Under the pieces are notes generated by a model, which saw only the letters and a list, made by a program, of their open reading frames with translations, did no database searches and had not been told where the DNA came from. Positions 1 to 64,000 of a stretch of DNA of 64,000 bases are shown piece after piece; the stretch's first letter is position 1; each line of letters begins with the position of its first letter. This DNA is from Anaerococcus mediterraneensis. GTDB lineage: Bacteria; Bacillota; Clostridia; Tissierellales; Peptoniphilaceae. The stretch spans positions 62,001 to 126,000 of the forward strand of contig NZ_LT635772.1 of assembly GCF_900128415.1 (NCBI RefSeq). The letters run 5' to 3'. Position numbers and translations under genes: made by a program.

Positions 1-3000
1 GGACTCTTCTGCCTTTTGGTTGGCCTTGGATAAGATTTTGTCTTGATTTCTGATCTTTGACGCATCGATTTTTTCGACTTGTGAAAACCTATCTTGTTCA
101 TCGATATTTTCTTTTAGTTCCATTACCTGACCATCTTCATCTAAAAGTTCTACATCTAGTGCAAGTGACTGCAATTCTTTAACTAGAACTTTAAATGATT
201 CTGGTGTACCAGGTTCTGGTATGTTTTCACCCTTGACTATGGCCTCATAAGTTTTTACCCTACCTGTAACATCGTCACTTTTTACAGTCAAGATTTCCTG
301 GAGGGTATGGCTTGCACCATAGGCTTCTAGGGCCCAAACTTCCATCTCCCCAAATCTTTGTCCACCAAATTGTGCCTTACCACCTAGTGGTTGTTGGGTT
401 ACAAGTGAATATGGACCTATAGATCTAGCATGGATTTTTTCTTCTACCATATGGTGGAGTTTTAGCATATACATGACTCCGACAGTTACTGGATTTTCAA
501 ACTCTTCACCTGTTCTACCATCACGAAGTCTTATTTTTCCTGTTTTGTTTACATATGGAGCTTCTTTTTTTGCATACTCTAGTATTTCTTCTATTTCTGT
601 ATCCATAGCACCATCAAAAACAGGAGTTGCTATCTTCCAACCTAGAGTCCTAGCTGCAAGTCCCATATGAACTTCTAGTACCTGACCAAGGTTCATACGA
701 GATGGGATACCAAGTGGGTTTAGACAGATCTGGATAGGTGTACCATCTGGCAAGAATGGCATGTCTTCACGAGGCAATATTCTTGAAATAACACCCTTGT
801 TACCGTGACGACCGCACATCTTATCACCTACCATTATCTTTCTCTTGGTAGCTACATAGACTCTTATAACTTTATTTACACCTGGAGATAGTTCGTCTCC
901 ATCTTTTTTGTTGTATTCTTTAACATCAACTACAATTCCCTTTTCACCATGAGGTACTTTTAGTGATGTATCTCTAACTTCTCTAGCTTTTTCGCCGAAG
1001 ATTGCACGTAATAGTCTTTCTTCTGGAGACAATTCTGTTTCTCCCTTTGGTGATACCTTACCAACAAGGATATCCCCGCTTGCGACTTCCGCACCGATCC
1101 TGATGACCCCATTTTCATCAAGGTCTTTTTTCATATCATCACCGACATTTGGTATATCTTTTGTGATCTCTTCTGCACCTAGCTTTGTTTCTCTGGCTTC
1201 ACACTCATGCTCTTCTATATGAACTGATGTCAAAACATCATCTATTACAAGCTGTTCATTTAGAAGCATAGCATCCTCGAAGTTGTATCCTTCCCATGTT
1301 GTGAAGGCTATTAGGATATTTTTACCAAGGGCAAGCTCACCATTATCTGTTGATGGACCATCTGCTAAAATTTGATTTTTTTCTACCATCTCATCTTTTG
1401 TAACAATCGGTCTTTGGTTTATGGTTGTACCTTGGTTGGCTCTTTCAAATTTTAATAATTTATAGGTTATAATTTCGCCGTCAGAATCACTTTTGACTTT
1501 TATCTTATCTGATGATACATATACAACTTTTCCAGCTTCTTTGGCAAGTACACAAACACCAGAGTCTTTTGCTGCTCTGTGTTCTATACCAGTAGCAACA
1601 ATTGGAGCTGATGATTTAAGTAGTGGCACTGCCTGACGCTGCATGTTGGCACCCATGAGGGCCCTTGTAGAGTCGTCGTTTTCTAGGAAAGGTATGAGGG
1701 ATGCACCGACTGATACTATCTGTTGTGGAGAAACGTCCATGTATTGGATAGAGTCTCTTGGATAAATATCATTTTCGCCCCTATAACCACGGCCTGATAC
1801 CCTCTCATTTATAAATCTATTATTCTCATCTAATGGTTCGTTAGCTTGGGCTATTATGAAATCATCTTCTATATCTGCTGTTAGGAAGTCAATCTCTTCT
1901 GTTACTATTCCGCCCTCTTTTACAACCCTGTATGGGGTTTCTATAAATCCATATTTATTAATCCTAGCATAGGTTGTAAGAGATGTGATAAGACCGATGT
2001 TTGGTCCTTCTGGAGTTTCTATTGGACAAATCCTACCGTAGTGAGAATCGTGTACGTCTCTAACCTCAACTCCTGCCCTATCTCTTGATAGACCGCCAGG
2101 TCCTAGGGCTGATAATCTTCTCTTGTGGGTCAACTCACTTAGTGGGTTTGTTTGGTCCATAAATTGTGATAGCTGAGATGAACCGAAGAACTCTTTTATG
2201 ACAGCTGTAACTGGTTTTATATTTATTAAGCCTTGTGGTGTTGCTATATCTGGATCTTGGGTTGTCATTCTTTCTCTGACAACTCTTTCCATCCTGGCAA
2301 GTCCCACCCTAAATTGGTTTTGTAAAAGTTCACCAACACCTCTGACACGTCTATTGCCAAGGTGGTCTATATCATCAAGGTCACCAATTCCCTCAAAAAG
2401 GTTGAATTGATAGTTGACTATAGCCAAAATATCTGACTTGGTGATATTTTTTGGAGCTAATTCTTTCTTTCTCCTGTACATCATCTTTACAAGCTCTTCG
2501 TCATCTTGGGCTTCTTCAATGATTTCTGTCATAACTGGATAATAAACTTTTTCACTAAAGTCATCTACATTTATATCTAGACCCTCTAGCCTGTCAAAAG
2601 AATTTATATCTACAAAATTATTTCCTACTATTCTTAGGATTTGTTCTTCACCCTTTGCATCAATTCTTTTGATATCAACAGCTGTGATACCAGAATCTTC
2701 TATAGCCTTGGCTGTTTTTTTGTCTATGATTTCGCCAGCTTTTACAAATATTTCTCCACTTTCTGTATCTATTACATCAAAAGCGGCAATCTCATTTTCT
2801 ATCCTTGGTAGCAAAGATAGTTTTAGATTGTATTTGTACCTACCAACCTTGGCCAAATCGTATCTTCTATCGTCAAACAAAAGATTGTTTATAAGGGTAG
2901 TAGCTGATTCTAGAGATGCTGGGTCTCCTGGTTTTAGTTTTTTGTATATTTCGATCAAGGCTTCTTCTGTTGTTTCAGAATTTTCTTTTTCTAGGGTTGT

Positions 3001-3657
3001 CCTTAGGTGTTTGGTATCTCCTATAGCCTCTATGATCTCCTCATCACTCTCAAATAATAGGGCACGAACTAGGGTTGTTGCTGGTAGCTTTCTAGTCCTA
3101 TCAAGTCTAACATTGACTGTATGGCTTGCATCGGTATCAAATTCTATCCATGCACCACGATTTGGGATAACTGTTGATGAATAAAGCATATCACCACTCT
3201 TGTCTGTCTCTCCTGCGTAGTAAACTCCAGGTGACCTTACAAGCTGGCTAACTATAACTCTTTCTGCACCATTTATAACAAAAGTAGCAGAGTCAGTCAT
3301 CATAGGAAAATCGCCCATGAAAACTTCTTGTCTTTTGATCTCGCCAGTTTCTTTATTAAATAAAATAGCCTTGACTTTTAAATCTCTAGCATAGGTTACA
3401 TCCTTATGCTTAGCTTCTTGTATGCTATATTTGCTCTCTTCTTCAAACTCATAACCTGTAAATTCTAGGCTGAGCGTACCGTTGTAGTCCTCAATTGGTG
3501 AAATATCTTCTAGTATTTCGCCAAGACCCTCTTTTATGAACCAGTCATATGAGTCTTTTTGAACTTTTAATAAATTTGGTAAATCTAAGACTTCTGGGAA
3601 TTTCGAAAAGGACATCCTTTCAGTTTTCCCATAATTTTTTTTATGATATTGGGCCAT
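1..3657 (-). CDS. rpoB: DNA-directed RNA polymerase beta subunit (partial, 3' end outside window)
   Basis: Catalytic beta subunit of RNA polymerase. The first 1219 codons are present and the reading frame is open to base 1, so the C-terminus (and presumably rpoC) lies beyond the window. The start gives [17 protein letters not shown], preceded by AAGGAG with good spacing. The rifampicin-binding region reads [18 protein letters not shown] followed by LSALGPGG (about 2075-2175). The residues equivalent to E. coli D516, H526 and S531 are all the sensitive type. Upstream lies a nitroreductase gene, not rplL, so rpoB appears to start its own transcript here. There is no frameshift in the part seen. 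Identification is certain from sequence conservation. Confidence 0.98.
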
Positions 3658-3757
3658 TAACACTTACTCCTTACTGTTTGCAAACTCTCAGACAAATTAT
3701 CAAATCTGCCACTTTTAAAATAAAAAATCTCAACAAATAGATTTCTAGCAATTGTAT

Positions 3758-3785
3758 ATTATACTTTATAACAATCAACCTTCAA
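3758..3785 (-). promoter_or_regulatory. Predicted promoter of rpoB
   Basis: On the minus strand TTGAAG (3785-3780), a 16-base spacer and TATAAT (3763-3758) form a good sigma-A promoter. It would give a leader of about 95 bases before the rpoB start. The leader contains a short AAATCT/AGATTT hairpin followed by a T-rich run, which could act as a weak attenuator. This is prediction only. Confidence 0.6.
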
Positions 3786-3881
3786 GTCCTTTATCGAGAT
3801 TTCTCCTTGTTTTTACTTATTTTTTATATTTTTATTTAAGCTTATCCAAATATGATATTCTTTTATAAGTTCTTTTCAATA

Positions 3882-4388
3882 TTAAATATAGTTAGTTTCT
3901 ATCTTATGGTCCTTTGGATCCGGCAATTTTTCAGTATATCCAATTGCAACTCCACTTACAGGTACAAAATTCGAATCTAGACCCAATTTTTTTATGTAGG
4001 CTGCATCAGGACCTAAACTATTTATCATACCTCTTATATATACAGATCCTATTCCCATTTCAGTAGCCTTCAGGCATATATTCTGGATAACACAACCTGC
4101 GTCTTCGTATTTTTCTGTATTGTCCTTCTTTGATGAAAACAAAATAAATAAAGGTGCTCCATAGATCGGATCTTTGTTTACAGATCTGATTTTTTGATAA
4201 TCTTCTACCATTTCCCTTAAAAGCTCCTTATCAGATATGACTGTAAGTGCACAATCATCATAGGCTCCCCTGGCTATAGGTGCCTTGTTTGCTGCATCTA
4301 ATAGGACTTTTATTTCATCATCTTTTAGGCTTTTCTCAGTAAAAGATCTAACTGATACTCTTTTACTTATAACTTGATCAAAATCCAT
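3882..4388 (-). CDS. Nitroreductase family protein
   Basis: A 168-residue FMN-dependent nitroreductase-like oxidoreductase, probably soluble and NAD(P)H-dependent. The N-terminal MDFDQVISKRVSVRSFTE is the typical R-x-S-x-R-x-F family opening that contacts FMN phosphate, and the GIGSVYIRG region and the C-terminal GVAIGY segment fit the fold. An upstream in-frame ATG would add ten residues, but AAGGAGG sits five bases before the internal ATG, so the start at 4388 is preferred. The physiological substrate cannot be read from the sequence. It is transcribed toward rpoB and separated from it by about 220 bases holding the rpoB promoter. Confidence 0.88.
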   Translation of the reverse strand: MDFDQVISKRVSVRSFTEKSLKDDEIKVLLDAANKAPIARGAYDDCALTVISDKELLREMVEDYQKIRSVNKDPIYGAPLFILFSSKKDNTEKYEDAGCVIQNICLKATEMGIGSVYIRGMINSLGPDAAYIKKLGLDSNFVPVSGVAIGYTEKLPDPKDHKIETNYI

Positions 4389-4458
4389 GCCTGCCTCCTT
4401 TTTATACTTACTAATCATTATACAGTTATAAAATATATAAACAATTTAAAATCTATGC

Positions 4459-4464
4459 TATAAT
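4459..4464 (+). promoter_or_regulatory. -10 box for the 4483 gene
   Basis: TATAAT preceded by TG (extended -10 form) lies 18 bases before the start codon of the membrane-protein gene. The implied leader is short and just holds the GGAGG ribosome binding site. No strong -35 hexamer is visible. Confidence 0.5.
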
Positions 4465-4482
4465 AGAAGTAACGGAGGATTT

Positions 4483-5604
4483 ATGAAAGACTTTATAAAA
4501 TTTTTTTCTATAATAACAGGCCTTTTTAGGTCGATAATAAGTATTTTGTTGCTTTTTGCCATTGGTTTTATCGTGTTTGTGGATACAAATCTACTATTGT
4601 CATTTTTAGATATTGTTGGCTATAATATTTTTTCCCCAGCCACAATAAAGCCGATTGGCCTTCTTGCTGTGGGGATAGGTTTTATAATAAACACTATTAT
4701 TTCAAGAAATATTTTCAAGGCTGGAGAAAATGGTAAGTCCCACCTATCAAATATTTTCTTTGCAATAATATTTTTAGCTGTAGACACTCTTCTGTTTCTA
4801 AAATATAGGGAAAAACTTATTTTTATCCTTATTGCTTTCAACGGACTTATTTTTATAAACTCAGTTATAGGCCTAATCGCTAAATTCAACCATGTCTATG
4901 AAAGCGATGAAGAAAAAACTAAAAAGAAAACTGAATATATAGAAGTAAAGTCAAAACCAAGCTCAGTAGAAGTCAAAAACGACAATATAAAACTTGATTT
5001 TAAAGATTATGAAAAAGACATTGCTATATTAAAGAAAGATGAGGAAATAAAAAATGGCAAAGTCATAAGTCAGGCAAGCCAAATAATAAAAAGTCCTGAG
5101 GAAAATTCTGAACAAAGAGAAAAAGACAGTACAGAAGTAGAAAAAGAAGACCAGCTATTTGATCCTAAGTCTAATAAATCAAAAGAAGAAAAATCTGATC
5201 TGCTTATAGAAAAGGCAGATGATAAAGATCAAGACGAAAATAATCTAAAATCAACAAATAGCGAAGACCTACTAGAAGAAGTCTACCAAGATGCGGAAAA
5301 TACAGATCCTAATATAGGTGAAAACCAAGTAGATAGGCAGAAAGATTTAGAAAACACAAGTCCAAAAACAAAAGTTTTAGATGATGGTCTTGTGATCACA
5401 GAAAAAAGCCTAGACGACCTTAAAACTAAAGAAAAAAATCCAAAGCACAGGGTAAAAAAGGTCAACAAAACTATAAAAAATGCAAAAGTCGACCAGACTT
5501 ATGATCCTGACTTGGCGGAGGATTTTCAAAAGATTAAGGATGAAAAAATCTACGATAAATCTAGATTTGTAAGAGAAAATCCAAATCATAACGAGAGTAA
5601 TTAG
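4483..5604 (+). CDS. Membrane protein with long charged cytoplasmic-type tail
   Basis: No family recognised. The protein has 373 residues. About residues 8-130 hold four hydrophobic segments (near 10-33, 58-75, 88-104 and 112-130). The remaining 240 residues are highly charged, rich in Lys, Glu, Asp, Asn and Ser, without hydrophobic stretches and probably largely disordered. The small N-terminal membrane domain resembles alkaline-shock/AmaP-like small membrane proteins only in general pattern; I do not assign it. It stands alone with its own -10 box and terminator, divergent from the nitroreductase gene. The tail may recruit a basic or cytoskeletal partner at the membrane, but that is speculation. 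Confidence 0.8.
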   Translation: MKDFIKFFSIITGLFRSIISILLLFAIGFIVFVDTNLLLSFLDIVGYNIFSPATIKPIGLLAVGIGFIINTIISRNIFKAGENGKSHLSNIFFAIIFLAVDTLLFLKYREKLIFILIAFNGLIFINSVIGLIAKFNHVYESDEEKTKKKTEYIEVKSKPSSVEVKNDNIKLDFKDYEKDIAILKKDEEIKNGKVISQASQIIKSPEENSEQREKDSTEVEKEDQLFDPKSNKSKEEKSDLLIEKADDKDQDENNLKSTNSEDLLEEVYQDAENTDPNIGENQVDRQKDLENTSPKTKVLDDGLVITEKSLDDLKTKEKNPKHRVKKVNKTIKNAKVDQTYDPDLAEDFQKIKDEKIYDKSRFVRENPNHNESN

Positions 5605-5627
5605 CCCTTTAGGCTATTACTCTTTTT
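5595..5627 (+). terminator. Rho-independent terminator overlapping a stop codon
   Basis: A stem of GAGTAAT-AGCC against GGCTATTACTC with one bulged T and a short CTTT loop, followed by a run of T. The left arm includes the TAG stop of the upstream membrane-protein gene. Confidence 0.85.
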
Positions 5628-5666
5628 TATCAAAGATAGGAAAACAATTGCATAAAAGGAGAAACT

Positions 5667-7571
5667 ATGGATAAAACCTACCACGACCTGATAAAAACTA
5701 TCTACCCCGATACAAATTCTATAAAAGATGAGCTTATTTTATTAAACTCTGAGCAGTACCTACCAAAGGGGACCGAATATTTTTTCTCAGATATACACGG
5801 AGAAAGCGACGCCTTCCTGCATTTGCTGAGGTCTGCTTCGGGCAATATCAGGGATAAGATCAAAAAACTTTTTGGAGACACGCTTGAGCAAAAAGACCAA
5901 GACGGACTAGCCCAGCTAATCTACGATCCTGACCTGGTCATAAACAAACTTAGGAAAGAAGAAAAAATAAATGCCGACTATCTGACTATAACTATCCACA
6001 GGCTTATAAATTTGCTCAAATTCGTTTCTACAAAATACCCAAAAGATGATGTCAGAAGCAAATTTCCTCAAAAGTATAGCCTAATAATAGATGAGCTTTT
6101 ATACACCAATGATGCAGAATACGATAAAAGGACTTATTATGAGTCTTTGGTAAAAAACATCGTCCATTATAATGCTGCCTATGATTTTATAAAAGTCCTT
6201 TGCACTTTGATCCAAAGGATATCTGTAGATAAACTCCACATCGTAGGCGATATTTATGATCGAGGCCCATCACCTCATATTATTATGGATGAGTTGCTCA
6301 CCTTCCCAAACGTAGATTTTCAATGGGGTAACCATGATGTTGCTTGGATGGGAGCTTGTGCTGGCAATGATGCCCTCATTGCAGCTTGCCTAGCCAATGC
6401 TATCCACTACAACAATTTTGATATGCTCGAAGATGGCTATGGGATAAATTTACGCCTCCTCTATGAATTTGCCATTAAAACCTACAGAGATGACCCATGC
6501 CAGCTTTTTATGCCTAGGATTTATGACGACAATGTTTATGATAAGGTAGGCAAAGAGGCTGCAGCCAAAATGTTTAAGGCTATTTCTATAATAAGATATA
6601 AACTTGATTATGCCCTCATAGAAAGAAACAAAGAATTTGGAGTAGACCACAGAAATGTCCTAAAATTTATCGATTTTGATAAGGGGACCTACAAGGGTGT
6701 CAAACTGAAGGATACAAACTTCCCAACTATAGATAAAAATGACCCATCAAAACTTACAAGAGAGGAAGAAAACCTCATAAAAGTTCTTAGAAAAGATTTT
6801 ATAAAGAATGATAAATTAAATAATCATATCAGATTTTTATATAAAAATGGTTCTATGTACAAGGTAGAAAATGGATCTTTGTTATTCCACGGATGTCTGC
6901 CATTGACAGAAAATGGAGATTTCCAAGAGGTAGAAATAAGGGGCAAGACCTACAAGGGCAAGGCCCTCATGGATAAGTTTGACAGGATCGCAAGAGATGC
7001 ATACTTCAGAAATGATCTTTTTGCCAAAGACCTCATGTGGTATTTGGTATGCGGCAGGTATTCACCAATTTTTGGCAAAAGCCAGTATTCATATTTTGAA
7101 AATATTTTTGTAGATGATAAAAAGCTCAAAGAAGAGAAATTCAATCCTTATTTCGAATTGTGTAATGATGAAAAAATAGTGGACAAAATCCTAGATGAGT
7201 TTAAGGTCAAAGGAACTAGAAGAAGGATAATAAATGGTCATGTCCCAGTCATATCAGAAAAAGGCCATGCCCCTATAAAAGCAGGCGGCAAACTCTATGT
7301 TATAGATGGTGGTATATCCAAGCCTTACCAAGCCAAAACTGGCATAGCAGGATACACACTTATGTTTAACTCCCACCATGTGGCCCTAGCTGAACACAAG
7401 TCCTACGAATCAATCACCGACAGAGTTTCATCATATACACCAAACATCTTGGAAGTTGAAATCATGAACCCTAGGATGCTCAGAAAAGATACAGACCAGG
7501 GAATAAAAACTAGGGAAAAAATTAAAATCCTAGAGGAGCTCTTGGCCCTCTATGAAGAAAATAAATATTAA
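5667..7571 (+). CDS. fbp: Fructose-1,6-bisphosphatase class III
   Basis: Hydrolyses fructose-1,6-bisphosphate to fructose-6-phosphate, the gluconeogenic step. This is the Firmicutes-specific class III enzyme, built on a calcineurin-like metallophosphatase fold. Its 634 residues match the usual length of about 640. Metal-site motifs are SDIHGESD (residues 41-48), GDIYDRGP (194-201) and WGNHD (220-224), and a late NGHVPV segment supplies a further histidine. AAAGGAG precedes the ATG. It lies alone between two terminators or spacers, so it is probably monocistronic or loosely linked to the small DUF4177 gene downstream. No defect is seen. Confidence 0.97.
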   Translation: MDKTYHDLIKTIYPDTNSIKDELILLNSEQYLPKGTEYFFSDIHGESDAFLHLLRSASGNIRDKIKKLFGDTLEQKDQDGLAQLIYDPDLVINKLRKEEKINADYLTITIHRLINLLKFVSTKYPKDDVRSKFPQKYSLIIDELLYTNDAEYDKRTYYESLVKNIVHYNAAYDFIKVLCTLIQRISVDKLHIVGDIYDRGPSPHIIMDELLTFPNVDFQWGNHDVAWMGACAGNDALIAACLANAIHYNNFDMLEDGYGINLRLLYEFAIKTYRDDPCQLFMPRIYDDNVYDKVGKEAAAKMFKAISIIRYKLDYALIERNKEFGVDHRNVLKFIDFDKGTYKGVKLKDTNFPTIDKNDPSKLTREEENLIKVLRKDFIKNDKLNNHIRFLYKNGSMYKVENGSLLFHGCLPLTENGDFQEVEIRGKTYKGKALMDKFDRIARDAYFRNDLFAKDLMWYLVCGRYSPIFGKSQYSYFENIFVDDKKLKEEKFNPYFELCNDEKIVDKILDEFKVKGTRRRIINGHVPVISEKGHAPIKAGGKLYVIDGGISKPYQAKTGIAGYTLMFNSHHVALAEHKSYESITDRVSSYTPNILEVEIMNPRMLRKDTDQGIKTREKIKILEELLALYEENKY

Positions 7572-7642
7572 AGGATTAAATTTTGAAACATTGATAATAT
7601 CAAGTCTAATATATATTTAAAATAAAAATTCAAGGAGGATAT

Positions 7643-7846
7643 GTGTTTACTTACGAGTTTGTTGAAGTCACCCCAAAGGGTGGACTAAAATCAGGAAGGA
7701 CTGACTCCTTTCAAGAGTGCAAGGAGATAATAATACAAAAGGCAAAAGAAGGCTGGGAATTGGTACAAATAGTACCAGTTATGAACGAAAAATCCGGAGT
7801 ATCTTTCTTAGTAAACTATACAATTGTTTTTAAGGTAAATAAGTAA
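7643..7846 (+). CDS. DUF4177 domain protein
   Basis: A 67-residue protein of the small DUF4177 type: an aromatic-rich beta strand (FTYEFVEV), a central helix containing KEGWELVQI, and a closing strand NYTIVFKVNK. The function of the family is unknown. The start is GTG at 7643: AAGGAGG lies four bases upstream, and the overlapping ATG two bases earlier is in another frame that stops after a few codons. It is separated from fbp by 71 bases and closed by a strong terminator. Confidence 0.8.
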   Translation: MFTYEFVEVTPKGGLKSGRTDSFQECKEIIIQKAKEGWELVQIVPVMNEKSGVSFLVNYTIVFKVNK

Positions 7847-7852
7847 AAAAAT

Positions 7853-7887
7853 GTGGTGCTAGAGCTTTTCATCAAGTCTAGCACCAC
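7853..7887. terminator. Bidirectional terminator between convergent genes
   Basis: A perfect 11-bp stem (GTGGTGCTAGA / TCTAGCACCAC) with A-run on the left and T-run on the right. It serves both the DUF4177 gene (+) and the cyclophilin gene (-). Confidence 0.9.
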
Positions 7888-7894
7888 TTTATTT

Positions 7895-8413
7895 CTACAT
7901 TTTTTCTACTTGACCATAGTCTATACCAAAGGTATCTACTGTGACTTTTTTCATTTTTTGTTCTTCTTTTGGTTTATCAGAAAAGTCAGTTTTTGTTGTA
8001 GCAATCTTATCTACTACATCCATGCCTTCTATAACCCTACCAAAGCCGGCATAGGATCCATCTAGGTGTGGGCTGTCTTTGTGCATGATGAAAAATTGGC
8101 TGCCAGCAGAGTTTGGCATCATTGACCTAGCCATAGAAATGACTCCTCTTTCGTGTTTTAGGTCATTTTTGTAGCCATTCTGGCTAAATTCTCCAGCTAT
8201 AGCATAGCCAGGACCACCCATACCTGTACCCTCTGGGTCCCCACCTTGGATCATAAAGTTTTTTATAACCCTGTGGAAAATAAGCCCATCATAAAAACCA
8301 TCATTTACCAAAGAAATAAAATTTCTTACAGTATTTTCTGCCTTTTCTGGGTATAGCTCTACCTTAAATATATCACCATTTTCCATTTCAAATGTTACTA
8401 TTGGATTTGTCAT
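7895..8413 (-). CDS. Peptidyl-prolyl cis-trans isomerase, cyclophilin type
   Basis: Catalyses proline isomerisation during protein folding. Of 172 residues, almost all form one cyclophilin domain. FHRVIKNFMIQGGDPEGTG holds the catalytic Arg and Gln-Gly-Gly, and GSQFFIMHKDSPHLDG and YAGFGRVIEGMDVVD are the other conserved blocks. There is no signal peptide or lipobox, so it is cytoplasmic. AGGAGG precedes the ATG. It follows the PFL-family gene by nine bases on the same strand and may be co-transcribed with it. Confidence 0.95.
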   Translation of the reverse strand: MTNPIVTFEMENGDIFKVELYPEKAENTVRNFISLVNDGFYDGLIFHRVIKNFMIQGGDPEGTGMGGPGYAIAGEFSQNGYKNDLKHERGVISMARSMMPNSAGSQFFIMHKDSPHLDGSYAGFGRVIEGMDVVDKIATTKTDFSDKPKEEQKMKKVTVDTFGIDYGQVEKM

Positions 8414-8422
8414 TTTTTCCTC

Positions 8423-9772
8423 CTAATTTTTAAATGAATGCACTGGGGCAGGTATAAAACCGCCTCTTTTTACCATAATACTAGAATCAGACTCACCTAT
8501 ATCAATTATTGGTGCATAGCCTAAAAGTCCACCAAACTCTACGCTATCTCCAACATCTTTGCCCTCTACAGGGATGATCCTAACAGCTGTTGTCTTGTTG
8601 TTTATAACACCTATTGCCGCCTCATCGGCTATTATAGCAGAAATTGTCTCAGCAGTGGTTTTGCCAGGTATGGCTATCATATCAAGACCAACCGAGCAAA
8701 CACAAGTCATAGCTTCAAGCCTATCAAATGATAGATGACCTCCATCGACAGCCTTGATCATAGCCTCATCTTCACTAACAGGGATAAAGGCTCCTGAAAG
8801 ACCTCCTACCCTAGAGCTTGCCATGATTCCGCCCTTTTTGACAGCGTCATTTAGCATGGCAAGGGCAGCTGTTGTACCGTGGCCGCCTACATTATCTATA
8901 CCTATTTCTTCTAAAATCCTACCAACGGAATCTCCGATAGCTGGAGTTGGTGCCAAAGACAAGTCTACAATCCCAAATTTTTTATCAAGCTTTTTACAAA
9001 CTTCCTTGCAAAGTAGCTCACCCATCCTAGTTATCTTGAAAGCTGTCTTTTTTATTATCTCATAGATCTCATTTATTGGCAGGTCAGCTTTATCCTCTAT
9101 AGCAGATTTTACAACACCAGGACCTGACACTCCTACGCTTATGACAGTATCTGCCTCACCTACTCCGTGAAAGGCTCCTGCCATAAAAGGATTGTCATCA
9201 ACCGCATTTGCAAATACAACTAATTTTGCACAGCCGAAAGAATCCTTGGTATTTTTTGCCAAATCTTTTATTATGTGGCCACACTTGGCTACTGCATCCA
9301 TATTTATACCAGCCTTTGTAGATCCTACATTTATACTAGCACAAACTACATCAGTTTCCGCCAGGGCTTTTGGAATAGAATTTATCAAAATCTCATCAGA
9401 CTTAGTCATCCCCTTGCCTACCAGGGCAGAAAAACCACCTACAAAATCTACCCCTATATCCTTGGCAGCCCTATCTAGGGTCCTTGCAAAAGGAGTGTAG
9501 TCATCAAGGTCAGTTGCTGCTCCTATCAAAGATATAGGTGTGACTGCTATCCTGTTATTTATGATTGGAACCCCATATAGGTTTGAAATCTCTTTAGATG
9601 CCTCTATAAAGCCATGTGACTCCCTTATGAGTTTATCATAAATTTTTTGGCAAGCTTTTTTGTAATCAGTATCTATGCAGTCAAAAAGACTTATACCCAT
9701 TGTTAGGGTTCTGACATCGAGATTTTCTTCATCAAGCATTTTTATAGTATCTAAAATATTATTTTTATCCAT
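8423..9772 (-). CDS. PFL family protein (UPF0210/DUF711)
   Basis: A 449-residue member of UPF0210 (DUF711), whose fold resembles pyruvate-formate lyase and whose reaction is not established. Recognisable parts are [10 protein letters not shown] near the N-terminus, [13 protein letters not shown] (about 135-147), [16 protein letters not shown] and the [12 protein letters not shown] / [17 protein letters not shown] region. The gene follows the ACT-domain gene so tightly (TAA-G-ATG) that translation must be coupled. This ACT plus UPF0210 pair is a conserved unit in many anaerobes, which implies that a small amino acid-type ligand controls the larger protein. Confidence 0.92.
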
Positions 9773-9773
9773 C

Positions 9774-10043
9774 TTAAATCCTATGCATTATATCAAAGAC
9801 TTTTTCATTTTGAAGTCTGATCTCTAAATTAGTCTCTTTTGAAAGAGAATCAAAGTTTTTACTAATCTCATCAAAATCTGCTTCTGCTTGTGACATATCT
9901 ATATTTAGCATAGCCACAAATTTATCTTCCATGATAGTTTGGCTCATATCCAAAATATTTACCTTGTGTTCATATAAAATCTTAGTCACCGAATAAATTA
10001 TTCCAGGCCTATCTATGCCTATAATTGTAAGTATTGCTTTCAT
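9774..10043 (-). CDS. ACT domain protein (UPF0237)
   Basis: An 89-residue single ACT domain: beta strand [20 protein letters not shown], helix, then [18 protein letters not shown]. The RPGI motif at the first strand-helix turn is the standard ligand-contact site. It belongs to UPF0237, found next to UPF0210 as here. The likely role is an allosteric sensor for the neighbouring PFL-type protein; ligand unknown. It has an AGGAGG ribosome binding site and is first in a likely three-gene operon with the PFL-type gene and cyclophilin. Confidence 0.9.
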
Positions 10044-10116
10044 AAATCCTCCTAGATATCTCTATAAAAAATTGTACCCTAAATTATATTTAAGAAAAAG
10101 AAAAAAGCCTATTAAA

Positions 10117-10165
10117 TGAACTGACACCCAAAAGTTAGACCAAACACTAACTAAAGGAAGTCAGT
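10117..10165 (+). mobile_element. Solo left-end fragment of an IS3-family element
   Basis: About 49 bases beginning TGAACTGACACCCAAAAG, nearly identical to the left end of the IS remnant at 10838-10887 and in the same orientation. No transposase follows. The match breaks off at the 3' end of the membrane-protein gene 10170-10733, which therefore lies between two direct copies of the same IS end. Confidence 0.75.
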
Positions 10166-10169
10166 ATCG

Positions 10170-10733
10170 TCATTTTCCCCTATATGTCTTATAGCTCATC
10201 AAAACCCCTGTGTGAGGAAGATATTTTACATTTGCCAAAACATTTTCATCATCTTTCCATTTTTCTTTTTCGATATCTAAGGTGTCGCTATTAATGTCAA
10301 AAATTTCAATATCGCCATTTTCTGTATAACCCTTTAATTTATGAAATATTATATATTTATAAATGTTTTCCGATTCAAAGCTTACGTAATCAAGTTTTAT
10401 AGATTGGGGATGATTTAGATAGGCTAAATCGAGGATTGGTGCTCTTAAGGCATAAAAAATACCCACTATAGAAATTATTAAACAAATCCACCAAATAACT
10501 GTTGCTTTAGTACTTTCTCTTACAAAAAAAGTTCCTATAAGAAAAAAAATAACAACTAGGCTCATAAAAACACGAAAAACTATGTCAGCTATGAAACCTT
10601 CCATTCCCTCTCGATAATCTCCACTACCAAATTTTAAAATTATATACATATAACTTATAGCAATTATTGCACACAAAGCTAATAATACAATGAAGATATA
10701 TCTTATTATAATCAAATATTTTTTACGATTCAT
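10170..10733 (-). CDS. Small membrane protein of unknown function
   Basis: No family recognised. The protein has 187 residues with three predicted membrane segments (about 7-32, 50-70 and 76-97) followed by a soluble C-terminal domain of about 90 residues with alternating beta-like and charged segments. GGGGGA precedes the ATG. The gene ends a few bases from a solo IS end fragment and starts about 100 bases from a second IS remnant. It may be a passenger caught between insertions or a resident gene whose surroundings were invaded. It may also be truncated at its C-terminus by the IS event, since the stop lies at the IS boundary. Confidence 0.7.
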   Translation of the reverse strand: MNRKKYLIIIRYIFIVLLALCAIIAISYMYIILKFGSGDYREGMEGFIADIVFRVFMSLVVIFFLIGTFFVRESTKATVIWWICLIISIVGIFYALRAPILDLAYLNHPQSIKLDYVSFESENIYKYIIFHKLKGYTENGDIEIFDINSDTLDIEKEKWKDDENVLANVKYLPHTGVLMSYKTYRGK

Positions 10734-10837
10734 AATTTCCCCCTATAATATTTTCTTTCGCTATCATTTTACAAGCTTTTATATCTTTAATCATCATATT
10801 AAATAAAAAAATACCAAGATTCTAACTAAATAAGTAA

Positions 10838-11457
10838 TGAACTGACCCCCAAAAGTTAGACCTAAAAACTAACTAAAGGAGGTCAGTTTTTTAAATGGCA
10901 AAATATAGTACAGAATTCAAAATGAAAGTAATAAAAGAATATTTAGAATCAAGCATCTCATATAAATCTTTATCAGATAAGTGCGGTATACCAAGTGAAT
11001 GCGTGATTAAAAGATAGGTAAATACATACAAGTCACAAGGCTATGAAGGAATAAAAGTAAAGAAAGAAGAATATTCCACTCAGATCAAGGCTGGGCATAT
11101 CAAACAAATCAATACACATCAATACTTGAAACAAACGGCATCACCCAATCTATCTCCAGAAAAGGCAACTGCTTAGACAACCCGCCAATGGAAAACTTCT
11201 TTGGAATATTAAAACAAGAAATATATTACGAACACAAATTCTATTCATACGAGCACTTAAAACAAACAATAGAAGATTTCATAAAATATTACAACGAAGA
11301 AAGGATAAAAGAAAAATTAGGATACTTATCACCAATAGAATACAGAAAGAAGAATGCAGCATAAAAATTCCTACCCCTAGAGGTAGGAAAGGATAAAGAA
11401 ATACCAGAGCTAGTTTAGTTCTAACTCTGGTATAAGGTCCAACTTTGTGGGGTCACC
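10838..11457 (+). mobile_element. Decayed, internally deleted IS3-family (IS150-like) element
   Basis: The left end (TGAACTGACCCCCAAAAG) and an imperfect inverted right end ending near 11457 (GGTCCAACTTTGTGGGG) bound about 620 bases, less than half of a normal IS3-family element. Inside are the start of orfA and the end of orfB fused by a deletion of most of both genes. Two hairpins lie just inside the right end (11378-11396 and 11401-11433). The element cannot move by itself. Confidence 0.8.
10895..11364 (+). pseudogene. IS3-family transposase remnant (orfA start joined to orfB end)
   Basis: From ATG 10895 the frame reads MAKYSTEFKMKVIKEYLESS, a typical OrfA helix-turn-helix start. It stops at TAG 11015, which replaces an expected Trp codon (the next residues VNTYKSQGYEG continue the family pattern). 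From 11077 another frame begins HSDQGWAYQTNQY, the OrfB integrase core, continues through SRKGNCLDNPPMENFFG with the last catalytic Glu region, and ends at 11364 with YLSPIEYRKKNAA. The DDE core is therefore incomplete. Non-functional. Confidence 0.88.
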
Positions 11458-11479
11458 TTAAAACTAGACTTTTATTATT

Positions 11480-12292
11480 TTAGTACCAACCGTTTCTTTG
11501 CCAAAATGCTTGAGCATTTTCCCAAGAACCGTATCTTTGTGCTACATAGTTATCTGCTGCAGCTTCTTGTTGAGCTGGACTTGCGCCATATGGTACAAGT
11601 GATGGGTTAAGTTGGTATCTACCATAGTAGCCACCTCTTGGATTGTAAGCTGTGTATGAACCGCCTGATTCTCTTTGAGCTATCCATTCTTTGGCCCAAT
11701 TTGTGCTTGCTTGGTATTCTTGTGCTGGTGCTTGTTGGCTTGCTGCTTGATTGTTTGCTACTTGCTGAGTGTTTTGTTTTGCTACTTGTTTATTAGCTGG
11801 CTGAGCTTTCTCATAAACATCTGCTCTGTCCCTAAAAGTTTTTATAAGGTTGTGGTAAACATAGCCAATCTTTCCATCAACTTTGACCTTTACAAAACCA
11901 TTTTCAGCAATATCAATAGTTTCAAGTTTAGTTCCTTTTTCTAGAACCTTTATAACTTCTGAGCTGATATTATCTTCTTTTCTAAAGTTTGTCGCAGATA
12001 CAACTTCGCTTTCTTCTAGTAGGTGGAAAAGATCACTTGATACATAGGCTTCCTTGCCTTCAAAATCTATCTTGAACCAACCATCTTTTTGTTCGATAAT
12101 CTCATATTGGCTATCATCATCTATTAGGCCTATGATATTATCGCCAAGTTTTGCTTCGCTTCTTACATTTACTCCTGCTGCTGCATCAGAGTTTTTTACA
12201 GCGCTTGCTGCCTCAGCATTCTTTGCTGTAAAAGTAAATATCGATGGGATTATAAGTGCTGCTGCTAGAGCGTACTTAGTAAAAATTTTCAT
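11480..12292 (-). CDS. Secreted SH3-domain protein with lysozyme/transglycosylase-like C-terminus
   Basis: A 270-residue exported protein. A signal peptide (residues 1 to about 28, ending AEA) is followed by two bacterial SH3 domains (about 30-90 and 95-150) that usually bind peptidoglycan. A Gln/Ala-rich linker (about 160-195) leads to a C-terminal 70-residue domain with IAQRESGGSYTAYNPRGG and YGRYQL, ending NGWY. The RESGG glutamate and YQL resemble the SceD/IsaA and Rpf-like lytic transglycosylase group. The likely role is cell wall turnover at the surface. It is monocistronic; a WalR-type box lies about 50 bases upstream. Confidence 0.87.
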   Translation of the reverse strand: MKIFTKYALAAALIIPSIFTFTAKNAEAASAVKNSDAAAGVNVRSEAKLGDNIIGLIDDDSQYEIIEQKDGWFKIDFEGKEAYVSSDLFHLLEESEVVSATNFRKEDNISSEVIKVLEKGTKLETIDIAENGFVKVKVDGKIGYVYHNLIKTFRDRADVYEKAQPANKQVAKQNTQQVANNQAASQQAPAQEYQASTNWAKEWIAQRESGGSYTAYNPRGGYYGRYQLNPSLVPYGASPAQQEAAADNYVAQRYGSWENAQAFWQRNGWY

Positions 12293-12341
12293 TATTTCTC
12301 CTTATTATGTCAATGTTTTTATTTTTTATTTTGTTACAACA

Positions 12342-12358
12342 GTTACAAATTGATAACA
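12342..12358 (-). promoter_or_regulatory. WalR (YycF)-type binding box
   Basis: On the minus strand TGTTAT, five bases, TGTAAC, an exact fit to the published consensus TGTWAH-N5-TGTWAH. Further half-sites lie on both sides (TGTAAT upstream, a second TGTAAC downstream). It stands about 50 bases before the start of the secreted SH3/lytic protein, the kind of gene WalR controls in Bacillus and Staphylococcus. Confidence 0.6.
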
Positions 12359-12674
12359 ATCTTTATTACAAGAGATAGTATATATTTTAATTGTGTAGAA
12401 ATTATGTGTTTTTATTTCATTATTATTAATATTTCCCAAGCATATATATTTTTATCCTCTTCTATATAAGTGTTGATATCGTCACTCTTTTCTCCATAAA
12501 ATAATAATTTTTATAATATACAATCAATTTTTTAGATAAATTGTGTAGATATTTTGTTTTACTTTTTCTTCATAATTAGTTTTTATTTTGTTACTATTGA
12601 CTTGTTTTTAAAAAAAATATAAATTTTTACCATTGCTAAAAAATTTCTATAATCCTCTAATTATGCCTATATAT

Positions 12675-12703
12675 TTGCCCATATTTTTTATATGTAGTAA
12701 AAT
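12675..12703 (+). promoter_or_regulatory. Predicted promoter of ddl-murF-pfkB
   Basis: TTGCCC, 17 bases, TAAAAT, about 34 bases before the ddl start. Sequence match only. Confidence 0.4.
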
Positions 12704-12736
12704 TTACTTAAGCTTATATATAGAAAGAGAGATAAT

Positions 12737-13780
12737 ATGAAGACTGTCTACATTTTATGTGGTGGACCTTCTAGTGAGCATGATATAGCTTTGAGAAGTG
12801 CCCTTAATATAATTAAAAATTTAAATAAAGAAAAATATGATACAAAAATTGTTTATATAGATAAGGATGGAAAATTTTCTGATAGTTTTACAGACTACAA
12901 TAACAATGATGAATTTTCTTTGGTCAAAAATATTGAAAAAAACAAGCAAGAGTCTATTTCAGATTTTCTAAAAGAAGTTTCTATAATAGATAGGTCTGAT
13001 CTGATCATCCTACCTGTCATCCACGGAACCTACGGAGAAGACGGCACAATCCAAGGATTTTTGGATACTGTAGGACTTGCCTATATAGGCAATGGACTTT
13101 TGTCATCATCAATTTGTATGGACAAGGTCACATCAAATGATATTTTTGAAAAATCCAAACTTCGTCAAGCCAAATATACTTATACATATAAGGATGGCTT
13201 TGACGATGACTTTATAGAAGATACTATAGAAAAAATCGGACTTCCTCTGATAGTCAAACCATCTGCCAACGGATCATCAGTTGGAGTATCCAAGGTTACA
13301 AGCAAGGAAGAATTCAGAGATGCTTGCCTAGAGGCCCTAAAATATGACAAAAAAGTTTTGATAGAAGAGCTTATTGAAGGCCAAGAAATTGAGTTTTCTG
13401 TTGTTGGAGATGGAGACTATATAGATGTAAGCAAGCCTGCTGCCTATATTACAGACCACAGCTTCCTAGACTATGATGCCAAATATTTTTCTCCAACTAC
13501 TAGGGAGCAAATCCCTTATGTAATGGATGAAGCCGACCTCATAGAAGGACAAAATTTCGCCAAGGCCTGCTATAAGGCAGTTGGTTGTGAGGGTTTTGCT
13601 AGGGTAGATATTTTTTATGGCAAGGACAAAAAGTTTTATATAAATGAGATAAATACCTTCCCTGGTTTTACACCTTCATCATTTTTTGCTAGGATGTGTA
13701 TGAATATGTATGATGTAGACTTTTCTGAGGTCTTGGACATACTTATAGAAGACGGTTTTAGGAGACATACAAATGATTAG
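12737..13780 (+). CDS. ddl: D-alanine--D-alanine ligase
   Basis: ATP-dependent ligation of two D-Ala to make the dipeptide end of the peptidoglycan precursor. The 347 residues fit the ATP-grasp ligase. The N-terminal motif is CGGPSSEHDIALRSA, PVIHGTYGEDGTIQG is the Ddl signature (about 94-108), VKPSANGSSVGVSK is the ATP-grasp loop, EINTFPGFTPSS is the C-terminal metal-binding signature. It overlaps murF by eight bases, so the two are translationally coupled, as expected for enzymes making and then using D-Ala-D-Ala. Confidence 0.97.
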   Translation: MKTVYILCGGPSSEHDIALRSALNIIKNLNKEKYDTKIVYIDKDGKFSDSFTDYNNNDEFSLVKNIEKNKQESISDFLKEVSIIDRSDLIILPVIHGTYGEDGTIQGFLDTVGLAYIGNGLLSSSICMDKVTSNDIFEKSKLRQAKYTYTYKDGFDDDFIEDTIEKIGLPLIVKPSANGSSVGVSKVTSKEEFRDACLEALKYDKKVLIEELIEGQEIEFSVVGDGDYIDVSKPAAYITDHSFLDYDAKYFSPTTREQIPYVMDEADLIEGQNFAKACYKAVGCEGFARVDIFYGKDKKFYINEINTFPGFTPSSFFARMCMNMYDVDFSEVLDILIEDGFRRHTND

Positions 13781-15152
13781 ACGAAGCTTGGCGCAAATTG
13801 CCCAGATGGTGGGTGGAGAAATCTCAGACCCTAAATATAATGACCTAGAAATCATCGGTGTTTCTACTGACTCTAGGACTATAAGTGATGGCAATCTATA
13901 TATCCCACTACTTGGTGAAGTTTTTGATGGTAGGATTTTTATCAAAGAATGTGAGAATAAAGGAGCAAGCGCATTTCTCGTTGACTATGATTACAAAATA
14001 AATAAGGATGTGACTATTCCCTATGTCAGAGTCAAGGATACAAAAAAAGCCCTTCAAGACTTGGCAGCAGCCTACAGAAACCAACTAGATATAAAAATAA
14101 TTGCTATAACTGGTTCTAATGGCAAGACTACTACAAAGGACCTCCTTGCAACCATACTTGCAGAAAAATACAAGACCCAAAAAACAATGGGCAACCTAAA
14201 CAACGAAATAGGGGTCCCAAAAACTATCCTTTCCCTAGATGAGGATACAGATATAGGAGTTATAGAACTTGGTACTGATAATTTTGGAGATATATCCCTC
14301 ACATCTAAGATAGTAAAACCAGAGCTTGCTATAATTACAAATATAGGAGATAGCCATCTTCACAACCTAAAATCAAAAGAAGGCATACTAAGGGCAAAAC
14401 TTGAGATCCTAGAAGGTATGGATGATGATGGAATATTTATCTACAATATAGATGATGAGACCATGAGAGAAAATATCCCAAATACTCAAATAAAGCAAAA
14501 AGTCCTATCCTTTGGTAGGGACGACAAGGCAGATTTCAAAATCAATTTTCTAGACTCACCAGCAGCAAAACTCAGGTTCTCAAACAAAGACAATACTTAT
14601 GAGATACCTCTTATAGGCAGGCACAATATTTACAATGCAGCAGCTGTTGTAATGATAGCAGAAATCTACGGCATAGATAAAGAAAGCATTGACAGAGGAT
14701 TTTTGAAGGTAAAATCAAGCCAAAATAGGACTGACCTAGTAGAACTAGATGGTTTTGACATCTTGGATGACTCCTACAAATCAAATCCTCAGTCCCTACT
14801 GGCAGGTCTTGAAACAACCTATATGCTCCAAGGCTACAACAGAAAAATAATCTGCCTAGGCGATATGCTAGAGCTAGGAGAAAATGAAGAAGACCTCCAC
14901 TACCAAGTAGGAGAAAAAATCAACAGCAAAAAAATAGACTTTTGCTTATTTTTTGGTCCCCTATCCAAAAAAATGTATGAGGCAAGCAGGGAGCATTTCC
15001 CTTGTGACAGGAGCTTTTACTTTGACCAAAAAGACCATATGATAGAAAAACTAAAATCCCTTATAACTAGGTCTTCCCTAGTTTTTGTAAAAGGCAGCCA
15101 CGGCATGCATATGGAAGAAGTTATAGAAGCTATAAGAAGTTTTAATATATAA
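13773..15152 (+). CDS. murF: UDP-MurNAc-tripeptide--D-alanyl-D-alanine ligase
   Basis: Adds the D-Ala-D-Ala made by Ddl to UDP-MurNAc-tripeptide in the cytoplasm. The 459 residues have the three Mur-ligase domains: N-terminal UDP-binding part with STDSRTISDGNLYIPL (about 31-46), the central ATPase with P-loop GSNGKTTTK (114-122) and NLNNEIGVPKT, and the C-terminal domain with DDSYKSNPQS. The start codon overlaps the ddl end. Nothing unusual. Confidence 0.97.
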   Translation: MIRRSLAQIAQMVGGEISDPKYNDLEIIGVSTDSRTISDGNLYIPLLGEVFDGRIFIKECENKGASAFLVDYDYKINKDVTIPYVRVKDTKKALQDLAAAYRNQLDIKIIAITGSNGKTTTKDLLATILAEKYKTQKTMGNLNNEIGVPKTILSLDEDTDIGVIELGTDNFGDISLTSKIVKPELAIITNIGDSHLHNLKSKEGILRAKLEILEGMDDDGIFIYNIDDETMRENIPNTQIKQKVLSFGRDDKADFKINFLDSPAAKLRFSNKDNTYEIPLIGRHNIYNAAAVVMIAEIYGIDKESIDRGFLKVKSSQNRTDLVELDGFDILDDSYKSNPQSLLAGLETTYMLQGYNRKIICLGDMLELGENEEDLHYQVGEKINSKKIDFCLFFGPLSKKMYEASREHFPCDRSFYFDQKDHMIEKLKSLITRSSLVFVKGSHGMHMEEVIEAIRSFNI

Positions 15153-15162
15153 AGAGGTAAAT

Positions 15163-16095
15163 ATGATTTATACAGTAACCCTTAACCCATCCATAGACTT
15201 GTATATAGAATTAGACAAGCTAAAGCTGGAAGAAAACAATGAAATAAAAACAGAAAGATCCCTACCAGGCGGCAAGGCAATAAATGTCTCCAGAATCCTA
15301 TCCCAACTTAGGATACCAACCACAGCAACAGGTTTTATTGGCGGCTACCAAGGAATGTTTATAGACAACTGGCTAAAAAATGAAGATATACTAACAGATT
15401 TTGTCCATATGAAAAAATCAAACAGGGTCAACCTAAAAATTTTTGAAGACAAAAAAGAAACCCTCATAAACTTCCAAGGACCAACAGTGCTTACAGATGA
15501 AGTCGAAGAGCTAGTCTACAACCTATCTAGGGTTAGGGAAGGCGATACAATAATCTTTGGTGGATCAGTTCCTCCAATGGAGCATGGCGAGGATGCAGAC
15601 ATCTACGACAGGATGGTAGAAATTGCCAAGGCAAACGGGGCTAACTTTATAGCAGATGTCCCAAGCAAATACCTACTAAATATGGTCAAAAGAGGTCCTC
15701 TTCTAGTAAAACCAAACGGCGAAGACATAGAAGAAATATTTGGCGTAAAAATAGAAAACAAAATGGACTATATACCTTATGGCAAAAAGCTTATAGAAAT
15801 GGGAGCCAAATACGTCATAATCTCCTACGGATCAGAAGGATCTATGTTTTTTACCCGTGAAGGAGTCTACTCAGCAAACCCAATCAAAGATGACAAAGAA
15901 ATTATAAATACAGTAGCCTGCAGAGATGCCATGATAGCTGGTTTTTTGGGAACCATAGTCAGAGATAGCGATCCAATAGAATCCTACATGGTAGCAGTGG
16001 CCGCAGCAGGTGCCACAGCCAGGGTATTAGACCTACCAACAAGGGATGAAATCTTTGATATCCTACCTTTAGTAGATATTGATGTTATAGAATAA
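15163..16095 (+). CDS. PfkB-family sugar kinase (1-phosphofructokinase type)
   Basis: Phosphorylates a sugar phosphate, most likely fructose-1-phosphate or tagatose-6-phosphate. The 310 residues start MIYTVTLNPSIDLYIELD and contain LPGGKAINVSRIL, both typical of the FruK/LacC subgroup. The C-terminal PfkB signature is altered: where most members have G-A-G-D with the catalytic Asp, this reads NTVACRDAMIAGF, which keeps the Asp. It begins ten bases after murF and may share the ddl-murF transcript. No PTS transporter genes are near, so the substrate stays open. Confidence 0.88.
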   Translation: MIYTVTLNPSIDLYIELDKLKLEENNEIKTERSLPGGKAINVSRILSQLRIPTTATGFIGGYQGMFIDNWLKNEDILTDFVHMKKSNRVNLKIFEDKKETLINFQGPTVLTDEVEELVYNLSRVREGDTIIFGGSVPPMEHGEDADIYDRMVEIAKANGANFIADVPSKYLLNMVKRGPLLVKPNGEDIEEIFGVKIENKMDYIPYGKKLIEMGAKYVIISYGSEGSMFFTREGVYSANPIKDDKEIINTVACRDAMIAGFLGTIVRDSDPIESYMVAVAAAGATARVLDLPTRDEIFDILPLVDIDVIE

Positions 16096-16173
16096 AATGC
16101 CGATAATTATAGGCCAATTAAAAAACACCAAGAGCATAAAAAATTATAAATACGTCACAGAAGAAAAAAATAT

Positions 16174-16221
16174 GACCCTAACAAGCCTTGGAGATTGATC
16201 CAAGACTTGCTAGGGTCTTTT
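16174..16221. terminator. Strong bidirectional terminator
   Basis: A long near-perfect stem (GACCCTA.CAAG.CTTGG against CCAAG.CTTG.TAGGGTC) with a short loop and T-run on +, A-run before it. It ends the ddl-murF-pfkB transcript and the opposing ABC operon. Confidence 0.9.
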
Positions 16222-16226
16222 GTAAT

Positions 16227-16877
16227 CTAAAAATCTCTTTTTTTGTAAAATTTGATAGAAAGTGTGATTGAAATTGTAAGAAAAATGGCAAATAAAATAA
16301 AAAGTCCAATAATAATCATCATTTCATTTTCTTCTAGGAAATTAATGATTAAAGTAAAATCTTTTATAAAATAACCTCCAACCATTCCTAATATTCCTAT
16401 AATTAGTATTGGTAAAAATCCAAAGGCCCTTGCCTTAGTATAGCCGTATTTAAAATAAATCGGATATTGGAAACAGATCATCAAGGTGAAAAATACAAAG
16501 TTTATTCCAATCATCTCAAATATATCCAATCCAATTGGATAATCTTTAATTAAGGCTATCAATAAATAGTAGATGATTCCAAATATACTTACAAATATAA
16601 AAATAATATAAGCCATTATATATCTTGCGATAACTAACTCTTTGCTACTAATCCCACATATCCTATAAATCCCGTCTATACCAGCATTTTCACCAAGCAA
16701 AAATGGATATGATGAAAAAATTATCCCAAATACCATGGCCATAGAAAGAGTAATTACAGGACTGTCCATAATATACATATAAAAAAGTGGAATGAAAGCC
16801 ATTATGGCAAAATTTTTGATGGTTAAATAAGGTTTTATCGAAATCATATCCAGTTTAATTTGTTTTTTAATATTCAT
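16227..16877 (-). CDS. ABC-2 type permease, downstream paralogue
   Basis: A 216-residue membrane subunit with about six hydrophobic segments, starting MNIKKQIKLDMISIKPYLTI and ending FYKKRDF. It is about 60 percent identical by eye to the adjacent 16965-17615 permease along its whole length, including PFLLGEN(A/S)GID and the KDYPIGLD region. Family: the permease of YtrA/GntR-linked ABC exporters. It is preceded not by another ATPase gene but by the remains of one, so it probably pairs with the one intact ATPase as a heterodimer with its sister. Confidence 0.85.
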   Translation of the reverse strand: MNIKKQIKLDMISIKPYLTIKNFAIMAFIPLFYMYIMDSPVITLSMAMVFGIIFSSYPFLLGENAGIDGIYRICGISSKELVIARYIMAYIIFIFVSIFGIIYYLLIALIKDYPIGLDIFEMIGINFVFFTLMICFQYPIYFKYGYTKARAFGFLPILIIGILGMVGGYFIKDFTLIINFLEENEMMIIIGLFILFAIFLTISITLSIKFYKKRDF

Positions 16878-16879
16878 TA

Positions 16880-16957
16880 GATTCTCCCATAATAAATCAT
16901 TATTTCATCTATGCTTGGCAGTTTAGCCAGCAAATTCTCATCTTCCCTGACTTTAGA
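16880..16957 (-). pseudogene. C-terminal stub of a lost duplicate ABC ATPase
   Basis: The bases just before the 16877 start decode as EDENLLAKLPSIDEIMIYYG plus RI and a stop, overlapping the permease ATG as TAATG. The intact ATPase ends VDENLVAEVPTIDQIMIYYG plus RI, with the same TAATG junction to its own permease. Only about 25 codons remain. This shows that an ATPase-permease pair was duplicated in tandem and one ATPase then deleted. Confidence 0.85.
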
Positions 16958-16964
16958 GCAAATC

Positions 16965-17615
16965 TTAAAAATCTCTTTTTTTATAAAATATGATAGAAAG
17001 TGTGATTGAAATTATAAGAAAAAGGACAACTAGGATACAAAGTACAATTATGATCATCCTTTGATTTTCTAATACAAAGTTAAGTATTGGGCCAAAATCT
17101 TTTATAAAATATCCTAGAGCCATCCAAATTACAGCAATTATAAATATCGGTAAAAACCAAAAATTCTTTGCCTTAGTATAGCCGGATTTAAAATATATCG
17201 GATATTCAAATGAAATAACTATCGCAAATAAAGCAAAGTTAATACCAATAAACATCAGCATATCAAGGCCTATTGGCACATTTTTTATTAGTGAAACTAT
17301 AGCATAGATTGAAAATCCAAGTAGACTTGCCACTATAAAAATCAGTCCAGCTAATATATACCTACCTATAACTACTTTTTTGCTATCAATAGAAAAGATT
17401 TTATATAAGGCATCAATGCCAGAATTTTCCCCTAACAAAAATGGATTAGATGAAAACATTACAGCAAAAGTCAATGTCATTGATAACATTACTGTAGGAG
17501 TATTCCTACTAAAGGAATAAAAAAGAACTACACCTAATAATAGGCTTAAATTTTTCAAAGTATAATAGGTTTTCATTGAAATTATATCTAGTTTAATTTG
17601 TTTTCTAATATCCAT
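16965..17615 (-). CDS. ABC-2 type permease, upstream paralogue
   Basis: A 216-residue integral membrane protein with about six transmembrane segments, starting MDIRKQIKLDIISMKTYYTL. Its start codon shares one base with the ATPase stop (TAATG). With the ATPase and the sister permease it would make an exporter-type ABC complex; GntR-linked systems of this kind often respond to cell-envelope stress or antibiotics. The substrate is not predictable from sequence. Confidence 0.88.
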   Translation of the reverse strand: MDIRKQIKLDIISMKTYYTLKNLSLLLGVVLFYSFSRNTPTVMLSMTLTFAVMFSSNPFLLGENSGIDALYKIFSIDSKKVVIGRYILAGLIFIVASLLGFSIYAIVSLIKNVPIGLDMLMFIGINFALFAIVISFEYPIYFKSGYTKAKNFWFLPIFIIAVIWMALGYFIKDFGPILNFVLENQRMIIIVLCILVVLFLIISITLSIIFYKKRDF

Positions 17616-18451
17616 TAGATCCTCCCATAATAAATCATTATTTGGTCGATTGTTGGCACTTCTGCCACCAAGTTCTCATCTACCTTATAATCTTCTCTTA
17701 GGATTAGGGCGTCAAAATTAACCTTAGTCTTCTTTTGCCCATAAATTTTAAGGTTTTTAATTTTCTCAAAATCTTCTACTCCACCTTTAATTAGTAAAAA
17801 TTTGTCATAAAATTCATCCTTAGAGCCTTCAAATACGATTTTTCCCTGGTCTATAAAAATAATATAATCAGCAATCCTATCAAGGTCTTGGGTTATATGG
17901 GTGGAAAATAGGACTGTATGATCTTCATTTTCCATAAAGTCTAAAATCATATCCACAAGTTCATCCCTCATGGCAGGGTCAAGGCCGCTTGTAGGCTCAT
18001 CTAAAATTAGAATTTTTGCATCATGAGAAAGGGCAACCGCAAGCATCAGCTTAATCTTCATTCCCCTAGATAAGTCAGAAACTTTTTTCACTCTTTCAAG
18101 TTCAAACTTATCAAGATATTCGTAATAGGTCTTGGCATTCCACTTATCATAGCCCACATCCATGGCCTGGCTGACTAGGTCCAAGGTCCAGTCCTTGCCC
18201 AAAAAGGAATCGTCCATGACAAGGCCTACATCCTGAAGATACGTCAAATCATTAATTTTCTCACCATCCATCAAAATTTCCCCATCGTAATTTATAAGTG
18301 ACAAAAGTGCCTTGATGGTAGTTGTTTTCCCCATGCCATTTTTGCCAATAAAACCTGTTACATATCCTTTTTTGATGGCAAAGTCATTTGGGCCAAGTTC
18401 AAATTTTTCATAAGTTTTGCCAAGATTTTTTGCTAGAATCTTATCAGTCAT
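17615..18451 (-). CDS. ABC transporter ATP-binding protein
   Basis: A 278-residue ATPase with Walker A GKNGMGKTTT, signature LSRGMKIKLMLAVALS, Walker B KILILDEPTSGLD and switch His in LFSTHITQD. The signature LSRGM instead of LSGGQ is usual for this YtrB-like group. The start at 18451 (MTDKILAKNLGK) is chosen because AAGGAG sits six bases before it; the ATG five codons upstream includes that Shine-Dalgarno sequence itself. It overlaps the GntR gene by eight bases. Confidence 0.93.
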   Translation of the reverse strand: MTDKILAKNLGKTYEKFELGPNDFAIKKGYVTGFIGKNGMGKTTTIKALLSLINYDGEILMDGEKINDLTYLQDVGLVMDDSFLGKDWTLDLVSQAMDVGYDKWNAKTYYEYLDKFELERVKKVSDLSRGMKIKLMLAVALSHDAKILILDEPTSGLDPAMRDELVDMILDFMENEDHTVLFSTHITQDLDRIADYIIFIDQGKIVFEGSKDEFYDKFLLIKGGVEDFEKIKNLKIYGQKKTKVNFDALILREDYKVDENLVAEVPTIDQIMIYYGRI

Positions 18452-18827
18452 TAAAATCTCCTTCATATAAATATCCTAAAAGTTCAAATAAATCATTCTT
18501 TTCCATTTCAATATCTTTTGAAATCCTAATAGCTTCTATAAGAGCATCCTCAAGTTTTTTCTGCTTTTCCTCAAGCCTTAGATTAGGGTCTTCCTTGCCG
18601 ACAAAGGTACCAAGGCCCTGACGAGATTCAATAAAACCTTCGCCTTCAAGCTCATCGTAGGCTTTTTTGACAGTCAAAATTGAAATAGAAAGCTCTCGAG
18701 CGAGAGCTCTCACAGAAGGTAGCTTCTCCCCTGCTTTGAGATTTCCCTTTAGGATTTCATCCCTAATGGCGTTTTTAATTTGTTCATAAATAGGAACCGC
18801 CGATCCATTTTTTATAATAATCTTCAA
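18444..18827 (-). CDS. GntR/YtrA-family transcriptional regulator
   Basis: A 127-residue repressor-type regulator. A winged helix-turn-helix (about 10-75) opens PIYEQIKNAIRDEILKG, continues LPSVRALARELSISILTVKKAY and includes the wing GFIESRQGLGTFV. The C-terminal tail is only about 45 residues, the short dimerisation arm of the YtrA subfamily, with no effector domain. First gene of the operon; it is expected to repress its own promoter at the repeats 18844-18872. Confidence 0.93.
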   Translation of the reverse strand: MKIIIKNGSAVPIYEQIKNAIRDEILKGNLKAGEKLPSVRALARELSISILTVKKAYDELEGEGFIESRQGLGTFVGKEDPNLRLEEKQKKLEDALIEAIRISKDIEMEKNDLFELLGYLYEGDFND

Positions 18828-18843
18828 TATATTTCCCTTTCTT

Positions 18844-18879
18844 GTATAACAGTATATAACAGTTTATAACACTTGTCAA
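18844..18879 (-). promoter_or_regulatory. Promoter with phased operator repeats for the GntR-ABC operon
   Basis: On the minus strand TTGACA (18879-18874), 17 bases, TATACT (18856-18851), an almost perfect promoter. Three direct repeats TATAACAG, TATAACAG and TATAACAC begin at 18845, 18855 and 18865, exactly 10 bp apart, and cover the spacer and the -10 box. They are the obvious candidates for binding by the GntR regulator. Confidence 0.75.
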
Positions 18880-18930
18880 GATTATATTTAAAATAAAAAA
18901 TACCCTCATCTAAAACGACAAGGGTTTTCT

Positions 18931-19698
18931 TTATTTTTCTTCATTTATCAATTTTTTTATAGCTTCTATTCCAAGCCTTATGGCACGGTCTGTGTCGTGG
19001 ACTACAGGGTTTTCTAGGCCCTCTTTTTCTCTTTCTTGGTTAGCTACAACTAAAAAACACGACCCTACTCTGACTTTCAAAAAACTTGCCACAGTAAATA
19101 GGGCAGCTGATTCCATTTCACTGGCCAGAGTCCCTAGCCTCTTCCAGGCCTCCCATTTGTTTTCTAATTCGTAAGAAACAGGCATAATATCTGTTTCGTG
19201 TTGGCCATAAAAAGAATCCTTGCACTGGACTACTCCCACATGAAAATTTCTCCCAAGTTCTTTTGCTGATTCATAAAGGGCATTTGTCACCTTGAAATCT
19301 GCCACAGCAGGAAATTCTATTGGGGCATATTCCTTGCTAGTCCCCTCTGCCCTTATGGCAGCTTGGGCTATGACTAGGTCGCCACTCTTTACATTCCTAT
19401 CTATGCCACCACAAGTCCCAACCCTGACAAAAGTGTGGGCTCTAAGTTTGGCAAGCTCTGTTATGGCAATAGCAGCTGATGGCCCACCAATACCTGTCGA
19501 TGTGACAGAAACTTTTTTCCCATCTAAAAAACCTGTGTAGGTCACAAATTCTCTTCTATCTCCAACTTTTTTTGGATTATCAAAATAAGCTGCGATTTTC
19601 TCGCACCTTTTTGGATCTCCTGGCAGGATTACATATTGACCTATATCTTCTTTTTTTAGACCTATATGGTATTGTCTACCATCATCTGAATAATTCAT
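18931..19698 (-). CDS. udp: Uridine phosphorylase
   Basis: Splits uridine with phosphate to uracil and ribose-1-phosphate in pyrimidine salvage. The 255 residues carry nucleoside phosphorylase family I motifs: [14 protein letters not shown] (about 28-41), [24 protein letters not shown] and the substrate-site block [13 protein letters not shown]. These fit uridine rather than purine phosphorylases. AAGGAGG precedes the start. It is flanked by about 120 bases upstream, so probably transcribed alone. Confidence 0.93.
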
Positions 19699-19822
19699 AA
19701 GGCCTCCTTTTTATAAGATATTATATTTATACCCAAAAAAAGATTCCCAAAATTTGGAAATCTCTAGTACAGAAATTATTTTTTCTAGACCTAGACTTTC
19801 AAATCTGGAAATCTTTTTTGAT

Positions 19823-20263
19823 TTATTCTTCGCTTGCTATCTGTATATATTCTATATTATTTTTCTCCAAAAGCTCTACTGCGTAGTCGTCCATCCTGTA
19901 GGCATTTCTGTAGTAGATTTTTTTGATCCCTGCTTGGATAAGAGACTTTGTACAGTTTAGGCAAGGAAAATGGGTGACATAGCAAATCGTATCTTTGACC
20001 GATATGCCCTCCTTGGCACAATATAAAATTGCATTCATCTCAGCGTGGATTGTGGCTATACAGTGGCCATCTCTCATTGTGTGGCCAATCTCATCACAAT
20101 GAGCATTGCCTTTTATAGACCCATTGTAGCCAGTTGATACTATCCTGTTTTCGCTATTGACAAGGACACAACCAACATAGGCCCTATCACAAGTGCCTCG
20201 CATGGCAACTGTTTCTGCTAGCCTCATAAAATATTCATTCCAACTTAGTCTATCTTTTGCCAT
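19823..20263 (-). CDS. dCMP deaminase (ComEB-like)
   Basis: Zn-dependent deamination of dCMP to dUMP, feeding dTMP synthesis. The 146 residues have HAEMNAILYCAKEG with the first zinc ligand His and catalytic Glu, and THFPCLNCTKSLIQAG with the two Cys ligands. It begins 12 bases after the ABC permease stop on the same strand, so it may be read from the GntR-ABC operon transcript, although function gives no reason for this. Confidence 0.93.
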   Translation of the reverse strand: MAKDRLSWNEYFMRLAETVAMRGTCDRAYVGCVLVNSENRIVSTGYNGSIKGNAHCDEIGHTMRDGHCIATIHAEMNAILYCAKEGISVKDTICYVTHFPCLNCTKSLIQAGIKKIYYRNAYRMDDYAVELLEKNNIEYIQIASEE

Positions 20264-20275
20264 TATTTCTCCTAA

Positions 20276-21514
20276 CTAAAATTTAAGTCTTATCTTAAAT
20301 AGGATATCAAATAATTTATAAGATATCAATAGAGATAGGCAGTAGGAAATTATCCTGATTAATATATTTGGACCACCAAAGTTTAAAAAACCAGTTGTTA
20401 TGCCATATAGTATAGATGTAAAACTTAGGATACCTGCCCACTTGCAAATCTCTGATAGGACTTTATTTTTGACCAAATAACCAGATCTTTCTGCAGAGGA
20501 CCTACCTATTAGGAAATATGCCCCTATGGCTATTATAAGGCCTACTGCTAGGGCTGCCCAAAGTGATGACATTTTACCAAAGTCTGTGTTGGTTAGGGAC
20601 AAGAAAACCTTGGCTGCTGGTCCTAGGGTCTTTTTGAAATTATAATAGGCATCATTCAAATTGCTTGATAGGTTATCTCCAAAAATTGTCGCAAAGGCTA
20701 ATACTATTAGCTTAAACCACTCTATAAATCCAACGGCTATGATAGTTAGGCCTAGGTGGCCTAAGAAATTGCCTGCAAGCAGTCCCAAAGATACACCAAC
20801 CAGACTTGCTGTTAGGCTAGCTAAAAGGACTTTTAATAGGTATTGGCCAAAACCTCCATAACCAAGGATCTCAGAAAATACTGATCCTTTTAAAATAGCT
20901 AGGGTCACTAGAGCATTTACTATAAACAAGCCAAGTCCAAAAATAAGGGCAATACCTAGCTTCATCAAAAATTCTTTTTTCTTTGACCATGGTAGCATCC
21001 TGGTAAAATCGTAATAATTTAGGGATTCCTCAATTGATGTGAGGGCCATGGCTAGGATAAAGATGAAAAATATTGTAATAGCTATTGAACTTTCAAATTT
21101 ATCTGCGACTTCTAATTTATTATCTGGCAAGGTCTCCATAGCTCTTTTGAAATTAGCATAGGTATTGTACCTGCTCCACAACTCATCCTTTTCAGAGTCG
21201 TATGCTGGCTCATAGTCATCTTCAAATATTTTTGCTTCTTCATATTTTAGGTCATATTTTTTGGCAAAGGCCTGGGCAGTTTTTTCATATTCTTCTAATT
21301 TTTTATTATCAATCTTTGCATCTGAGTAGTGGACAGACTCTTTGCCCAAATATCTTTCCATCTCTATAACCGGATCTGTAAGTCTTCTTTCTACCCAGTT
21401 TAGGTCATTTTTTATACCAAAAGAATTTGATAGGGTAAAGAAAAAACCAAATAGGATTATCCAAATGGCATATCTCTTACATGTGAGTTTCAACAATTTG
21501 CCAAAGTCTTTCAT
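20276..21514 (-). CDS. ABC transporter permease
   Basis: A 412-residue membrane protein: one N-terminal segment (about 15-33), a hydrophilic extracytoplasmic-type domain of about 110 residues rich in Asp, Glu, Lys and Tyr, then about seven membrane segments (from about 148 on). This ABC-2-like layout with a large first loop is common in GntR-linked exporters. Its start overlaps the ATPase end by four bases. Substrate unknown. Confidence 0.87.
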   Translation of the reverse strand: MKDFGKLLKLTCKRYAIWIILFGFFFTLSNSFGIKNDLNWVERRLTDPVIEMERYLGKESVHYSDAKIDNKKLEEYEKTAQAFAKKYDLKYEEAKIFEDDYEPAYDSEKDELWSRYNTYANFKRAMETLPDNKLEVADKFESSIAITIFFIFILAMALTSIEESLNYYDFTRMLPWSKKKEFLMKLGIALIFGLGLFIVNALVTLAILKGSVFSEILGYGGFGQYLLKVLLASLTASLVGVSLGLLAGNFLGHLGLTIIAVGFIEWFKLIVLAFATIFGDNLSSNLNDAYYNFKKTLGPAAKVFLSLTNTDFGKMSSLWAALAVGLIIAIGAYFLIGRSSAERSGYLVKNKVLSEICKWAGILSFTSILYGITTGFLNFGGPNILIRIISYCLSLLISYKLFDILFKIRLKF

Positions 21515-22374
21515 ATTCTACCTCCTGCTTCCATATAGAAGTAGTCTTCTATTTTTAGACCCAAGATATCATATTGGACTATCTGGTCATCTGATAAATA
21601 CTCGCTTAGGAGTTTTTCATCTGCATTTATAAGTATGACATTGACCCTGCCTAGGCTAGAGACCAAAACAGAGTTTTCCTCCAAGGCCTTTGGTAGCTTG
21701 TCTTTGACTACGACCTGGATCTTTCTGATGTTTTTATTGTCAGCAGATGTGTTTTTGAGCTTGCCATCTTTTGATAAATAAAGAATTTCTTCACAAACTC
21801 CTGCCAGATAATCTAGCTCATGGCTTGATGCAAGGACAGTCCTGCCGTCTTCTTTGGCATCTAGGATATAAGAAAGGATCAGTTTTTTATTTAGGACATC
21901 CATCCCATCTAAAACCTCATCTACAAGGATGATATCTGCCCTCGTTGCTATGATTGTAATGAGGCCTATTAGGTTTTTTTGACCCTTGGAGAAGTTTCTG
22001 ATTGTCTGATTTGGATCTATATCATTTTTGTTTAGCTCTGTAAAAAAATAATCGCTATCAAAATCTGGGTATATGATTTTGTAGAAATCTGGCACATCTT
22101 TTGCCTTATAAAAACTAAAGTAGTCAAACCTATCAGGCAAAAAACCTATTCTACTTATGAGTTTTGGGTCATCTTCTAATTTTTTATCGTCTATAAAAAA
22201 CTCTCCCTGATCTTGTTTATAGATACCGCATAGGATTTTAAGCAAGGTAGTCTTGCCAGATCCATTTCTACCGACTATACCCGTGATGGTTGCTGGCTTT
22301 AGGCTAAAACTAACATTGTCTAGGACCTTGTTTTTGCCAAAGGACTTGCTGATATTATCTACTCTAAATATCAT
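21511..22374 (-). CDS. ABC transporter ATP-binding protein
   Basis: A 287-residue ATPase with Walker A GRNGSGKTTLLKIL, a signature in the variant form FSKGQKNLIGLIT, Walker B ADIILVDEVLDGMD and switch ASSHELDYL. Walker B ends with Val rather than Pro after DE, a variation also seen in YtrB-like proteins. The C-terminal 80 residues form an extra domain. It overlaps the regulator by 11 bases and the permease by 4, so all three are translationally linked. Confidence 0.93.
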   Translation of the reverse strand: MIFRVDNISKSFGKNKVLDNVSFSLKPATITGIVGRNGSGKTTLLKILCGIYKQDQGEFFIDDKKLEDDPKLISRIGFLPDRFDYFSFYKAKDVPDFYKIIYPDFDSDYFFTELNKNDIDPNQTIRNFSKGQKNLIGLITIIATRADIILVDEVLDGMDVLNKKLILSYILDAKEDGRTVLASSHELDYLAGVCEEILYLSKDGKLKNTSADNKNIRKIQVVVKDKLPKALEENSVLVSSLGRVNVILINADEKLLSEYLSDDQIVQYDILGLKIEDYFYMEAGGRI

Positions 22375-22738
22375 CTATCTCACCTTCTACTTTCTCATAG
22401 ACAGCTAGGATTTCCTCTCTGGATATTTTTAGGAAAATCGCCTGCCTCAAATCTTCTTCAAGCTTTTCTAAAAAGCTATCTCGTTCAATATCTATTTTTT
22501 CTTCATCAAGTTTTATAATAGTGCCTATACCTGGTTTAGATTCTATTATTCCTTGACTAGCTAGCTCCTTAAATGCTTTGGCAACTGTTGTTTGGTTTAT
22601 GAGCAAAGATTTTGACAAGTCTCTGACTGATGGGAACTTATCTCCATTTTTAAAATATCCAGCTGCTATGGCAACCTTGGTCTGGTCGACAATCTGCATA
22701 TAAAGGGGCACATTGGAATTTAGATCTAGTTTGAACAT
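22364..22738 (-). CDS. GntR/YtrA-family transcriptional regulator
   Basis: A 124-residue regulator, second of its kind in the window. The winged helix includes PSVRDLSKSLLINQTTVAKA and the wing GIIESKPGIGTI. The C-terminal arm is short and acidic. AAGGAGG precedes the ATG. It is similar in plan but not closely similar in sequence to the one at 18444-18827, and its candidate operator (22753-22771) is unlike the TATAACAG repeats, so the two systems are probably regulated separately. Confidence 0.93.
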   Translation of the reverse strand: MFKLDLNSNVPLYMQIVDQTKVAIAAGYFKNGDKFPSVRDLSKSLLINQTTVAKAFKELASQGIIESKPGIGTIIKLDEEKIDIERDSFLEKLEEDLRQAIFLKISREEILAVYEKVEGEIDDI

Positions 22739-22752
22739 TTGCCCTCCTTATC

Positions 22753-22771
22753 GTATGGTTATATGTCATAC
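22753..22771. promoter_or_regulatory. Candidate operator of the second GntR operon
   Basis: GTATG and CATAC, separated by nine bases, form a dyad between the predicted transcription start and the ribosome binding site of the regulator gene. A repressor bound here would block elongation. Confidence 0.5.
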
Positions 22772-22782
22772 ATCCTATATTA

Positions 22783-22810
22783 ATTATAGCACCCTGATTT
22801 TTTTTGTCAA
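22783..22810 (-). promoter_or_regulatory. Predicted promoter of the second GntR-ABC operon
   Basis: On the minus strand TTGACA (22810-22805), 16 bases, TATAAT (22788-22783). Both hexamers are consensus. Confidence 0.7.
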
Positions 22811-22840
22811 CAAAATATTATAATTTCCAAAAAATTATAA

Positions 22841-22875
22841 AAAAAATCCCAAGCTATTGCTTGAGACAGATTTTT
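22841..22875 (-). terminator. Terminator downstream of cls
   Basis: On the minus strand AAAATC.CTCAAGC, a short AATA loop, GCTTGGGAT and eight T. It lies about 200 bases past the cls stop. Part of the stem (the 16 bases 22851-22866) occurs again at 23040-23055, right after the cls gene. Confidence 0.8.
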
Positions 22876-23039
22876 AACAAACAACAAAATATTTGATTTA
22901 AAAAATAAAATGTGAATAACCAACTAACAAACACCCAATTCATGGGATTTTTCACCCTCTCGACACCGCTCGGGGTAAACTCTCTAAGGGCTTCTCTGTA
23001 GGAATGACGTTAGAATATACTTTGTCTGTGATCTGTTCA
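22867..23039. repeat. Possible small inserted element between 16-bp direct repeats
   Basis: 173 bases between two exact copies of AAGCTATTGCTTGAGA. The segment is more GC-rich in its right half (around 22940-23010, with CACCCTCTCGACACCGCTCG) than its surroundings and contains no reading frame with a ribosome binding site. The arrangement looks like an insertion into the cls terminator that copied part of it. This is inference from the repeats only. Confidence 0.4.
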
Positions 23040-23070
23040 AAGCTATTGCTTGAGATTTTAATTCTTTTAT

Positions 23071-24669
23071 TTACATCAAAGGGGCGAAAGGTTTTAGAAG
23101 TTTGCTCTTTAGTTTTGTAGATGCTTTCATATTATCAACATCTTCTTGGCTTACCTGGATCGATATAGCAAAAAACTCATCGAAATCTTCTTTTATTGTT
23201 TCTATAGACTGAGAATTATATATCAAAACCCCACATTCAAAGTTTTGATATAGGGCCCTGTAGTCTAAATTTATTGTTCCAACGACCCCTGTCTTGCCAT
23301 CAGCAAGCCAAGTTTTAGAGTGAACAAAACCAGGAGTATACTGGTAGATCTTGACCCCATACCTGATAAGTTCATCATAATGGCTTTGAGCCAAGGTGAA
23401 GGCTACCTTTTTATCTGGTATATGAGGCAGGCAAATTCTCACGTCCACTCCTCTTTTGGCAGCATTTTGTAGGGCTGATGTGACTTCATTATCTACTATA
23501 AAATATGGGGTCATGGCATACACATAGTCCTTGGCTGTATTTACCATATTTAGGTAGATATTTTTGCAAAGCCTCTCATCATCTGTAGGATTGTCTGCAA
23601 AGGGTATATAATAGCCATCATTTGGTTCTTCTTCGTATTTTATTAGGTAAGGAGAATAATCTTCAACCACCGAATCTTTCAAAGAAGCATTCCACATGGA
23701 CAAAAACAAAACGCTAAGACTTTCTACTGCCTTGCCCTCAATCCTAAGACCGCAATCCTTCCAATGGCCAAATCTTTCATACATATTTATATATTCATCA
23801 GCTATATTTATCCCGCCGGTATAGCCAACTTTCCCATCTATAACCATGACTTTTCTGTGGTCCCTGTTATTTAGGTAGGTTGACACTATAGGGTACATTT
23901 TTGAAAAGACCCTAAATTTAATACCAAAATCTGCCATTTGACTTTCAAAATCAGAATGGAGCCTAGTTATAAGGTTGGACCCATCTATAAGGAGTCTTAC
24001 CTCTACTCCTTGGTTGACTTTTCTGACAAGTTCTTCTAGGATCGACCCCCACATATAACCATAATCTAGGATAAAAAATTCCATAAAAATAAATTTTTCG
24101 GCCTTTCTTATATCCTTCATCATCGCCTTGTACATATCATCGCCAAGCTTATAATATTCTGATTTTGTATGGTTGTAGGCAGAAAAACCAGCTATATTTT
24201 TTAAGTATGTAGCTAGGTTTATAAAATTCTTGTCACCAGTTTTTTCAAGCTCTTTTTTGCCAATTGCTTGTTTGTGATAAACCCTAGAGTCTTCTTCTAT
24301 TTTTATAACCCTCCTGTGCTCTGTTCTATAGCCTATTTTAAAATATGACATCAAAAATGCAATCATCCCAAAAGGAGGTGCCACAAAAATAAACAAAAAC
24401 CAGGATAGCTTCATATATGGATTTATCTGATCTATATTTAAGATTACCATCATCATCACAAATGACAAGACTGATGAACCTCCAAATAACCAGTATTCAT
24501 TTATAGATAAATAGTGAACTATCAGGTAAAAAACAAATATTTGAGCTAAAATTAAAAACGCAAAAAGCCCCGCTCTGGAAAAGACTATGCTGCCTACACT
24601 TCTTTTTGTCTGTTTGACATACTTGTTTTCTTTAATTTTATTTACGATATATTTCCTCTTCTGATCCAT
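23071..24669 (-). CDS. cls: Cardiolipin synthase
   Basis: Joins two phosphatidylglycerols to cardiolipin at the membrane. The 532 residues comprise two or three N-terminal membrane segments (about 30-52, 60-80 and 88-110) and two phospholipase D domains. The HKD motifs are complete: H271, K273, D278 in HRKVMVIDG, and H450, K452, D457 in HSKTWLADG, each followed by the usual Gly/Asn block (GYTGGINIADEY; GTINLDYRAL). No Shine-Dalgarno sequence is visible at the start; a TATAAT box ends only six bases before the ATG, so the mRNA could be leaderless. Confidence 0.95.
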   Translation of the reverse strand: MDQKRKYIVNKIKENKYVKQTKRSVGSIVFSRAGLFAFLILAQIFVFYLIVHYLSINEYWLFGGSSVLSFVMMMVILNIDQINPYMKLSWFLFIFVAPPFGMIAFLMSYFKIGYRTEHRRVIKIEEDSRVYHKQAIGKKELEKTGDKNFINLATYLKNIAGFSAYNHTKSEYYKLGDDMYKAMMKDIRKAEKFIFMEFFILDYGYMWGSILEELVRKVNQGVEVRLLIDGSNLITRLHSDFESQMADFGIKFRVFSKMYPIVSTYLNNRDHRKVMVIDGKVGYTGGINIADEYINMYERFGHWKDCGLRIEGKAVESLSVLFLSMWNASLKDSVVEDYSPYLIKYEEEPNDGYYIPFADNPTDDERLCKNIYLNMVNTAKDYVYAMTPYFIVDNEVTSALQNAAKRGVDVRICLPHIPDKKVAFTLAQSHYDELIRYGVKIYQYTPGFVHSKTWLADGKTGVVGTINLDYRALYQNFECGVLIYNSQSIETIKEDFDEFFAISIQVSQEDVDNMKASTKLKSKLLKPFAPLM

Positions 24670-24710
24670 GTGATTATTATACTCAAAAAAATATAATAGT
24701 CCTTATATAT

Positions 24711-24739
24711 TTGACTTTAATAATAATTCTCCATAAGAT
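24711..24739 (+). promoter_or_regulatory. Predicted promoter of the kinase-MATE-lipoprotein genes
   Basis: TTGACT, 17 bases, TAAGAT, followed by AGGAG and the ATG of the kinase gene. Confidence 0.55.
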
Positions 24740-24757
24740 ATAAGCTAGGAGTGTAAA

Positions 24758-25510
24758 ATGAAAAATATATTAATACTAAATGACTATGTATCAAAAGGTA
24801 AAATTGCCGCTAGGCTTATGAGTCCTGTTTTAGCCTATATGGATTATGAAGTTTTCTTGCTACCAACAGCTATGATTGCAAATAATTTTTCCTTGGGCAA
24901 AAATGCCTTTTTTAATACCAATACCTATATAAAAGATTGCCTAAAAACTTGGAGGGAATTGGATTTTAAATTTGATCTAATTTTTATAGGCTATATAGAT
25001 GACCAAGAACAAAAAAATATGATAATAGACTATATCAAATCACTTGATTATGAAACAAGTATAGTCTTTGACCCAATAATGGGTGATGATGGTGCCTTGT
25101 ACCCAGGTCTTGATAAAAGCAAAATAGATAACTATAAAGATATGCTAGAGGTCGCTGATATTGTGATCCCAAATCAGACAGAAGCCAAGTTTTTGGACCT
25201 TACTCAAAATCCTATCAAGGATAAGAGTCTTATAATAACCTCTTGCAAAGACGGTCATAAAAACTTTGTCAAAATCATAAATGACAATCCCGACCAAATC
25301 CCTTATGAAAAAATCGATATAAAAGTAGGCGGATCTGGTGATCTATTTGATGCACTTTTCTTAGGATATTATCTTCAAGATAAAAATATAGAAAAATCTG
25401 TAGAAAAAACTATAAAATCTATTAGCAAGATCCTCAAGGCCCAAGCAAAAGACAGGCCAGAGGCTATAGAAATAAATATAGAAAAATATCTAAATTTGAT
25501 AGAAAGGTAG
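24758..25510 (+). CDS. PdxK/PdxY-like pyridoxal kinase family protein
   Basis: Probable ATP-dependent kinase of vitamin B6 aldehydes or a related small molecule. The 250 residues have a ribokinase-like fold: ILNDYVSKGKIAA at the N-terminus, IVFDPIMGDDGALYPGL (about 103-119), DIVIPNQTEAKFL and VGGSGDLFDALFLGYYLQ with the catalytic Asp in GSGDLFDA. The phrases DPxMGDxG and NQTEA are typical of pyridoxal kinases. The neighbouring MATE gene starts six bases on, so they are co-transcribed. Confidence 0.82.
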   Translation: MKNILILNDYVSKGKIAARLMSPVLAYMDYEVFLLPTAMIANNFSLGKNAFFNTNTYIKDCLKTWRELDFKFDLIFIGYIDDQEQKNMIIDYIKSLDYETSIVFDPIMGDDGALYPGLDKSKIDNYKDMLEVADIVIPNQTEAKFLDLTQNPIKDKSLIITSCKDGHKNFVKIINDNPDQIPYEKIDIKVGGSGDLFDALFLGYYLQDKNIEKSVEKTIKSISKILKAQAKDRPEAIEINIEKYLNLIER

Positions 25511-25516
25511 GATATT

Positions 25517-26863
25517 TTGACTGAAAAGAAAAAATCCTATATCAAAAAAGCCATAAGCGTTGCTTGGCCAGCAGTTTTAGAATTCTTTTTTATATCAATA
25601 GCAGGCATCATCGATACCTTCATGGTTTCATCCATGGGACCCAGCGCTGTTGCTGCAGTAGGTCTTACTACCCAGCCAAAATTTATAGCCTTATCTATAT
25701 TTTTCTCAATCAATGCAGCAGTATCTGCCCTGGTTGCCAGACGCCAAGGAGAGGAAAATGATGACAAGGCCAACATCACAGTTACAACTGCCTTTTATAT
25801 ATCCATAGTTTTTGTAATAATAGCTGACCTGATCTTTATCCCCTTTGCTAACCAAATCCTAAAATTTGCAGGGTCAAATGACCAAACCCATCAGCTGGCA
25901 TATGACTATTTTGTCATAATCATGGCAGGACTAGTCTTTAATGCCATATCTATGCTGATAAACGCTGGTCACAGGGGATCAGGCAATACTAGGATTGCAT
26001 TTTTGACAAATTTGGTATCATCTATTGTAAATATTACTTTCAACTACCTCCTCATTGGAGGGAATTTTGGTTTTCCAAAAATGGGAGTAAAAGGAGCTGC
26101 CCTTGCGACAGTATTTGGTACAGTTGTAGCAAGTCTAATGTGTATCCAATCACTTTTTAGGAGAAAATCCTATATTAATTTTAAAATGATGGTCAAAAAC
26201 AAATTTGCCTTTGCAAAAAATATAGGTATAGAAATTTATAAACTGGGATCAAACATATTTGTAGAAAATATCTCAGCTAGAGTTGGCTTTCTCATAACAG
26301 CAATCACAGCAGCTAGCCTTGGTACTTATAGTTTTGCTGCCCATAATGTTGGAATGAACCTTCTTTCTTTGTCATTTTCATTTGCAGACGGACTCCAGGT
26401 AGCAGCTATAGCCCTAACAGGTAATGCCTTGGGCGCTGGAGAAAAACAAAAAGCCATTGATTATGGCCATATTTGCCAGAGAATTGGCTTTGTAATATCG
26501 GTATTTATATCCCTAATTCTCATATTTTTCGGAAGAAATATATTTAATTTATTTTTTGTTGAAGAAAATATTTTGGACATGGGTGTTGTAATTACAAGGT
26601 TTCTGACCCTTATCGTCCTTCTTCAGATATCACAAGTTATCTATGGGGGTTGCTTAAGGGCCGCAGGTGATGTAAAATATACCTTGAGAGTCGCACTGGT
26701 ATCTGTCACATTTATAAGATCCCTAGTGACTCTTGTATCCGTTAATGTTCTAGACATGGGAATTGTTGGGATATGGCTAGGAATCCTAGCTGACCAAACT
26801 TCAAGATTTGTAAGTCTAAGACATAGATTTAAAAAAGGAGAATGGGTACACAAGAAAATATAG
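25517..26863 (+). CDS. MATE-family efflux transporter
   Basis: A 448-residue multidrug/toxin exporter with twelve predicted membrane helices in two similar halves. MATE features include AVAAVGLTTQPKF near the N-terminus, NAGHRGSGNTRIAF and GVKGAALATVFG, and in the second half FAAHNVGMNLLSLSF, ALTGNALGAGEKQKAIDYG and YGGCLRAAGDVKYTL. The start is TTG at 25517, the only start that fits AGGTAGG upstream. It uses an ion gradient to export organic cations; the actual substrate is unknown. Confidence 0.94.
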   Translation: MTEKKKSYIKKAISVAWPAVLEFFFISIAGIIDTFMVSSMGPSAVAAVGLTTQPKFIALSIFFSINAAVSALVARRQGEENDDKANITVTTAFYISIVFVIIADLIFIPFANQILKFAGSNDQTHQLAYDYFVIIMAGLVFNAISMLINAGHRGSGNTRIAFLTNLVSSIVNITFNYLLIGGNFGFPKMGVKGAALATVFGTVVASLMCIQSLFRRKSYINFKMMVKNKFAFAKNIGIEIYKLGSNIFVENISARVGFLITAITAASLGTYSFAAHNVGMNLLSLSFSFADGLQVAAIALTGNALGAGEKQKAIDYGHICQRIGFVISVFISLILIFFGRNIFNLFFVEENILDMGVVITRFLTLIVLLQISQVIYGGCLRAAGDVKYTLRVALVSVTFIRSLVTLVSVNVLDMGIVGIWLGILADQTSRFVSLRHRFKKGEWVHKKI

Positions 26864-26875
26864 GAGGGTATAAGA

Positions 26876-27142
26876 ATGAAAAAACTATTTTCTTTATTAG
26901 CACTAGCACTAGTACTAAGTGCATGTGGTAACTCAGCTGACAAAAAAGCAGAAGAACCAACAGAAACAACTACAAAAACAGAGGCTCCAGCAGAAGAAAA
27001 AGCTGAAGAAAAAGTAGAAGATGCAAAAGATGCTCAAGAAAATGCTGATGAAGCTAAAGATGAAGCAAAAGATGCAGCTAAAGATGCAGCTGAAGAAAAA
27101 GTAGAAGAAGAAACAGAATCAAAAGACGAAGGAAATAAGTAA
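26876..27142 (+). CDS. Small acidic lipoprotein
   Basis: An 88-residue protein: signal peptide with lipobox LSAC (Cys at about 17), then a mature part of Glu, Lys, Ala and Asp repeats (DEAKDEAKDAAKDAAEEK), probably a single long helix. After lipidation it would stand out from the outer face of the membrane. The GGAGGG site and 12-base spacing put it in the MATE operon. Similar low-complexity lipoproteins are common in this group; no function is known. Confidence 0.85.
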   Translation: MKKLFSLLALALVLSACGNSADKKAEEPTETTTKTEAPAEEKAEEKVEDAKDAQENADEAKDEAKDAAKDAAEEKVEEETESKDEGNK

Positions 27143-27162
27143 TAGTAATTTCACTAAGTCAG

Positions 27163-27187
27163 AAAGCCACTCGCAAGGGTGGCTTTT
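27163..27187 (+). terminator. Terminator after the lipoprotein gene
   Basis: AAAGCCAC, loop, GTGGCTTT followed by T. It separates the lipoprotein transcript from the tRNA gene. Confidence 0.8.
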
Positions 27188-27202
27188 AAATTTCTTTTGT
27201 GG

Positions 27203-27208
27203 TATAAT
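27203..27208 (+). promoter_or_regulatory. -10 box of tRNA-Ala
   Basis: A consensus TATAAT ends 12 bases before the first base of the tRNA. Confidence 0.6.
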
Positions 27209-27220
27209 AAATTTGTATTT

Positions 27221-27296
27221 GGGGTATTAGCTCAGTTGGGAGAGCGTTCGGCTGGCAGCCGAAAGGTCAAGGGTTCAAGTCCCTTATACTCCACCA
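27221..27296 (+). tRNA. tRNA-Ala (anticodon GGC)
   Basis: 76 bases folding as a complete cloverleaf. The acceptor stem GGGGTAT/ATACTCC contains the G3-U70 wobble pair that marks alanine tRNAs. The anticodon stem TTCGG/CCGAA encloses the loop CTGGCAG, anticodon GGC. The T arm is AAGGG-TTCAAGT-CCCTT. The discriminator is A and the CCA end is encoded. It reads GCC/GCU codons. Single gene with its own -10 box and terminator. Confidence 0.97.
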
Positions 27297-27307
27297 AATA
27301 ACAAAAT

Positions 27308-27333
27308 CCGAGGTCATCGCCTCGGTCTTTTTT
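27308..27333 (+). terminator. Terminator after tRNA-Ala
   Basis: CCGAGG, loop TCATCG, CCTCGG, then TCTTTTTT. Confidence 0.9.
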
Positions 27334-27390
27334 ATTACGAAAGATTTTTTATGATATAATATAAATAACTCCTAGAGAAAGAAGGATATT

Positions 27391-28194
27391 ATGGATATGG
27401 AAAAGATTGTAAAAATTGATGATGATTTAAAAAGAAATGAGGAACTCTATAAACTTTTTGATGAAGAAAGCCGCCTTAAATCAAGAACTGGACTAGTTGA
27501 GAAAATCGCTACACAAAGGGAAATAGATAAATTAATTAATGCAAATTCTAAAGTCCTTGACATCGGAGCTGGAACTGGAGTTTATACAATCCACCTCGCA
27601 AAAAAAGTAAAAGAAGTTATTTCCTTCGAACCCTCTTCTACTAATTTTAAAGTTTTAAAATCAAAATCAAAAACATATTCAAATATAAAGGCCTATAATA
27701 AGTCATCTTTCGACCTAGAGGATTTGGAAGAAAATTATTTTGACCTAGTCCTAATCTTTGGACCAATGTATCACTTATCTAATGAAAAAGACAGAAAAGA
27801 CCTACTTAGACAGGCTAAAAGAGTCTGTAAGCACGGTGGCCACATATTAATATCATATATAAATCACAATATGGTTTTAATTAGTGAATCTATTAATTAT
27901 AATACAAACATATTTTCAAGCCCTAGCTATATAAGCGAAAAACAAAGATTAGTAGATAGACCTTTTGTATTTTTCAAAGTCAATGAAGCGAGAAAAATGA
28001 TTGAAGATGAGGATATTGAAATAAAAGAAATCATAGCAAGCGATGGGTTTGCAGAAGTTTTAAGCAAGAAATTAGAAGAAATGACCGAAAAATCATTTAA
28101 AAATTATCTAGACTGGCATTTGACTCACTGTAAAGATCCAGAAACACTGGGTGCATCAAACCACCTACTCTTTGTATGCAAAAATAAAAAATGA
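27391..28194 (+). CDS. Class I SAM-dependent methyltransferase
   Basis: A 267-residue methyltransferase. Motif I VLDIGAGTGVYTIHLAKK (about 55-72) binds S-adenosylmethionine; the acidic VISFEPSS, the post-motif YFDLVLIFGPMYHLSN and the RVCKHGGHILISY strand complete the Rossmann fold. The substrate is not predictable. The start at 27391 is supported by GAAGGA five bases upstream. It overlaps the GNAT gene by four bases (ATGA), so both are made from one transcript. Confidence 0.9.
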   Translation: MDMEKIVKIDDDLKRNEELYKLFDEESRLKSRTGLVEKIATQREIDKLINANSKVLDIGAGTGVYTIHLAKKVKEVISFEPSSTNFKVLKSKSKTYSNIKAYNKSSFDLEDLEENYFDLVLIFGPMYHLSNEKDRKDLLRQAKRVCKHGGHILISYINHNMVLISESINYNTNIFSSPSYISEKQRLVDRPFVFFKVNEARKMIEDEDIEIKEIIASDGFAEVLSKKLEEMTEKSFKNYLDWHLTHCKDPETLGASNHLLFVCKNKK

Positions 28195-28703
28195 AAAATA
28201 TTAAACTATACATACCAAAAGAAAATGAATTAGACTTTGCCAAAAATCTCCTAAAAGATCCTGCCACCATGGCCTACAACAGAGGTTATGACTTGTCTTT
28301 TCCTGGCTATGATAAGGCAACTGGCACTATTACTCATGACCAGGCTTATTGGAAAAAATGGTACGAACTTTATTTTTCACATCCTGGCCAGTATTTTTAC
28401 GCCTATATATATGACAAAGATTTAAAAGCCTTTGTAGGAGACGTAAATTTTCATCCCTCAAAACTTAATGATGAGTCAAGAGATATAGGAATTGTGATTA
28501 AAGACGAATTTAGGGGCCAAGGCTACGGAAAATTAGGACTAAAACTTTTAATCAATAAGGCTTTTTCCTTTGATTATATAAAGGCACTTCGCAATGAATT
28601 TGAAAAAGAACGTGTTTTTGCTTTAAAAATTCACGAAGATTTAGGTTTTAAAATCATTGATGAATTTGATGGAATATTATATCTTAAACTAAAAAATAAC
28701 TAA
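28191..28703 (+). CDS. GNAT-family N-acetyltransferase
   Basis: A 170-residue acetyl-CoA-dependent transferase. The strand FVGDVNFHPS and the acetyl-CoA loop RGQGYGKLGLKLLINKAF (Q/RxxGxG/A form) are present, followed by NEFEKERVFALKIHEDLGFK. The substrate is unknown; the coupling to a methyltransferase may mean two modifications of related targets, or only chance. Confidence 0.88.
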   Translation: MKNIKLYIPKENELDFAKNLLKDPATMAYNRGYDLSFPGYDKATGTITHDQAYWKKWYELYFSHPGQYFYAYIYDKDLKAFVGDVNFHPSKLNDESRDIGIVIKDEFRGQGYGKLGLKLLINKAFSFDYIKALRNEFEKERVFALKIHEDLGFKIIDEFDGILYLKLKNN

Positions 28704-28764
28704 ATATTAAGTATCTTGAAATTAAAATTATATAATAAAAAAATCCAATAAAAATATCAAAATA

Positions 28765-28795
28765 GAGCTAAGGTCTTCCTTAGCTCCGTTTTTTT
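28765..28795. terminator. Terminator between convergent genes
   Basis: A perfect 9-bp stem GAGCTAAGG/CCTTAGCTC with a TCTT loop, then CGTTTTTTT on the + strand. Confidence 0.88.
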
Positions 28796-28796
28796 C

Positions 28797-29123
28797 TTAC
28801 ATATCCATTATTTCCATCTTGTCTAGTTCATCTTTTTGTTTTTTCTTATTTTTGTAATATAGGTAGATTAAAAAATAAATCAAAGTTGGGATATTTCCTA
28901 CAAGCATTGCCCCTATGAAGGTTGGTATTGTAGTTTTATCACTACCAACTGCATCAAAAGACATCTGCCCTATCAACCACAAAATTGTGCTTAGAAAAGC
29001 TAAGATAGGGATTATTAGACCCCATTTTCCTTTGGTATTTTTACAAACTATAATTTGAATTATTAGGGGAAAAATTATAACAAACAATCCTAGAAATATT
29101 GCTGTATTTAATGCTAATCTCAT
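28797..29123 (-). CDS. Small membrane protein of unknown function
   Basis: No family recognised. The 108 residues have three hydrophobic segments (about 5-25, 34-53 and 66-90) and a Lys-rich C-terminus. It overlaps the DUF2089 regulator gene by four bases, so the pair is co-translated. In other Firmicutes, DUF2089 proteins often sit before small membrane proteins, which suggests that the regulator controls this protein or is antagonised by it. Confidence 0.75.
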   Translation of the reverse strand: MRLALNTAIFLGLFVIIFPLIIQIIVCKNTKGKWGLIIPILAFLSTILWLIGQMSFDAVGSDKTTIPTFIGAMLVGNIPTLIYFLIYLYYKNKKKQKDELDKMEIMDM

Positions 29124-29413
29124 TTCTCTTCTCCTTCTTTTTTGTATTCTTCAATCAAAATCTTGGCTGCATCTAGGGTGATTTTCCCGTCTATGGCCAT
29201 TGATTTGATCAGACCAATGTAGGATTCTTCTTCTTTTTCATTTAGTTTTATTTTTTGTATAAGCCTATCAAGCCTGAGTCTGACAGTAGGATAGGAAACC
29301 CCATAGATATTTGCCATTTCCTTTAAGGATCCCGATTCTAGGATAAATCTTTTTATAAAGTCTATTTCGCTATCATCAAGACTATCTATCCAATCTCTTT
29401 TATCATTTCCCAT
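29120..29413 (-). CDS. DUF2089-type helix-turn-helix protein
   Basis: A 97-residue DNA-binding protein. FIKRFILESGSLKEMANIYG followed by VSYPTVRLRLDRLI is a helix-turn-helix of the DUF2089 kind; the second half is a short helical region. AGGAG lies before the ATG. It heads a two-gene unit with the membrane protein downstream and likely regulates that unit. Confidence 0.82.
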   Translation of the reverse strand: MGNDKRDWIDSLDDSEIDFIKRFILESGSLKEMANIYGVSYPTVRLRLDRLIQKIKLNEKEEESYIGLIKSMAIDGKITLDAAKILIEEYKKEGEEK

Positions 29414-29556
29414 TTCTTTCTCCTTGATAATATTATAAACCTAAATAATATTAAAGTCAATTTTAATTTTATTTAAAATTATTTATAGGTGTAACTTGAA
29501 TAAATTAAAGGTGAATAATATTTTTTGTTTAGGATATAGATATATAAGGAGGAGAT

Positions 29557-29934
29557 ATGAAATTTTTACACACAATGATTAGGGTCAAGGATCTAGAAAA
29601 ATCTGTTGAATTTTATACAAAAGAATTGGGCTTTGTAGAGTCTAGGAGAAAAGAATATCCAGACAAGGAATTTGATTTGGTATTTCTCACCCTGCCTGGC
29701 TCAGAAGATTATGAGCTAGAATTAACTTACAATTATGATAGAGAAGAAGGATATGATCTTGGAACAGGGTATGGTCATATAGCTATTTCCCACCCTGATA
29801 TAAAATCAATCAGAAAAGATCTTATGGAAAAGGGCTACGAGGTTACAGAAATCAGAGGCCTAAGCAAGGATAGCTCAAAATATTTCTTTGTGACTGATCC
29901 AGATGGATATAGGATAGAGATTATAGAAAAATAA
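29557..29934 (+). CDS. VOC-family protein, lactoylglutathione lyase-like
   Basis: A 125-residue glyoxalase I-like protein. HTMIRVKDLEKSVEFYTKEL gives the first metal ligand (His5), ELEL the second (Glu), GYGHIAI the third (His) and RIEII the last (Glu). All four metal ligands of glyoxalase I are therefore present, and the length fits GloA (about 125-135). It is probably methylglyoxal detoxification or a related isomerase reaction. AAGGAGGAG precedes the ATG. Confidence 0.88.
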   Translation: MKFLHTMIRVKDLEKSVEFYTKELGFVESRRKEYPDKEFDLVFLTLPGSEDYELELTYNYDREEGYDLGTGYGHIAISHPDIKSIRKDLMEKGYEVTEIRGLSKDSSKYFFVTDPDGYRIEIIEK

Positions 29935-29939
29935 AAAAT

Positions 29940-30111
29940 GGGGTGTTGCAAAACTATGAATAACTTTCGTCCCATCATTAGAGAAAAGCCCGTCGGCTCA
30001 TCGAGACTCTCTTAGAAAATTTTTTATATAGCCCGCCGGCTCATTGAGGCAAAATTTTCGTGGAGGTTCCTCTAATGATTCGGGACGATTTATTCATTCT
30101 GCAACAGCCCC
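29940..30111. repeat. 172-bp nested inverted-repeat element
   Basis: The outer arms 29940-29983 and 30070-30111 are imperfect inverted repeats of about 42 bases, beginning GGGGTGTTGCA and ending TGCAACAGCCCC. Inside are two direct copies of AGCCCGYCGGCTCATYGAG (29987-30005 and 30030-30048), each itself nearly palindromic, and an AAAATTTT pair. A-run and T-run flank the element, so it could also end transcription of the convergent genes on either side. No reading frame is present. It resembles a MITE or a large repeated intergenic element. Confidence 0.75.
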
Positions 30112-30118
30112 TATTTTT

Positions 30119-31078
30119 TTAGTTTACTTTATTTTTTTCTTTGCCGTCTATAAAAGCTTTTATATTATCACTAGCTATATCCATAAGCCTTTGCCTGGTT
30201 TCTCTAGCTCCCCAGGCCATATGTGGTGTTATGATTATATTATCATATTTTAAAAGCGGGTTATCATCGGCTATCGGTTCTTTTCTGACTACATCAAGAC
30301 CTACTCCATAGATTTTGCCATTTTCTATAGCTTCTATAAGAGCAGACTCATCTATTAGGCCTCCCCTAGCCGTATTTATAATTATGACTCCATCTTTCAT
30401 TTTCTCTATAGACTTTTTATTTATTATATTTTCTGTACCATCATTTAGTGGCAAGTGGAGGTCTATGATATCTGATTTTTCAAATATTGTTTCAAGACCT
30501 ACATAGTCAAGGTATTTTTTAGCCTGGTCATTTTGACTTCTATTGTAGGCTAAAACCTTCATACCCATAGCCTTATAGATTTTTGCAGCTTGTAAGCCAA
30601 TTTTTCCTAGGCCCAGGATCCCTATAGTCTTATCTTTTAATTCTATAACAGGATAATCTTCAAAATGCCAACTACCGACTTTGCTCCATCTACCTTTTTT
30701 GACATCTCTATTATAAAATCCAGTCCTATTTGTGACTTCTAATAAAAGGGCTAGGGCGTGTTGGGCAACCGCATCTGATCCATAACCAGGTACATTTGTA
30801 ACTGTGATATTATTTTTCCTAGCTGCTTCTAAGTCTATGTGGTTAAAACCTGTTGATGAAAGACCTATATATTTAAGTTTTGGCAAAGCTTCCATGACTT
30901 TTTCATTTATCTTTGTATAAACTACTACGATCATATCAGCATCCTTGCATCTTTCTATTATGACCTCATCATCTTTTGGACAAGATTTATATAGGGTCAA
31001 ATTGCCCAGTTTTTCCAATTTTTCAAAGGATAAATCACCAGGATTTATCCCCTCATAGTCAAGAATTACTATATTCAT
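30119..31078 (-). CDS. D-2-hydroxyacid dehydrogenase (NAD-dependent)
   Basis: A 319-residue dehydrogenase of the D-isomer 2-hydroxyacid family. The Rossmann motif GILGLGKIGLQAAKIYKAMG is present, and the catalytic triad is visible: Arg in NTARGGLIDE, Glu in VVRKEPI and His in ITPHMAWG. Hydroxypyruvate, glycerate, 2-ketoacids and similar are possible substrates. It starts one base after the PHP-domain gene ends, so the two are co-transcribed. Confidence 0.9.
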   Translation of the reverse strand: MNIVILDYEGINPGDLSFEKLEKLGNLTLYKSCPKDDEVIIERCKDADMIVVVYTKINEKVMEALPKLKYIGLSSTGFNHIDLEAARKNNITVTNVPGYGSDAVAQHALALLLEVTNRTGFYNRDVKKGRWSKVGSWHFEDYPVIELKDKTIGILGLGKIGLQAAKIYKAMGMKVLAYNRSQNDQAKKYLDYVGLETIFEKSDIIDLHLPLNDGTENIINKKSIEKMKDGVIIINTARGGLIDESALIEAIENGKIYGVGLDVVRKEPIADDNPLLKYDNIIITPHMAWGARETRQRLMDIASDNIKAFIDGKEKNKVN

Positions 31079-31897
31079 CTAAAATCCTTTCTCTAATTGG
31101 TCAAATTCTTCTTTTTCTAGACCATAGTCTCCTAAAGAGAACTTACCCAATCTATGGAAATCTGAACCTCCTGATTTTAAAAGATTGTATTTATTTGCCA
31201 AAGCCCTAGCCCTAGAAAAATCTCCGCCCTTCATCCTAGAATGGCAAATCTCTATACCCCTTAGACCAAAATTGTGGTATTTTTCTACCTCATCCCAGTT
31301 GTCATACTCTTGAGGATGAGCCAAAATCGAAAGGCCACCATCTTTATTTATGGATTCTATTGCCTGACAAACTGGTATATAGCCTATGGTTTTTGCCAAA
31401 TCATCTGTAGTTTTTTCATTAAAAATATCCTTAAAACCTACATTTTCCATTTTTTCTGGGTACTTATCCTTCATAGCCCAAAAAATATCCGATTTATAGA
31501 TTATAGAATTTGGGGCAAATTTTTTGACAAAATCATAAGAAAGTTCAAAGCCATCCTTTGCCAGTCCTGGCAAAAGCGAAATATGGTAAGCCTGTCTTTT
31601 TTTGTTAGTGATGGCATTAAGCCTATCAATCTCTGGAGTTTTTTCTCCTAAAAATAGGCCAACTATATGGACTTTTTTGTGACTTTCAAAATCATAAGCT
31701 GATATCTCTATGCCTTTTACAGTCCTAATCCCATATTTGTCCCCCAGACTTTTTATTTTATCATAATGGTCACACCTATCATGGTCTGTTATGGCTATAA
31801 TTTTTAAGCCTGCTTCTTTAGCCATTTTTATGACATCTTCTATATCATAATCACCATCTGAATAGTTTGTGTGCATGTGCAAATCTGCGTATTTCAT
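31079..31897 (-). CDS. PHP-domain phosphoesterase
   Basis: A 272-residue PHP-family metal-dependent phosphoesterase. The metal-binding blocks are HMHTNYSDGDYDIED (residues about 7-21), ITDHDRCDHYD, a glutamate in VKGIEISAY, ILAHPQEYD, and the closing GGSDFHRLG. This order is that of the YciV-like 3',5'-nucleotide phosphatase and RNase AM group. Cytoplasmic. Co-transcribed with the dehydrogenase downstream. Confidence 0.88.
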   Translation of the reverse strand: MKYADLHMHTNYSDGDYDIEDVIKMAKEAGLKIIAITDHDRCDHYDKIKSLGDKYGIRTVKGIEISAYDFESHKKVHIVGLFLGEKTPEIDRLNAITNKKRQAYHISLLPGLAKDGFELSYDFVKKFAPNSIIYKSDIFWAMKDKYPEKMENVGFKDIFNEKTTDDLAKTIGYIPVCQAIESINKDGGLSILAHPQEYDNWDEVEKYHNFGLRGIEICHSRMKGGDFSRARALANKYNLLKSGGSDFHRLGKFSLGDYGLEKEEFDQLEKGF

Positions 31898-31920
31898 ATA
31901 TAACTCCTAATATTTGGCAC

Positions 31921-31951
31921 AAAAAAAGGGATAACCTCATTTGATTATCCC
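31921..31951 (-). terminator. Terminator after veg
   Basis: GGGATAA and TTATCCC separated by ten bases, followed on the minus strand by seven T. Confidence 0.8.
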
Positions 31952-31966
31952 ATATTTTTATTAACT

Positions 31967-32197
31967 TCAAGTCAACTTTACTGTTGATGTTAGTATATCT
32001 GAATAAGTATAAGATACTGTTCTTTCTACATCAAAATCGTTGCTGACCTTAACTGTAAACACACTTGGAAATGCATCTACAATGACACCTGTCTTTGTTT
32101 TGACTCTTTTTCTGCCCATATCAGCTTTAAGAATCACTTCCTCGCCAACCTTACTTTCTACTTCTTTTCTAATCTCGTGAACTGATTTTTGTGCCAT
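31967..32197 (-). CDS. veg: Veg family protein
   Basis: A 76-residue protein of the Veg family: VHEIRKEVESKVGEEVILKA, then GRKRVKTKTGVIVDAFPSVF and a final FDVERTVSYTYSDILT. In Bacillus subtilis veg is strongly expressed and influences biofilm genes and spore outgrowth. The length agrees with the family (about 80-86). AGGATGATT precedes the ATG. Monocistronic. Confidence 0.93.
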   Translation of the reverse strand: MAQKSVHEIRKEVESKVGEEVILKADMGRKRVKTKTGVIVDAFPSVFTVKVSNDFDVERTVSYTYSDILTSTVKLT

Positions 32198-32344
32198 TTA
32201 ATCATCCTCTCATTTGATACTGGAAGTATTATACTATGAATTATGGATTTTGTCAATAAATTTATTATTATACACTCCTTAAAAGCATTGTCAAATGATT
32301 TTTTGTAAATTTTAATTCATAGCAAATGGGTAGAATTCAATATT

Positions 32345-33727
32345 TTATATATATTTATAAAAACTCAAGTATGCCTTATAAGATTGGTACAAGTCTGCCT
32401 TGGAAATTAATTCTAATGGAGCGTGCATAGATACAACTGGAGTACCACAATCTACAACGCTCATACCATATTCTGCAAGGATATAGGCGATTGTGCCGCC
32501 ACCACCTTGGTCGATTTTACCAAGCTCACCTGTTTGCCAAATGGTATTTTCTTTATCAAAGGCTATCCTTACTTCTGATAGGTATTCTGCATCAGCATCA
32601 TTTGATCCGCCCTTGCCACGAGCTCCTGTGTATTTGGTTAGGCAAACACCTGATCCGAGTTTGGCTGTATTCATCTCTTCTGTTGCCTCTAGGAAGTTTG
32701 GATCTTCTGCCAAGGTCACATCTGCTGATAGGAATTTAGAATTTCTTAATGATCTTTTTAGGCTTATGAGATTTGCCTTGCCTTGTAAATATAGGATCTC
32801 TGCGACCATGTCCTCAAAAAATTGGCTGGTCATACCAGTAGCTCCTACAGACCCTATTTCCTCTTTGTCTACAAAAAGTCCAACTTGGGTTTTTTGAGGA
32901 TTTTCTATTTCAAGTAGGGCCTTTAGAGATGCAAAGGCACATACCTTGTCATCATGGCCATAGGCCATTATCATTGACCTATCCAAACCAACTTCTCTTG
33001 ATTTTGTAGCTGGCACTACATTTAGCTCTGCTGTTAGGAAGTCTTTTTCTTCTATGCCGTATTTTTCATTTAAGATCTTTAGGACGTTTTTCTTGATCGG
33101 ATTATCCTTTTCATCTTTTAGAGGGATGGAGCCAACCATGATATTTAGTTGTTCACCTGTTATAACTTCGCTGGCCTTTTTTTGATTTAGGTCAGCTGAT
33201 AAGTGGATTAGGAGTTCTGATATGAAAAATACTGGCTCATCTTCAGACTCTCCAATTGATATATCAACTTTTTTACCATCCTTGGTAAAAACTACTCCCA
33301 CTAGGCTAAGAGGTATATTTGTCCAGTGGTATTTTTTGATCCCCCCATAATAATGAGTTTTTAGGTAGGCTGCCTGAGATTTCTCATAAAGTGGTACTGG
33401 TTTTAGGTCTAATCTTGGACTATCAAGGTGAGAACCTATTATATTCATCCCATTTTCAAGATCTTCTTTGCCTATGATAAATAGGGCTACAGCCTTGTTT
33501 CTATTTATGACATAGACCTTGTCACCAGGATTAATTGATCCTTTTTCTACAAAGGTCTCTAGGGATTTGTATCCCTTATCCTCTGCTCTTTTAACAATTT
33601 CTTTTACGGCCAATCTTTCTGTTTTAGATTGGTCCATAAATTTTTGATAATCTTTAGAAAAAACTTCTAAATCTTTAAGCTCTGCCTCAGTCATTTCAAG
33701 CCAGGCAGATTTTCTTGCGTATTCCAT
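32345..33727 (-). CDS. M18-family aminopeptidase
   Basis: A 460-residue zinc aminopeptidase of family M18. Metal-binding segments include NIIGSHLDSPRLDLKP, YGHDDKVCAF, VDKEEIGSVGATG (catalytic Glu-Glu) and MHAPLELIS near the C-terminus. It removes acidic or neutral N-terminal residues from peptides in the cytoplasm, which fits an amino acid-fermenting anaerobe. The start at 33727 (MEYARKSAWLEM) is chosen because GAAAGGA lies just before it; a longer frame has no ribosome binding site. It is distantly related to the second M18 gene at 45261-46541. Confidence 0.94.
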   Translation of the reverse strand: MEYARKSAWLEMTEAELKDLEVFSKDYQKFMDQSKTERLAVKEIVKRAEDKGYKSLETFVEKGSINPGDKVYVINRNKAVALFIIGKEDLENGMNIIGSHLDSPRLDLKPVPLYEKSQAAYLKTHYYGGIKKYHWTNIPLSLVGVVFTKDGKKVDISIGESEDEPVFFISELLIHLSADLNQKKASEVITGEQLNIMVGSIPLKDEKDNPIKKNVLKILNEKYGIEEKDFLTAELNVVPATKSREVGLDRSMIMAYGHDDKVCAFASLKALLEIENPQKTQVGLFVDKEEIGSVGATGMTSQFFEDMVAEILYLQGKANLISLKRSLRNSKFLSADVTLAEDPNFLEATEEMNTAKLGSGVCLTKYTGARGKGGSNDADAEYLSEVRIAFDKENTIWQTGELGKIDQGGGGTIAYILAEYGMSVVDCGTPVVSMHAPLELISKADLYQSYKAYLSFYKYI

Positions 33728-33763
33728 AATTTCCTTTCTCCCCTTATAATTTTTAATATGCAA

Positions 33764-33794
33764 AGCCTAGTGATTTTTATTAAACCACTAGGCT
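33764..33794 (-). terminator. Stem-loop after htpG
   Basis: A perfect 9-bp stem AGCCTAGTG/CACTAGGCT between htpG and the M18 gene. The T-run is short, so termination may be partial. Confidence 0.65.
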
Positions 33795-33834
33795 ATTATA
33801 TTTTTATATATATTATACTTTTTTATTATAAGAC

Positions 33835-35673
33835 TTAAATCAGCTTCCAGATATTCTTTGCATAAGCAATAGGATCTTCTATCTCTAGGCCTTCTATGAG
33901 TCTGGCTTGGTCTAATAATAATCCTGCTATCATCTTTGCCTTGTCCTTATCATTTTCAAAGGCTTCTTCTAATAGGTCGTAGGCCTTGGTTTTAGTTGAT
34001 ATTTCCAAAACTTTTTCAGCCTTGATACCCATAGCCTGTGGTTGGTCTTTGAGAGTTTTTTCCATTTCTATTGAGAATTCTCCCCTTTGTTTGATCATAG
34101 ATGGGATTTCTCCGAACTTGTCTGTAAAGGCTACATCTACCACATCATCTGGCATAGACTCTTTTATAAAGCTAATTAATTCAGAATCTTCTTTTTCTTC
34201 TTCTGTAGTTTCGTCTTCTTCATAGATTGATTTAAACTTTAGACCATCGTAGTCTATAAGCATTTTGATCAAAAACTCGTCCAATTTTTCATCTAATAAA
34301 AGGACATCTTTTTCTGAATCAAAAATCTCTAGAGCTGGAGAATTTTTGATTTTTTCTATGGATTCTCCTGACCCATAGTAGATAAATTCTTCTGTTGATT
34401 TGGCACTATCTTTATATTCTCTGAGGCTTATTAGCTTATCTTCTTTTCTAGAATAGAATAAAAGTAGGTCTTGAAGGTCTTCTTTGTTGGCCCCAAAAGA
34501 TTCATAGATTGAAGCTTTTATAGAGTTTGCAAAGACCTTGTAGAATTTTTCATATTTTTCCCTATCATCTTTCATCAGCTCTTTTAGGTGGGCATTGATT
34601 TTTTTGTTTATCTGCTTAGATATAACCCTTAGCTGGCGATTTTGTTGGAGGGTTTCCCTAGAAATATTTAGCGTTAGGTCATCAGATTCTACAACACCCT
34701 TTACAAAAGAGTAGGCATCATCTAGGATTTCATCACAAGAATCCATGATCTTGACCCCATGAGAGTAAAGCTCTAGACCAGTTTTTCTATCTACAGAATA
34801 ATAATCAAAAGGCGCTTTTTCTGGTATAAATAAAAGGGCAGTAAATTCTACCAAGCCTTCTACAGAAAAATGCAAGTGGGATAGGGCCTTATCAAAACCA
34901 TAGTGGCTTTCTGTATAGAAATTTTGATAATCTTCCTCTGTTAGGTCGGATTTATTTTTCTTCCAGATTGGTTTGTCAGAATTTAGGATTTCATAGTCTT
35001 TATAATCTTCATATTCTGAGTCAGATCCCTCTTTTAGTTTGGTTTTTGTAACCATCATCTTGATAGGATACCTGATGTAGTTTGAGTATTTTCTAATAAG
35101 GCCCTTTATAGTATTTTGGTCTAAATAAATATCATAATTTTCATCTTCTGTGTTTTCTCTCAAATAGAGTTTAACATCTGTACCGCTTGTGGCCTTGCTG
35201 GCTTCTTTAACCTCAAAACCATCGGCATTTTCACTTATCCAAATGTTAGCATTTTTTTGTCCATGTTTTTTGGATAGGACCTCGATTTTTTCTGCAACCA
35301 TAAAGGCAGAATAAAAACCAACACCAAATTGACCTATGAGGTCTTTAATATCACTAGATTCTACCGATTTTTTGAAGGCCTCTGTCCCTGATTTGGCAAT
35401 TGTACCAAGATTATTGACCAGGTCATCATAGTCCATACCAATACCTGTATCCCTAATAGTAAGGGTACGGTCTTTTTTATTTGGGATTAGCTCTATATAA
35501 TAATCATCCTTGTTTGTTGTAGATTCACCTTTCAGATCCTCATAATAAAGCTTGTCCAGAGCATCTGAGGCGTTTGAGATAAGCTCTCTTAGGAATATTT
35601 CCTTGTTTGTATAAATAGAATGGATCATCAGATCCATAACTTTTTTGGCTTCCGCCTTGAATTCTTGTTTCAT
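33835..35673 (-). CDS. htpG: Chaperone HtpG (Hsp90)
   Basis: ATP-dependent chaperone, cytoplasmic homodimer. The 612 residues have the N-terminal GHKL ATPase: ELISNASDALDKL (catalytic Glu and Asn), IRDTGIGM, NLGTIAKSGT and QFGVGFYSAF. The middle domain has the arginine in ISRETLQQNR, and a C-terminal dimer domain follows. The start at 35673 (MKQEFKAEAKK) follows GAAAGGA; a longer frame with 15 more codons runs through the CIRCE element and is rejected. Confidence 0.96.
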   Translation of the reverse strand: MKQEFKAEAKKVMDLMIHSIYTNKEIFLRELISNASDALDKLYYEDLKGESTTNKDDYYIELIPNKKDRTLTIRDTGIGMDYDDLVNNLGTIAKSGTEAFKKSVESSDIKDLIGQFGVGFYSAFMVAEKIEVLSKKHGQKNANIWISENADGFEVKEASKATSGTDVKLYLRENTEDENYDIYLDQNTIKGLIRKYSNYIRYPIKMMVTKTKLKEGSDSEYEDYKDYEILNSDKPIWKKNKSDLTEEDYQNFYTESHYGFDKALSHLHFSVEGLVEFTALLFIPEKAPFDYYSVDRKTGLELYSHGVKIMDSCDEILDDAYSFVKGVVESDDLTLNISRETLQQNRQLRVISKQINKKINAHLKELMKDDREKYEKFYKVFANSIKASIYESFGANKEDLQDLLLFYSRKEDKLISLREYKDSAKSTEEFIYYGSGESIEKIKNSPALEIFDSEKDVLLLDEKLDEFLIKMLIDYDGLKFKSIYEEDETTEEEKEDSELISFIKESMPDDVVDVAFTDKFGEIPSMIKQRGEFSIEMEKTLKDQPQAMGIKAEKVLEISTKTKAYDLLEEAFENDKDKAKMIAGLLLDQARLIEGLEIEDPIAYAKNIWKLI

Positions 35674-35701
35674 ACTTTTCCTTTCTTTCCATAAAAAAAT
35701 A

Positions 35702-35728
35702 TTAGCACTCGGTATCATCGACTGCTAA
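35702..35728. promoter_or_regulatory. CIRCE element (HrcA operator) before htpG
   Basis: TTAGCACTC, nine bases, GACTGCTAA. It differs from the consensus inverted repeat TTAGCACTC-N9-GAGTGCTAA at one base. It lies about 30 bases before the htpG start. Confidence 0.92.
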
Positions 35729-35758
35729 TATTATACTTATATATTTTTCTATTTTCAA

Positions 35759-36409
35759 TCAGGATAAAAATTTGTAGTTACCATAAAACATGGCAAAGGC
35801 AGCTATCAAGATAAATACATGCCAAATCGCATGGTTATAAGGGATTTTCTTTACACCATAAAATACAGCCCCTATAGAATAAAAAAGTCCTCCCAAGAGC
35901 AGCAATAAGATATAAGAAAGGCCAATGTATTTATAAATTTGATACAAGAGCAAAATCGAAATCCATCCCATGAGCATATAAATAATCATTGAAGCTTTAC
36001 CTATTTTATCTTCATTTTTGCTGGCAAAGGCTACAATATTCATGGTTATGCCGGCAATGGCCAAGATCCAAACCAGGATGAAAATTATTATAGAAAAATT
36101 GCTCTTTATACCTATCAGACATATTGGTGTATATGATCCTGCTATAGTCAAATATATAACTCCATGGTCAATAGCTCTAAAAATAACCCTGGCTGTAGGA
36201 TTTATCATCGAATGATAAAGACTTGATGCCAAAAACATCAAAGCAATAGCTACAAAATAAATAAGCCAAGCCATAAATTTGACCATATCCCCACCCTTGT
36301 AGGTATCTACTATTATCGGTAGAAAAAATACTAAAGTCAATATAAAACCGATCACATGGGTCGATATATTTAATAGCTCTTCTTTTTTTGTATATTTAAC
36401 TATTCTCAT
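35759..36409 (-). CDS. Hemolysin III family membrane protein
   Basis: A 216-residue integral membrane protein with seven hydrophobic segments. The first conserved block is EELLNISTHVIGFI, followed by the SSLYHSM motif, RAIDHGVIYLTIAGSYTP and a C-terminal HAIWHVFILIAA. These Ser/Asp/His residues are the metal-binding residues of the PAQR/hemolysin III superfamily. In bacteria the role is uncertain; hydrolase activity on membrane lipid is one proposal. Overlaps the upstream small gene by 14 bases. Confidence 0.92.
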   Translation of the reverse strand: MRIVKYTKKEELLNISTHVIGFILTLVFFLPIIVDTYKGGDMVKFMAWLIYFVAIALMFLASSLYHSMINPTARVIFRAIDHGVIYLTIAGSYTPICLIGIKSNFSIIIFILVWILAIAGITMNIVAFASKNEDKIGKASMIIYMLMGWISILLLYQIYKYIGLSYILLLLLGGLFYSIGAVFYGVKKIPYNHAIWHVFILIAAFAMFYGNYKFLS

Positions 36410-36728
36410 TTCTAATCTCCTTGCCTAGTCTGACAATTTCTTTTTGAAGCTTTATTCTTTTTTCTATATCTCTTGATTTTTCATTTTCTATTGTCTTTTT
36501 GTCATAAAGGGCAAAAATCATCAGAAATAGAAAATACAAAAATACAAAAATCCCTACTTTCCTTATATCATCCGCTATAAATCTTGATAGCAAAAGCGCT
36601 CCTAGACCGCCTGTCAGAAGTGGTCTTATAAAAAACTTTATGAATCCTGGTTTATAGCCTTTATTTATTTTTTCTTGAAGATTTTTAAGATCTTGCTTTT
36701 TATTTTCCAACTGTGTTTTTTTATCCAT
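36396..36728 (-). CDS. Small membrane protein with coiled N-terminus
   Basis: No family recognised. The 110 residues comprise a basic/acidic helix likely to form a coiled coil (about 3-27), two membrane segments (about 37-53 and 58-78), and a charged C-terminal helix. The start at 36728 (MDKKTQLENKKQ) follows AGGAG; a longer frame lacks one. The 14-base overlap with the hemolysin III gene implies coupled translation. Confidence 0.75.
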   Translation of the reverse strand: MDKKTQLENKKQDLKNLQEKINKGYKPGFIKFFIRPLLTGGLGALLLSRFIADDIRKVGIFVFLYFLFLMIFALYDKKTIENEKSRDIEKRIKLQKEIVRLGKEIRNENS

Positions 36729-36807
36729 ATATACTCCTATACCATAGTAATTCACTTTGATTATTTTACCTTTTTGTAGTAAAATATTCATATGTTAGGA
36801 GGATAAT

Positions 36808-37023
36808 ATGACCGAAAATACAAAAGATAAAAACAAGGTAACTATCACACGTGATATGATAATAGGCGATATAATTCAGGCAAAACCAGAAGCCATAAAT
36901 ATACTAATGATGAGCGGTATGGGCTGTATTGCTTGTCCAACATCACTTTATGAAAGTTTAGAAGAAGCATGTATGGTTCATGGCATGGATCCAGAATATA
37001 TGCTTGAACAACTAAATGCCTAA
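36808..37023 (+). CDS. DUF1858 redox-disulfide domain protein
   Basis: A 71-residue single DUF1858 domain, known also as the hybrid-cluster-protein-associated redox disulfide domain. DMIIGDIIQAKPEAINIL is the conserved first helix, and GMGCIACPTSLYESL carries the C-x2-C pair. Length is typical. A role as a small thiol or electron-transfer partner is likely, although no hybrid cluster protein is nearby. AGGAGG precedes the ATG. Confidence 0.88.
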   Translation: MTENTKDKNKVTITRDMIIGDIIQAKPEAINILMMSGMGCIACPTSLYESLEEACMVHGMDPEYMLEQLNA

Positions 37024-37031
37024 TAAATAAA

Positions 37032-37062
37032 AAATCTCTAGGAAACTAGAGATTTTTTTTTG
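37032..37062. terminator. Terminator after the DUF1858 gene
   Basis: A perfect 10-bp stem AAATCTCTAG/CTAGAGATTT with GAAA loop and a T-run. It serves the DUF1858 gene and, through its A-run, perhaps the opposing pyrophosphatase gene. Confidence 0.9.
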
Positions 37063-37074
37063 CATATTTTTATT

Positions 37075-38721
37075 TTAATTTCCTATAATGGCCTCTGTGA
37101 GTCTAGGAATAACCTGTTTTTTACGGGATAGGACACCAGGAGCCTCGATAGTCCCATTTGGTGTGACTTTACCAAATTCGTCTTTGATCTGGTCAAAATA
37201 TTCTCCAACAACAAGGAGCTCGCTTCTTTGGTTGAAAATATCTGTCAATACTAGGACAAAGGTGTCCTCCCCCTTTTGTTTTATTTTGCCAGCCATTTGA
37301 CTTTTTAGATCATCCATAATTGGTACAAGTTCCTCCGGATTCATAGTCATAACTTGTCCAACCCTGACATTAGCTTCTCCTATTGTAAAAGTTTTTATAT
37401 CTCCTTCTATGAGGTCTTGGGCTGATTTGCCCTTTAGGGATGTTCCCGCTCTAAACATCTTGTCTGCAAATTCTTCTGGATTTATATCAGCAATCTTGCT
37501 CATCCTATCTAGGATTCTCCTGTCGATGTCAGTTGTAGTTGGAGACCTGAAAAGCAAGGTGTCAGATATGATCGCTGCACAAAGTATGCCTGCTATCTCT
37601 TTTGATGGTCTAATACCAGATTCTAAGTACATCTCACTAATAATAGTAGCTGTTGATCCTACTGGCTCTGCCCTAAAAAATACAGGTCCTGTTGTAAGTA
37701 TATTTGCCACCCTATGGTGGTCGATGATTTCTAGGATTTCTGCTTCTTCTATATCATCTATAGATTGGTTTCTTTCATTGTGGTCTACTAAAATCAAATT
37801 CTTTTTATCTGATGATATCAAATGGTATCTAGATATAGATCCTACAACAGTTTTTGTGGCATCTACTACTGGATAAGATCTAAACCTAGATTTGGCCATA
37901 GCCTCTTTGACTATATCTAGGGTATCATCGGTTTTAAAATATATAAGATTATCTCTTGTCATCACATGGCCAACTGGGATTGTTAGAGGTAAAAGCCTAG
38001 ATGCCATAAAAGAGTTGTACTCAGTAGATAAGACTGTAACATTATTTTCTTTTGCTATTTTTATAGCCTCATCGTCAAGCTTGGCCCCATGACTTAGGAC
38101 CAAAAGTGAAATCTTTGTTTCTAGCAAATACTTATAATAATCACTCCTATTGCCTGAGATTACTATATCATTTTCTAATATCATCCCCTCTAAGTCTTTT
38201 TCATTGCCAGTCATCGCAAAAACTGTCATCTTGCCGCTTAGAGGTCTTGGATTTTCTGGTAAATAAATTATTTTAGCTGCCAATACATCTACGATATTAT
38301 CTATACTTGTATCTGACCTTCCTAAAATTTTATCATCCCAAACATCCATGTAGGATTTTGTAATATTTGAAAGGGATGCTATACCTACAAGTTGCCCATC
38401 ATTGTTGACAACTGATAGGGAATTTGTTGTACCTTCTTGGAAGACTTCCCAAGCCATTTTTATAGGTATAGATGGGTCTATATTATTGCCCTGGTCTATT
38501 GATAAATCTCCCACAGTTAGCTTCATTGATTCTTTTAGGACAGGTGGTTGCACGCCAAAATAATCCAAAACAAATCGGCTCTCCTGGTTTAGCTTGCCAA
38601 GTCTAACAGCTACGGCCTCATACTGACCAAGTCTATTTTTAAGGTCAGCATAGGCTATAGCAGAACAAATTGAGTCTGTGTCAGGTTTTTTATGGCCTGT
38701 GATGTAAACTGTTTTTTTCAT
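37075..38721 (-). CDS. Manganese-dependent inorganic pyrophosphatase with CBS and DRTGG domains
   Basis: Hydrolyses pyrophosphate; family II, DHH type, with an inserted regulatory module. The 548 residues start VYITGHKKPDTDSICSAIAY (first metal site). A CBS domain (about 72-125), a DRTGG domain (about 130-240) and a second CBS domain (about 245-305) follow. Then the DHH motif LVDHNERNQSIDDIEEAE, EIIDHHRV, GSTATIISEMY and the DHHA2 part with RKKQVIPRLTE at the end. CBS pyrophosphatases are controlled by adenine nucleotides, in some cases diadenosine polyphosphates. The gene is ten bases downstream of the CNNM-type gene. Confidence 0.95.
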   Translation of the reverse strand: MKKTVYITGHKKPDTDSICSAIAYADLKNRLGQYEAVAVRLGKLNQESRFVLDYFGVQPPVLKESMKLTVGDLSIDQGNNIDPSIPIKMAWEVFQEGTTNSLSVVNNDGQLVGIASLSNITKSYMDVWDDKILGRSDTSIDNIVDVLAAKIIYLPENPRPLSGKMTVFAMTGNEKDLEGMILENDIVISGNRSDYYKYLLETKISLLVLSHGAKLDDEAIKIAKENNVTVLSTEYNSFMASRLLPLTIPVGHVMTRDNLIYFKTDDTLDIVKEAMAKSRFRSYPVVDATKTVVGSISRYHLISSDKKNLILVDHNERNQSIDDIEEAEILEIIDHHRVANILTTGPVFFRAEPVGSTATIISEMYLESGIRPSKEIAGILCAAIISDTLLFRSPTTTDIDRRILDRMSKIADINPEEFADKMFRAGTSLKGKSAQDLIEGDIKTFTIGEANVRVGQVMTMNPEELVPIMDDLKSQMAGKIKQKGEDTFVLVLTDIFNQRSELLVVGEYFDQIKDEFGKVTPNGTIEAPGVLSRKKQVIPRLTEAIIGN

Positions 38722-38731
38722 TTTTTCTCCT

Positions 38732-39976
38732 TTAAAATTCTACCTTTAGCATCTCTATTTTATACCTATCTATTTGTACCACGCTTATTTTTATCCCATC
38801 AACTTCGACTAAATCACCTACTTTTGCGATCCTACCAAGTTTGTCTATGACAAATCCACCTATGGAGTCATTTTTAAGTTGCTTGATATCCTTGTCAAAA
38901 TAATCATTAAAATCATTGATATGGATAGATGGGTCTACCAAATACTCCCTATCTTTTATCTTAAATATTGTCTCATGGTGGGTATCGTACTCGTCTTCTA
39001 TCTCACCGACTAGCTCTTCTACTATGTCTTCTATAGTTACAATCCCACTTGTACCACCGTATTCGTCAATAACTATGGCAAGGGATACATTTTCTTCTCT
39101 CATAGACTTAAAAAGATCAAAAATGTGCATATTATCATAAACATAAAAGGCAGGTCTGATCATCTTTTCTAGGTCCAAGTCCTTATCATCTGCTATGAAG
39201 GCCACAATATCCTTCATGTGGAGGATACCCAAGATATTGTCTATCGATTTGCCATAAACAGGTATCCTAGAATGTTTGGAATTTTTCAAGAAGTTTTTAA
39301 GGTCAAAATTGTCTATATCAATATTGATAGCCTCCATATTTGTCCTGGCTGTCATTATATCTTCTACATCAGAATCCCCAAACTCAAATACATTGTTGAT
39401 TATCTCACTTTCCTGGAAATTGATAACTCCCTGCTCCTCAGAAACATCAACTATGGTTTTTAGGTCCTCCTCAGTAACCAAGTCTTGCTTAGACTTTTCT
39501 TCACCGATAATCATCCTAGTTAATCCCCCAGTGATGATTGATAAAACAAAAGACAAAGGCGCAAAAACTATTTGAAAAAATTTTATAGGTTTTGCAACCT
39601 TGAGGGACACTTTTTCAGAATTTGAGGCTGCTATATTTTTTGGTGTAACCTCTCCAAATATCAAAATCGCCAAGGTAAGAAATACCGTAGATATCAAAGC
39701 CCCAGATGCCCCATATAGGTCTGTAAAAAGTATTGTTGCAATTGTTGTGGTTGCAATATTTACTATGTTATTACCTATCAAAATAGCTGTTAGAACCTTA
39801 TTAATATTTTCAGATAAGCTTTTGACAAGAGATGAGTTTTTGACCCCATTTTCTTCTAATTGTCTAATTTTAAATATATTTATGGATGTGAGGGCTGTTT
39901 CTGATGAAGAAAAAAACGCACTCATCATTATGCCCAATATCACAAGTATCAACTGGATAACATTTATTTTACTCAT
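38732..39976 (-). CDS. CNNM/CorC-type transporter-associated protein (hemolysin family)
   Basis: A 414-residue membrane protein: DUF21 membrane domain with four segments (about 1-150, including SSSETALTSINIFKIRQLEE and FGEVTPKNIAA), two CBS domains (about 205-325, with VDVEDIMTARTNME-like opening and VIDEYGGTSGIVTIEDIVEE) and a C-terminal CorC/HlyC domain (about 335-414). Members affect Mg2+ or Co2+ homeostasis. It lies directly upstream of the pyrophosphatase, itself a Mn/Mg enzyme with CBS domains, and is probably co-transcribed. Confidence 0.93.
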   Translation of the reverse strand: MSKINVIQLILVILGIMMSAFFSSSETALTSINIFKIRQLEENGVKNSSLVKSLSENINKVLTAILIGNNIVNIATTTIATILFTDLYGASGALISTVFLTLAILIFGEVTPKNIAASNSEKVSLKVAKPIKFFQIVFAPLSFVLSIITGGLTRMIIGEEKSKQDLVTEEDLKTIVDVSEEQGVINFQESEIINNVFEFGDSDVEDIMTARTNMEAINIDIDNFDLKNFLKNSKHSRIPVYGKSIDNILGILHMKDIVAFIADDKDLDLEKMIRPAFYVYDNMHIFDLFKSMREENVSLAIVIDEYGGTSGIVTIEDIVEELVGEIEDEYDTHHETIFKIKDREYLVDPSIHINDFNDYFDKDIKQLKNDSIGGFVIDKLGRIAKVGDLVEVDGIKISVVQIDRYKIEMLKVEF

Positions 39977-40090
39977 AAATCCTACTTTCTATCAATTACT
40001 ATACTCTAGTCCTATTATAGCCAATTTCAAGGCAAAAATAAAGATTTTCTTTATTAAAAAAATATAAAATGAAAAAAATAAATTTTAGCA

Positions 40091-40099
40091 TATAATGAC
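40091..40099 (+). promoter_or_regulatory. -10 region of the purine permease gene
   Basis: CATATAATG about 33 bases before the start. No purine riboswitch fold was seen in the 150-base leader region. Confidence 0.4.
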
Positions 40100-40128
40100 C
40101 CTGTATCATTAAAAAAAGGAGGCAATTT

Positions 40129-41433
40129 ATGGCAGAAGTTTCATTTTTCGAAAAAACTTTCAAGCTAAAGAAACATGGTACTAATATCAAAACAGAGATA
40201 ATGGCAGGTATAACCACATTTATGACAATGTCTTATATACTTGCAGTCAATCCACAAATCCTATCAGAAGCAGGTATGGATTATGGGGCAGTGTTCTCAG
40301 CTACTATCATAGCATCAGTTATTGCTATGCTAATGATGGCTTTTTATGCAAACCTACCATTTGCACTTTCTGCTGGTATGGGGCTTAATGCTTTCTTCAC
40401 CTATACAGTAGTTATGAAAATGGGCCACCCATGGCAGTTTGCATTAACAGCAGTATTTTTAGAAGGAATTTTATTTATTTTGTTATCATTTTTGGGTGTA
40501 AGGGAAGCAATTTTCAATTCTATCCCTGTGACTCTAAAAAAGGCAGTATCAGTAGGTATAGGCTTATTTATAGCAGAAATTGGTCTTCTAAACTCTAAAA
40601 TTATAGTCCCAGGAGACATCAGCCTATCCCTAGGCACTATAGCTAGTAAAGAATCCCTAGTATTTTTCTTTGCTCTTATCATAATGATAGTTATGACAGC
40701 TAGAAATATAAAGGGAGCACTTTTGTGGGGGATTTTGATCTCTACAGTCTTATCCTTGATAGTTGGGGTAACAAAATTTCCTGGAGGCGGCATCCTAAGT
40801 TTGCCACCATCTATAAAGCCTGTTGCATTTAAACTAGACTTTTCAAATATATTTTCTTTAGAGATGTTCTCAGTATTATTTTCATTTTTATTTGTAGATA
40901 TATTTGATACACTTGGAACCCTAACAGGTGTTGCGACAAAGGCAAATATGCTAGATGAAAATGGCAATTTAGAAAACGCATCTAAGGCCCTAATGTCAGA
41001 TGCTATAGGCACAACAATCGGTGCCCTAGTTGGTACATCTACAGTTACTACCTTTGTAGAATCATCATCAGGAGTTGCAGAGGGCGGAAGGACAGGTCTT
41101 ACAACACTTGCTACAGCATCTTGCTTTGTTATATCAGCATTTTTCTTCCCAATATTTTCTATAATACCAGGTCAGGCTACAGCAGCAGCCCTAGTTACAG
41201 TTGGACTTTTCATGCTATCTACAGTTGTAGATATAAACTTCTCAGATATCACAGAGGCCTTCCCAGCCTTTATGACTATCCTTATGATGCCTTTGACCTA
41301 TTCTATAGCAGAAGGTATATCCTTTGGTATCATATCCTTTGCAGCTATCAAACTACTTACAGGTAGGGGCAAGGAAGTAAGCCCAATAATCTATGTCCTA
41401 GCAGTCATTTTCATTGCTAGATACTTAGTTTAA
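40129..41433 (+). CDS. NCS2-family purine permease (guanine/hypoxanthine type)
   Basis: A 434-residue nucleobase:cation symporter with twelve or more membrane segments. TEIMAGITTFMTMSYILAVNP is the AzgA/PbuG opening; ALSAGMGLNAFFTY, FVDIFDTLGTLTGVATKA and the signature TTVTTFVESSSGVAEGGRTG follow. These mark the purine (guanine/hypoxanthine) subgroup. Note that the exact sequence at the signature is STVTTFVESSSGVAEG. AAAAGGAGG precedes the start. Confidence 0.94.
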   Translation: MAEVSFFEKTFKLKKHGTNIKTEIMAGITTFMTMSYILAVNPQILSEAGMDYGAVFSATIIASVIAMLMMAFYANLPFALSAGMGLNAFFTYTVVMKMGHPWQFALTAVFLEGILFILLSFLGVREAIFNSIPVTLKKAVSVGIGLFIAEIGLLNSKIIVPGDISLSLGTIASKESLVFFFALIIMIVMTARNIKGALLWGILISTVLSLIVGVTKFPGGGILSLPPSIKPVAFKLDFSNIFSLEMFSVLFSFLFVDIFDTLGTLTGVATKANMLDENGNLENASKALMSDAIGTTIGALVGTSTVTTFVESSSGVAEGGRTGLTTLATASCFVISAFFFPIFSIIPGQATAAALVTVGLFMLSTVVDINFSDITEAFPAFMTILMMPLTYSIAEGISFGIISFAAIKLLTGRGKEVSPIIYVLAVIFIARYLV

Positions 41434-41442
41434 TAAAATTAT

Positions 41443-41471
41443 TTGACAAGAAAAACAATTTAGTGTATTAT
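41443..41471 (+). promoter_or_regulatory. Promoter of the T-box-trpP transcript
   Basis: TTGACA, 17 bases, TATTAT, just before the T-box leader. Confidence 0.75.
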
Positions 41472-41477
41472 AGTATC

Positions 41478-41718
41478 AATATAAATCGAACTTAGAATTA
41501 GTAGCAGATTACAAAACCGACAGAAAGCTAATGGTTGATGAGAATTGCAGGTGGAGTTTTTTGTGAATGGATCTAACAGATCAATGGTGAACATTAGTAG
41601 CCGGCGGGTGTTTCTCACCTTACAGGGATAGGATATGTTTGTATCTAAAGATGTCTTTTGACAAAAGGGATGGCACCGTGGGCTAAGGCTCGCTCCTATT
41701 AGGAGCGGGTCTTTTTTG
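41478..41718 (+). ncRNA. T-box riboswitch, tryptophan type
   Basis: A leader of about 240 bases before trpP. The T-box AAGGGATGGCACCGTGG (41665-41681) is conserved and is followed by a terminator stem (CGCTCCT/AGGAGCG, 41691-41707) with a T-run. Stem I ends with TTAGTAGCCGG as in other T-boxes. The specifier is probably TGG at 41568-41570 in GTGAATGGATC, which matches the tryptophan transporter downstream. Uncharged tRNA-Trp would favour the antiterminator and raise expression. Confidence 0.9.
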
Positions 41719-41744
41719 TTTATCAAAAAAGAAAAGAGGTAAAA

Positions 41745-42239
41745 ATGAAAACACAAAATCTAACTATTTCAGCAGTATTTATGGCACTAGGCCTTGTTAT
41801 GCACTTTGTAGTGCCGGGCATATTTTTTGGAGTAAAACCAGATTTTCTCCTATCGATGATGTTTATGTCCTTATTGATTGTAGATAAATTTAGTGAGGCT
41901 ATCCTCATAGGAGTAGCAGGTGCTATAATGAGTGCACTTACTACCACCTTTCCAGGAGGACAAGTCCCAAACTTTATAGAAAAAATAATCACAACTATAA
42001 TAATTTTTAAGGTCATCCAGTCAATGAACAAAAATTATTCGATCAAAAAAATAATCCTAGTCTTTGCCCTAGGGACACTTATTTCTGGAACCTTGTTTTT
42101 GACAATAGCCCTAAGTATGACCAAACAAATGAATTTATTTTTGCCATCCTTCCCTGCAGTCCTTGTAGCCATGGTTATAAATCCAATTTTGGGCATATTT
42201 TTATATAAGATTTGCCAAAATATGAAAATAATTAAATAA
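41745..42239 (+). CDS. trpP: Tryptophan transporter TrpP
   Basis: A 164-residue membrane protein with five or six hydrophobic segments. The phrases LVMHFVVPGIFFGVKPDFLL and TTTFPGGQVPNFIEKI are characteristic of TrpP (YhaG), the tryptophan uptake protein of Bacillus and relatives. The T-box leader with Trp specifier supports the same assignment. No trp biosynthesis genes are in the window; a Trp auxotroph relying on uptake would fit. AAGAGGT precedes the ATG. Confidence 0.9.
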   Translation: MKTQNLTISAVFMALGLVMHFVVPGIFFGVKPDFLLSMMFMSLLIVDKFSEAILIGVAGAIMSALTTTFPGGQVPNFIEKIITTIIIFKVIQSMNKNYSIKKIILVFALGTLISGTLFLTIALSMTKQMNLFLPSFPAVLVAMVINPILGIFLYKICQNMKIIK

Positions 42240-42243
42240 GGCT

Positions 42244-42274
42244 AAGCTTGTTTGGATTACAAACAAGCTTTTAT
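42244..42274 (+). terminator. Terminator after trpP
   Basis: A perfect 11-bp stem AAGCTTGTTTG/CAAACAAGCTT with a GATTA loop, then TTATT. Confidence 0.85.
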
Positions 42275-42397
42275 TAAAATTTTATTTTAATTTGCACCTT
42301 TAATATATATTTTTATCAATCTTATTTTTTATAATAACACTTTGATTGATTTATTCTTTATCACGATGTATAATTAATGAAAAATAAAGGAGCTGGT

Positions 42398-43591
42398 ATG
42401 AATTTCTTAGATTATGCTAACAATATAGAAAACGACATCATTAATGACAGAAGAAACCTACATATGATTCCAGAGCTAGAACTGGACTTGCCAAAGACAG
42501 TCGCCTATGTAGAAAAAAGGCTAAAAGAGATGGATATCCCTTATAAAAAACTGGTAAATGGCAATGCTATTATAGCAGAGATAGGAAAATACGATGGCAA
42601 ATGTATAGCCATCAGGGCTGATATGGACGCCCTACCAATAGAAGAGAAAACTGGTCTTGATTTTGCATCCACCCATCCTGGCAGGATGCATGCCTGTGGT
42701 CACGATGGCCACACATCAATGGCCCTTGGTGCTTGCAGGATTCTAAAAGATCACGAAGATGACCTAGGAGGCCTTGTAAAAATATTTTTCCAACCAGGAG
42801 AGGAAATCCCAGGTGGAGCCAAACCAATGATTGACGAAGGCTGTATGGAAAATCCAAAAGTAGATAGGGTCATAGGCCTACACGAAGGTGGTATTTTTGG
42901 AAAACTTCCTACAGGTACTCTTGCCTTTAAAAGAGATGCCATGATGGCTTCTATGGATGCTTTTATAATTAGGGTCAAAGGTCTTGGAGGTCACGGCGCA
43001 AAGCCAGAATATTTTATCGACCCAATAGCTACAATCAGTGAGATAAATTTGGCCCTACAAAAAATCATCTCTAGGGAGCTAGACCCAACCAAGTCCGCTC
43101 TTATATCAATTTGCCAAATCCACGGAGGTACAACTCAAAATATCATCCCAGATGAAGTTTGGGAAGAGGGTACTGTTAGGAATCTTGACGAAAAAACCCG
43201 TGATTTTGTAGAAAAAAGAATGGGCGAGATAGTGGAAAATGTGGCCAAGGCCTTTAGGTGCGAAGGGATTTTAGAATACAAAAGATTTTATCCTAGCCTT
43301 GTAAATGACAACGACTTTACCGACTATGTAATGGATATAGCAAGCGAGCTTCTAGGAGAAGAAAAAATTATCAGCCTAGATAAACCAAGCATGGGAGGCG
43401 AAGACTTTGCATTCTTTTTACAAAAAGCCAAGGGGACATTTTTATCCCTCAACAATCTAAAGCCACACAAAGATGGAATAGTCTACCCTCACCACAATTC
43501 CAAATTTGACGTTGACGAAAGTGTTTTTTATATAGGCAGCGGACTTTTATCAGAAGTTGCCTATAGATATTTGAAAGAAGGTAAAAAATGA
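42398..43591 (+). CDS. M20-family amidohydrolase (HipO-like)
   Basis: A 397-residue zinc amidohydrolase of the M20D group (hippurate hydrolase, N-acyl-amino acid deacylase). AIRADMDALPIEEKTGLDFA, HACGHDGHTSMALGA (metal ligands) and FFQPGEEIPGGAKPMIDEG with the catalytic Glu pair, then GLHEG and a late GGEDFAFFL are all present. The start at 42398 (MNFLDYANN) follows AAAGGAG with six-base spacing; seven upstream codons are excluded. It overlaps the next gene by four bases, tying it to a pair of membrane proteins that may import its substrate. Confidence 0.93.
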   Translation: MNFLDYANNIENDIINDRRNLHMIPELELDLPKTVAYVEKRLKEMDIPYKKLVNGNAIIAEIGKYDGKCIAIRADMDALPIEEKTGLDFASTHPGRMHACGHDGHTSMALGACRILKDHEDDLGGLVKIFFQPGEEIPGGAKPMIDEGCMENPKVDRVIGLHEGGIFGKLPTGTLAFKRDAMMASMDAFIIRVKGLGGHGAKPEYFIDPIATISEINLALQKIISRELDPTKSALISICQIHGGTTQNIIPDEVWEEGTVRNLDEKTRDFVEKRMGEIVENVAKAFRCEGILEYKRFYPSLVNDNDFTDYVMDIASELLGEEKIISLDKPSMGGEDFAFFLQKAKGTFLSLNNLKPHKDGIVYPHHNSKFDVDESVFYIGSGLLSEVAYRYLKEGKK

Positions 43592-44361
43592 AAAAATTTA
43601 AGTTGCATATAATTGCCCTAGCAGTAGTTTTAGTGGCAGAGCTTATTGGAAAACACACTTTTAATATAGGTATAGGTACAATAGTCCTCCTACCTATGTT
43701 ATTTGCCCTAATTATAGGTGTACTTACTACACCAAAGTTTTTAAATATAGCCAAAGAAGATGAGATGAAAAAAGCCGGTAGGCTAATATCTGTAACACTA
43801 ATGCTTTTAATGGCCAAATACGGCACAACTATAGGACCAACTATAGATACAGTTATAAAATCATCACCAGCACTTATCCTCCAAGAGTTTGGTAACCTTG
43901 GAACAGTATTTTTGGGAGTCCCACTAGGTGTTTTGCTTGGCCTAAAAAGAGAAGTCATAGGTGGGGCCCACTCTATATCTAGGGAGCCAAACGTAGCCTT
44001 GATTGCAGAAAAATATGGACTTGATAGCCCAGAAGGTGAAGGAGTTTTGGGAGTTTATATAGTAGGAACAGTTTTTGGTACTATTTTTATGGGAATCATC
44101 GCATCAATTCTTGCTACATCTACCCCACTTCATCCCCTATCCCTAGCTATGGCTTCTGGTGTAGGATCTGCATCAATGATGACAGCTTCTGTTGGGGCCT
44201 TGGTAGAACTTTTCCCAGAGATGGCAGATAAGATTACAGCCTTTGGTGCAGCATCTAACCTCCTATCTGGACTAGATGGAGTTTATATGTCAGTATTTTT
44301 GGCAATACCCCTTGCTGAAAAACTATATTCAGTCTTTATGAGAAAAAAAGGAAGGAAATAA
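43588..44361 (+). CDS. DUF3100-type membrane protein
   Basis: A 257-residue protein with about seven membrane segments that I place in DUF3100 from memory of the family pattern. HSISREPNVALIAEKYGLDS followed by PEGEGVLGVYIVGTVFG is a conserved-looking cytoplasmic loop, and ASGVGSASMMTASVGALVE is a small-residue-rich segment. Function unproven. Its start overlaps the M20 gene end, and the 148-residue membrane gene follows by one base. A transporter role for N-acyl amino acids or peptides is inferred from this context. Confidence 0.75.
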   Translation: MKKFKLHIIALAVVLVAELIGKHTFNIGIGTIVLLPMLFALIIGVLTTPKFLNIAKEDEMKKAGRLISVTLMLLMAKYGTTIGPTIDTVIKSSPALILQEFGNLGTVFLGVPLGVLLGLKREVIGGAHSISREPNVALIAEKYGLDSPEGEGVLGVYIVGTVFGTIFMGIIASILATSTPLHPLSLAMASGVGSASMMTASVGALVELFPEMADKITAFGAASNLLSGLDGVYMSVFLAIPLAEKLYSVFMRKKGRK

Positions 44362-44362
44362 A

Positions 44363-44809
44363 ATGAAATTTAAGGAAAAAGTATATATACTTCTAATCAC
44401 AGCCCTCATATCAGTCATAGCCAACTGGCTAGGACCTGGCATCAGCCCACTTCAAGGCATACCTGGTGTTTTAATCCTCGCCCTAATCTCTGTTGCAGGC
44501 ATAGGTATTTCTGAGATAATGCCTGGCAAAATCCCAGCAGTAGCCTATATAGTTACCCTTGCAACCTTGGTAACTATTCCAGCCTTTCCTTTATCATCCT
44601 TTATAAGCTACCACACAGGCAATGTAGATTTTACAACACTTTGTACACCAATACTTGCCTATGCGGGTATCTATACAGGTGAAAACCTGGATAACCTAAA
44701 AAAGACCGGACCAAAAATTATTATACTAGCAATTTTTGTAATCCTCGGTACCTATATAGGATCAGCCATAATTGCTCAATTAATTTTAAAGGCCATAGGT
44801 CAAATATAG
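44363..44809 (+). CDS. Small membrane partner of the DUF3100 protein
   Basis: A 148-residue protein with about five membrane segments; no family recognised. GIGISEIMPGKIPAVAYIVT and LAYAGIYTGENLDNLKKTG are the more polar, possibly functional, parts. It starts one base after the DUF3100 gene with a GGAAGGA site within that gene, so the two form one membrane unit together, probably a two-component permease with the M20 hydrolase acting on the cargo. Confidence 0.72.
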   Translation: MKFKEKVYILLITALISVIANWLGPGISPLQGIPGVLILALISVAGIGISEIMPGKIPAVAYIVTLATLVTIPAFPLSSFISYHTGNVDFTTLCTPILAYAGIYTGENLDNLKKTGPKIIILAIFVILGTYIGSAIIAQLILKAIGQI

Positions 44810-44813
44810 TAGA

Positions 44814-44845
44814 AAAGCAAGACCCACTTGGTCTTGCTTTTTTTA
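44814..44845 (+). terminator. Terminator of the M20-DUF3100 operon
   Basis: A perfect 11-bp stem AAAGCAAGACC/GGTCTTGCTTT with a five-base loop and T-run. Confidence 0.9.
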
Positions 44846-44867
44846 TATCAATATTATTTTTATTAAT

Positions 44868-44938
44868 CCCTCATCATAACTAAAATCTTAAAAGATTATC
44901 TACTAACTTATTTGGATCTTGATGAGGGATATTTTTTT
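44868..44938 (+). other. Second hairpin with T-run, no gene assigned
   Basis: CCCTCATCA (44868-44876) and TGATGAGGG (44920-44928) enclose 43 AT-rich bases and are followed by ATATTTTTTT. It could be a backup terminator or the end of a small RNA. It lies just past the 3' end of the gene on the opposite strand. Confidence 0.45.
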
Positions 44939-44963
44939 ACTATAAATAAAATCCTATCTACTT

Positions 44964-45260
44964 TTATAGTTTATCTTCTACAGATTTTATTTTTTGCTCC
45001 ATACTGGCTTTCTTATCTCTCCTGTCATCCATTTTGATAACAGTATATACCCTATCACAGCCCTTATCAAATACACTTTCTTGCATTTTTCTAATGACCT
45101 CAAAAGCCTTGTCAGGGTCAGCCTCTATGACTGTCCCCATTGGGTTTAGCTTGTATTTTACATTTTCAGCTGCCAAAATTTTTTCAGCCTCTGCTACATA
45201 TTTGCTTACTGATGTATCTTTTGTGCCTATTGGTATAAGGCAAACTTCAACTACTGCCAT
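44964..45260 (-). CDS. MTH1187-family thiamine-binding-like protein (UPF0045)
   Basis: A 98-residue ferredoxin-like-fold protein. VCLIPIGTKDTSVSKYVAEA is the conserved start and YKLNPMGTVIEAD is the ligand-site strand; CDRVYTVIKMDDRRDK closes it. Family members bind thiamine or pyrimidine relatives and often accompany thiamine transporters. Here it lies one base after the M18 gene stop instead, so its partner is not local; cytX-thiD is 17 kb away. Confidence 0.85.
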   Translation of the reverse strand: MAVVEVCLIPIGTKDTSVSKYVAEAEKILAAENVKYKLNPMGTVIEADPDKAFEVIRKMQESVFDKGCDRVYTVIKMDDRRDKKASMEQKIKSVEDKL

Positions 45261-46541
45261 TTATTCCTCCTCAAAAAATCCTTTATAAATTTCATACGCT
45301 TGGTAATGATCACTGACTCCTCCTAGCTCTCTGATAGAATGCATAGCAAGAAGTGGAATACCAACATCTATTGTTTTTATACCCAAATTGCCAGTTGTAA
45401 TTGGCCCTATGGTTGACCCGCCAGCCTTGTCATTTCTATTGTGGAATCTCTGCAAATTGTAGCCTAGACTAGCTGCTACTCTTTCTAATTTTGATAAAAC
45501 TTCAAGACTAGATGCGTAGGCTCCATTAGCTGCAATTTTTACAACCAAACCACGGTTCATTTTTACTATATTAGTTGGGTCAGAATATTCCTTGTAGGAT
45601 GGGTGGATAGCGTGGGCCTGGTCAGCAGAAATCATCATAGAATTTTCTACCATGATCTGGTAGCCCTGCCTATCAAGACCAAAAATTTCTGCAAGTCTTT
45701 CTAGGACATTTGGCAAAAATGTCGAAAAAGCACCAGTTCTAGTCCTTGACCCTATCTCCTCATTGTCATATAAAACTATCATCTTATTTCTTTTTGCCTT
45801 AGAATCCACCAAGGCCATCAAGGAAGCGTGAACTGATCCAAGGTTGTCAATCCTACCTACCTGGATAAGGTCATCTGAAATAATAGATCCCTTTTGTCGG
45901 TCATAAAGACCAAGGTCAAAGGCAAGGATGTCTTCTTTTTTTATAGAAAGCTCATCTGCTATCAGATTTCTTATATAATCTTTTTCTTCTAGCTTTTCCC
46001 CTAGACTTTTGACAATTGGATATAATTTATCCTGAGGATTGTAGGCATAGCCCTTGTTTATTTCCCTATTCATGTGGATAGCAGCATTTGGAATGGTAAG
46101 TAGGTCCTTGTCTATATTTACTAGACTTGTTTTTATTTCATCTCCATCCTTATATATAACCTTACCTGCCAAAGATAAGACCCTATCAAGCCAGGTTGAA
46201 TAGATCATCCCACCATAAGGTTCTATATTTAGTTTTAAATAGCCACTATCAGAAATCTCTGGATTGGATTTGACCTTGAAAGTTGGGCTATCTGTGTGGG
46301 ATCCTATAATATCAAAACCATTTTTTAGGTCAGCTCCTATTTCAAAGGCTATAAGGGCAGTGTCATCTCTTCGTACAAAATATTTGCCCTCCTTGATATC
46401 CCAAGACTCTTTTTCAAAAAGCTCTTCGTATCCATTTTCACTTAAAATTTTGCTAGCATTATTAACTGCAAAATAATTTAAGGGGCTTTCGTCAATAAAT
46501 TTTATTAAATCTTTACTAAATTCTAAACTTCTATTTTCCAT
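45261..46541 (-). CDS. M18-family aminopeptidase (second copy)
   Basis: A 426-residue zinc aminopeptidase of the M18 family with DIIGSHTDSPTFKVKSNP, VGRIDNLGSVHASL, LYDNEEIGSRTRTGA (catalytic Glu-Glu), SADQAHAIHPSY and the late AMHSIRELGG. It fits the ApeB/aspartyl-aminopeptidase subgroup, shorter than and only distantly similar to the 32345-33727 gene. Two such enzymes suggest division of work on peptides with different N-terminal residues. It is followed immediately by the UPF0045 gene. Confidence 0.94.
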   Translation of the reverse strand: MENRSLEFSKDLIKFIDESPLNYFAVNNASKILSENGYEELFEKESWDIKEGKYFVRRDDTALIAFEIGADLKNGFDIIGSHTDSPTFKVKSNPEISDSGYLKLNIEPYGGMIYSTWLDRVLSLAGKVIYKDGDEIKTSLVNIDKDLLTIPNAAIHMNREINKGYAYNPQDKLYPIVKSLGEKLEEKDYIRNLIADELSIKKEDILAFDLGLYDRQKGSIISDDLIQVGRIDNLGSVHASLMALVDSKAKRNKMIVLYDNEEIGSRTRTGAFSTFLPNVLERLAEIFGLDRQGYQIMVENSMMISADQAHAIHPSYKEYSDPTNIVKMNRGLVVKIAANGAYASSLEVLSKLERVAASLGYNLQRFHNRNDKAGGSTIGPITTGNLGIKTIDVGIPLLAMHSIRELGGVSDHYQAYEIYKGFFEEE

Positions 46542-46699
46542 AAAACCACCATACTTTTTTACAAAATAATCACCATATTTTTCTCAAATCAAAACTACCA
46601 GCTTAGCTGGTAGTTTGCACAGCGCCTATAAGGCGCAAATACCGGCACGCCCCTATTGGGGCTCCGAGTATTCCGTCACATGCACCACTATCCCAACTA

Positions 46700-46722
46700 C
46701 TGCTTAAGCAGTTTTTTTATTT
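46700..46722 (+). terminator. Stem-loop at the tnpA 3' end
   Basis: The palindrome CTGCTTAAGCAG is followed by seven T on the + strand, so it would stop transcription entering the element antisense to tnpA. Confidence 0.6.
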
Positions 46723-47187
46723 GTTCTTATTTACTGACTCGCCCGTAAACGGGTCATAGTATTCTTTGATACTTATTTGCTCAGCATAATAATCTTCTTT
46801 TAATTGATTTTGTATATATTCTTTTATTTTCTTTTCATTTCTTCCGACTGTATCCACATAGTATCCTCTACACCAAAAGTGTCTGTTTCCATATTTATAT
46901 TTTAAATTGGCATGTCTATCGAATATTATCAGCGAACTTTTTCCTTTTAAATATCCCATTATTTGTGATATTGAATATTTTGGCGGGATTTCTACAAGCA
47001 TGTGGATATGATCTGGACATAGTTCTGCTTCTATTATTTTTATTCCTTTTCTTGAACATAATTCGCGAAGTATGCTGCCTATGTCTTTTCTCAATTGTCT
47101 GTATATTACTTGTCTTCTATATTTTGGTGCAAAAACTATGTGGTATTTGCATCTCCACTTGGTATGTGATAAACTATTCTTGTCCAA
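46717..47187 (-). CDS. tnpA: IS200-family transposase TnpA (Y1 HUH type)
   Basis: A 156-residue single-strand transposase. The HUH motif is in CPDHIHMLVEIPP, the catalytic Tyr in GYYVDTVGRNEKKIKEYI. HTKWRCKYHIVFAPKYRR is the family start. The start codon is TTG, seven bases after AAGGAGG. The frame is complete and the key residues are present, so the element may be active. A CTGCTTAAGCAG stem with T-run on + overlaps its 3' end. Confidence 0.95.
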   Translation of the reverse strand: MDKNSLSHTKWRCKYHIVFAPKYRRQVIYRQLRKDIGSILRELCSRKGIKIIEAELCPDHIHMLVEIPPKYSISQIMGYLKGKSSLIIFDRHANLKYKYGNRHFWCRGYYVDTVGRNEKKIKEYIQNQLKEDYYAEQISIKEYYDPFTGESVNKNK

Positions 47188-47192
47188 GTTTT

Positions 47193-47246
47193 AACCTCCT
47201 TGTTTAATTGTGCATGTGATTATCACAATTATACTTTAAGGAGGTT
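47193..47246 (-). promoter_or_regulatory. Hairpin masking the tnpA ribosome binding site
   Basis: On the minus strand AACCTCCTT (47246-47238) pairs with AAGGAGGTT (47201-47193); inner arms AATTGTG/CACAATT extend the stem. The second arm is the Shine-Dalgarno sequence of tnpA. Such masking is known for IS200 and keeps transposase low. Confidence 0.75.
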
Positions 47247-47349
47247 TTCTTGGTGCTTGAAGCTAAAGCTAAGTCCCTCCACCTGCATAGCAGGTGGTTT
47301 TTTGTTTCGCTCTCTTTCGTTCGCTCAACTCACTTAAGTGAACAATAAA

Positions 47350-47374
47350 AAATGTAAGCTAGAAGCCTACATTT
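47350..47374 (-). terminator. Terminator after the glutaredoxin gene
   Basis: AAATGTAGGC and GCTTACATTT with a five-base loop, then a T-run on the minus strand. Confidence 0.8.
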
Positions 47375-47605
47375 TTATTTGTTTAGTTTTTCTTCTATGA
47401 CTTTTTTGTCAAAGCCAACTATGTCCTCGCCATCAATATTGATAACTGGAACACCTCTGTAGCCCTTGTTTATAAGGTAGTTTACAGCTTCTTTGTCCTC
47501 ATCGATGTTTTTTTCTGTGTATTCAATATTATTTTCTTTAAAATATTGCTTAGCTGCCTTACAGAATACACAAGTGTTTGATGTATAAATTGTGATATCG
47601 CTCAT
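47375..47605 (-). CDS. Glutaredoxin-like thiol-disulfide protein
   Basis: A 76-residue glutaredoxin/NrdH-like fold. ITIYTSNTCVFCKAAKQYF contains the C-x2-C active site CVFC; GVPVINIDGEDIVGFD has the cis-Pro and glycine-rich loop. It is close to the YruB family and probably a small redox carrier in the cytoplasm. AAGGAA precedes the ATG. Stands alone between the IS200-type element and a divergent small gene. Confidence 0.92.
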   Translation of the reverse strand: MSDITIYTSNTCVFCKAAKQYFKENNIEYTEKNIDEDKEAVNYLINKGYRGVPVINIDGEDIVGFDKKVIEEKLNK

Positions 47606-47732
47606 ATTAATTCCTTTCTTTTTCTTTTTTATATATACCCAAATAATAAAAAAATATTATAATAAAAATAGACTAGCTGTCCTTGATAAATAATACCCAA
47701 ATTTTTTTATAATAAACAAGGAGAATACTTAT

Positions 47733-48026
47733 ATGAAAGATTTGACCTACAAAAAACTAAAAGAACTTCTTGCCATAGGCCATGAAATCGAGTTTTGCTT
47801 TTGCGGCATCCACTGTTCTATAAATAACCTAGGAGATGAAGCCCACGATCATGCTTGGTGTTTTTCTACAAATATAGGCCATGAGTTTGAAAATATTTAC
47901 CTTGCAGATTTTTATGATGTGGAAAATCTACTAAAAAAATTGGATGATATAAAAATCAAAGAAAAAAGCCTAGAAGAGATCATAGATAAAAAGCTCTACG
48001 ACCCTTCTAGCCTAACAATTTTCTAA
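47733..48026 (+). CDS. Small Cys/His-rich protein of unknown function
   Basis: No family recognised. The 97 residues have a cluster FCFCGIHCSI (about 22-31) and then AHDHAWCFS (about 37-45), which together could bind a metal ion. The rest is helical and charged. AAGGAG precedes the ATG with an AT-rich promoter region behind it. The last 15 bases overlap the 3' end of rsmA on the other strand, so the two genes are convergent with no terminator between them. Confidence 0.72.
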   Translation: MKDLTYKKLKELLAIGHEIEFCFCGIHCSINNLGDEAHDHAWCFSTNIGHEFENIYLADFYDVENLLKKLDDIKIKEKSLEEIIDKKLYDPSSLTIF

Positions 48027-48854
48027 TTCTTTGCTTATATTTATAAAATCATCTAAAGATAGATTTTCTGCCCTTAGGTTTTCTTTTAGGCCCAAATTTG
48101 CAAGGGCTTTTTTTATATCTTCCTTATCTGCTACAGCCGATAGGGAATTGACTATGGTTTTGCGTCTTTTTTCAAAACCAGCCCTAACTAAGGCAAATAA
48201 TTTGTCTTTGTCTATATCTTTTTTGTACTCCCTCAAATCCAATTTCAAAACCGTAGAATCTATCTTTGGCTGAGGCATAAAAACAGATTTTGGGACCTTG
48301 GTGATTTTTTTTGCATCTGAATAATATTTTACAAAGACAGATAGTGACGAATAATCCTTGTCCTTTTCTGTGGCAACCATCCTATCTGCCACCTCTTTTT
48401 GGACCATGATGGTCATAGATGTGCAGTCTATATCCTCCTCGAAAATCTTTTCTATAATAGGAGTAGTGATATAGTAGGGAAGGTTTGACACAAAGACGAA
48501 TTCTTCTCCTCCAAAATATTTTTCTTGGACCTCTTTTAGGTCAGTTTTTAAAATATCAGCATGGATGATCTCTACATTGTCAAATTCTGCCATATTTTCT
48601 TCTAAAATCGGGATCAAAGCAGAGTCAATCTCTATCAGAACCAATTTTTTGGCAATCTTTGCCATTTCGTAGGAAATAGTACCTATGCCTGGGCCTACTT
48701 CAATGACATTTTTGCCCCCTACATCAGCTCCTTCTACGATTTTATCTACAAAATTTTTATCAATCAAAAAGTTTTGCCCCAAGGATTTTGAAAATCTAAA
48801 TCCATAAAAATCTATTATGTCTTTAACAACTTTTGGTGAATATAGTTTTTTCAT
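48012..48854 (-). CDS. rsmA: 16S rRNA dimethyladenosine transferase
   Basis: Dimethylates two adjacent adenines near the 3' end of 16S rRNA (KsgA). The 280 residues have SLGQNFLIDKNFVDKIV, the SAM motif VIEVGPGIGTISYEM, and the catalytic FVSNLPYYITTPI with NLPY. Fits the usual length of about 280. It overlaps rnmV by four bases; the rnmV-rsmA order is the standard one in Firmicutes. Confidence 0.96.
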   Translation of the reverse strand: MKKLYSPKVVKDIIDFYGFRFSKSLGQNFLIDKNFVDKIVEGADVGGKNVIEVGPGIGTISYEMAKIAKKLVLIEIDSALIPILEENMAEFDNVEIIHADILKTDLKEVQEKYFGGEEFVFVSNLPYYITTPIIEKIFEEDIDCTSMTIMVQKEVADRMVATEKDKDYSSLSVFVKYYSDAKKITKVPKSVFMPQPKIDSTVLKLDLREYKKDIDKDKLFALVRAGFEKRRKTIVNSLSAVADKEDIKKALANLGLKENLRAENLSLDDFINISKELENC

Positions 48855-49381
48855 AGAGAGTTAACCGCCTTTTCAAATTCTTCGTAGGATATGCCAAAGG
48901 AGTTGAGTTTAGATAAGAGCTGCTTGGAGTTAAAATATCCTATCCCCAAGATCTCCCCCAACTTTTCTCTTTTTTCCCTAGCTCCATTTCCTATAGATAG
49001 GCCATTTTTGACAAGGTCTGCCATGGTGAATACTTCCTTGCGATCAATATTTTCTGCCTTGGCTTTTTTTAGAGCTTCTATGATGATATCTGGTTCAGCA
49101 TTTTCTACCCCTAGGTCACCTTTTTTTATAGCCTTTTTCCTATCTATGTAGGCGTGTTTGGCATCTGGTATGTGTTTTGAGATCCTTGCCCTGATTTTTT
49201 TGCCAGCATAGTCAGGATCTGTCAAAATTATTATCCCGCACCTGTCATTTATAATCTTGAGCCTTTCTATAAGGTCAGACCCAAAGGCTAGGCCATTTGT
49301 AGCTATCATTTCACAGTCTACAGCTCTTTTGACATTTGTTATATCATCTTTTCCTTCTACAACTATGGTCTCTTTTATCAT
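48851..49381 (-). CDS. rnmV: Ribonuclease M5
   Basis: Cuts the 5S rRNA precursor to its final ends. The 176 residues open with a Toprim domain: VVEGKDDITNVKRAVD and ILTDPDYAGKKIRARIS hold the acidic metal-binding residues. The C-terminal half is the RNase M5 specific domain with GIGYFNSKQLLSKLNSFGIS. Overlaps tatD and rsmA by four bases each, so the group is translationally coupled. Confidence 0.95.
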   Translation of the reverse strand: MIKETIVVEGKDDITNVKRAVDCEMIATNGLAFGSDLIERLKIINDRCGIIILTDPDYAGKKIRARISKHIPDAKHAYIDRKKAIKKGDLGVENAEPDIIIEALKKAKAENIDRKEVFTMADLVKNGLSIGNGAREKREKLGEILGIGYFNSKQLLSKLNSFGISYEEFEKAVNSL

Positions 49382-50136
49382 AGGTCAAAAAACTCCCTGG
49401 CATTATTTGTAGTCCATTTGGCAAGTTTGGATAATTTCATGCCTCTAATTTCTGCAATCTTTCTTGCAACTTCTATTATTTTTCTAGGGTCATTTCTCAT
49501 CCCCCTGTATGGTTCTGGGGTCAGATATGGGCTATCTGTCTCAAGCATAAGCCTATCTATAGGGACTAGGGCTGCGGCTTGTTTTTCATTTAGGCCGGTA
49601 TTGTAGGTGACAACTCCACCTAGAGAAATATAAAACCCCCAATCCATAAAAGTTTTTAGAGTCTTCTCATCAGTAGAAAAACAGTGGATTTGGACTTTTA
49701 GGTCCCTATAATTTGACAAAATATCAATTATATCCTCTGTTGCCTCCCTGTTGTGGACTACAACTGGTTTAGAAAGCTTCCTTGCCATATCAAGTTGGGC
49801 TATAAAAACTTTTTTCTGCAAAGCTTTTGTCTCTGTTGTCCAATAATAATCAAGGCCAATCTCGCCAATTGCCACTGCATCTTTTGCAAGAATTTCAATC
49901 TCAGCGAGGTCATTTTCTCCCATTTCTGCCACATCTGATGGATGGATACCTACCTGGGCAAAAAAGTTTTTAAACTCTTTGGCAAGTCTCACATTTTCTC
50001 TGGAGTTTTCTAGATTTACTCCAGGATTAATGACCGCTTCTATAGAGAAATTGGACAGGTCTCTTAGGATAAAGAGCCTGTCGTTATAAAATTCTTTGCT
50101 TGTTAGGTGGGCGTGTGAATCTATTAGTCTCATCAA
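49378..50136 (-). CDS. TatD-family metal-dependent hydrolase
   Basis: A 252-residue amidohydrolase-fold DNase-type protein (YabD in Bacillus). DSHAHLTSKEFYNDR gives the first two His ligands, VAIGEIGLDYYW the Glu, PVVVHNREATEDII and QIHCFSTDEKTL further His, and LMLETDSPYLTPEPYRG the Asp. Placed between metG and rnmV as in Bacillus. It is likely a 3'-5' nuclease in repair or RNA turnover. Confidence 0.94.
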   Translation of the reverse strand: MMRLIDSHAHLTSKEFYNDRLFILRDLSNFSIEAVINPGVNLENSRENVRLAKEFKNFFAQVGIHPSDVAEMGENDLAEIEILAKDAVAIGEIGLDYYWTTETKALQKKVFIAQLDMARKLSKPVVVHNREATEDIIDILSNYRDLKVQIHCFSTDEKTLKTFMDWGFYISLGGVVTYNTGLNEKQAAALVPIDRLMLETDSPYLTPEPYRGMRNDPRKIIEVARKIAEIRGMKLSKLAKWTTNNAREFFDL

Positions 50137-52082
50137 GAAACTGCGCTTCCTGGATTTATGTCAGCAAGAGTAGTTAAAAGGGTCAAGTCTTCGTCAAAAT
50201 CAGCTGCTAGAAGCATGCCTTGGCTTTCTATACCACGCATTTTTCTTGGAGCAAGGTTTTTAACAACTATGACATTTTTGCCTACTAACTCACTTGCCTT
50301 GTACCATTTTTTGATACCAGAAACTATAGTCCTTGTTTCATCTCCAATATCAACCTTTAAAACTAGGAGCTTATCAGCATTTGGATGCTCTTCTACTTCT
50401 ATGATCTTACCTACAACTAGGTCTAATTTTGTGAAATCTTCGTAGGAGATTTCTGGCTTAGAATTTTCTTCTACTGGTTCTTCTTCCTTTTTGTCAGCAA
50501 GTCTTTCTTGGATAAGGGCATTGTTTTTGTCGTGAAGTTTGACAAGTTCTTCTTCTATGTCAAGCCTATCAAAGAGGTTTTTGCCCTTAGAAACTCTAGC
50601 CCCTTCTTCTAGGAGGCCGAATTCTTTGGCAGACTCAAAGCCCTTGTTGTCTGTACCAAGTTTTTCAAGGATAAGCCTTGTAGTGTTTTTCATACTTGGT
50701 TCTATAAGCTGGGCAACTATTCTAAGAGTTTCTGCTAGGTTATATAAAACCCTATTTAGTCTTGGTAGATTGGCCTCATCACGACCCAAAATCCATGGTT
50801 CTGTTTCATCAACATATTTGTTTGCCCTGCGGATAAGCTTCCATATGGTTTCTAGAGCCTCATTGAACTTAAACTCATCCATGAGTCTATTGAAATCTTC
50901 GTAAGTTTGACCAGCCATTTTTATCAGCTCATCATCTATACTTTCAGCCTTAGTTCCCTTTTCGATGACTCCACCATTGTATTTGCTAATCATAGATGTG
51001 GTTCTTGATACAAGGTTACCCAAATCATTTACAAGGTCAGAGTTATATCTTTCCATAAATTTCTTTGAAGAAAAATCTCCATCAGAACCAAAGTTAAATT
51101 CCCTAAGCATAAAATATTTTAGGGCATCAACTCCGTATAGGTCTACAAGTGGCTCTGGATACATGATATTGCCCTTGGATTTGCTCATCTTGTCATTTTC
51201 AAACAAGATCCAACCGTGGGCAAAAACTTTTTCTGGAAGTGGAAGGTCAAGTGCCATCAAAAGTGCTGGCCAAATTATAGTATGAAATCTCACTATATCC
51301 TTGCCGATCAAATGCACTGATCCTGGCCAATATCTTTCAAATTTCTCCTTATCATCCCCATAGCCAATAGCTGATAGGTAGCAAGATAGGGCATCTATCC
51401 AGACATAGACAACGTGGTTTTCGTCAAATGGTACCTTAACCCCCCAGTCAAAAGAATTTCTAGTGACTGACAAATCAGATAGACCCTTGTCTATAAAGTT
51501 ATTTAGCATTTCTTTTTGCCTAAAGGCAGGCTCTAAAAACTCTGGGTGGTTTTTGAAAAGCTCTTTTAGCTTGTCTGTATAGTTTGAAAGTCTAAAGAAA
51601 TATGATTCTTCTTCTTGGTAGTCTACATCCCTGCCACAGTCTGGACACTTGCCATCTTCTAGTTGGGCCTCAGTCCAAAAAGTCTCACAAGGTGTACAAT
51701 AATATCCCTTGTATTCGCCCTTGTAGATATCACCTTTTTCATAAAGTTTGTTGAAAATATCAACCACGTCTTTTTCGTGCTGGGTTTCTGTCGATCTGAT
51801 AAAGGTATCGTATTCTATATCTAGCTTTTCCCAAAGCTTTATTGTCTCTGCTGCAATCTTGTCTACAAATTCTTGTGGCTCTTTGCCATGAGCGTGAGCT
51901 GATTGCATGATCTTTTGACCGTGCTCATCAGTACCTGTCACCATGTAGGCATCAAAGCCCTTTAAATTTTTATATCTTTTTAAAACATCAGCTATTATTG
52001 ATGTATAGGTATTGCCTATATGTAAATTTGAGTTTGGATAATAAATAGGTGTTGTTATATAATATGGTTTTTTCTCTGTCAT
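50133..52082 (-). CDS. metG: Methionyl-tRNA synthetase
   Basis: Charges tRNA-Met. The 649 residues contain the HIGH-like SNLHIGNTYTS, a zinc knuckle (YYCTPCETFW ... GKCPDCGRD), the KMSKS motif in NDKMSKSKGN, an anticodon domain, and a C-terminal tRNA-binding (EMAP/Trbp111) domain from about 545 with KLDLVVGKIIEVEEHPNADK. The start at 52082 (MTEKKPYYITT) follows GAAAGGA; twelve upstream codons in the open frame are excluded. It heads the metG-tatD-rnmV-rsmA operon. No T-box was found before it. Confidence 0.96.
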   Translation of the reverse strand: MTEKKPYYITTPIYYPNSNLHIGNTYTSIIADVLKRYKNLKGFDAYMVTGTDEHGQKIMQSAHAHGKEPQEFVDKIAAETIKLWEKLDIEYDTFIRSTETQHEKDVVDIFNKLYEKGDIYKGEYKGYYCTPCETFWTEAQLEDGKCPDCGRDVDYQEEESYFFRLSNYTDKLKELFKNHPEFLEPAFRQKEMLNNFIDKGLSDLSVTRNSFDWGVKVPFDENHVVYVWIDALSCYLSAIGYGDDKEKFERYWPGSVHLIGKDIVRFHTIIWPALLMALDLPLPEKVFAHGWILFENDKMSKSKGNIMYPEPLVDLYGVDALKYFMLREFNFGSDGDFSSKKFMERYNSDLVNDLGNLVSRTTSMISKYNGGVIEKGTKAESIDDELIKMAGQTYEDFNRLMDEFKFNEALETIWKLIRRANKYVDETEPWILGRDEANLPRLNRVLYNLAETLRIVAQLIEPSMKNTTRLILEKLGTDNKGFESAKEFGLLEEGARVSKGKNLFDRLDIEEELVKLHDKNNALIQERLADKKEEEPVEENSKPEISYEDFTKLDLVVGKIIEVEEHPNADKLLVLKVDIGDETRTIVSGIKKWYKASELVGKNVIVVKNLAPRKMRGIESQGMLLAADFDEDLTLLTTLADINPGSAVS

Positions 52083-52347
52083 AGTTATCCTTTCATCGTT
52101 TAATTCTTTATTTATCATACTCTATATGAATAAAAAATCGAAATTTGCCCAAAAAGAAAAAGCCTAGCAAGATGCTAGACTTAAAAATTATAAAAAATAA
52201 TAGACCTGAGTTATTTATCCCTTCTATATTCAAGTCAAAAGGGACTTAAAATTTATGAGATATATCCACTCACTTCGTTGGGTTGAAATAAGGGAGTTTA
52301 ATTTTTCTACAATATGTCCTAGCTTATAGCTAGACTCTTTTTATTTT
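52083..52347. other. Intergenic region between metG and a secreted protein gene
   Basis: 265 bases without a supported gene. It has a minus-strand terminator at 52160-52182 and, at 52316-52335, a palindrome (GTC.TAGCT/AGCTAGAC) followed by TCTTTTTATTTTTT on the plus strand, a terminator facing the wrong way for both neighbours. The middle carries AAGGG/CCCTT repeats. Confidence 0.6.
52154..52182 (-). terminator. Terminator after the 345-residue secreted protein gene
   Basis: CTAGCA, loop, TGCTAG with flanking AAG/CTT, then CTTTTTCTTTTT on the minus strand. Confidence 0.75.
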
Positions 52348-53385
52348 TTAATAAACCAATTTTACCTCTCTAAATTTTAGGTCATCACGATCTATCATTT
52401 GGTATGTTTTTTCATAGGTATAGTCTTTTTCCTCTAGACCTAGGCTATCAAGATACCAGCGGACATCTACTAGATTTTTGACAGTTTTGTTATAGATCCT
52501 GACTATAGTTCCCTTGCTCAAAGAACCATAAACTGGATCGGTCATATTTTTGACCTCTTTCCACCTGTCCATCCTAGCTGCCCCATAATTATAAAGTCTC
52601 ATCATCAACTGATATTGTTTGTTGTACAATCTTATCAAAGTTTGGACCTTTTTTCTGGCCAAGATATTTTTCTTTTCTTTTTTTGAAATCTTGCCAACTT
52701 TAGACTGGCCATATGGGTGCTTTTGCATACCCTTTCTATTTGATAGGTCTCTAATAGGAATCAGATACATCCCGTCTTCGTAGCTTGCATCTCCCTTTGG
52801 GCCTACTTCGTTTTTTGGATTTTCTTTCCCTCTAGGTTCAACTCCTGCATCACCCTTTGGGAATTCTTCTTTTAGATTTTTTATAGCATTTTCTATGATC
52901 TTTACAAAATCATCCTCACCAATTGATCTGATTGTAATGCTGTGATAGATATCATCCATCCTAAAATCAGCTGTAAAAACAGAATCATTTCCTCCATTAA
53001 AAGAGCCAGCCTTAGAAATCAAAACATCCTGACCTGCGATCTTGGATTTTTTGTAGGACTCAAGGGCTTTTTCATAATTTCCGCTAAAAGGACCTCTCCT
53101 ATAAACTATATCTAGACCATCCTTGCTTCTCATAGATGTCTCTGTGAAAAGATAAGGATTTGTGTATTTTTTATTAAGAAGTTCATAAGACATATCAATA
53201 TCAAGCTTTCTGCCAAAGATCCTCTCCAAAGATTCTTTTTCTTTTGCCCCATCAATCTCAGAAATCTCCCCTTCTGGGTAGGTTTCGCAGCTAACATATT
53301 CATTTACAACCACATTTTCACTAGCCTCCGCCTTTGTTCCCAAAATGGCAAGAGATAAGGCACACACCAAGATAATTTTCTTCAT
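52348..53385 (-). CDS. Secreted protein of unknown function, domain order B-A
   Basis: No family recognised. A 345-residue protein with a signal peptide (1 to about 22). Domain B (about 50-175) includes KIAGQDVLIS and SIGEDDFVKIIENAIKN. A linker containing two GDA/KGDA repeats leads to domain A (about 201-345), starting SYEDGMYLIPI and including SKVGKISKKEKK, WKEVKNMTDPVYG and YTYEKTYQMIDR. Both domains occur in the protein at 54555-55577, in the reverse order. Domain B recalls the DUF4367 pattern (G-x3-S strand, then an acidic helix after a serine), though weakly. It is divergent from the HTH-TPR regulator. Confidence 0.82.
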   Translation of the reverse strand: MKKIILVCALSLAILGTKAEASENVVVNEYVSCETYPEGEISEIDGAKEKESLERIFGRKLDIDMSYELLNKKYTNPYLFTETSMRSKDGLDIVYRRGPFSGNYEKALESYKKSKIAGQDVLISKAGSFNGGNDSVFTADFRMDDIYHSITIRSIGEDDFVKIIENAIKNLKEEFPKGDAGVEPRGKENPKNEVGPKGDASYEDGMYLIPIRDLSNRKGMQKHPYGQSKVGKISKKEKKNILARKKVQTLIRLYNKQYQLMMRLYNYGAARMDRWKEVKNMTDPVYGSLSKGTIVRIYNKTVKNLVDVRWYLDSLGLEEKDYTYEKTYQMIDRDDLKFREVKLVY

Positions 53386-53572
53386 AATATCCTCCTTTAT
53401 CTTTTTATGCTTTTTTAACTTATATAAATACAGAAATCCTTTTCAATCTTCATTTTTATATCTCATTGGATTTATCATATCCTCTTTAATATATTATAAT
53501 TTATTAAAATACTTGTGTAAAGTATTATTTGTCTATGGACTTTTCTATAATATTGTGATATGATTAAAAATT

Positions 53573-54466
53573 ATGAATACAAATAATTATAAATTCGGAA
53601 AAATTTTAAAAGAGATAAGACAAAAAAATAATTTAACACAAGAAGAACTCGCCTATCGTTCATTTATAAATATCAAAACCATATCAAATATGGAAAACGG
53701 AAAGACCGATATAGACTTGGACAAACTAGAGATCCTATCGGAAATATTAAATACTGATCTTGTAGAAGAATATCTTTACCTCTTGCTAAATGATTCTGAG
53801 CAAATTAATAATATTTTAAAAAATCTCAACTCAAAAGACAGGTATCCTGGTTCTAGTCAGACAGACGAAATCAAACTTTTAACAAAAATTGAAAATACAT
53901 CCCAAAGAAAAATCATAATACAAAAGGCACAAAAATTAAGATTATTATTTCAAAGTATAGAAATTAAAGATGATACAAATAAGAAAAAATCCTTAATAGT
54001 TGATGCTTTGAATGTTGGAAGGGACTTTGACTTTAATGACCTTGCTGCAAACACCTATGACATCATTGATTATAGACTGCTTATGAATTATGCCATATAT
54101 ATCAAAAATAAAGCAGAAAGGCTAAGTGTTTTTAAATTTATCGAAAATTCTAGGGTAGCTAGCGACAATTTAAACTCAATTTTATACCACAATATGGCTA
54201 ATACCTATTATAGCTCTAACAAATCCTACTTGGCCCTATATTACATAAATAAATCAATTAGAACAAATAATAAAAATCCTCTTTCCCCAATTATGCTTTA
54301 CCAAAAATCTATTATTTTATATGACCTTAGTTTTGATTATAAAAAATATGTAAAACTAACACTAGAAAGATCTAAAAATATGGATGAAAACTTATATCAT
54401 CTTCTTTTAGGTAAGTATGAGGCAAAAGCACGAGATGATGAGGATTTTATTATTGCATATCCATAA
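53573..54466 (+). CDS. HTH regulator with C-terminal helical repeats (Rgg/PlcR-like)
   Basis: A 297-residue protein. The N-terminal helix-turn-helix (about 8-62) reads LKEIRQKNNLTQEELAYRS and then INIKTISNMENGKTDIDL. The rest is all helical with TPR-like periodicity, for example HNMANTYYSSNKSYLALYYI. This layout is that of RRNPP regulators (Rgg, PlcR, PrgX), which sense short exported peptides, but peptide binding is not shown here. No good Shine-Dalgarno sequence lies before the ATG. It sits between the two paralogous secreted proteins and is the natural candidate to control them. Confidence 0.85.
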   Translation: MNTNNYKFGKILKEIRQKNNLTQEELAYRSFINIKTISNMENGKTDIDLDKLEILSEILNTDLVEEYLYLLLNDSEQINNILKNLNSKDRYPGSSQTDEIKLLTKIENTSQRKIIIQKAQKLRLLFQSIEIKDDTNKKKSLIVDALNVGRDFDFNDLAANTYDIIDYRLLMNYAIYIKNKAERLSVFKFIENSRVASDNLNSILYHNMANTYYSSNKSYLALYYINKSIRTNNKNPLSPIMLYQKSIILYDLSFDYKKYVKLTLERSKNMDENLYHLLLGKYEAKARDDEDFIIAYP

Positions 54467-54492
54467 AAAATATATATTCCAAAAAAAATACT

Positions 54493-54526
54493 AAAAAAGA
54501 CGAGAAACAAATCCTCGTCTTTTTTT
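54493..54526. terminator. Bidirectional terminator
   Basis: A 12-bp stem AAAAAAGACGAG/CTCGTCTTTTTT between the regulator gene (+) and the second secreted protein gene (-). Confidence 0.92.
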
Positions 54527-54554
54527 ATATTTATCCATTTAATCAGAAATCTCC

Positions 54555-55577
54555 CTAAAATTCTAATTTCATAGTAGAAGATGCTGACATATTTCTAATA
54601 TTGGCTATAAATGACCTTACAATTACCAAAAATTCATCTTCTGAAATTCCAGATGATTCTACTAGGTATTCATTATCCATATTTTTAAACTCTGCCCTAT
54701 ATAATCCGCCCTCTTTGTAGGTAGAAAGAACCATTTCTTGTCCATTGACCTTAGATATTTCTTCATTTCCTAAGGAATAATCGCTCCAGGTTTTTTCATC
54801 CTTGCCTGCCATTTGGAAGAGAATTTGTGAGTCATCCTTAGTTAAATAAATCTCTACAAAAAGTCTCTGATCATAGGCACCTGATTTCGACTTGCCCAAG
54901 ACTTCTGTTGGTTCTCCAAGCTCATATCCATCAAGATTTTCCACAAGTTTTTTTACAAGCTTTCCGCCATCTGAATCAGCAAGGTCTCTGGATTTAGCGT
55001 CTAGTTTTGCCTGAGATATCCCCTCATTGAAATTTATTTGGTCTTCTACCCCACAGGATTCTATCTTTTCAAAACTTAGCTCTGGCCTATCTATCATCTC
55101 TAGGGTCTTTTCGTATGTAAAATCATAATCATCTAGGCCCAAAGAGTTGAAATAATCCCTAACTCTATCGAGTGTTTTTGCACCTTTTTCGTAGAATTTT
55201 ATCCACTGAGCCTTGTTGAGTTTGCCAAAGACTGGATCGGTCATGTTTTTTACTTGTCTCCACTTTTCGATTCTTTGATCGCCAAACTTGTACCATCTTA
55301 TAATATTTTGATAGTATATGTTATATATTTCGACCATATCTTTGACATCCGGTCTGGATAAGACCTCTTCTTTTTCTTTTTTGCTGATTTTTCCAACTTT
55401 TGAACCGCCAAAAGGATGGACCTGTCTGCCCTTGTGTACTCCATAATTGTATAGGGCTCCTAAATACATCCCATCTTCGTAGGAATAATCTCCCTTTAGT
55501 TCCTCTTTTGCAAAGGCACTTGCATTTGGAAGCAAAAATGCTAGGGCAAGGCCTATTGCCAAAAATTTCTTTTTCAT
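54555..55577 (-). CDS. Secreted protein of unknown function, domain order A-B
   Basis: No family recognised. A 340-residue protein with signal peptide (1 to about 23). Domain A (about 32-170) follows at once: SYEDGMYLGAL, SKVGKISKKEKE, WRQVKNMTDPVFG and FTYEKTLEMIDRPE, clearly homologous to the C-terminal half of the 52348-53385 protein. Domain B (about 185-330) has KVNGQEMVLS and GISEDEFLVIVRSFIAN, matching that protein's N-terminal half. Aromatic residues and paired charges in domain A suggest a folded extracellular binding module. AAGGAG precedes the ATG. Confidence 0.82.
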   Translation of the reverse strand: MKKKFLAIGLALAFLLPNASAFAKEELKGDYSYEDGMYLGALYNYGVHKGRQVHPFGGSKVGKISKKEKEEVLSRPDVKDMVEIYNIYYQNIIRWYKFGDQRIEKWRQVKNMTDPVFGKLNKAQWIKFYEKGAKTLDRVRDYFNSLGLDDYDFTYEKTLEMIDRPELSFEKIESCGVEDQINFNEGISQAKLDAKSRDLADSDGGKLVKKLVENLDGYELGEPTEVLGKSKSGAYDQRLFVEIYLTKDDSQILFQMAGKDEKTWSDYSLGNEEISKVNGQEMVLSTYKEGGLYRAEFKNMDNEYLVESSGISEDEFLVIVRSFIANIRNMSASSTMKLEF

Positions 55578-55679
55578 ATCCGCTCCTTTCTAAAACAATA
55601 TTTTCTCTTTATATAATTATACCCCTCATTTTGCATTGCAATATATAAATACCATGATAAAGTATAAATATTTGACTTT

Positions 55680-55867
55680 GTTAGGCAAAAGGTGTTTAGT
55701 ATGCCTATAAGAATAAAACTTACAATGAAACCCAGTAGGACTCATTTGAGGCGATGAGTACGAATTACACTTCATTTTGTTTAAGGCAAGCCAAGTTGTC
55801 TGTACTTGGCACGAGTATAAAAAAAGCTGGTACCGCAAGACATTGCGCTTTTATGCTCTTTTTTTGT
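55680..55867 (+). ncRNA. T-box riboswitch, tyrosine type
   Basis: The leader before tyrS ends with the T-box sequence AAGCTGGTACCGC (55824-55835) and a terminator stem (GAG-ATAAAA / TTTTAT-CTC with inner GCAA/TTGC) followed by seven T. Stem I has the AGTA of a loop E motif at 55734-55737, an apical hairpin ACTCAT/ATGAGT, and GAATTACA where the codon TAC (55766-55768) would be the specifier. TAC fits tyrS. The leader is short for a T-box (under 200 bases). Confidence 0.9.
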
Positions 55868-55955
55868 GCCTATTTTATGTTAGAGGTCCCGTTTTTATAG
55901 GATTTCTCATAATCGCTTAAAATGATATAAATTAATAAATAAGAAAGGATAAATT

Positions 55956-57209
55956 ATGAAATTTACTTACGAAAAAGAATACGATAATATTTTTGATGAG
56001 CTTGTAGACCGTGGCTACTATGAGCAGTCTACAAACGAAGAAGAACTAAAGAAAATTTTGGCCAATGAATCTGTCAAATTCTACTGTGGTTTTGACGCTA
56101 CAGCAGATTCTCTCACAGTTGGTCACCTTATCCAGATCATGGTTATGATGCGTATGCAAAACTACGGCCACAGGCCAGTTGCTCTTCTTGGTGGTGGTAC
56201 AACCCTAATTGGAGACCCATCTGGTAGGTCTGATATGCGTCAAGTCATGACAGAAGAAAGAATCGACCACAACGCAGAGTGTTTCTACAAACAATTCCAA
56301 AGATTTCTAGACTTTTCTGATAAGGGTGGAGCTACTATGCTAAATAACAAGGACTGGCTCCTAAAGCTAAACTTTGTTGAGTTTCTAAGAGATGTTGGTA
56401 GTGAGTTTTTGGTAAATGAAATGATCAAAAAAGATGCCTACAAAAATAGGATGGCAGCTGGCGGTCTTACATTTTTTGAATTCTCCTACATGCTTTTACA
56501 ATCATACGACTTTTTAAAAATGTACAGAGAAGATGGCGTAACCCTTGAAATGGGCGGTTCTGACCAATGGTCAAACATCATCGGTGGTGTTGATCTGATC
56601 AAAAAACACGAAGACGGCCAAGCCTACGGTATGACCTTTTCCCTTTTGACTACAGCAGATGGAGTTAAAATGGGCAAATCCCAAAAGGGTGCTGTTTGGT
56701 TAGATGAAGAAAAAACAAGTCCATACGAGATGTTCCAATACATGAGAAATGTCGATGACAGGGATGTGGAGAAATTCCTCCTACAACTTACATTCTTGCC
56801 AACTAGCGAATGCAAGAACCTAGGATCTGCAACAGATGCGGCAGATATCAACAAGGCAAAAGAAACCCTAGCCTACGAAGTAGTAAAACTAGTCCACGGC
56901 AAAGAAAAGGCTGACGAAGCCCTATCAGCTGCAAGAGCACTTTTCTCAGGCAAGGGTGACGAATCAGCAATGCCTACAACACAAATTGCAAAATCTGATT
57001 TGCCAAAAGGCCTACTTGCCCTAATGACAGAAGTTGGCCTTACAAAATCAAACGGTGAAGCAAGAAGAACCATCCAACAAGGTGGTGTATCAATAAATGA
57101 TACAAAAGTCACCGACCCAAGCATAGAAGTCACCGAAGACCTATTCGAAGATGGCAGAATTATAATCAAAAAAGGCAAGAAAAACTTCCACAAGGTGGAA
57201 CTAGCCTAA
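55956..57209 (+). CDS. tyrS: Tyrosyl-tRNA synthetase
   Basis: Charges tRNA-Tyr. The 417 residues contain YCGFDATADSLTVGHLIQ (HIGH equivalent), GGGTTLIGDPSGRSDMR, QSYDFLKMYREDGVTLEMGG, SDQWSNIIGG, KMGKS (KMSKS equivalent) and a C-terminal S4 RNA-binding domain (about 350-417) with GEARRTIQQGGVSIND. Preceded by AGAAAGGA and the Tyr T-box, so expression responds to tRNA-Tyr charging. Confidence 0.97.
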   Translation: MKFTYEKEYDNIFDELVDRGYYEQSTNEEELKKILANESVKFYCGFDATADSLTVGHLIQIMVMMRMQNYGHRPVALLGGGTTLIGDPSGRSDMRQVMTEERIDHNAECFYKQFQRFLDFSDKGGATMLNNKDWLLKLNFVEFLRDVGSEFLVNEMIKKDAYKNRMAAGGLTFFEFSYMLLQSYDFLKMYREDGVTLEMGGSDQWSNIIGGVDLIKKHEDGQAYGMTFSLLTTADGVKMGKSQKGAVWLDEEKTSPYEMFQYMRNVDDRDVEKFLLQLTFLPTSECKNLGSATDAADINKAKETLAYEVVKLVHGKEKADEALSAARALFSGKGDESAMPTTQIAKSDLPKGLLALMTEVGLTKSNGEARRTIQQGGVSINDTKVTDPSIEVTEDLFEDGRIIIKKGKKNFHKVELA

Positions 57210-57235
57210 GACTTTAACTTAAAAACCCAATCTTA

Positions 57236-57275
57236 CCCCTTACTCGATTATTAAACCGAGTAAGGGGTCAGTTTT
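57236..57275 (+). terminator. Terminator after tyrS
   Basis: A perfect 11-bp stem CCCCTTACTCG/CGAGTAAGGGG followed by TCAGTTTTTTT. Confidence 0.92.
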
Positions 57276-57325
57276 TTTGTAAATTGGGGCGAATTTAAGT
57301 TGATTTTTATCACGCCATTTCAAAA

Positions 57326-58030
57326 TCATTTATTTTCATATTTTAAAAACTTATTTGAAAGAAATAAGAATATTATTAATTCTCCCAGGGCAAAAATAAA
57401 TAATAAGACCAAATCATGTGGGTTTATAAACCTTAAATTATTAGCCTCTATTGCCAAAAAACTTAGACCTACAATTTTTAGAGACCTAAAAGCGCTCGCA
57501 AAACCAAACATTGTAAAGATTGTAGATAAGAGAACTATGATCCCAAAAGACCTTATCCTTATGGAAAGGGCTCCAAAAATCCCAATTATTGGAAGAGCAA
57601 GCAAGATGCTAAGACCTATATAGTAAAAATATATAGAAAAATCAATGGCCGAAAATCCTCCTATATATTTTCCTCCCAGGTAGAAAAGAACCAAAAAATA
57701 TATTTGGCAAAGGCAAATTATAATAAAGGATAAAATCAACTTTGCTCCCACAAAAGCCATATTTTTCTTTGGGCTAAGTCTAATAAATTTTAGGCCTGCC
57801 CTGTGTTCTGTCGCCCAAAGGCTTGCTATTACGATTGCAATTAAGGGAATGTAGAAAAATGAAAAGTAAAACAAGCTCACCTGGGTCCACAAAGATTGCC
57901 ATTCATGGGCCAATGTTTCCCTATTTCCCATATAGTTTATAAGGCCAAAGGCGTTAGCTAGTAAGGGAATTATTAGACTTACCAACAAGATATTTGTAAA
58001 CTTTATTTTTTTTAATTCTAATTTTAACAT
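57326..58030 (-). CDS. ABC-2 permease (lantibiotic-immunity type)
   Basis: A 234-residue membrane protein with six hydrophobic segments. LAHEWQSLWTQVSLFYFSFF and WATEHRAGLKFIRLSPKK resemble the MutE/MutG, SpaE/SpaG kind of permease that exports cationic peptides. It follows the second permease by eight bases and is last in a three-gene operon with the ATPase. Confidence 0.85.
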   Translation of the reverse strand: MLKLELKKIKFTNILLVSLIIPLLANAFGLINYMGNRETLAHEWQSLWTQVSLFYFSFFYIPLIAIVIASLWATEHRAGLKFIRLSPKKNMAFVGAKLILSFIIICLCQIYFLVLFYLGGKYIGGFSAIDFSIYFYYIGLSILLALPIIGIFGALSIRIRSFGIIVLLSTIFTMFGFASAFRSLKIVGLSFLAIEANNLRFINPHDLVLLFIFALGELIIFLFLSNKFLKYENK

Positions 58031-58038
58031 AAGTCCTC

Positions 58039-58791
58039 CTAGTCCTTGTATAGATTATAAGTTTTCATTGCCTTTAGGTATGTTAGACAAGCTATTAAAA
58101 GAATAAAAGCAATGATTGGTGTACAAAAATTTATTGGATTTAGAACCTGGATAAATTTCCCGCCTTCGCTTACATAAGAAATATTTAATAAACTTGCCAT
58201 CCAAGCAAAGGGATTTACAAAAGCGAGGGTCTCTGATGTAAGCATGGTTATTACTCCAGTTAGCCCTCCAATTATCCCTATAAATGATAGGGTGTAGACT
58301 CTTTTTGCTTTCATTTCTATTATCATAAATAGGGCCATAAAAAATAAATTTATTATTATGGCGGATAGGTTTACCAAGGCAAATCTTAGAAGCATGTCAG
58401 TGTCCATATTAAAATGACCCGACCTTTTTGCTAGTAGGAGAAAGACAATAGCTTCTACTATTTGCAATAAAACTAACTTTAGTGATAGGTTTTTAAATTT
58501 ATTTATAAGTATAGAGTTTACTTTTTCTCCAAGACTTACTTGCAGCTGCCACATCTTGTTTTTTTCCTCGATTTCAATCACTTTTTTCACCAAAGATGAG
58601 ATTAAAATCGGATTTATCAATAAGGAAATAAACAGATATGTGTCTAAGATATAGGCTAGGGGATAATTTCCCTCTACAAATGATTTTGAATGGCTGACCC
58701 CTGCCACCACTAGCATTTGAGCGAAAAATACTATTAGGATTAAAAAATTTATCCCAAGTCTTTTGTATTTTTTTCTTTCTAAGTTTGCCAT
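58039..58791 (-). CDS. ABC-2 permease (lantibiotic-immunity type)
   Basis: A 250-residue membrane protein with six hydrophobic segments; the block EEKNKMWQLQVSLGEKVNSI has the same place as the WATEHRAG segment of its partner. Two different permeases with one ATPase match LanFEG-type immunity transporters and Bce-independent peptide exporters. Starts one base after the ATPase stop. Confidence 0.85.
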   Translation of the reverse strand: MANLERKKYKRLGINFLILIVFFAQMLVVAGVSHSKSFVEGNYPLAYILDTYLFISLLINPILISSLVKKVIEIEEKNKMWQLQVSLGEKVNSILINKFKNLSLKLVLLQIVEAIVFLLLAKRSGHFNMDTDMLLRFALVNLSAIIINLFFMALFMIIEMKAKRVYTLSFIGIIGGLTGVITMLTSETLAFVNPFAWMASLLNISYVSEGGKFIQVLNPINFCTPIIAFILLIACLTYLKAMKTYNLYKD

Positions 58792-58792
58792 A

Positions 58793-59686
58793 TTAAGACC
58801 TGCTTTCTTCGATAAAAAGTTTTTCTAGGCTTTCTTTTTCTTCTTCAATTCTGTATATATCAACCTTTCCATGCAAGAAATTTACTATTTCAGAAATATT
58901 TTGGTTAGAAACTTTGCCCAAAATAATCTTTTTACCATCTATCCTTGTTTGATCCATATCTAAAAGGGCAAGGGCCTTTTGATTGTCAGATGTTTGGATG
59001 GAAATAAATGGTGGATGAAGTTTTCTATAGTCTTCCAAACTTCCATTATAAGTTAATTTTCCTTCCTTGAGGATACCGATGTGGGTGGAGATTTTTTCCA
59101 TCTCATCAAGGATGTGTGAAGAAATCAGAATGCTTGTAGAAGTGTTTTTTACTATGTTTTTAAATAAGTTTCTCATTTCCTCAATTCCCTGAGGGTCAAG
59201 GCCATTTATTGGTTCATCAAGGATTAATAACTTTGGACTTCCGATTAGGGCTATGGCAATTCCAAGTCTTTGTTTCATGCCTAGCGAATAATCCCTTGCT
59301 TTTTTCTTGCCCACATTATTAAGGCCAACAAGGTCAAGTGTTTTTGAAATTTCTGCCTTATCTATTCCCTTAAGCTCGCAAATTATTTCAAGATTTTCAT
59401 AGCCACTTAAGTGGTCGTAGAAAGATGGATTTTCAATTAAGGCTCCGAGATTTTTGTTAAGGTCCTTTTGGTTTTTGGGACTTACTTCTTGGCCAAAAAC
59501 CCTAATTTCCCCTCCGTCTTTTTTAACAAGTCCAAGTATAAGCTTCATAAGAGTTGACTTTCCAGCTCCATTTTTGCCTATTAGGCCATAAATAGCTCCT
59601 TCCTCTATTGCCAAAGAGTCAATATCTAGGACTTTCTTCTTGTTATATGATTTTTGTAAATTTTTTATTTCTAAGATTTTTTTCAT
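58793..59686 (-). CDS. ABC transporter ATP-binding protein (LanF-like)
   Basis: A 297-residue ATPase with Walker A GLIGKNGAGKSTLMKLIL, signature YSLGMKQRLGIAIALIG, Walker B PKLLILDEPINGLDPQGIEEM and LISSHILDE. The YSLGMKQRLGIA and EPINGLDPQGI forms are typical of bacitracin/lantibiotic-resistance ATPases (BcrA, SpaF). The C-terminal 80 residues form the usual extra domain. First gene of the operon, divergent from the two-component system. Confidence 0.93.
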   Translation of the reverse strand: MKKILEIKNLQKSYNKKKVLDIDSLAIEEGAIYGLIGKNGAGKSTLMKLILGLVKKDGGEIRVFGQEVSPKNQKDLNKNLGALIENPSFYDHLSGYENLEIICELKGIDKAEISKTLDLVGLNNVGKKKARDYSLGMKQRLGIAIALIGSPKLLILDEPINGLDPQGIEEMRNLFKNIVKNTSTSILISSHILDEMEKISTHIGILKEGKLTYNGSLEDYRKLHPPFISIQTSDNQKALALLDMDQTRIDGKKIILGKVSNQNISEIVNFLHGKVDIYRIEEEKESLEKLFIEESRS

Positions 59687-59783
59687 AATTATTCCTCCTA
59701 CAAAAAAGATACCAGGCTAAGATAAAAATAAGCTTTAAGTCAGGTCACTTTTACATCACAAAAACCAAAAATCTAAAAGTCTG

Positions 59784-59789
59784 GTGTAT
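59784..59789 (+). promoter_or_regulatory. -10 box of the two-component system genes
   Basis: TGTATAATTAGG contains a consensus TATAAT with an upstream TG-like extension, about 25 bases before the response regulator start. No clear -35. Confidence 0.5.
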
Positions 59790-59814
59790 AATTAGGATAG
59801 CAAGGAGGAGATAA

Positions 59815-60510
59815 ATGGATTTTAGAAAAAATTTCAACATACTAATAGTAGATGACGAAACAAATTTATTGGAAAATTTATATAATTTTTTGAAAGATAA
59901 GGGTTTTAAAAAAGTTTATACCGCCAAAAACCTCAAGGAATCAAGGTTTAAGCTTGCAAATTTCAAAATTGACCTAGTGGTCCTTGACCTAATGCTACCC
60001 GACGGGAGCGGTTTTGATCTATTAAAGGAAATAAGAAAGACTTCAGATATGGCAGTCATAATCCTCTCTGCCCTTGATGGGATAGATGATAGGAAGGAAG
60101 GTTTTGAAAACAAGGCCGACGACTACCTAGTTAAGCCATTTTTCCCTGATGAACTCCTTTGGAGGATTGATGCGGTTTTAAGAAGGAGCAAAAAAATTAA
60201 AAACGGGGAAAGAATATCTTTAGGCAAGGTAATTTTCGATAAGTCCAAGGGCATCCTCATAAAAAATGGAAAGGAAATCCCTCTAACTGCTACCCAATTT
60301 AAAATCCTAGCCTATTTGGCTGATAATATAAATATGATTGTCTCGATTGACCGCATTTTGGAAAATATTTGGGAAGATTCCTATGGTTATGAAAACACAT
60401 TGATAACCCACATCTATAGGATTCGTGAAAAACTCGAAGACAATCCGAGAGATCCAAAAATCTTGATAACCATCAAGGGTCTGGGATATAAACTTGTGAA
60501 GGAAGACTAA
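59815..60510 (+). CDS. Response regulator, OmpR/PhoB family
   Basis: A 231-residue two-component regulator. The receiver domain (about 7-120) has the acidic pair in LIVDDETN, phospho-acceptor Asp58 in VVLDLMLPDG and Lys107 in LVKPFFPDEL. A winged-helix DNA-binding domain (about 135-230) with LTATQFKILAYLAD and GYENTLITHIYRIREKLE follows. It begins divergently from the ABC operon, 128 bases away, and likely controls it. The kinase gene follows by one base. Confidence 0.94.
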   Translation: MDFRKNFNILIVDDETNLLENLYNFLKDKGFKKVYTAKNLKESRFKLANFKIDLVVLDLMLPDGSGFDLLKEIRKTSDMAVIILSALDGIDDRKEGFENKADDYLVKPFFPDELLWRIDAVLRRSKKIKNGERISLGKVIFDKSKGILIKNGKEIPLTATQFKILAYLADNINMIVSIDRILENIWEDSYGYENTLITHIYRIREKLEDNPRDPKILITIKGLGYKLVKED

Positions 60511-60511
60511 T

Positions 60512-61807
60512 ATGTTTAATTATATAATAAAAAGATTTAAAAAAATCGTCATAAGAATCCTTGCCCTGATGTTTTTTCTGACATTTTTGCTAATGGTCTT
60601 TCTCTACCTAAACTACAAGTTGGGAGATAAATATCCAAATCCTAACGACGTTTATACTTATATAGCTAATAACAAAACATATACCTATCTCAACGAAAAT
60701 AATAAGAACTTTTTAAAAGAAAATGATATTTGGGCCCTAAGACTCGATAAAAATGGCAAAGTCATAGAATCTTTCAACAAGCCAAAAGAGGTTAAAAATA
60801 AATTCGAGATCACGGATGTAGCTGGCTTTACCAGGTACTACTTGGCTGATTATCCCGTTTTTACCTATATTATAGGAGATGGCCTAATCCTTTTTGCCTA
60901 TCCAAAAAATTCTCTAGATAAGTTGCCCTTTAATTATTATAACTACAAAAATTTAATTTTTAATTTGTGGATTTTTGCCCTATTTTTAATTTTATTTTTA
61001 CTCTTTGTTTATATTTTTTATAGAATCGATATTAAGGATATATTTAAAAATATAATCCCTTTTCAAAATGCAATTGATAAACTCTTTGAAGACGACTACG
61101 AAATTCTTAATGAAAATGGAGAATTAAGGGATTTGGCAGTTTCGATAAATAGGGCCAACAAAAAATATAATAATCTAAAAATCTCACAGGACAAGTGGAT
61201 TAGGAGCTTAAGCCATGATGTCAGAACTCCTCTTGCCAAAATTTCATGGGAAGCAAGTAAGGAAAATAAAAGTGACCTGGATACTCAGAATATCCAAAAC
61301 CAAGTCCAAAAAATTTCAAATATACTCGAAGGCTTAAATCTCACCCTATCACTTACAAACATTGATAAGGAGAGTTTTAGGACTGAACCCCCTATTAAAG
61401 TTATCAGAAAACTTATAGTTGATAAGTTAAACGAAAACCCTGAAAGGGAAATCATTTTTGAAAACAAGCTAAAACAACAAGATATAAAAATCAAAATAGA
61501 TTCCAATTTGTTTTATAGGATGGTGGAAAATATCCTAAAAAATTCCCTAGCTTATACAGATGGGAAGATCTTTGTGACTCTTGCTGACCCAGATGATAGC
61601 TTAGTAATCTCTATCCTTGATCAAGGCCAGGGGATTTCTGAAAATATTATAAAAAGAATTGACGAAGAAGATTTGACCAATATTACAAGGCACGGCCTAG
61701 GGATTTTTATTTCAAAACAGATAGCAAACCTACATGGCGGTAAATTAATTATAAAAAATAAAAATCCGGGTCTTGAGGTATCCTTCATCTTTGCTTCCAT
61801 AAAATAA
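60512..61807 (+). CDS. Sensor histidine kinase
   Basis: A 431-residue membrane kinase. It has TM segments at about 12-33 and 147-168, with an extracytoplasmic domain of about 110 residues between them. The HisKA dimer domain carries the phospho-accepting His in SLSHDVRTPLAK (about 228-239), and an ATPase domain follows with MVENILKNSLAY (N box), DQGQGIS and HGLGIFISKQIANLHGG (G boxes). The sizeable external loop argues for direct sensing of an extracellular signal, unlike BceS-type kinases, which have almost none. Confidence 0.93.
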   Translation: MFNYIIKRFKKIVIRILALMFFLTFLLMVFLYLNYKLGDKYPNPNDVYTYIANNKTYTYLNENNKNFLKENDIWALRLDKNGKVIESFNKPKEVKNKFEITDVAGFTRYYLADYPVFTYIIGDGLILFAYPKNSLDKLPFNYYNYKNLIFNLWIFALFLILFLLFVYIFYRIDIKDIFKNIIPFQNAIDKLFEDDYEILNENGELRDLAVSINRANKKYNNLKISQDKWIRSLSHDVRTPLAKISWEASKENKSDLDTQNIQNQVQKISNILEGLNLTLSLTNIDKESFRTEPPIKVIRKLIVDKLNENPEREIIFENKLKQQDIKIKIDSNLFYRMVENILKNSLAYTDGKIFVTLADPDDSLVISILDQGQGISENIIKRIDEEDLTNITRHGLGIFISKQIANLHGGKLIIKNKNPGLEVSFIFASIK

Positions 61808-61822
61808 TTTTAGATAATTTTT

Positions 61823-61866
61823 AAAAAACGAGCTTGCTTGGTTTTCCAAGGTCTGCTCGTTTTTTT
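61823..61866. terminator. Bidirectional terminator
   Basis: AAAAAACGAGC and GCTCGTTTTTT with an inner CTTGG/CCAAG stem, between the kinase gene (+) and cytX (-). Confidence 0.9.
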
Positions 61867-63026
61867 TAATCTTTTATTAATTTTTCAGCTAAAACTTTAA
61901 CTATTATCACAACAATTATACAAGATATGGTCGAACCTATGAATAGGTCCATCTTTAGAAATGCCCTATTTGCGATAAAGCCTATTAACCAGATTATCAT
62001 ATTTTTATAATATACGTCTGAATTTGATTTGTCTTTTTTCAGTATAAAATAATCTGCGATTTGGATTGCTATCATTGGTGCAAAGACTGAGCCAATTAGG
62101 TATAAAAATTCAGTTATATCATCCATTGGGAAAATTATTGCCCCAATTGTACCTATGATTGTAACAATTATACCTATTTTTTGACCGTTCACTTTTTTTG
62201 ATAAAGATTCGGCGGAAATGCCTGCAGAATAGGCATCTAGGAAGGTTGTTGTCACAGTTGACAATATTATTATAACCATAGCTCCAAGACCTAGACCTGA
62301 TTTTACCATAATCATGGCAATATCACTTTCCTTTGTTATAAGGGCCATTCCCATACCAATTACATACATCCAGATTGAAACGATGCTGTAGATTGCTGTT
62401 GATGTGAGTGTTGCAGCCCTTGGGTTTTCGGCCTCTCTTGTGTAGTCAGAAATTAATGGCAACCAAGAAAGTGGCATGGCTACAGCAAGCTCTATTGCAA
62501 GACCAAAACTCATAGCATCAGCCGCTGGTTTTGACAAAAAGTCAACTCCCTTAAATATCTTAAAGGAAAGAACGATTGTTAGGATAAATAAAAGTGACAT
62601 GGAAACTGTGTTTAGTTTTCCAAGATTTGAAATTCCTATTTTTATCCAAACTAAAATCAAAATACCTATCACAAGGGCCCATAAAATATGGCTTGTGTTA
62701 AAGACGTGGGATGATGAAATCGCCCCGTCATAGATCATGATAGCAGTCCAACCCACAAGTTGTAGGACGTTTAGAAATGCAAAAAATAAGCCGCCTTTTT
62801 GGCCAAAGGACATTTTTACAGTCTCCATAGCTGATTTTTCGCTCATGCCGCCAATTAGGCCTGCCATGTAAAGGAGAACTGCTCCAATTAGGTGACCAAT
62901 AAGAATTGCCATAAGTCCGTTTTTAAAACCGAGTGGTGCAAAATAAGTACCGGTGATAATTTCTGCTATGGAAACTCCGGCCCCAAACCATATGAGGCCG
63001 TTTTCAAAATTAGAAGTCTTTCTCAT
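61866..63026 (-). CDS. cytX: Hydroxymethylpyrimidine-type permease CytX
   Basis: A 386-residue NCS1-family cytosine/purine permease with eleven or twelve membrane segments. GLIWFGAGVSIAEIITGTYF is the typical start and PLSWLPLISDYTREA the family signature. The CytX branch carries thiamine pyrimidine precursors. Its start lies inside the 3' end of thiD (17-base overlap), which supports that substrate. AAGGAGG precedes the ATG. Confidence 0.9.
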   Translation of the reverse strand: MRKTSNFENGLIWFGAGVSIAEIITGTYFAPLGFKNGLMAILIGHLIGAVLLYMAGLIGGMSEKSAMETVKMSFGQKGGLFFAFLNVLQLVGWTAIMIYDGAISSSHVFNTSHILWALVIGILILVWIKIGISNLGKLNTVSMSLLFILTIVLSFKIFKGVDFLSKPAADAMSFGLAIELAVAMPLSWLPLISDYTREAENPRAATLTSTAIYSIVSIWMYVIGMGMALITKESDIAMIMVKSGLGLGAMVIIILSTVTTTFLDAYSAGISAESLSKKVNGQKIGIIVTIIGTIGAIIFPMDDITEFLYLIGSVFAPMIAIQIADYFILKKDKSNSDVYYKNMIIWLIGFIANRAFLKMDLFIGSTISCIIVVIIVKVLAEKLIKD

Positions 63027-63837
63027 CGTAGACCTCCTTGTAGGAATCTTTTATATCAAAGGCGTGGTTCATAGGGCCTGAGCCCTTTCCTATATCTAGG
63101 CCATCGGCAAGGGCATTTGATATATAGTCCTTGGCTTTTTTTACCGCAATTTCCATTGGGAAGCCTTTAGCGAGGTTTGCTGCAATTGCTGATGATAGGG
63201 TACATCCTGTACCGTGAGTGTTTTTTGTATCGATTCTTTTGCCCTTAAACCAAGTGCCAGTGCCATTTGCATATAGATAGTCGTTGGCATCATTTATGGC
63301 GTGTCCCCCTTTAAGCAGGGTCGCACATTGATATTTATCAGAAATTTTCTTTGCTGCTGCCTCCATCTCCTCTACACTTGCAATTTCCTCCCCTATTAAA
63401 ATCTCAGCTTCTGGTATATTTGGTGTTAGGACATCTGCAAGTGGGAAAAGTTTGTCTTCTAAGGTCTTGATGGCGTCATCTTTTAATAATTTTGCCCCGC
63501 TTGTTGCAACCATCACAGGGTCCACAACTATATTTTTGGCCTTGTAATTTATTAGTCTTTCTGCTATAACTTCGATTATTTCCCTAGAAGATACCATGCC
63601 AATCTTAACTGCATCCGGCATAATATCTGTGAAAACTGAATCTAATTGTTCTTTCATAAATTCTGGACTTGCTTCTAAAATATCACTTACGCCGGTTGTG
63701 TTTTGGGCAGTCAAGGCTGTAATTGCACTCATGGCAAAAACCCCATTTACAGTCATAGTTTTGATGTCTGCTTGGATACCGGCGCCTCCACTGGAGTCTG
63801 AACCCGCAATGGTCAATGCTTTTCTAATTTCTTTCAT
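63010..63837 (-). CDS. thiD: Hydroxymethylpyrimidine (phosphomethylpyrimidine) kinase
   Basis: Phosphorylates hydroxymethylpyrimidine twice for thiamine synthesis. The 275 residues start [20 protein letters not shown], and the pyrimidine-site segment [29 protein letters not shown] and [18 protein letters not shown] (catalytic Cys-Thr-Leu) complete the ThiD picture. With cytX it makes a salvage unit that takes up and activates imported pyrimidine. No TPP riboswitch is visible upstream; an unassigned structured leader is. Confidence 0.95.
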
Positions 63838-63862
63838 AAAATCTCCTTACATTGTTTTCTTT

Positions 63863-63922
63863 AGCGATAGAAGGTGGTGCCCCCAATCTACCGCAAATTC
63901 ATTCTTCTAATTAATAATCGCT
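63863..63922 (-). promoter_or_regulatory. Structured leader of thiD-cytX, class unknown
   Basis: On the minus strand GCGGTAGA (63894-63887) pairs with TCTATCGC (63871-63864) around a G-rich/CACC loop to form a stable hairpin. AGCGAT further upstream (63922-63917) could instead pair with ATCGCT (63868-63863), so two exclusive folds are possible. It does not show the conserved TPP riboswitch cores. A role in control is inference. Confidence 0.4.
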
Positions 63923-63951
63923 TTAATTTTTAACCTCCAAAGCTTATATAC

Positions 63952-63980
63952 AAAAAAAGAACAGACCCAAGGCCTGTCCT
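63952..63980 (-). terminator. Terminator of a gene beyond the window
   Basis: On the minus strand an imperfect hairpin (GGACAG.CC/GG.CTGTTC) followed by seven T. It ends a minus-strand transcript coming from beyond 64000. Confidence 0.7.
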
Positions 63981-64000
63981 AATAAGTTCAAAAAGAGTGT

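Follow-up and report, generated by a model that had tools for sequence, protein, structure and literature searches.

The locus studied here occupies positions 52348–55577 of the window, the whole stretch of 64,000 nucleotides of Anaerococcus mediterraneensis DNA that was analysed. Two secreted-type proteins, designated BA and AB according to the order of their domains, are encoded on the minus strand, and the regulator REG is encoded between them on the plus strand. The features are as follows.

52348–53385, minus strand: BA, secreted-type protein of 345 aa, order B-A, signal sequence at about residues 1–22 (by eye)
52351–52797, minus strand: domain A of BA, residues 197–345, sharing 48% identity with its counterpart in AB (E 1e-49)
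52867–53064, minus strand: domain B core of BA, residues 108–173, profile match to domain B of AB
53443–53478, minus strand: micro-ORF encoding MINPMRYKNED, a peptide of the NPxRYKNGD family, between REG and BA
53493–53521, minus strand: putative promoter of the micro-ORF and BA, TTTACA-17-TATAAT
53536–53564, plus strand: putative promoter of REG, TGGACT-17-TATGAT, in which TG precedes the second hexamer; the stretch is conserved among three genomes
53573–54466, plus strand: REG, Cro/CI HTH and TPR-like regulator of 297 aa
54493–54525, minus strand: terminator-like hairpin separating REG from AB, which converge on it, a 14-pair stem followed by a T run
54555–55577, minus strand: AB, secreted-type protein of 340 aa, order A-B, signal sequence at about residues 1–23 (by eye)
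54591–54773, minus strand: domain B core of AB, residues 269–329, profile match to domain B of BA
55059–55499, minus strand: domain A of AB, residues 27–173, BLASTP and profile match to BA

The original prediction described BA and AB as exported surface paralogues with swapped domain order, and their coordinates, strands and lengths were right. According to BLASTP, 77 of 159 residues of domain A are identical between the two proteins (48%, E 1e-49), and 30 of 113 residues of domain B (E 7e-5). The profile–profile comparison gave a probability of 100% for domain A. Domain B scored 38.5, whereas 150 column-shuffled controls averaged 13.5 and reached at most 24.0; the reversed profile scored 13.5. 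As the score exceeds the shuffle maximum but covers 61 columns only, the likeness of domain B is weak but real, and short (about 60 residues). The predicted alignments above chance are thus confirmed, and the reversed module order supports a history of duplication and module rearrangement. Both N-termini carry a Sec-type signal sequence by eye, and neither a lipobox nor an LPXTG motif was seen in BA or AB. Therefore, "exported" stands, whereas "surface" is a conjecture.

Domain A had been regarded as lacking a recognised family, and this holds for Pfam and NCBIfam: profile searches with BA and AB gave no match at the curated cut-offs, and the best E value in a Pfam scan of 31 rows was 0.018. 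When PDB sequences were searched with the profiles of the two proteins, the best E values were 0.053 and 0.035, which are not believable. The BA protein search scored the 7,994 candidates with the most words in common, and no relatives of BA were found in IMG/VR. Domain A was found in 7 of 130 genomes of the bacterial family, all of them Anaerococcus, and BA orthologues are found in two genomes, G011 and G016. Domain-A profile matches in G069, G085 and G108 (E 8e-5 to 7e-4) were discarded; according to the translations read around them, they belong to a C69-like peptidase, an unrelated short protein and a cell-wall-binding repeat protein. Within one genus, the domain-A proteins clearly exemplify module exchange, and domain A may be a small interchangeable unit in a secreted protein that serves competition or interaction. 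Genome G013 has a gene with domain A only, followed by an ABC cluster.

REG had been predicted to be an HTH-TPR-like regulator. Its N-terminal Xre HTH matches HTH_3 with an E value of 1.8e-11, and HTH_3 is found in 11 of 11 members of its family. The TPR_1 match is weak in REG itself (E 0.22), and 5 of the 11 scanned family members match (best 8e-6), so that the HTH is confirmed and the C-terminal TPR repeats are tentative. REG orthologues show 78% identity in G016 and 70% in G011, and REG is divergent from BA in all three genomes with BA. AB adjoins tyrS in all five genomes with AB and adjoins REG in only one of them, the window. Thus, REG and BA are a conserved divergent pair and form the unit, and AB is a neighbour. 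Conservation of the regulator beside its neighbours holds for BA and fails for AB. Control of both secreted proteins by REG, as one local system, was also proposed, and the three genes are indeed adjacent in the window. Against this, two of the five genomes with AB (G002 and G020) lack BA and any strong relative of REG, and the terminator-like hairpin lies between REG and AB. We consider such a single system very improbable. From the gene order, the promoter between REG and BA is most likely under the control of REG.

A micro-ORF between REG and BA had been overlooked in the first reading of the sequence; annotation readily overlooks very short genes. The corresponding position in G011 (MKKLNPMRYKNGDIIALH) and in G016 (MKRLSPMRYKNGD) also carries the micro-ORF, which is therefore kept in all three BA loci. 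The BA-linked peptides have 11–18 residues and are hydrophilic. The micro-ORF, divergent from REG and leaderless, has a good ribosome site in G011 and G016. The window copy is divergent in sequence, with E for G, and its ribosome site is weak (Shine–Dalgarno 2 of 6 at normal spacing). The micro-ORF pattern has a single site in genome G000, the one before BA, and no member of the family lies upstream of AB. The micro-ORF is probably first in the BA transcript. Its candidate promoter matches the consensus at 11 of 12 positions and is the best of 21 sites listed; as promoter-like sites are no commoner in the region than in shuffles (21 against a mean of 18.8), the promoter is given here as putative. 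Rfam gave only a tRNA on the window and one sub-threshold match on 53300–56000. An antisense ORF of 72 aa (53345–53563) was rejected, as it overlaps the BA start and the promoter.

The micro-ORF family, M-x-Y-x-N-P-Q-R-Y-K-N-G-D, was found at 42 sites in 32 of the 130 family genomes, and the reversed-pattern control gave none. Two or three copies are present in 9 of the 32 genomes. Outside the bacterial family, the 6 sites in 5 of 391 class genomes are hardly above the 3 control matches. Of 15 two-mismatch matches, some gave no micro-ORF when the strand read was translated, and these were left out of the counts. A stricter viral pattern with a Shine–Dalgarno sequence gave no matches, and a phage BLAST search with one micro-ORF gave two Staphylococcus records (E 0.1), which were taken as chance. 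The 51 sites studied include near-duplicates (L122 and L123; L144 and one L146 site; L139, L142 and L162). All 33 translated sites have open frames of at most 74 codons. A Shine–Dalgarno sequence with 5 or 6 of 6 matches precedes 42 of the 51 sites, and the distance from the start to the final Asp is 13 or 14 codons in 40. Residues outside the search pattern are also kept: Asn before Pro in 47 of 51, and Tyr three residues before Pro in 34 of 51. The C-terminal extensions vary, with an immediate stop after Asp in 20 of 46 non-redundant sites. One G002 copy has a possible hydrophobic leader in a 30-codon frame, with a ribosome site of 3 of 6. No published description of the NPxRYKNGD family was found.

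The downstream gene was taken to be the longest ORF on the same strand whose start lay within about 300 bases, and export was judged by a crude home-made rule for signal or membrane starts. By this rule an exported-type gene follows the micro-ORF at 43 of 51 sites, or in 29 of 34 when counted by protein family. The background was 221 of 606 ORFs, a set that contains spurious ORFs as well as the downstream genes; the site-level binomial p value is too small because of the near-duplicates. In 36 of 49 cases the gap to the next gene is 31–114 nt. Some sites lie in prophage, plasmid or bacteriocin-type settings. Of the 37 proteins behind the micro-ORF, three match TIGR01653 and two match the Pfam family (E 0.01), which recalls Lactococcin 972 clusters, as does the domain-A-only gene with its ABC cluster; BA and AB, however, match no bacteriocin profile. 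The genes behind the micro-ORF encode dozens of mostly unrelated secreted proteins. These results show that the micro-ORF of the BA locus is one of a family of ORFs of about 13 codons, conserved in sequence, before exported-type genes.

The locus had been suggested to be peptide-responsive, and the micro-ORF supplies a candidate peptide. It might be a leaderless signalling peptide with REG as its receptor, a distant analogue of RopB and its leaderless communication peptide (LCP), so that BA would be density-controlled. In the RopB-LCP (SIP) system of streptococci and other Firmicutes, known targets include the secreted protein SpeB, and BA is also of secreted type. In that system the regulator and the micro-ORF are divergent, and the micro-ORF and the target are on one transcript (PMC10518010), which is the layout of REG, the micro-ORF and BA; REG is an HTH and TPR-like protein. 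LCPs are described as mostly 8–10 hydrophobic residues, distinct between species (PMC10518010). In contrast, the NPxRYKNGD core is hydrophilic, hardly varies between genera and occurs more than once in 9 of the 32 genomes. Outside the BA loci, REG relatives were examined at 11 loci, and 4 of these have nearby a member of the radical-SAM cluster, in one case of only 88 codons; operons of this kind are controlled by Rgg/SHP in streptococci (PMC13361665). However, no radical-SAM gene was seen in the BA loci, and no SHP-type hydrophobic precursor was found in the REG-BA gap. Met occupies the variable position in all three REG-linked copies and in 2 of 48 others, which would fit such a signal, although the three are one locus by descent; the possible hydrophobic leader in G002 would also fit it, but its ribosome site is poor. 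Most micro-ORFs, moreover, lack a REG-like regulator: besides the three BA loci, the REG profile matched in 1 of 45 loci, weakly (L166), in a search for REG-like genes only in which several loci end at contig ends. Five of 11 Anaerococcus genomes with the micro-ORF have no strong REG relative. The REG profile matched 50 PDB sequences (E 0.1), of which none is named as an RRNPP receptor or a RopB chain; by name they are HTH proteins and TPR proteins of designed or consensus type. Thus, of the peptide-responsive claim, the candidate peptide stands, and its link to REG is doubtful; we regard the signalling peptide as unlikely, at about one chance in a few, but as the main rival of the reading preferred below.

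The codons of the micro-ORFs were also compared. Arg is encoded by AGG in 44 of 51 sites against a background of 21% (p 3e-23), and TGA accounts for 16 of 20 immediate stops, compared with 52 of 354 ORFs. Both codons are used for Tyr, Lys, Asn and Asp, three for Pro, three for Arg and four for Gly. The AGG and TGA preferences hint at a constraint on the message besides the peptide, as for a cis leader, and are unexpected for a trans-acting peptide; they may also simply be inherited with recently spread DNA. Alternatively, the micro-ORF would work through RNA or translation only (coupling, reinitiation, an internal Shine–Dalgarno-like AGAGG, or an RNA site), or would be recently spread DNA, and the peptide would have no role of its own. 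The short gaps, the strong Shine–Dalgarno sequences and both codon preferences agree with this. On the other hand, synonymous codons vary while the residues stay, though the search pattern demanded those residues, and the undemanded Asn before Pro is kept. A peptide without a role is improbable to us, more so than a signal. Upstream of the micro-ORFs, 6- and 7-mers were within the shuffled range, and two 8-mers occurred in 11 sequences, where shuffles reached at most 8.

The reading we prefer, at somewhat less than an even chance, is that the micro-ORF acts in cis as the leader of operons for secreted proteins. It lies upstream of its gene, on the same strand and at a short distance, with its own ribosome site and with conservation at the peptide level, as do bacterial cis leader peptides (uORFs), and a single core before unrelated genes is what a cis element must show. 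Unlike known leaders, NPxRYKNGD precedes secreted-protein genes of many families, and no attenuator structure of a classical leader was found in the leader RNAs by folding (mean z -0.47, 40 sites) or by masking of the downstream ribosome site (p 0.07, not significant, 39 sites). The variable C-terminal extensions, the weak window copy and the near-control frequency outside the bacterial family also count against a cis leader. Macrolide-type arrest uses the motif +X+. This reading of R-Y-K was rejected, as it leaves the conserved N-G-D unexplained.

In the cis-leader mechanism, the BA transcript would probably open with the NPxRYKNGD micro-ORF, followed by the secreted protein of domains B and A. 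The leader, 13 or 14 codons from start to Asp in most copies and with a near-constant AGG arginine, would respond to some cue, and its translation would set ribosome progress and hence expression of the downstream secreted-protein gene. REG would add transcriptional control at BA, and AB would be a separate secreted paralogue, fixed beside tyrS and without a micro-ORF of this family.

Since the micro-ORF recurs before dozens of other secreted-protein genes, it is a possible undescribed peptide switch. We lean slightly towards the view that NPxRYKNGD is an undescribed micropeptide code, a single fixed sequence borne in cis before dozens of unrelated genes for secreted proteins (bacteriocin-like, protease-like and uncharacterised), and acting as a nascent-chain switch or a shared deployment signal. 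It would then occur on chromosomes, on prophages and on a plasmid in Peptoniphilaceae, and perhaps in a few further Clostridia, with BA as one client. Being conserved between genera and tied to secreted proteins, a peptide of some 13 residues would be a handle on the control of secretion and competition in anaerobic commensals.

The genes are arranged in the order metG - BA - REG - AB - tyrS (names of genes from reading of the translations) in a genome of 2.08 Mb on a single contig. The features are as follows.
52348-53385, minus strand, BA, secreted-type protein with domain order B-A
53443-53478, minus strand, micro-ORF encoding MINPMRYKNED
53573-54466, plus strand, REG, regulator with a Cro/CI HTH and TPR-like repeats
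54555-55577, minus strand, AB, paralogue of BA with domain order A-B
55640-55900, plus strand, tyrS leader, conserved in five genomes and containing the block GCTGGTACCGC

The block in the tyrS leader resembles a T-box antiterminator. No T-box was reported there by Rfam at E 1, and the folding z is -1.25.

Domain A of BA (345 aa) and of AB (340 aa) shares 77/159 identical residues (E 1e-49), and domain B, in the opposite order, is more weakly similar (30/113, E 7e-5). According to the profile comparisons, domain A is fully confirmed, and domain B aligns over only 61 columns with a score of 38.5 (150 column shuffles: mean 13.5, maximum 24.0). The swapped domain order described in the original prediction is confirmed. 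Its remark that no published family was recognised for domain A agrees with the profile scans: neither BA nor AB of the window scores above the cut-off of any Pfam or NCBIfam model, and the best E in a Pfam scan of 16 AB and 15 BA rows is 0.018. AB relatives were found in 7/31 genus genomes and 0/30 further family and order genomes; the three named records with one are Anaerococcus degeneri, Anaerococcus sp. Marseille-P3915 and A. lactolyticus. The domain-A profile matched in 10/130 family genomes, or 7/130 after removal of three matches in genomes of other genera (E 8e-5 to 7e-4), which were judged false. In the protein database, AB has 79 relatives, the A-only profile 18 and BA at least 51 (the lists overlap); their source names, where given, are Anaerococcus and once a Peptoniphilaceae bacterium.

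Domain A was found in three layouts, as A-B, as B-A and on its own (A-only). A tree was made of 38 A domains, hand-chosen from AB, BA and A-only relatives. In it, a single branch (97/94) separates the A-B rows from all others, among which B-A and A-only rows are mixed (4 and 5 changes, with at least 4 of each required by well-supported branches). BA of the window lies outside the clade (100/100) of the other 12 B-A rows, on a long branch whose placement is unsure according to the tool's warning. Compared with 7 other B-A rows, the window's BA is 42.8-50.7% identical over the A part and 52.2-57.3% over the B part. This difference by itself does not prove exchange in BA, because two other B-A proteins show the same slant (60.9 and 74.5%). 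A clear mosaic is the pair of database proteins P0026 and P0012, with 98.8% identity in B and 62.7% in A. The intermixing and this mosaic mark domain A as an exchangeable module, with the swapped order as one outcome. Duplication with domain rearrangement, as predicted, agrees with these results and with the three layouts. In another database protein, P0011 (339 aa, 1430-base contig), AB stands in frame behind a different start, and there is a precomputed match to PF06896, presumably a phage tail protein; the fusion is either an assembly chimera or a real insertion.

BA is present in the window's genome and in genomes G011 and G016, and REG orthologues are present in the same three (100, 70 and 78% identity). 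AB is present in five genomes and is divergent from tyrS in 5/5. Two ORFs separate AB and REG in G016, and about 6 kb in G011; G002 and G020 carry AB without BA and without a strong REG relative. The conserved pair is REG-BA, since the two genes are divergent in all three BA genomes, whereas AB adjoins REG only in the window's genome. The regulator of the proposed local system is thus conserved beside BA (3/3 genomes) but not beside AB (1/5), and joint control of both genes by REG is not supported. A lipoprotein-like gene lies 3' of BA in G016, and its relative lies 3' of an A-only gene in G013. In the latter locus (L038, G013:C38, 2491-9731), the A-only gene is flanked by the gene of an exported protein resembling C39 peptidases and by the lipoprotein-like gene. 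Beyond these come one short ORF, two more ORFs that match nothing in Pfam, the gene of an ABC ATPase and that of an HTH-TPR regulator, whose match to RNPP_C is weak and below the model's cut-off (E 0.0018).

Strong REG relatives (E at most 1.5e-50) occur in 11/31 genus genomes. Besides the BA loci, 11 loci of REG relatives were examined (one ending at a contig edge). Nearby on the divergent side in 4/11, a gene of a cluster containing a radical-SAM/SPASM protein is found with ABC transporters; the assignment is by Pfam for the L046 genes and by BLAST cluster for the rest, and the L042 member has just 88 codons. These neighbours suggest at most that the REG family may control peptide-product operons. 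Rgg/SHP controls radical-SAM operons in streptococci (PMC13361665), and one Peptoniphilaceae biosynthetic cluster is counted under a predicted RRNPP system (PMC10075063). At L048 (G027), a 44-aa ORF ending SCGKACGGTKNTED lies 368 bases away from the REG relative's start. It precedes a 153-aa ORF and a radical-SAM-cluster gene and is a possible RiPP precursor.

Alignment of the REG-BA gap across the three genomes reveals three blocks of conservation. Two of them are the ribosome site of BA and the putative promoter of REG, and the third is short. On the BA strand the short block encodes MINPMRYKNED in the window, MKKLNPMRYKNGDIIALH in G011 and MKRLSPMRYKNGD in G016, and the differences include synonymous changes in Pro, Arg and Asp codons. 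The micro-ORF would be the first frame of the BA message, because a putative promoter (TTTACA-17-TATAAT) ends 14 bases ahead of it in the window.

The pattern P-M-R-Y-K-N-[GE]-D was found in 4/130 family genomes at one site each, namely the three BA loci and one place elsewhere in G002. With two mismatches, 15 sites in 11/31 genus genomes (control 0) revealed P-Q- and P-S-R-Y-K-N-G-D. P-x-R-Y-K-N-G-D then gave 42 sites in 32/130 family genomes and 11/39 genera (reversed pattern 0), with more than one site in 9/32 genomes. The 391 class genomes gave 14 sites in 9 genomes; the count outside the family is weak, because 6 sites in 5 genomes stand against 3 reversed-pattern matches. In G002, the PM-type copies PMRYRSGD and PMRYKNGD are separated by about 700 bases, the second being within a frame of 30 codons that includes a hydrophobic stretch; at a third place is a decayed copy of that frame (LLNAMSYKNGN), as if the frame were part of a repeat (G002:C247:418792-419524 and 219477; L075, L087, L084). 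Full-text searches for PQRYKNGD and RYKNGD found no paper (most subscription papers lie outside such searches), and no such micro-ORF family was among the matches listed for the literature on leader peptides, LCPs, lactococcin 972, or Anaerococcus together with quorum sensing.

The study set was 51 sites, including the window and two viral contigs. Residues outside the search pattern are also conserved: Asn before Pro (47/51), Tyr three before (34/51) and Gln after Pro (35/51). A Shine-Dalgarno match of 5-6 of 6 precedes 42/51 sites. Start to Asp spans 13 codons in 29/51 and 14 in 11/51. Synonymous codons are present at every fixed core residue, though not in background proportions: the Arg codon is AGG at 44/51 sites (p 3e-23; 21% in a background of 356 longer ORFs from these loci), AAC is used at 27/51 (background 24%), and TGA makes up 16/20 stops directly after Asp (52/354 background ORFs). 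This would mean a constraint on the message as well, or else a recent spread of the DNA.

A crude signal/membrane rule was applied to the longest ORF on the same strand whose start is no more than about 300 bases away. This ORF is exported-type at 43/51 sites, compared with 221/606 for ORFs in these loci generally (binomial p 3e-12; the sites are not all independent), or in 29/34 by protein family (p 6e-9). The 8 misses include a masked stretch (L165) and a shorter exported-type ORF coming first (L121). A scan of 37 downstream proteins at E 0.01 gave 14 Pfam families with 1 or 2 matches each, including metalloprotease and papain-like families and lactococcin 972 (2); TIGR01653 (lactococcin 972) matched 3 of the 37. 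At 15/51 sites, there is a small same-strand Xre HTH gene no more than 900 bases upstream. By gene order, three sites (L142, L161, L162) have phage tail surroundings, with a PhageMin_Tail neighbour at L161 (E 4e-58). Micro-ORF and exported protein there look like prophage cargo (a moron), and L142 and L162 may hold the same prophage in two copies. One further site is on the conjugative plasmid pAPRE01, where the PLSDB table has no annotated feature.

The REG / micro-ORF / BA layout resembles that of RopB-LCP as described in PMC10518010, and the peptide could be a signal with REG as receptor. The composition and invariance of the peptide differ from those signals, and 44/45 other site loci lack a REG-like gene. 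Among the 31 genus genomes, the peptide occurs in 11, a strong REG relative in 11 and both in 6 (3.9 expected). A signal peptide was already doubtful before the codon preferences were analysed, and we now consider it slightly less likely still. An RNA-level or passive role is improbable. We tentatively favour a cis-acting leader, at somewhat below an even chance. The variable C-terminal tails count against it, as does the leader RNA, in which no attenuator structure was found. In favour of such a leader are the nearly fixed length from start to Asp and the codon preferences, which point to the message. One core also recurs ahead of unrelated genes, more than once per genome in nine of the 32.
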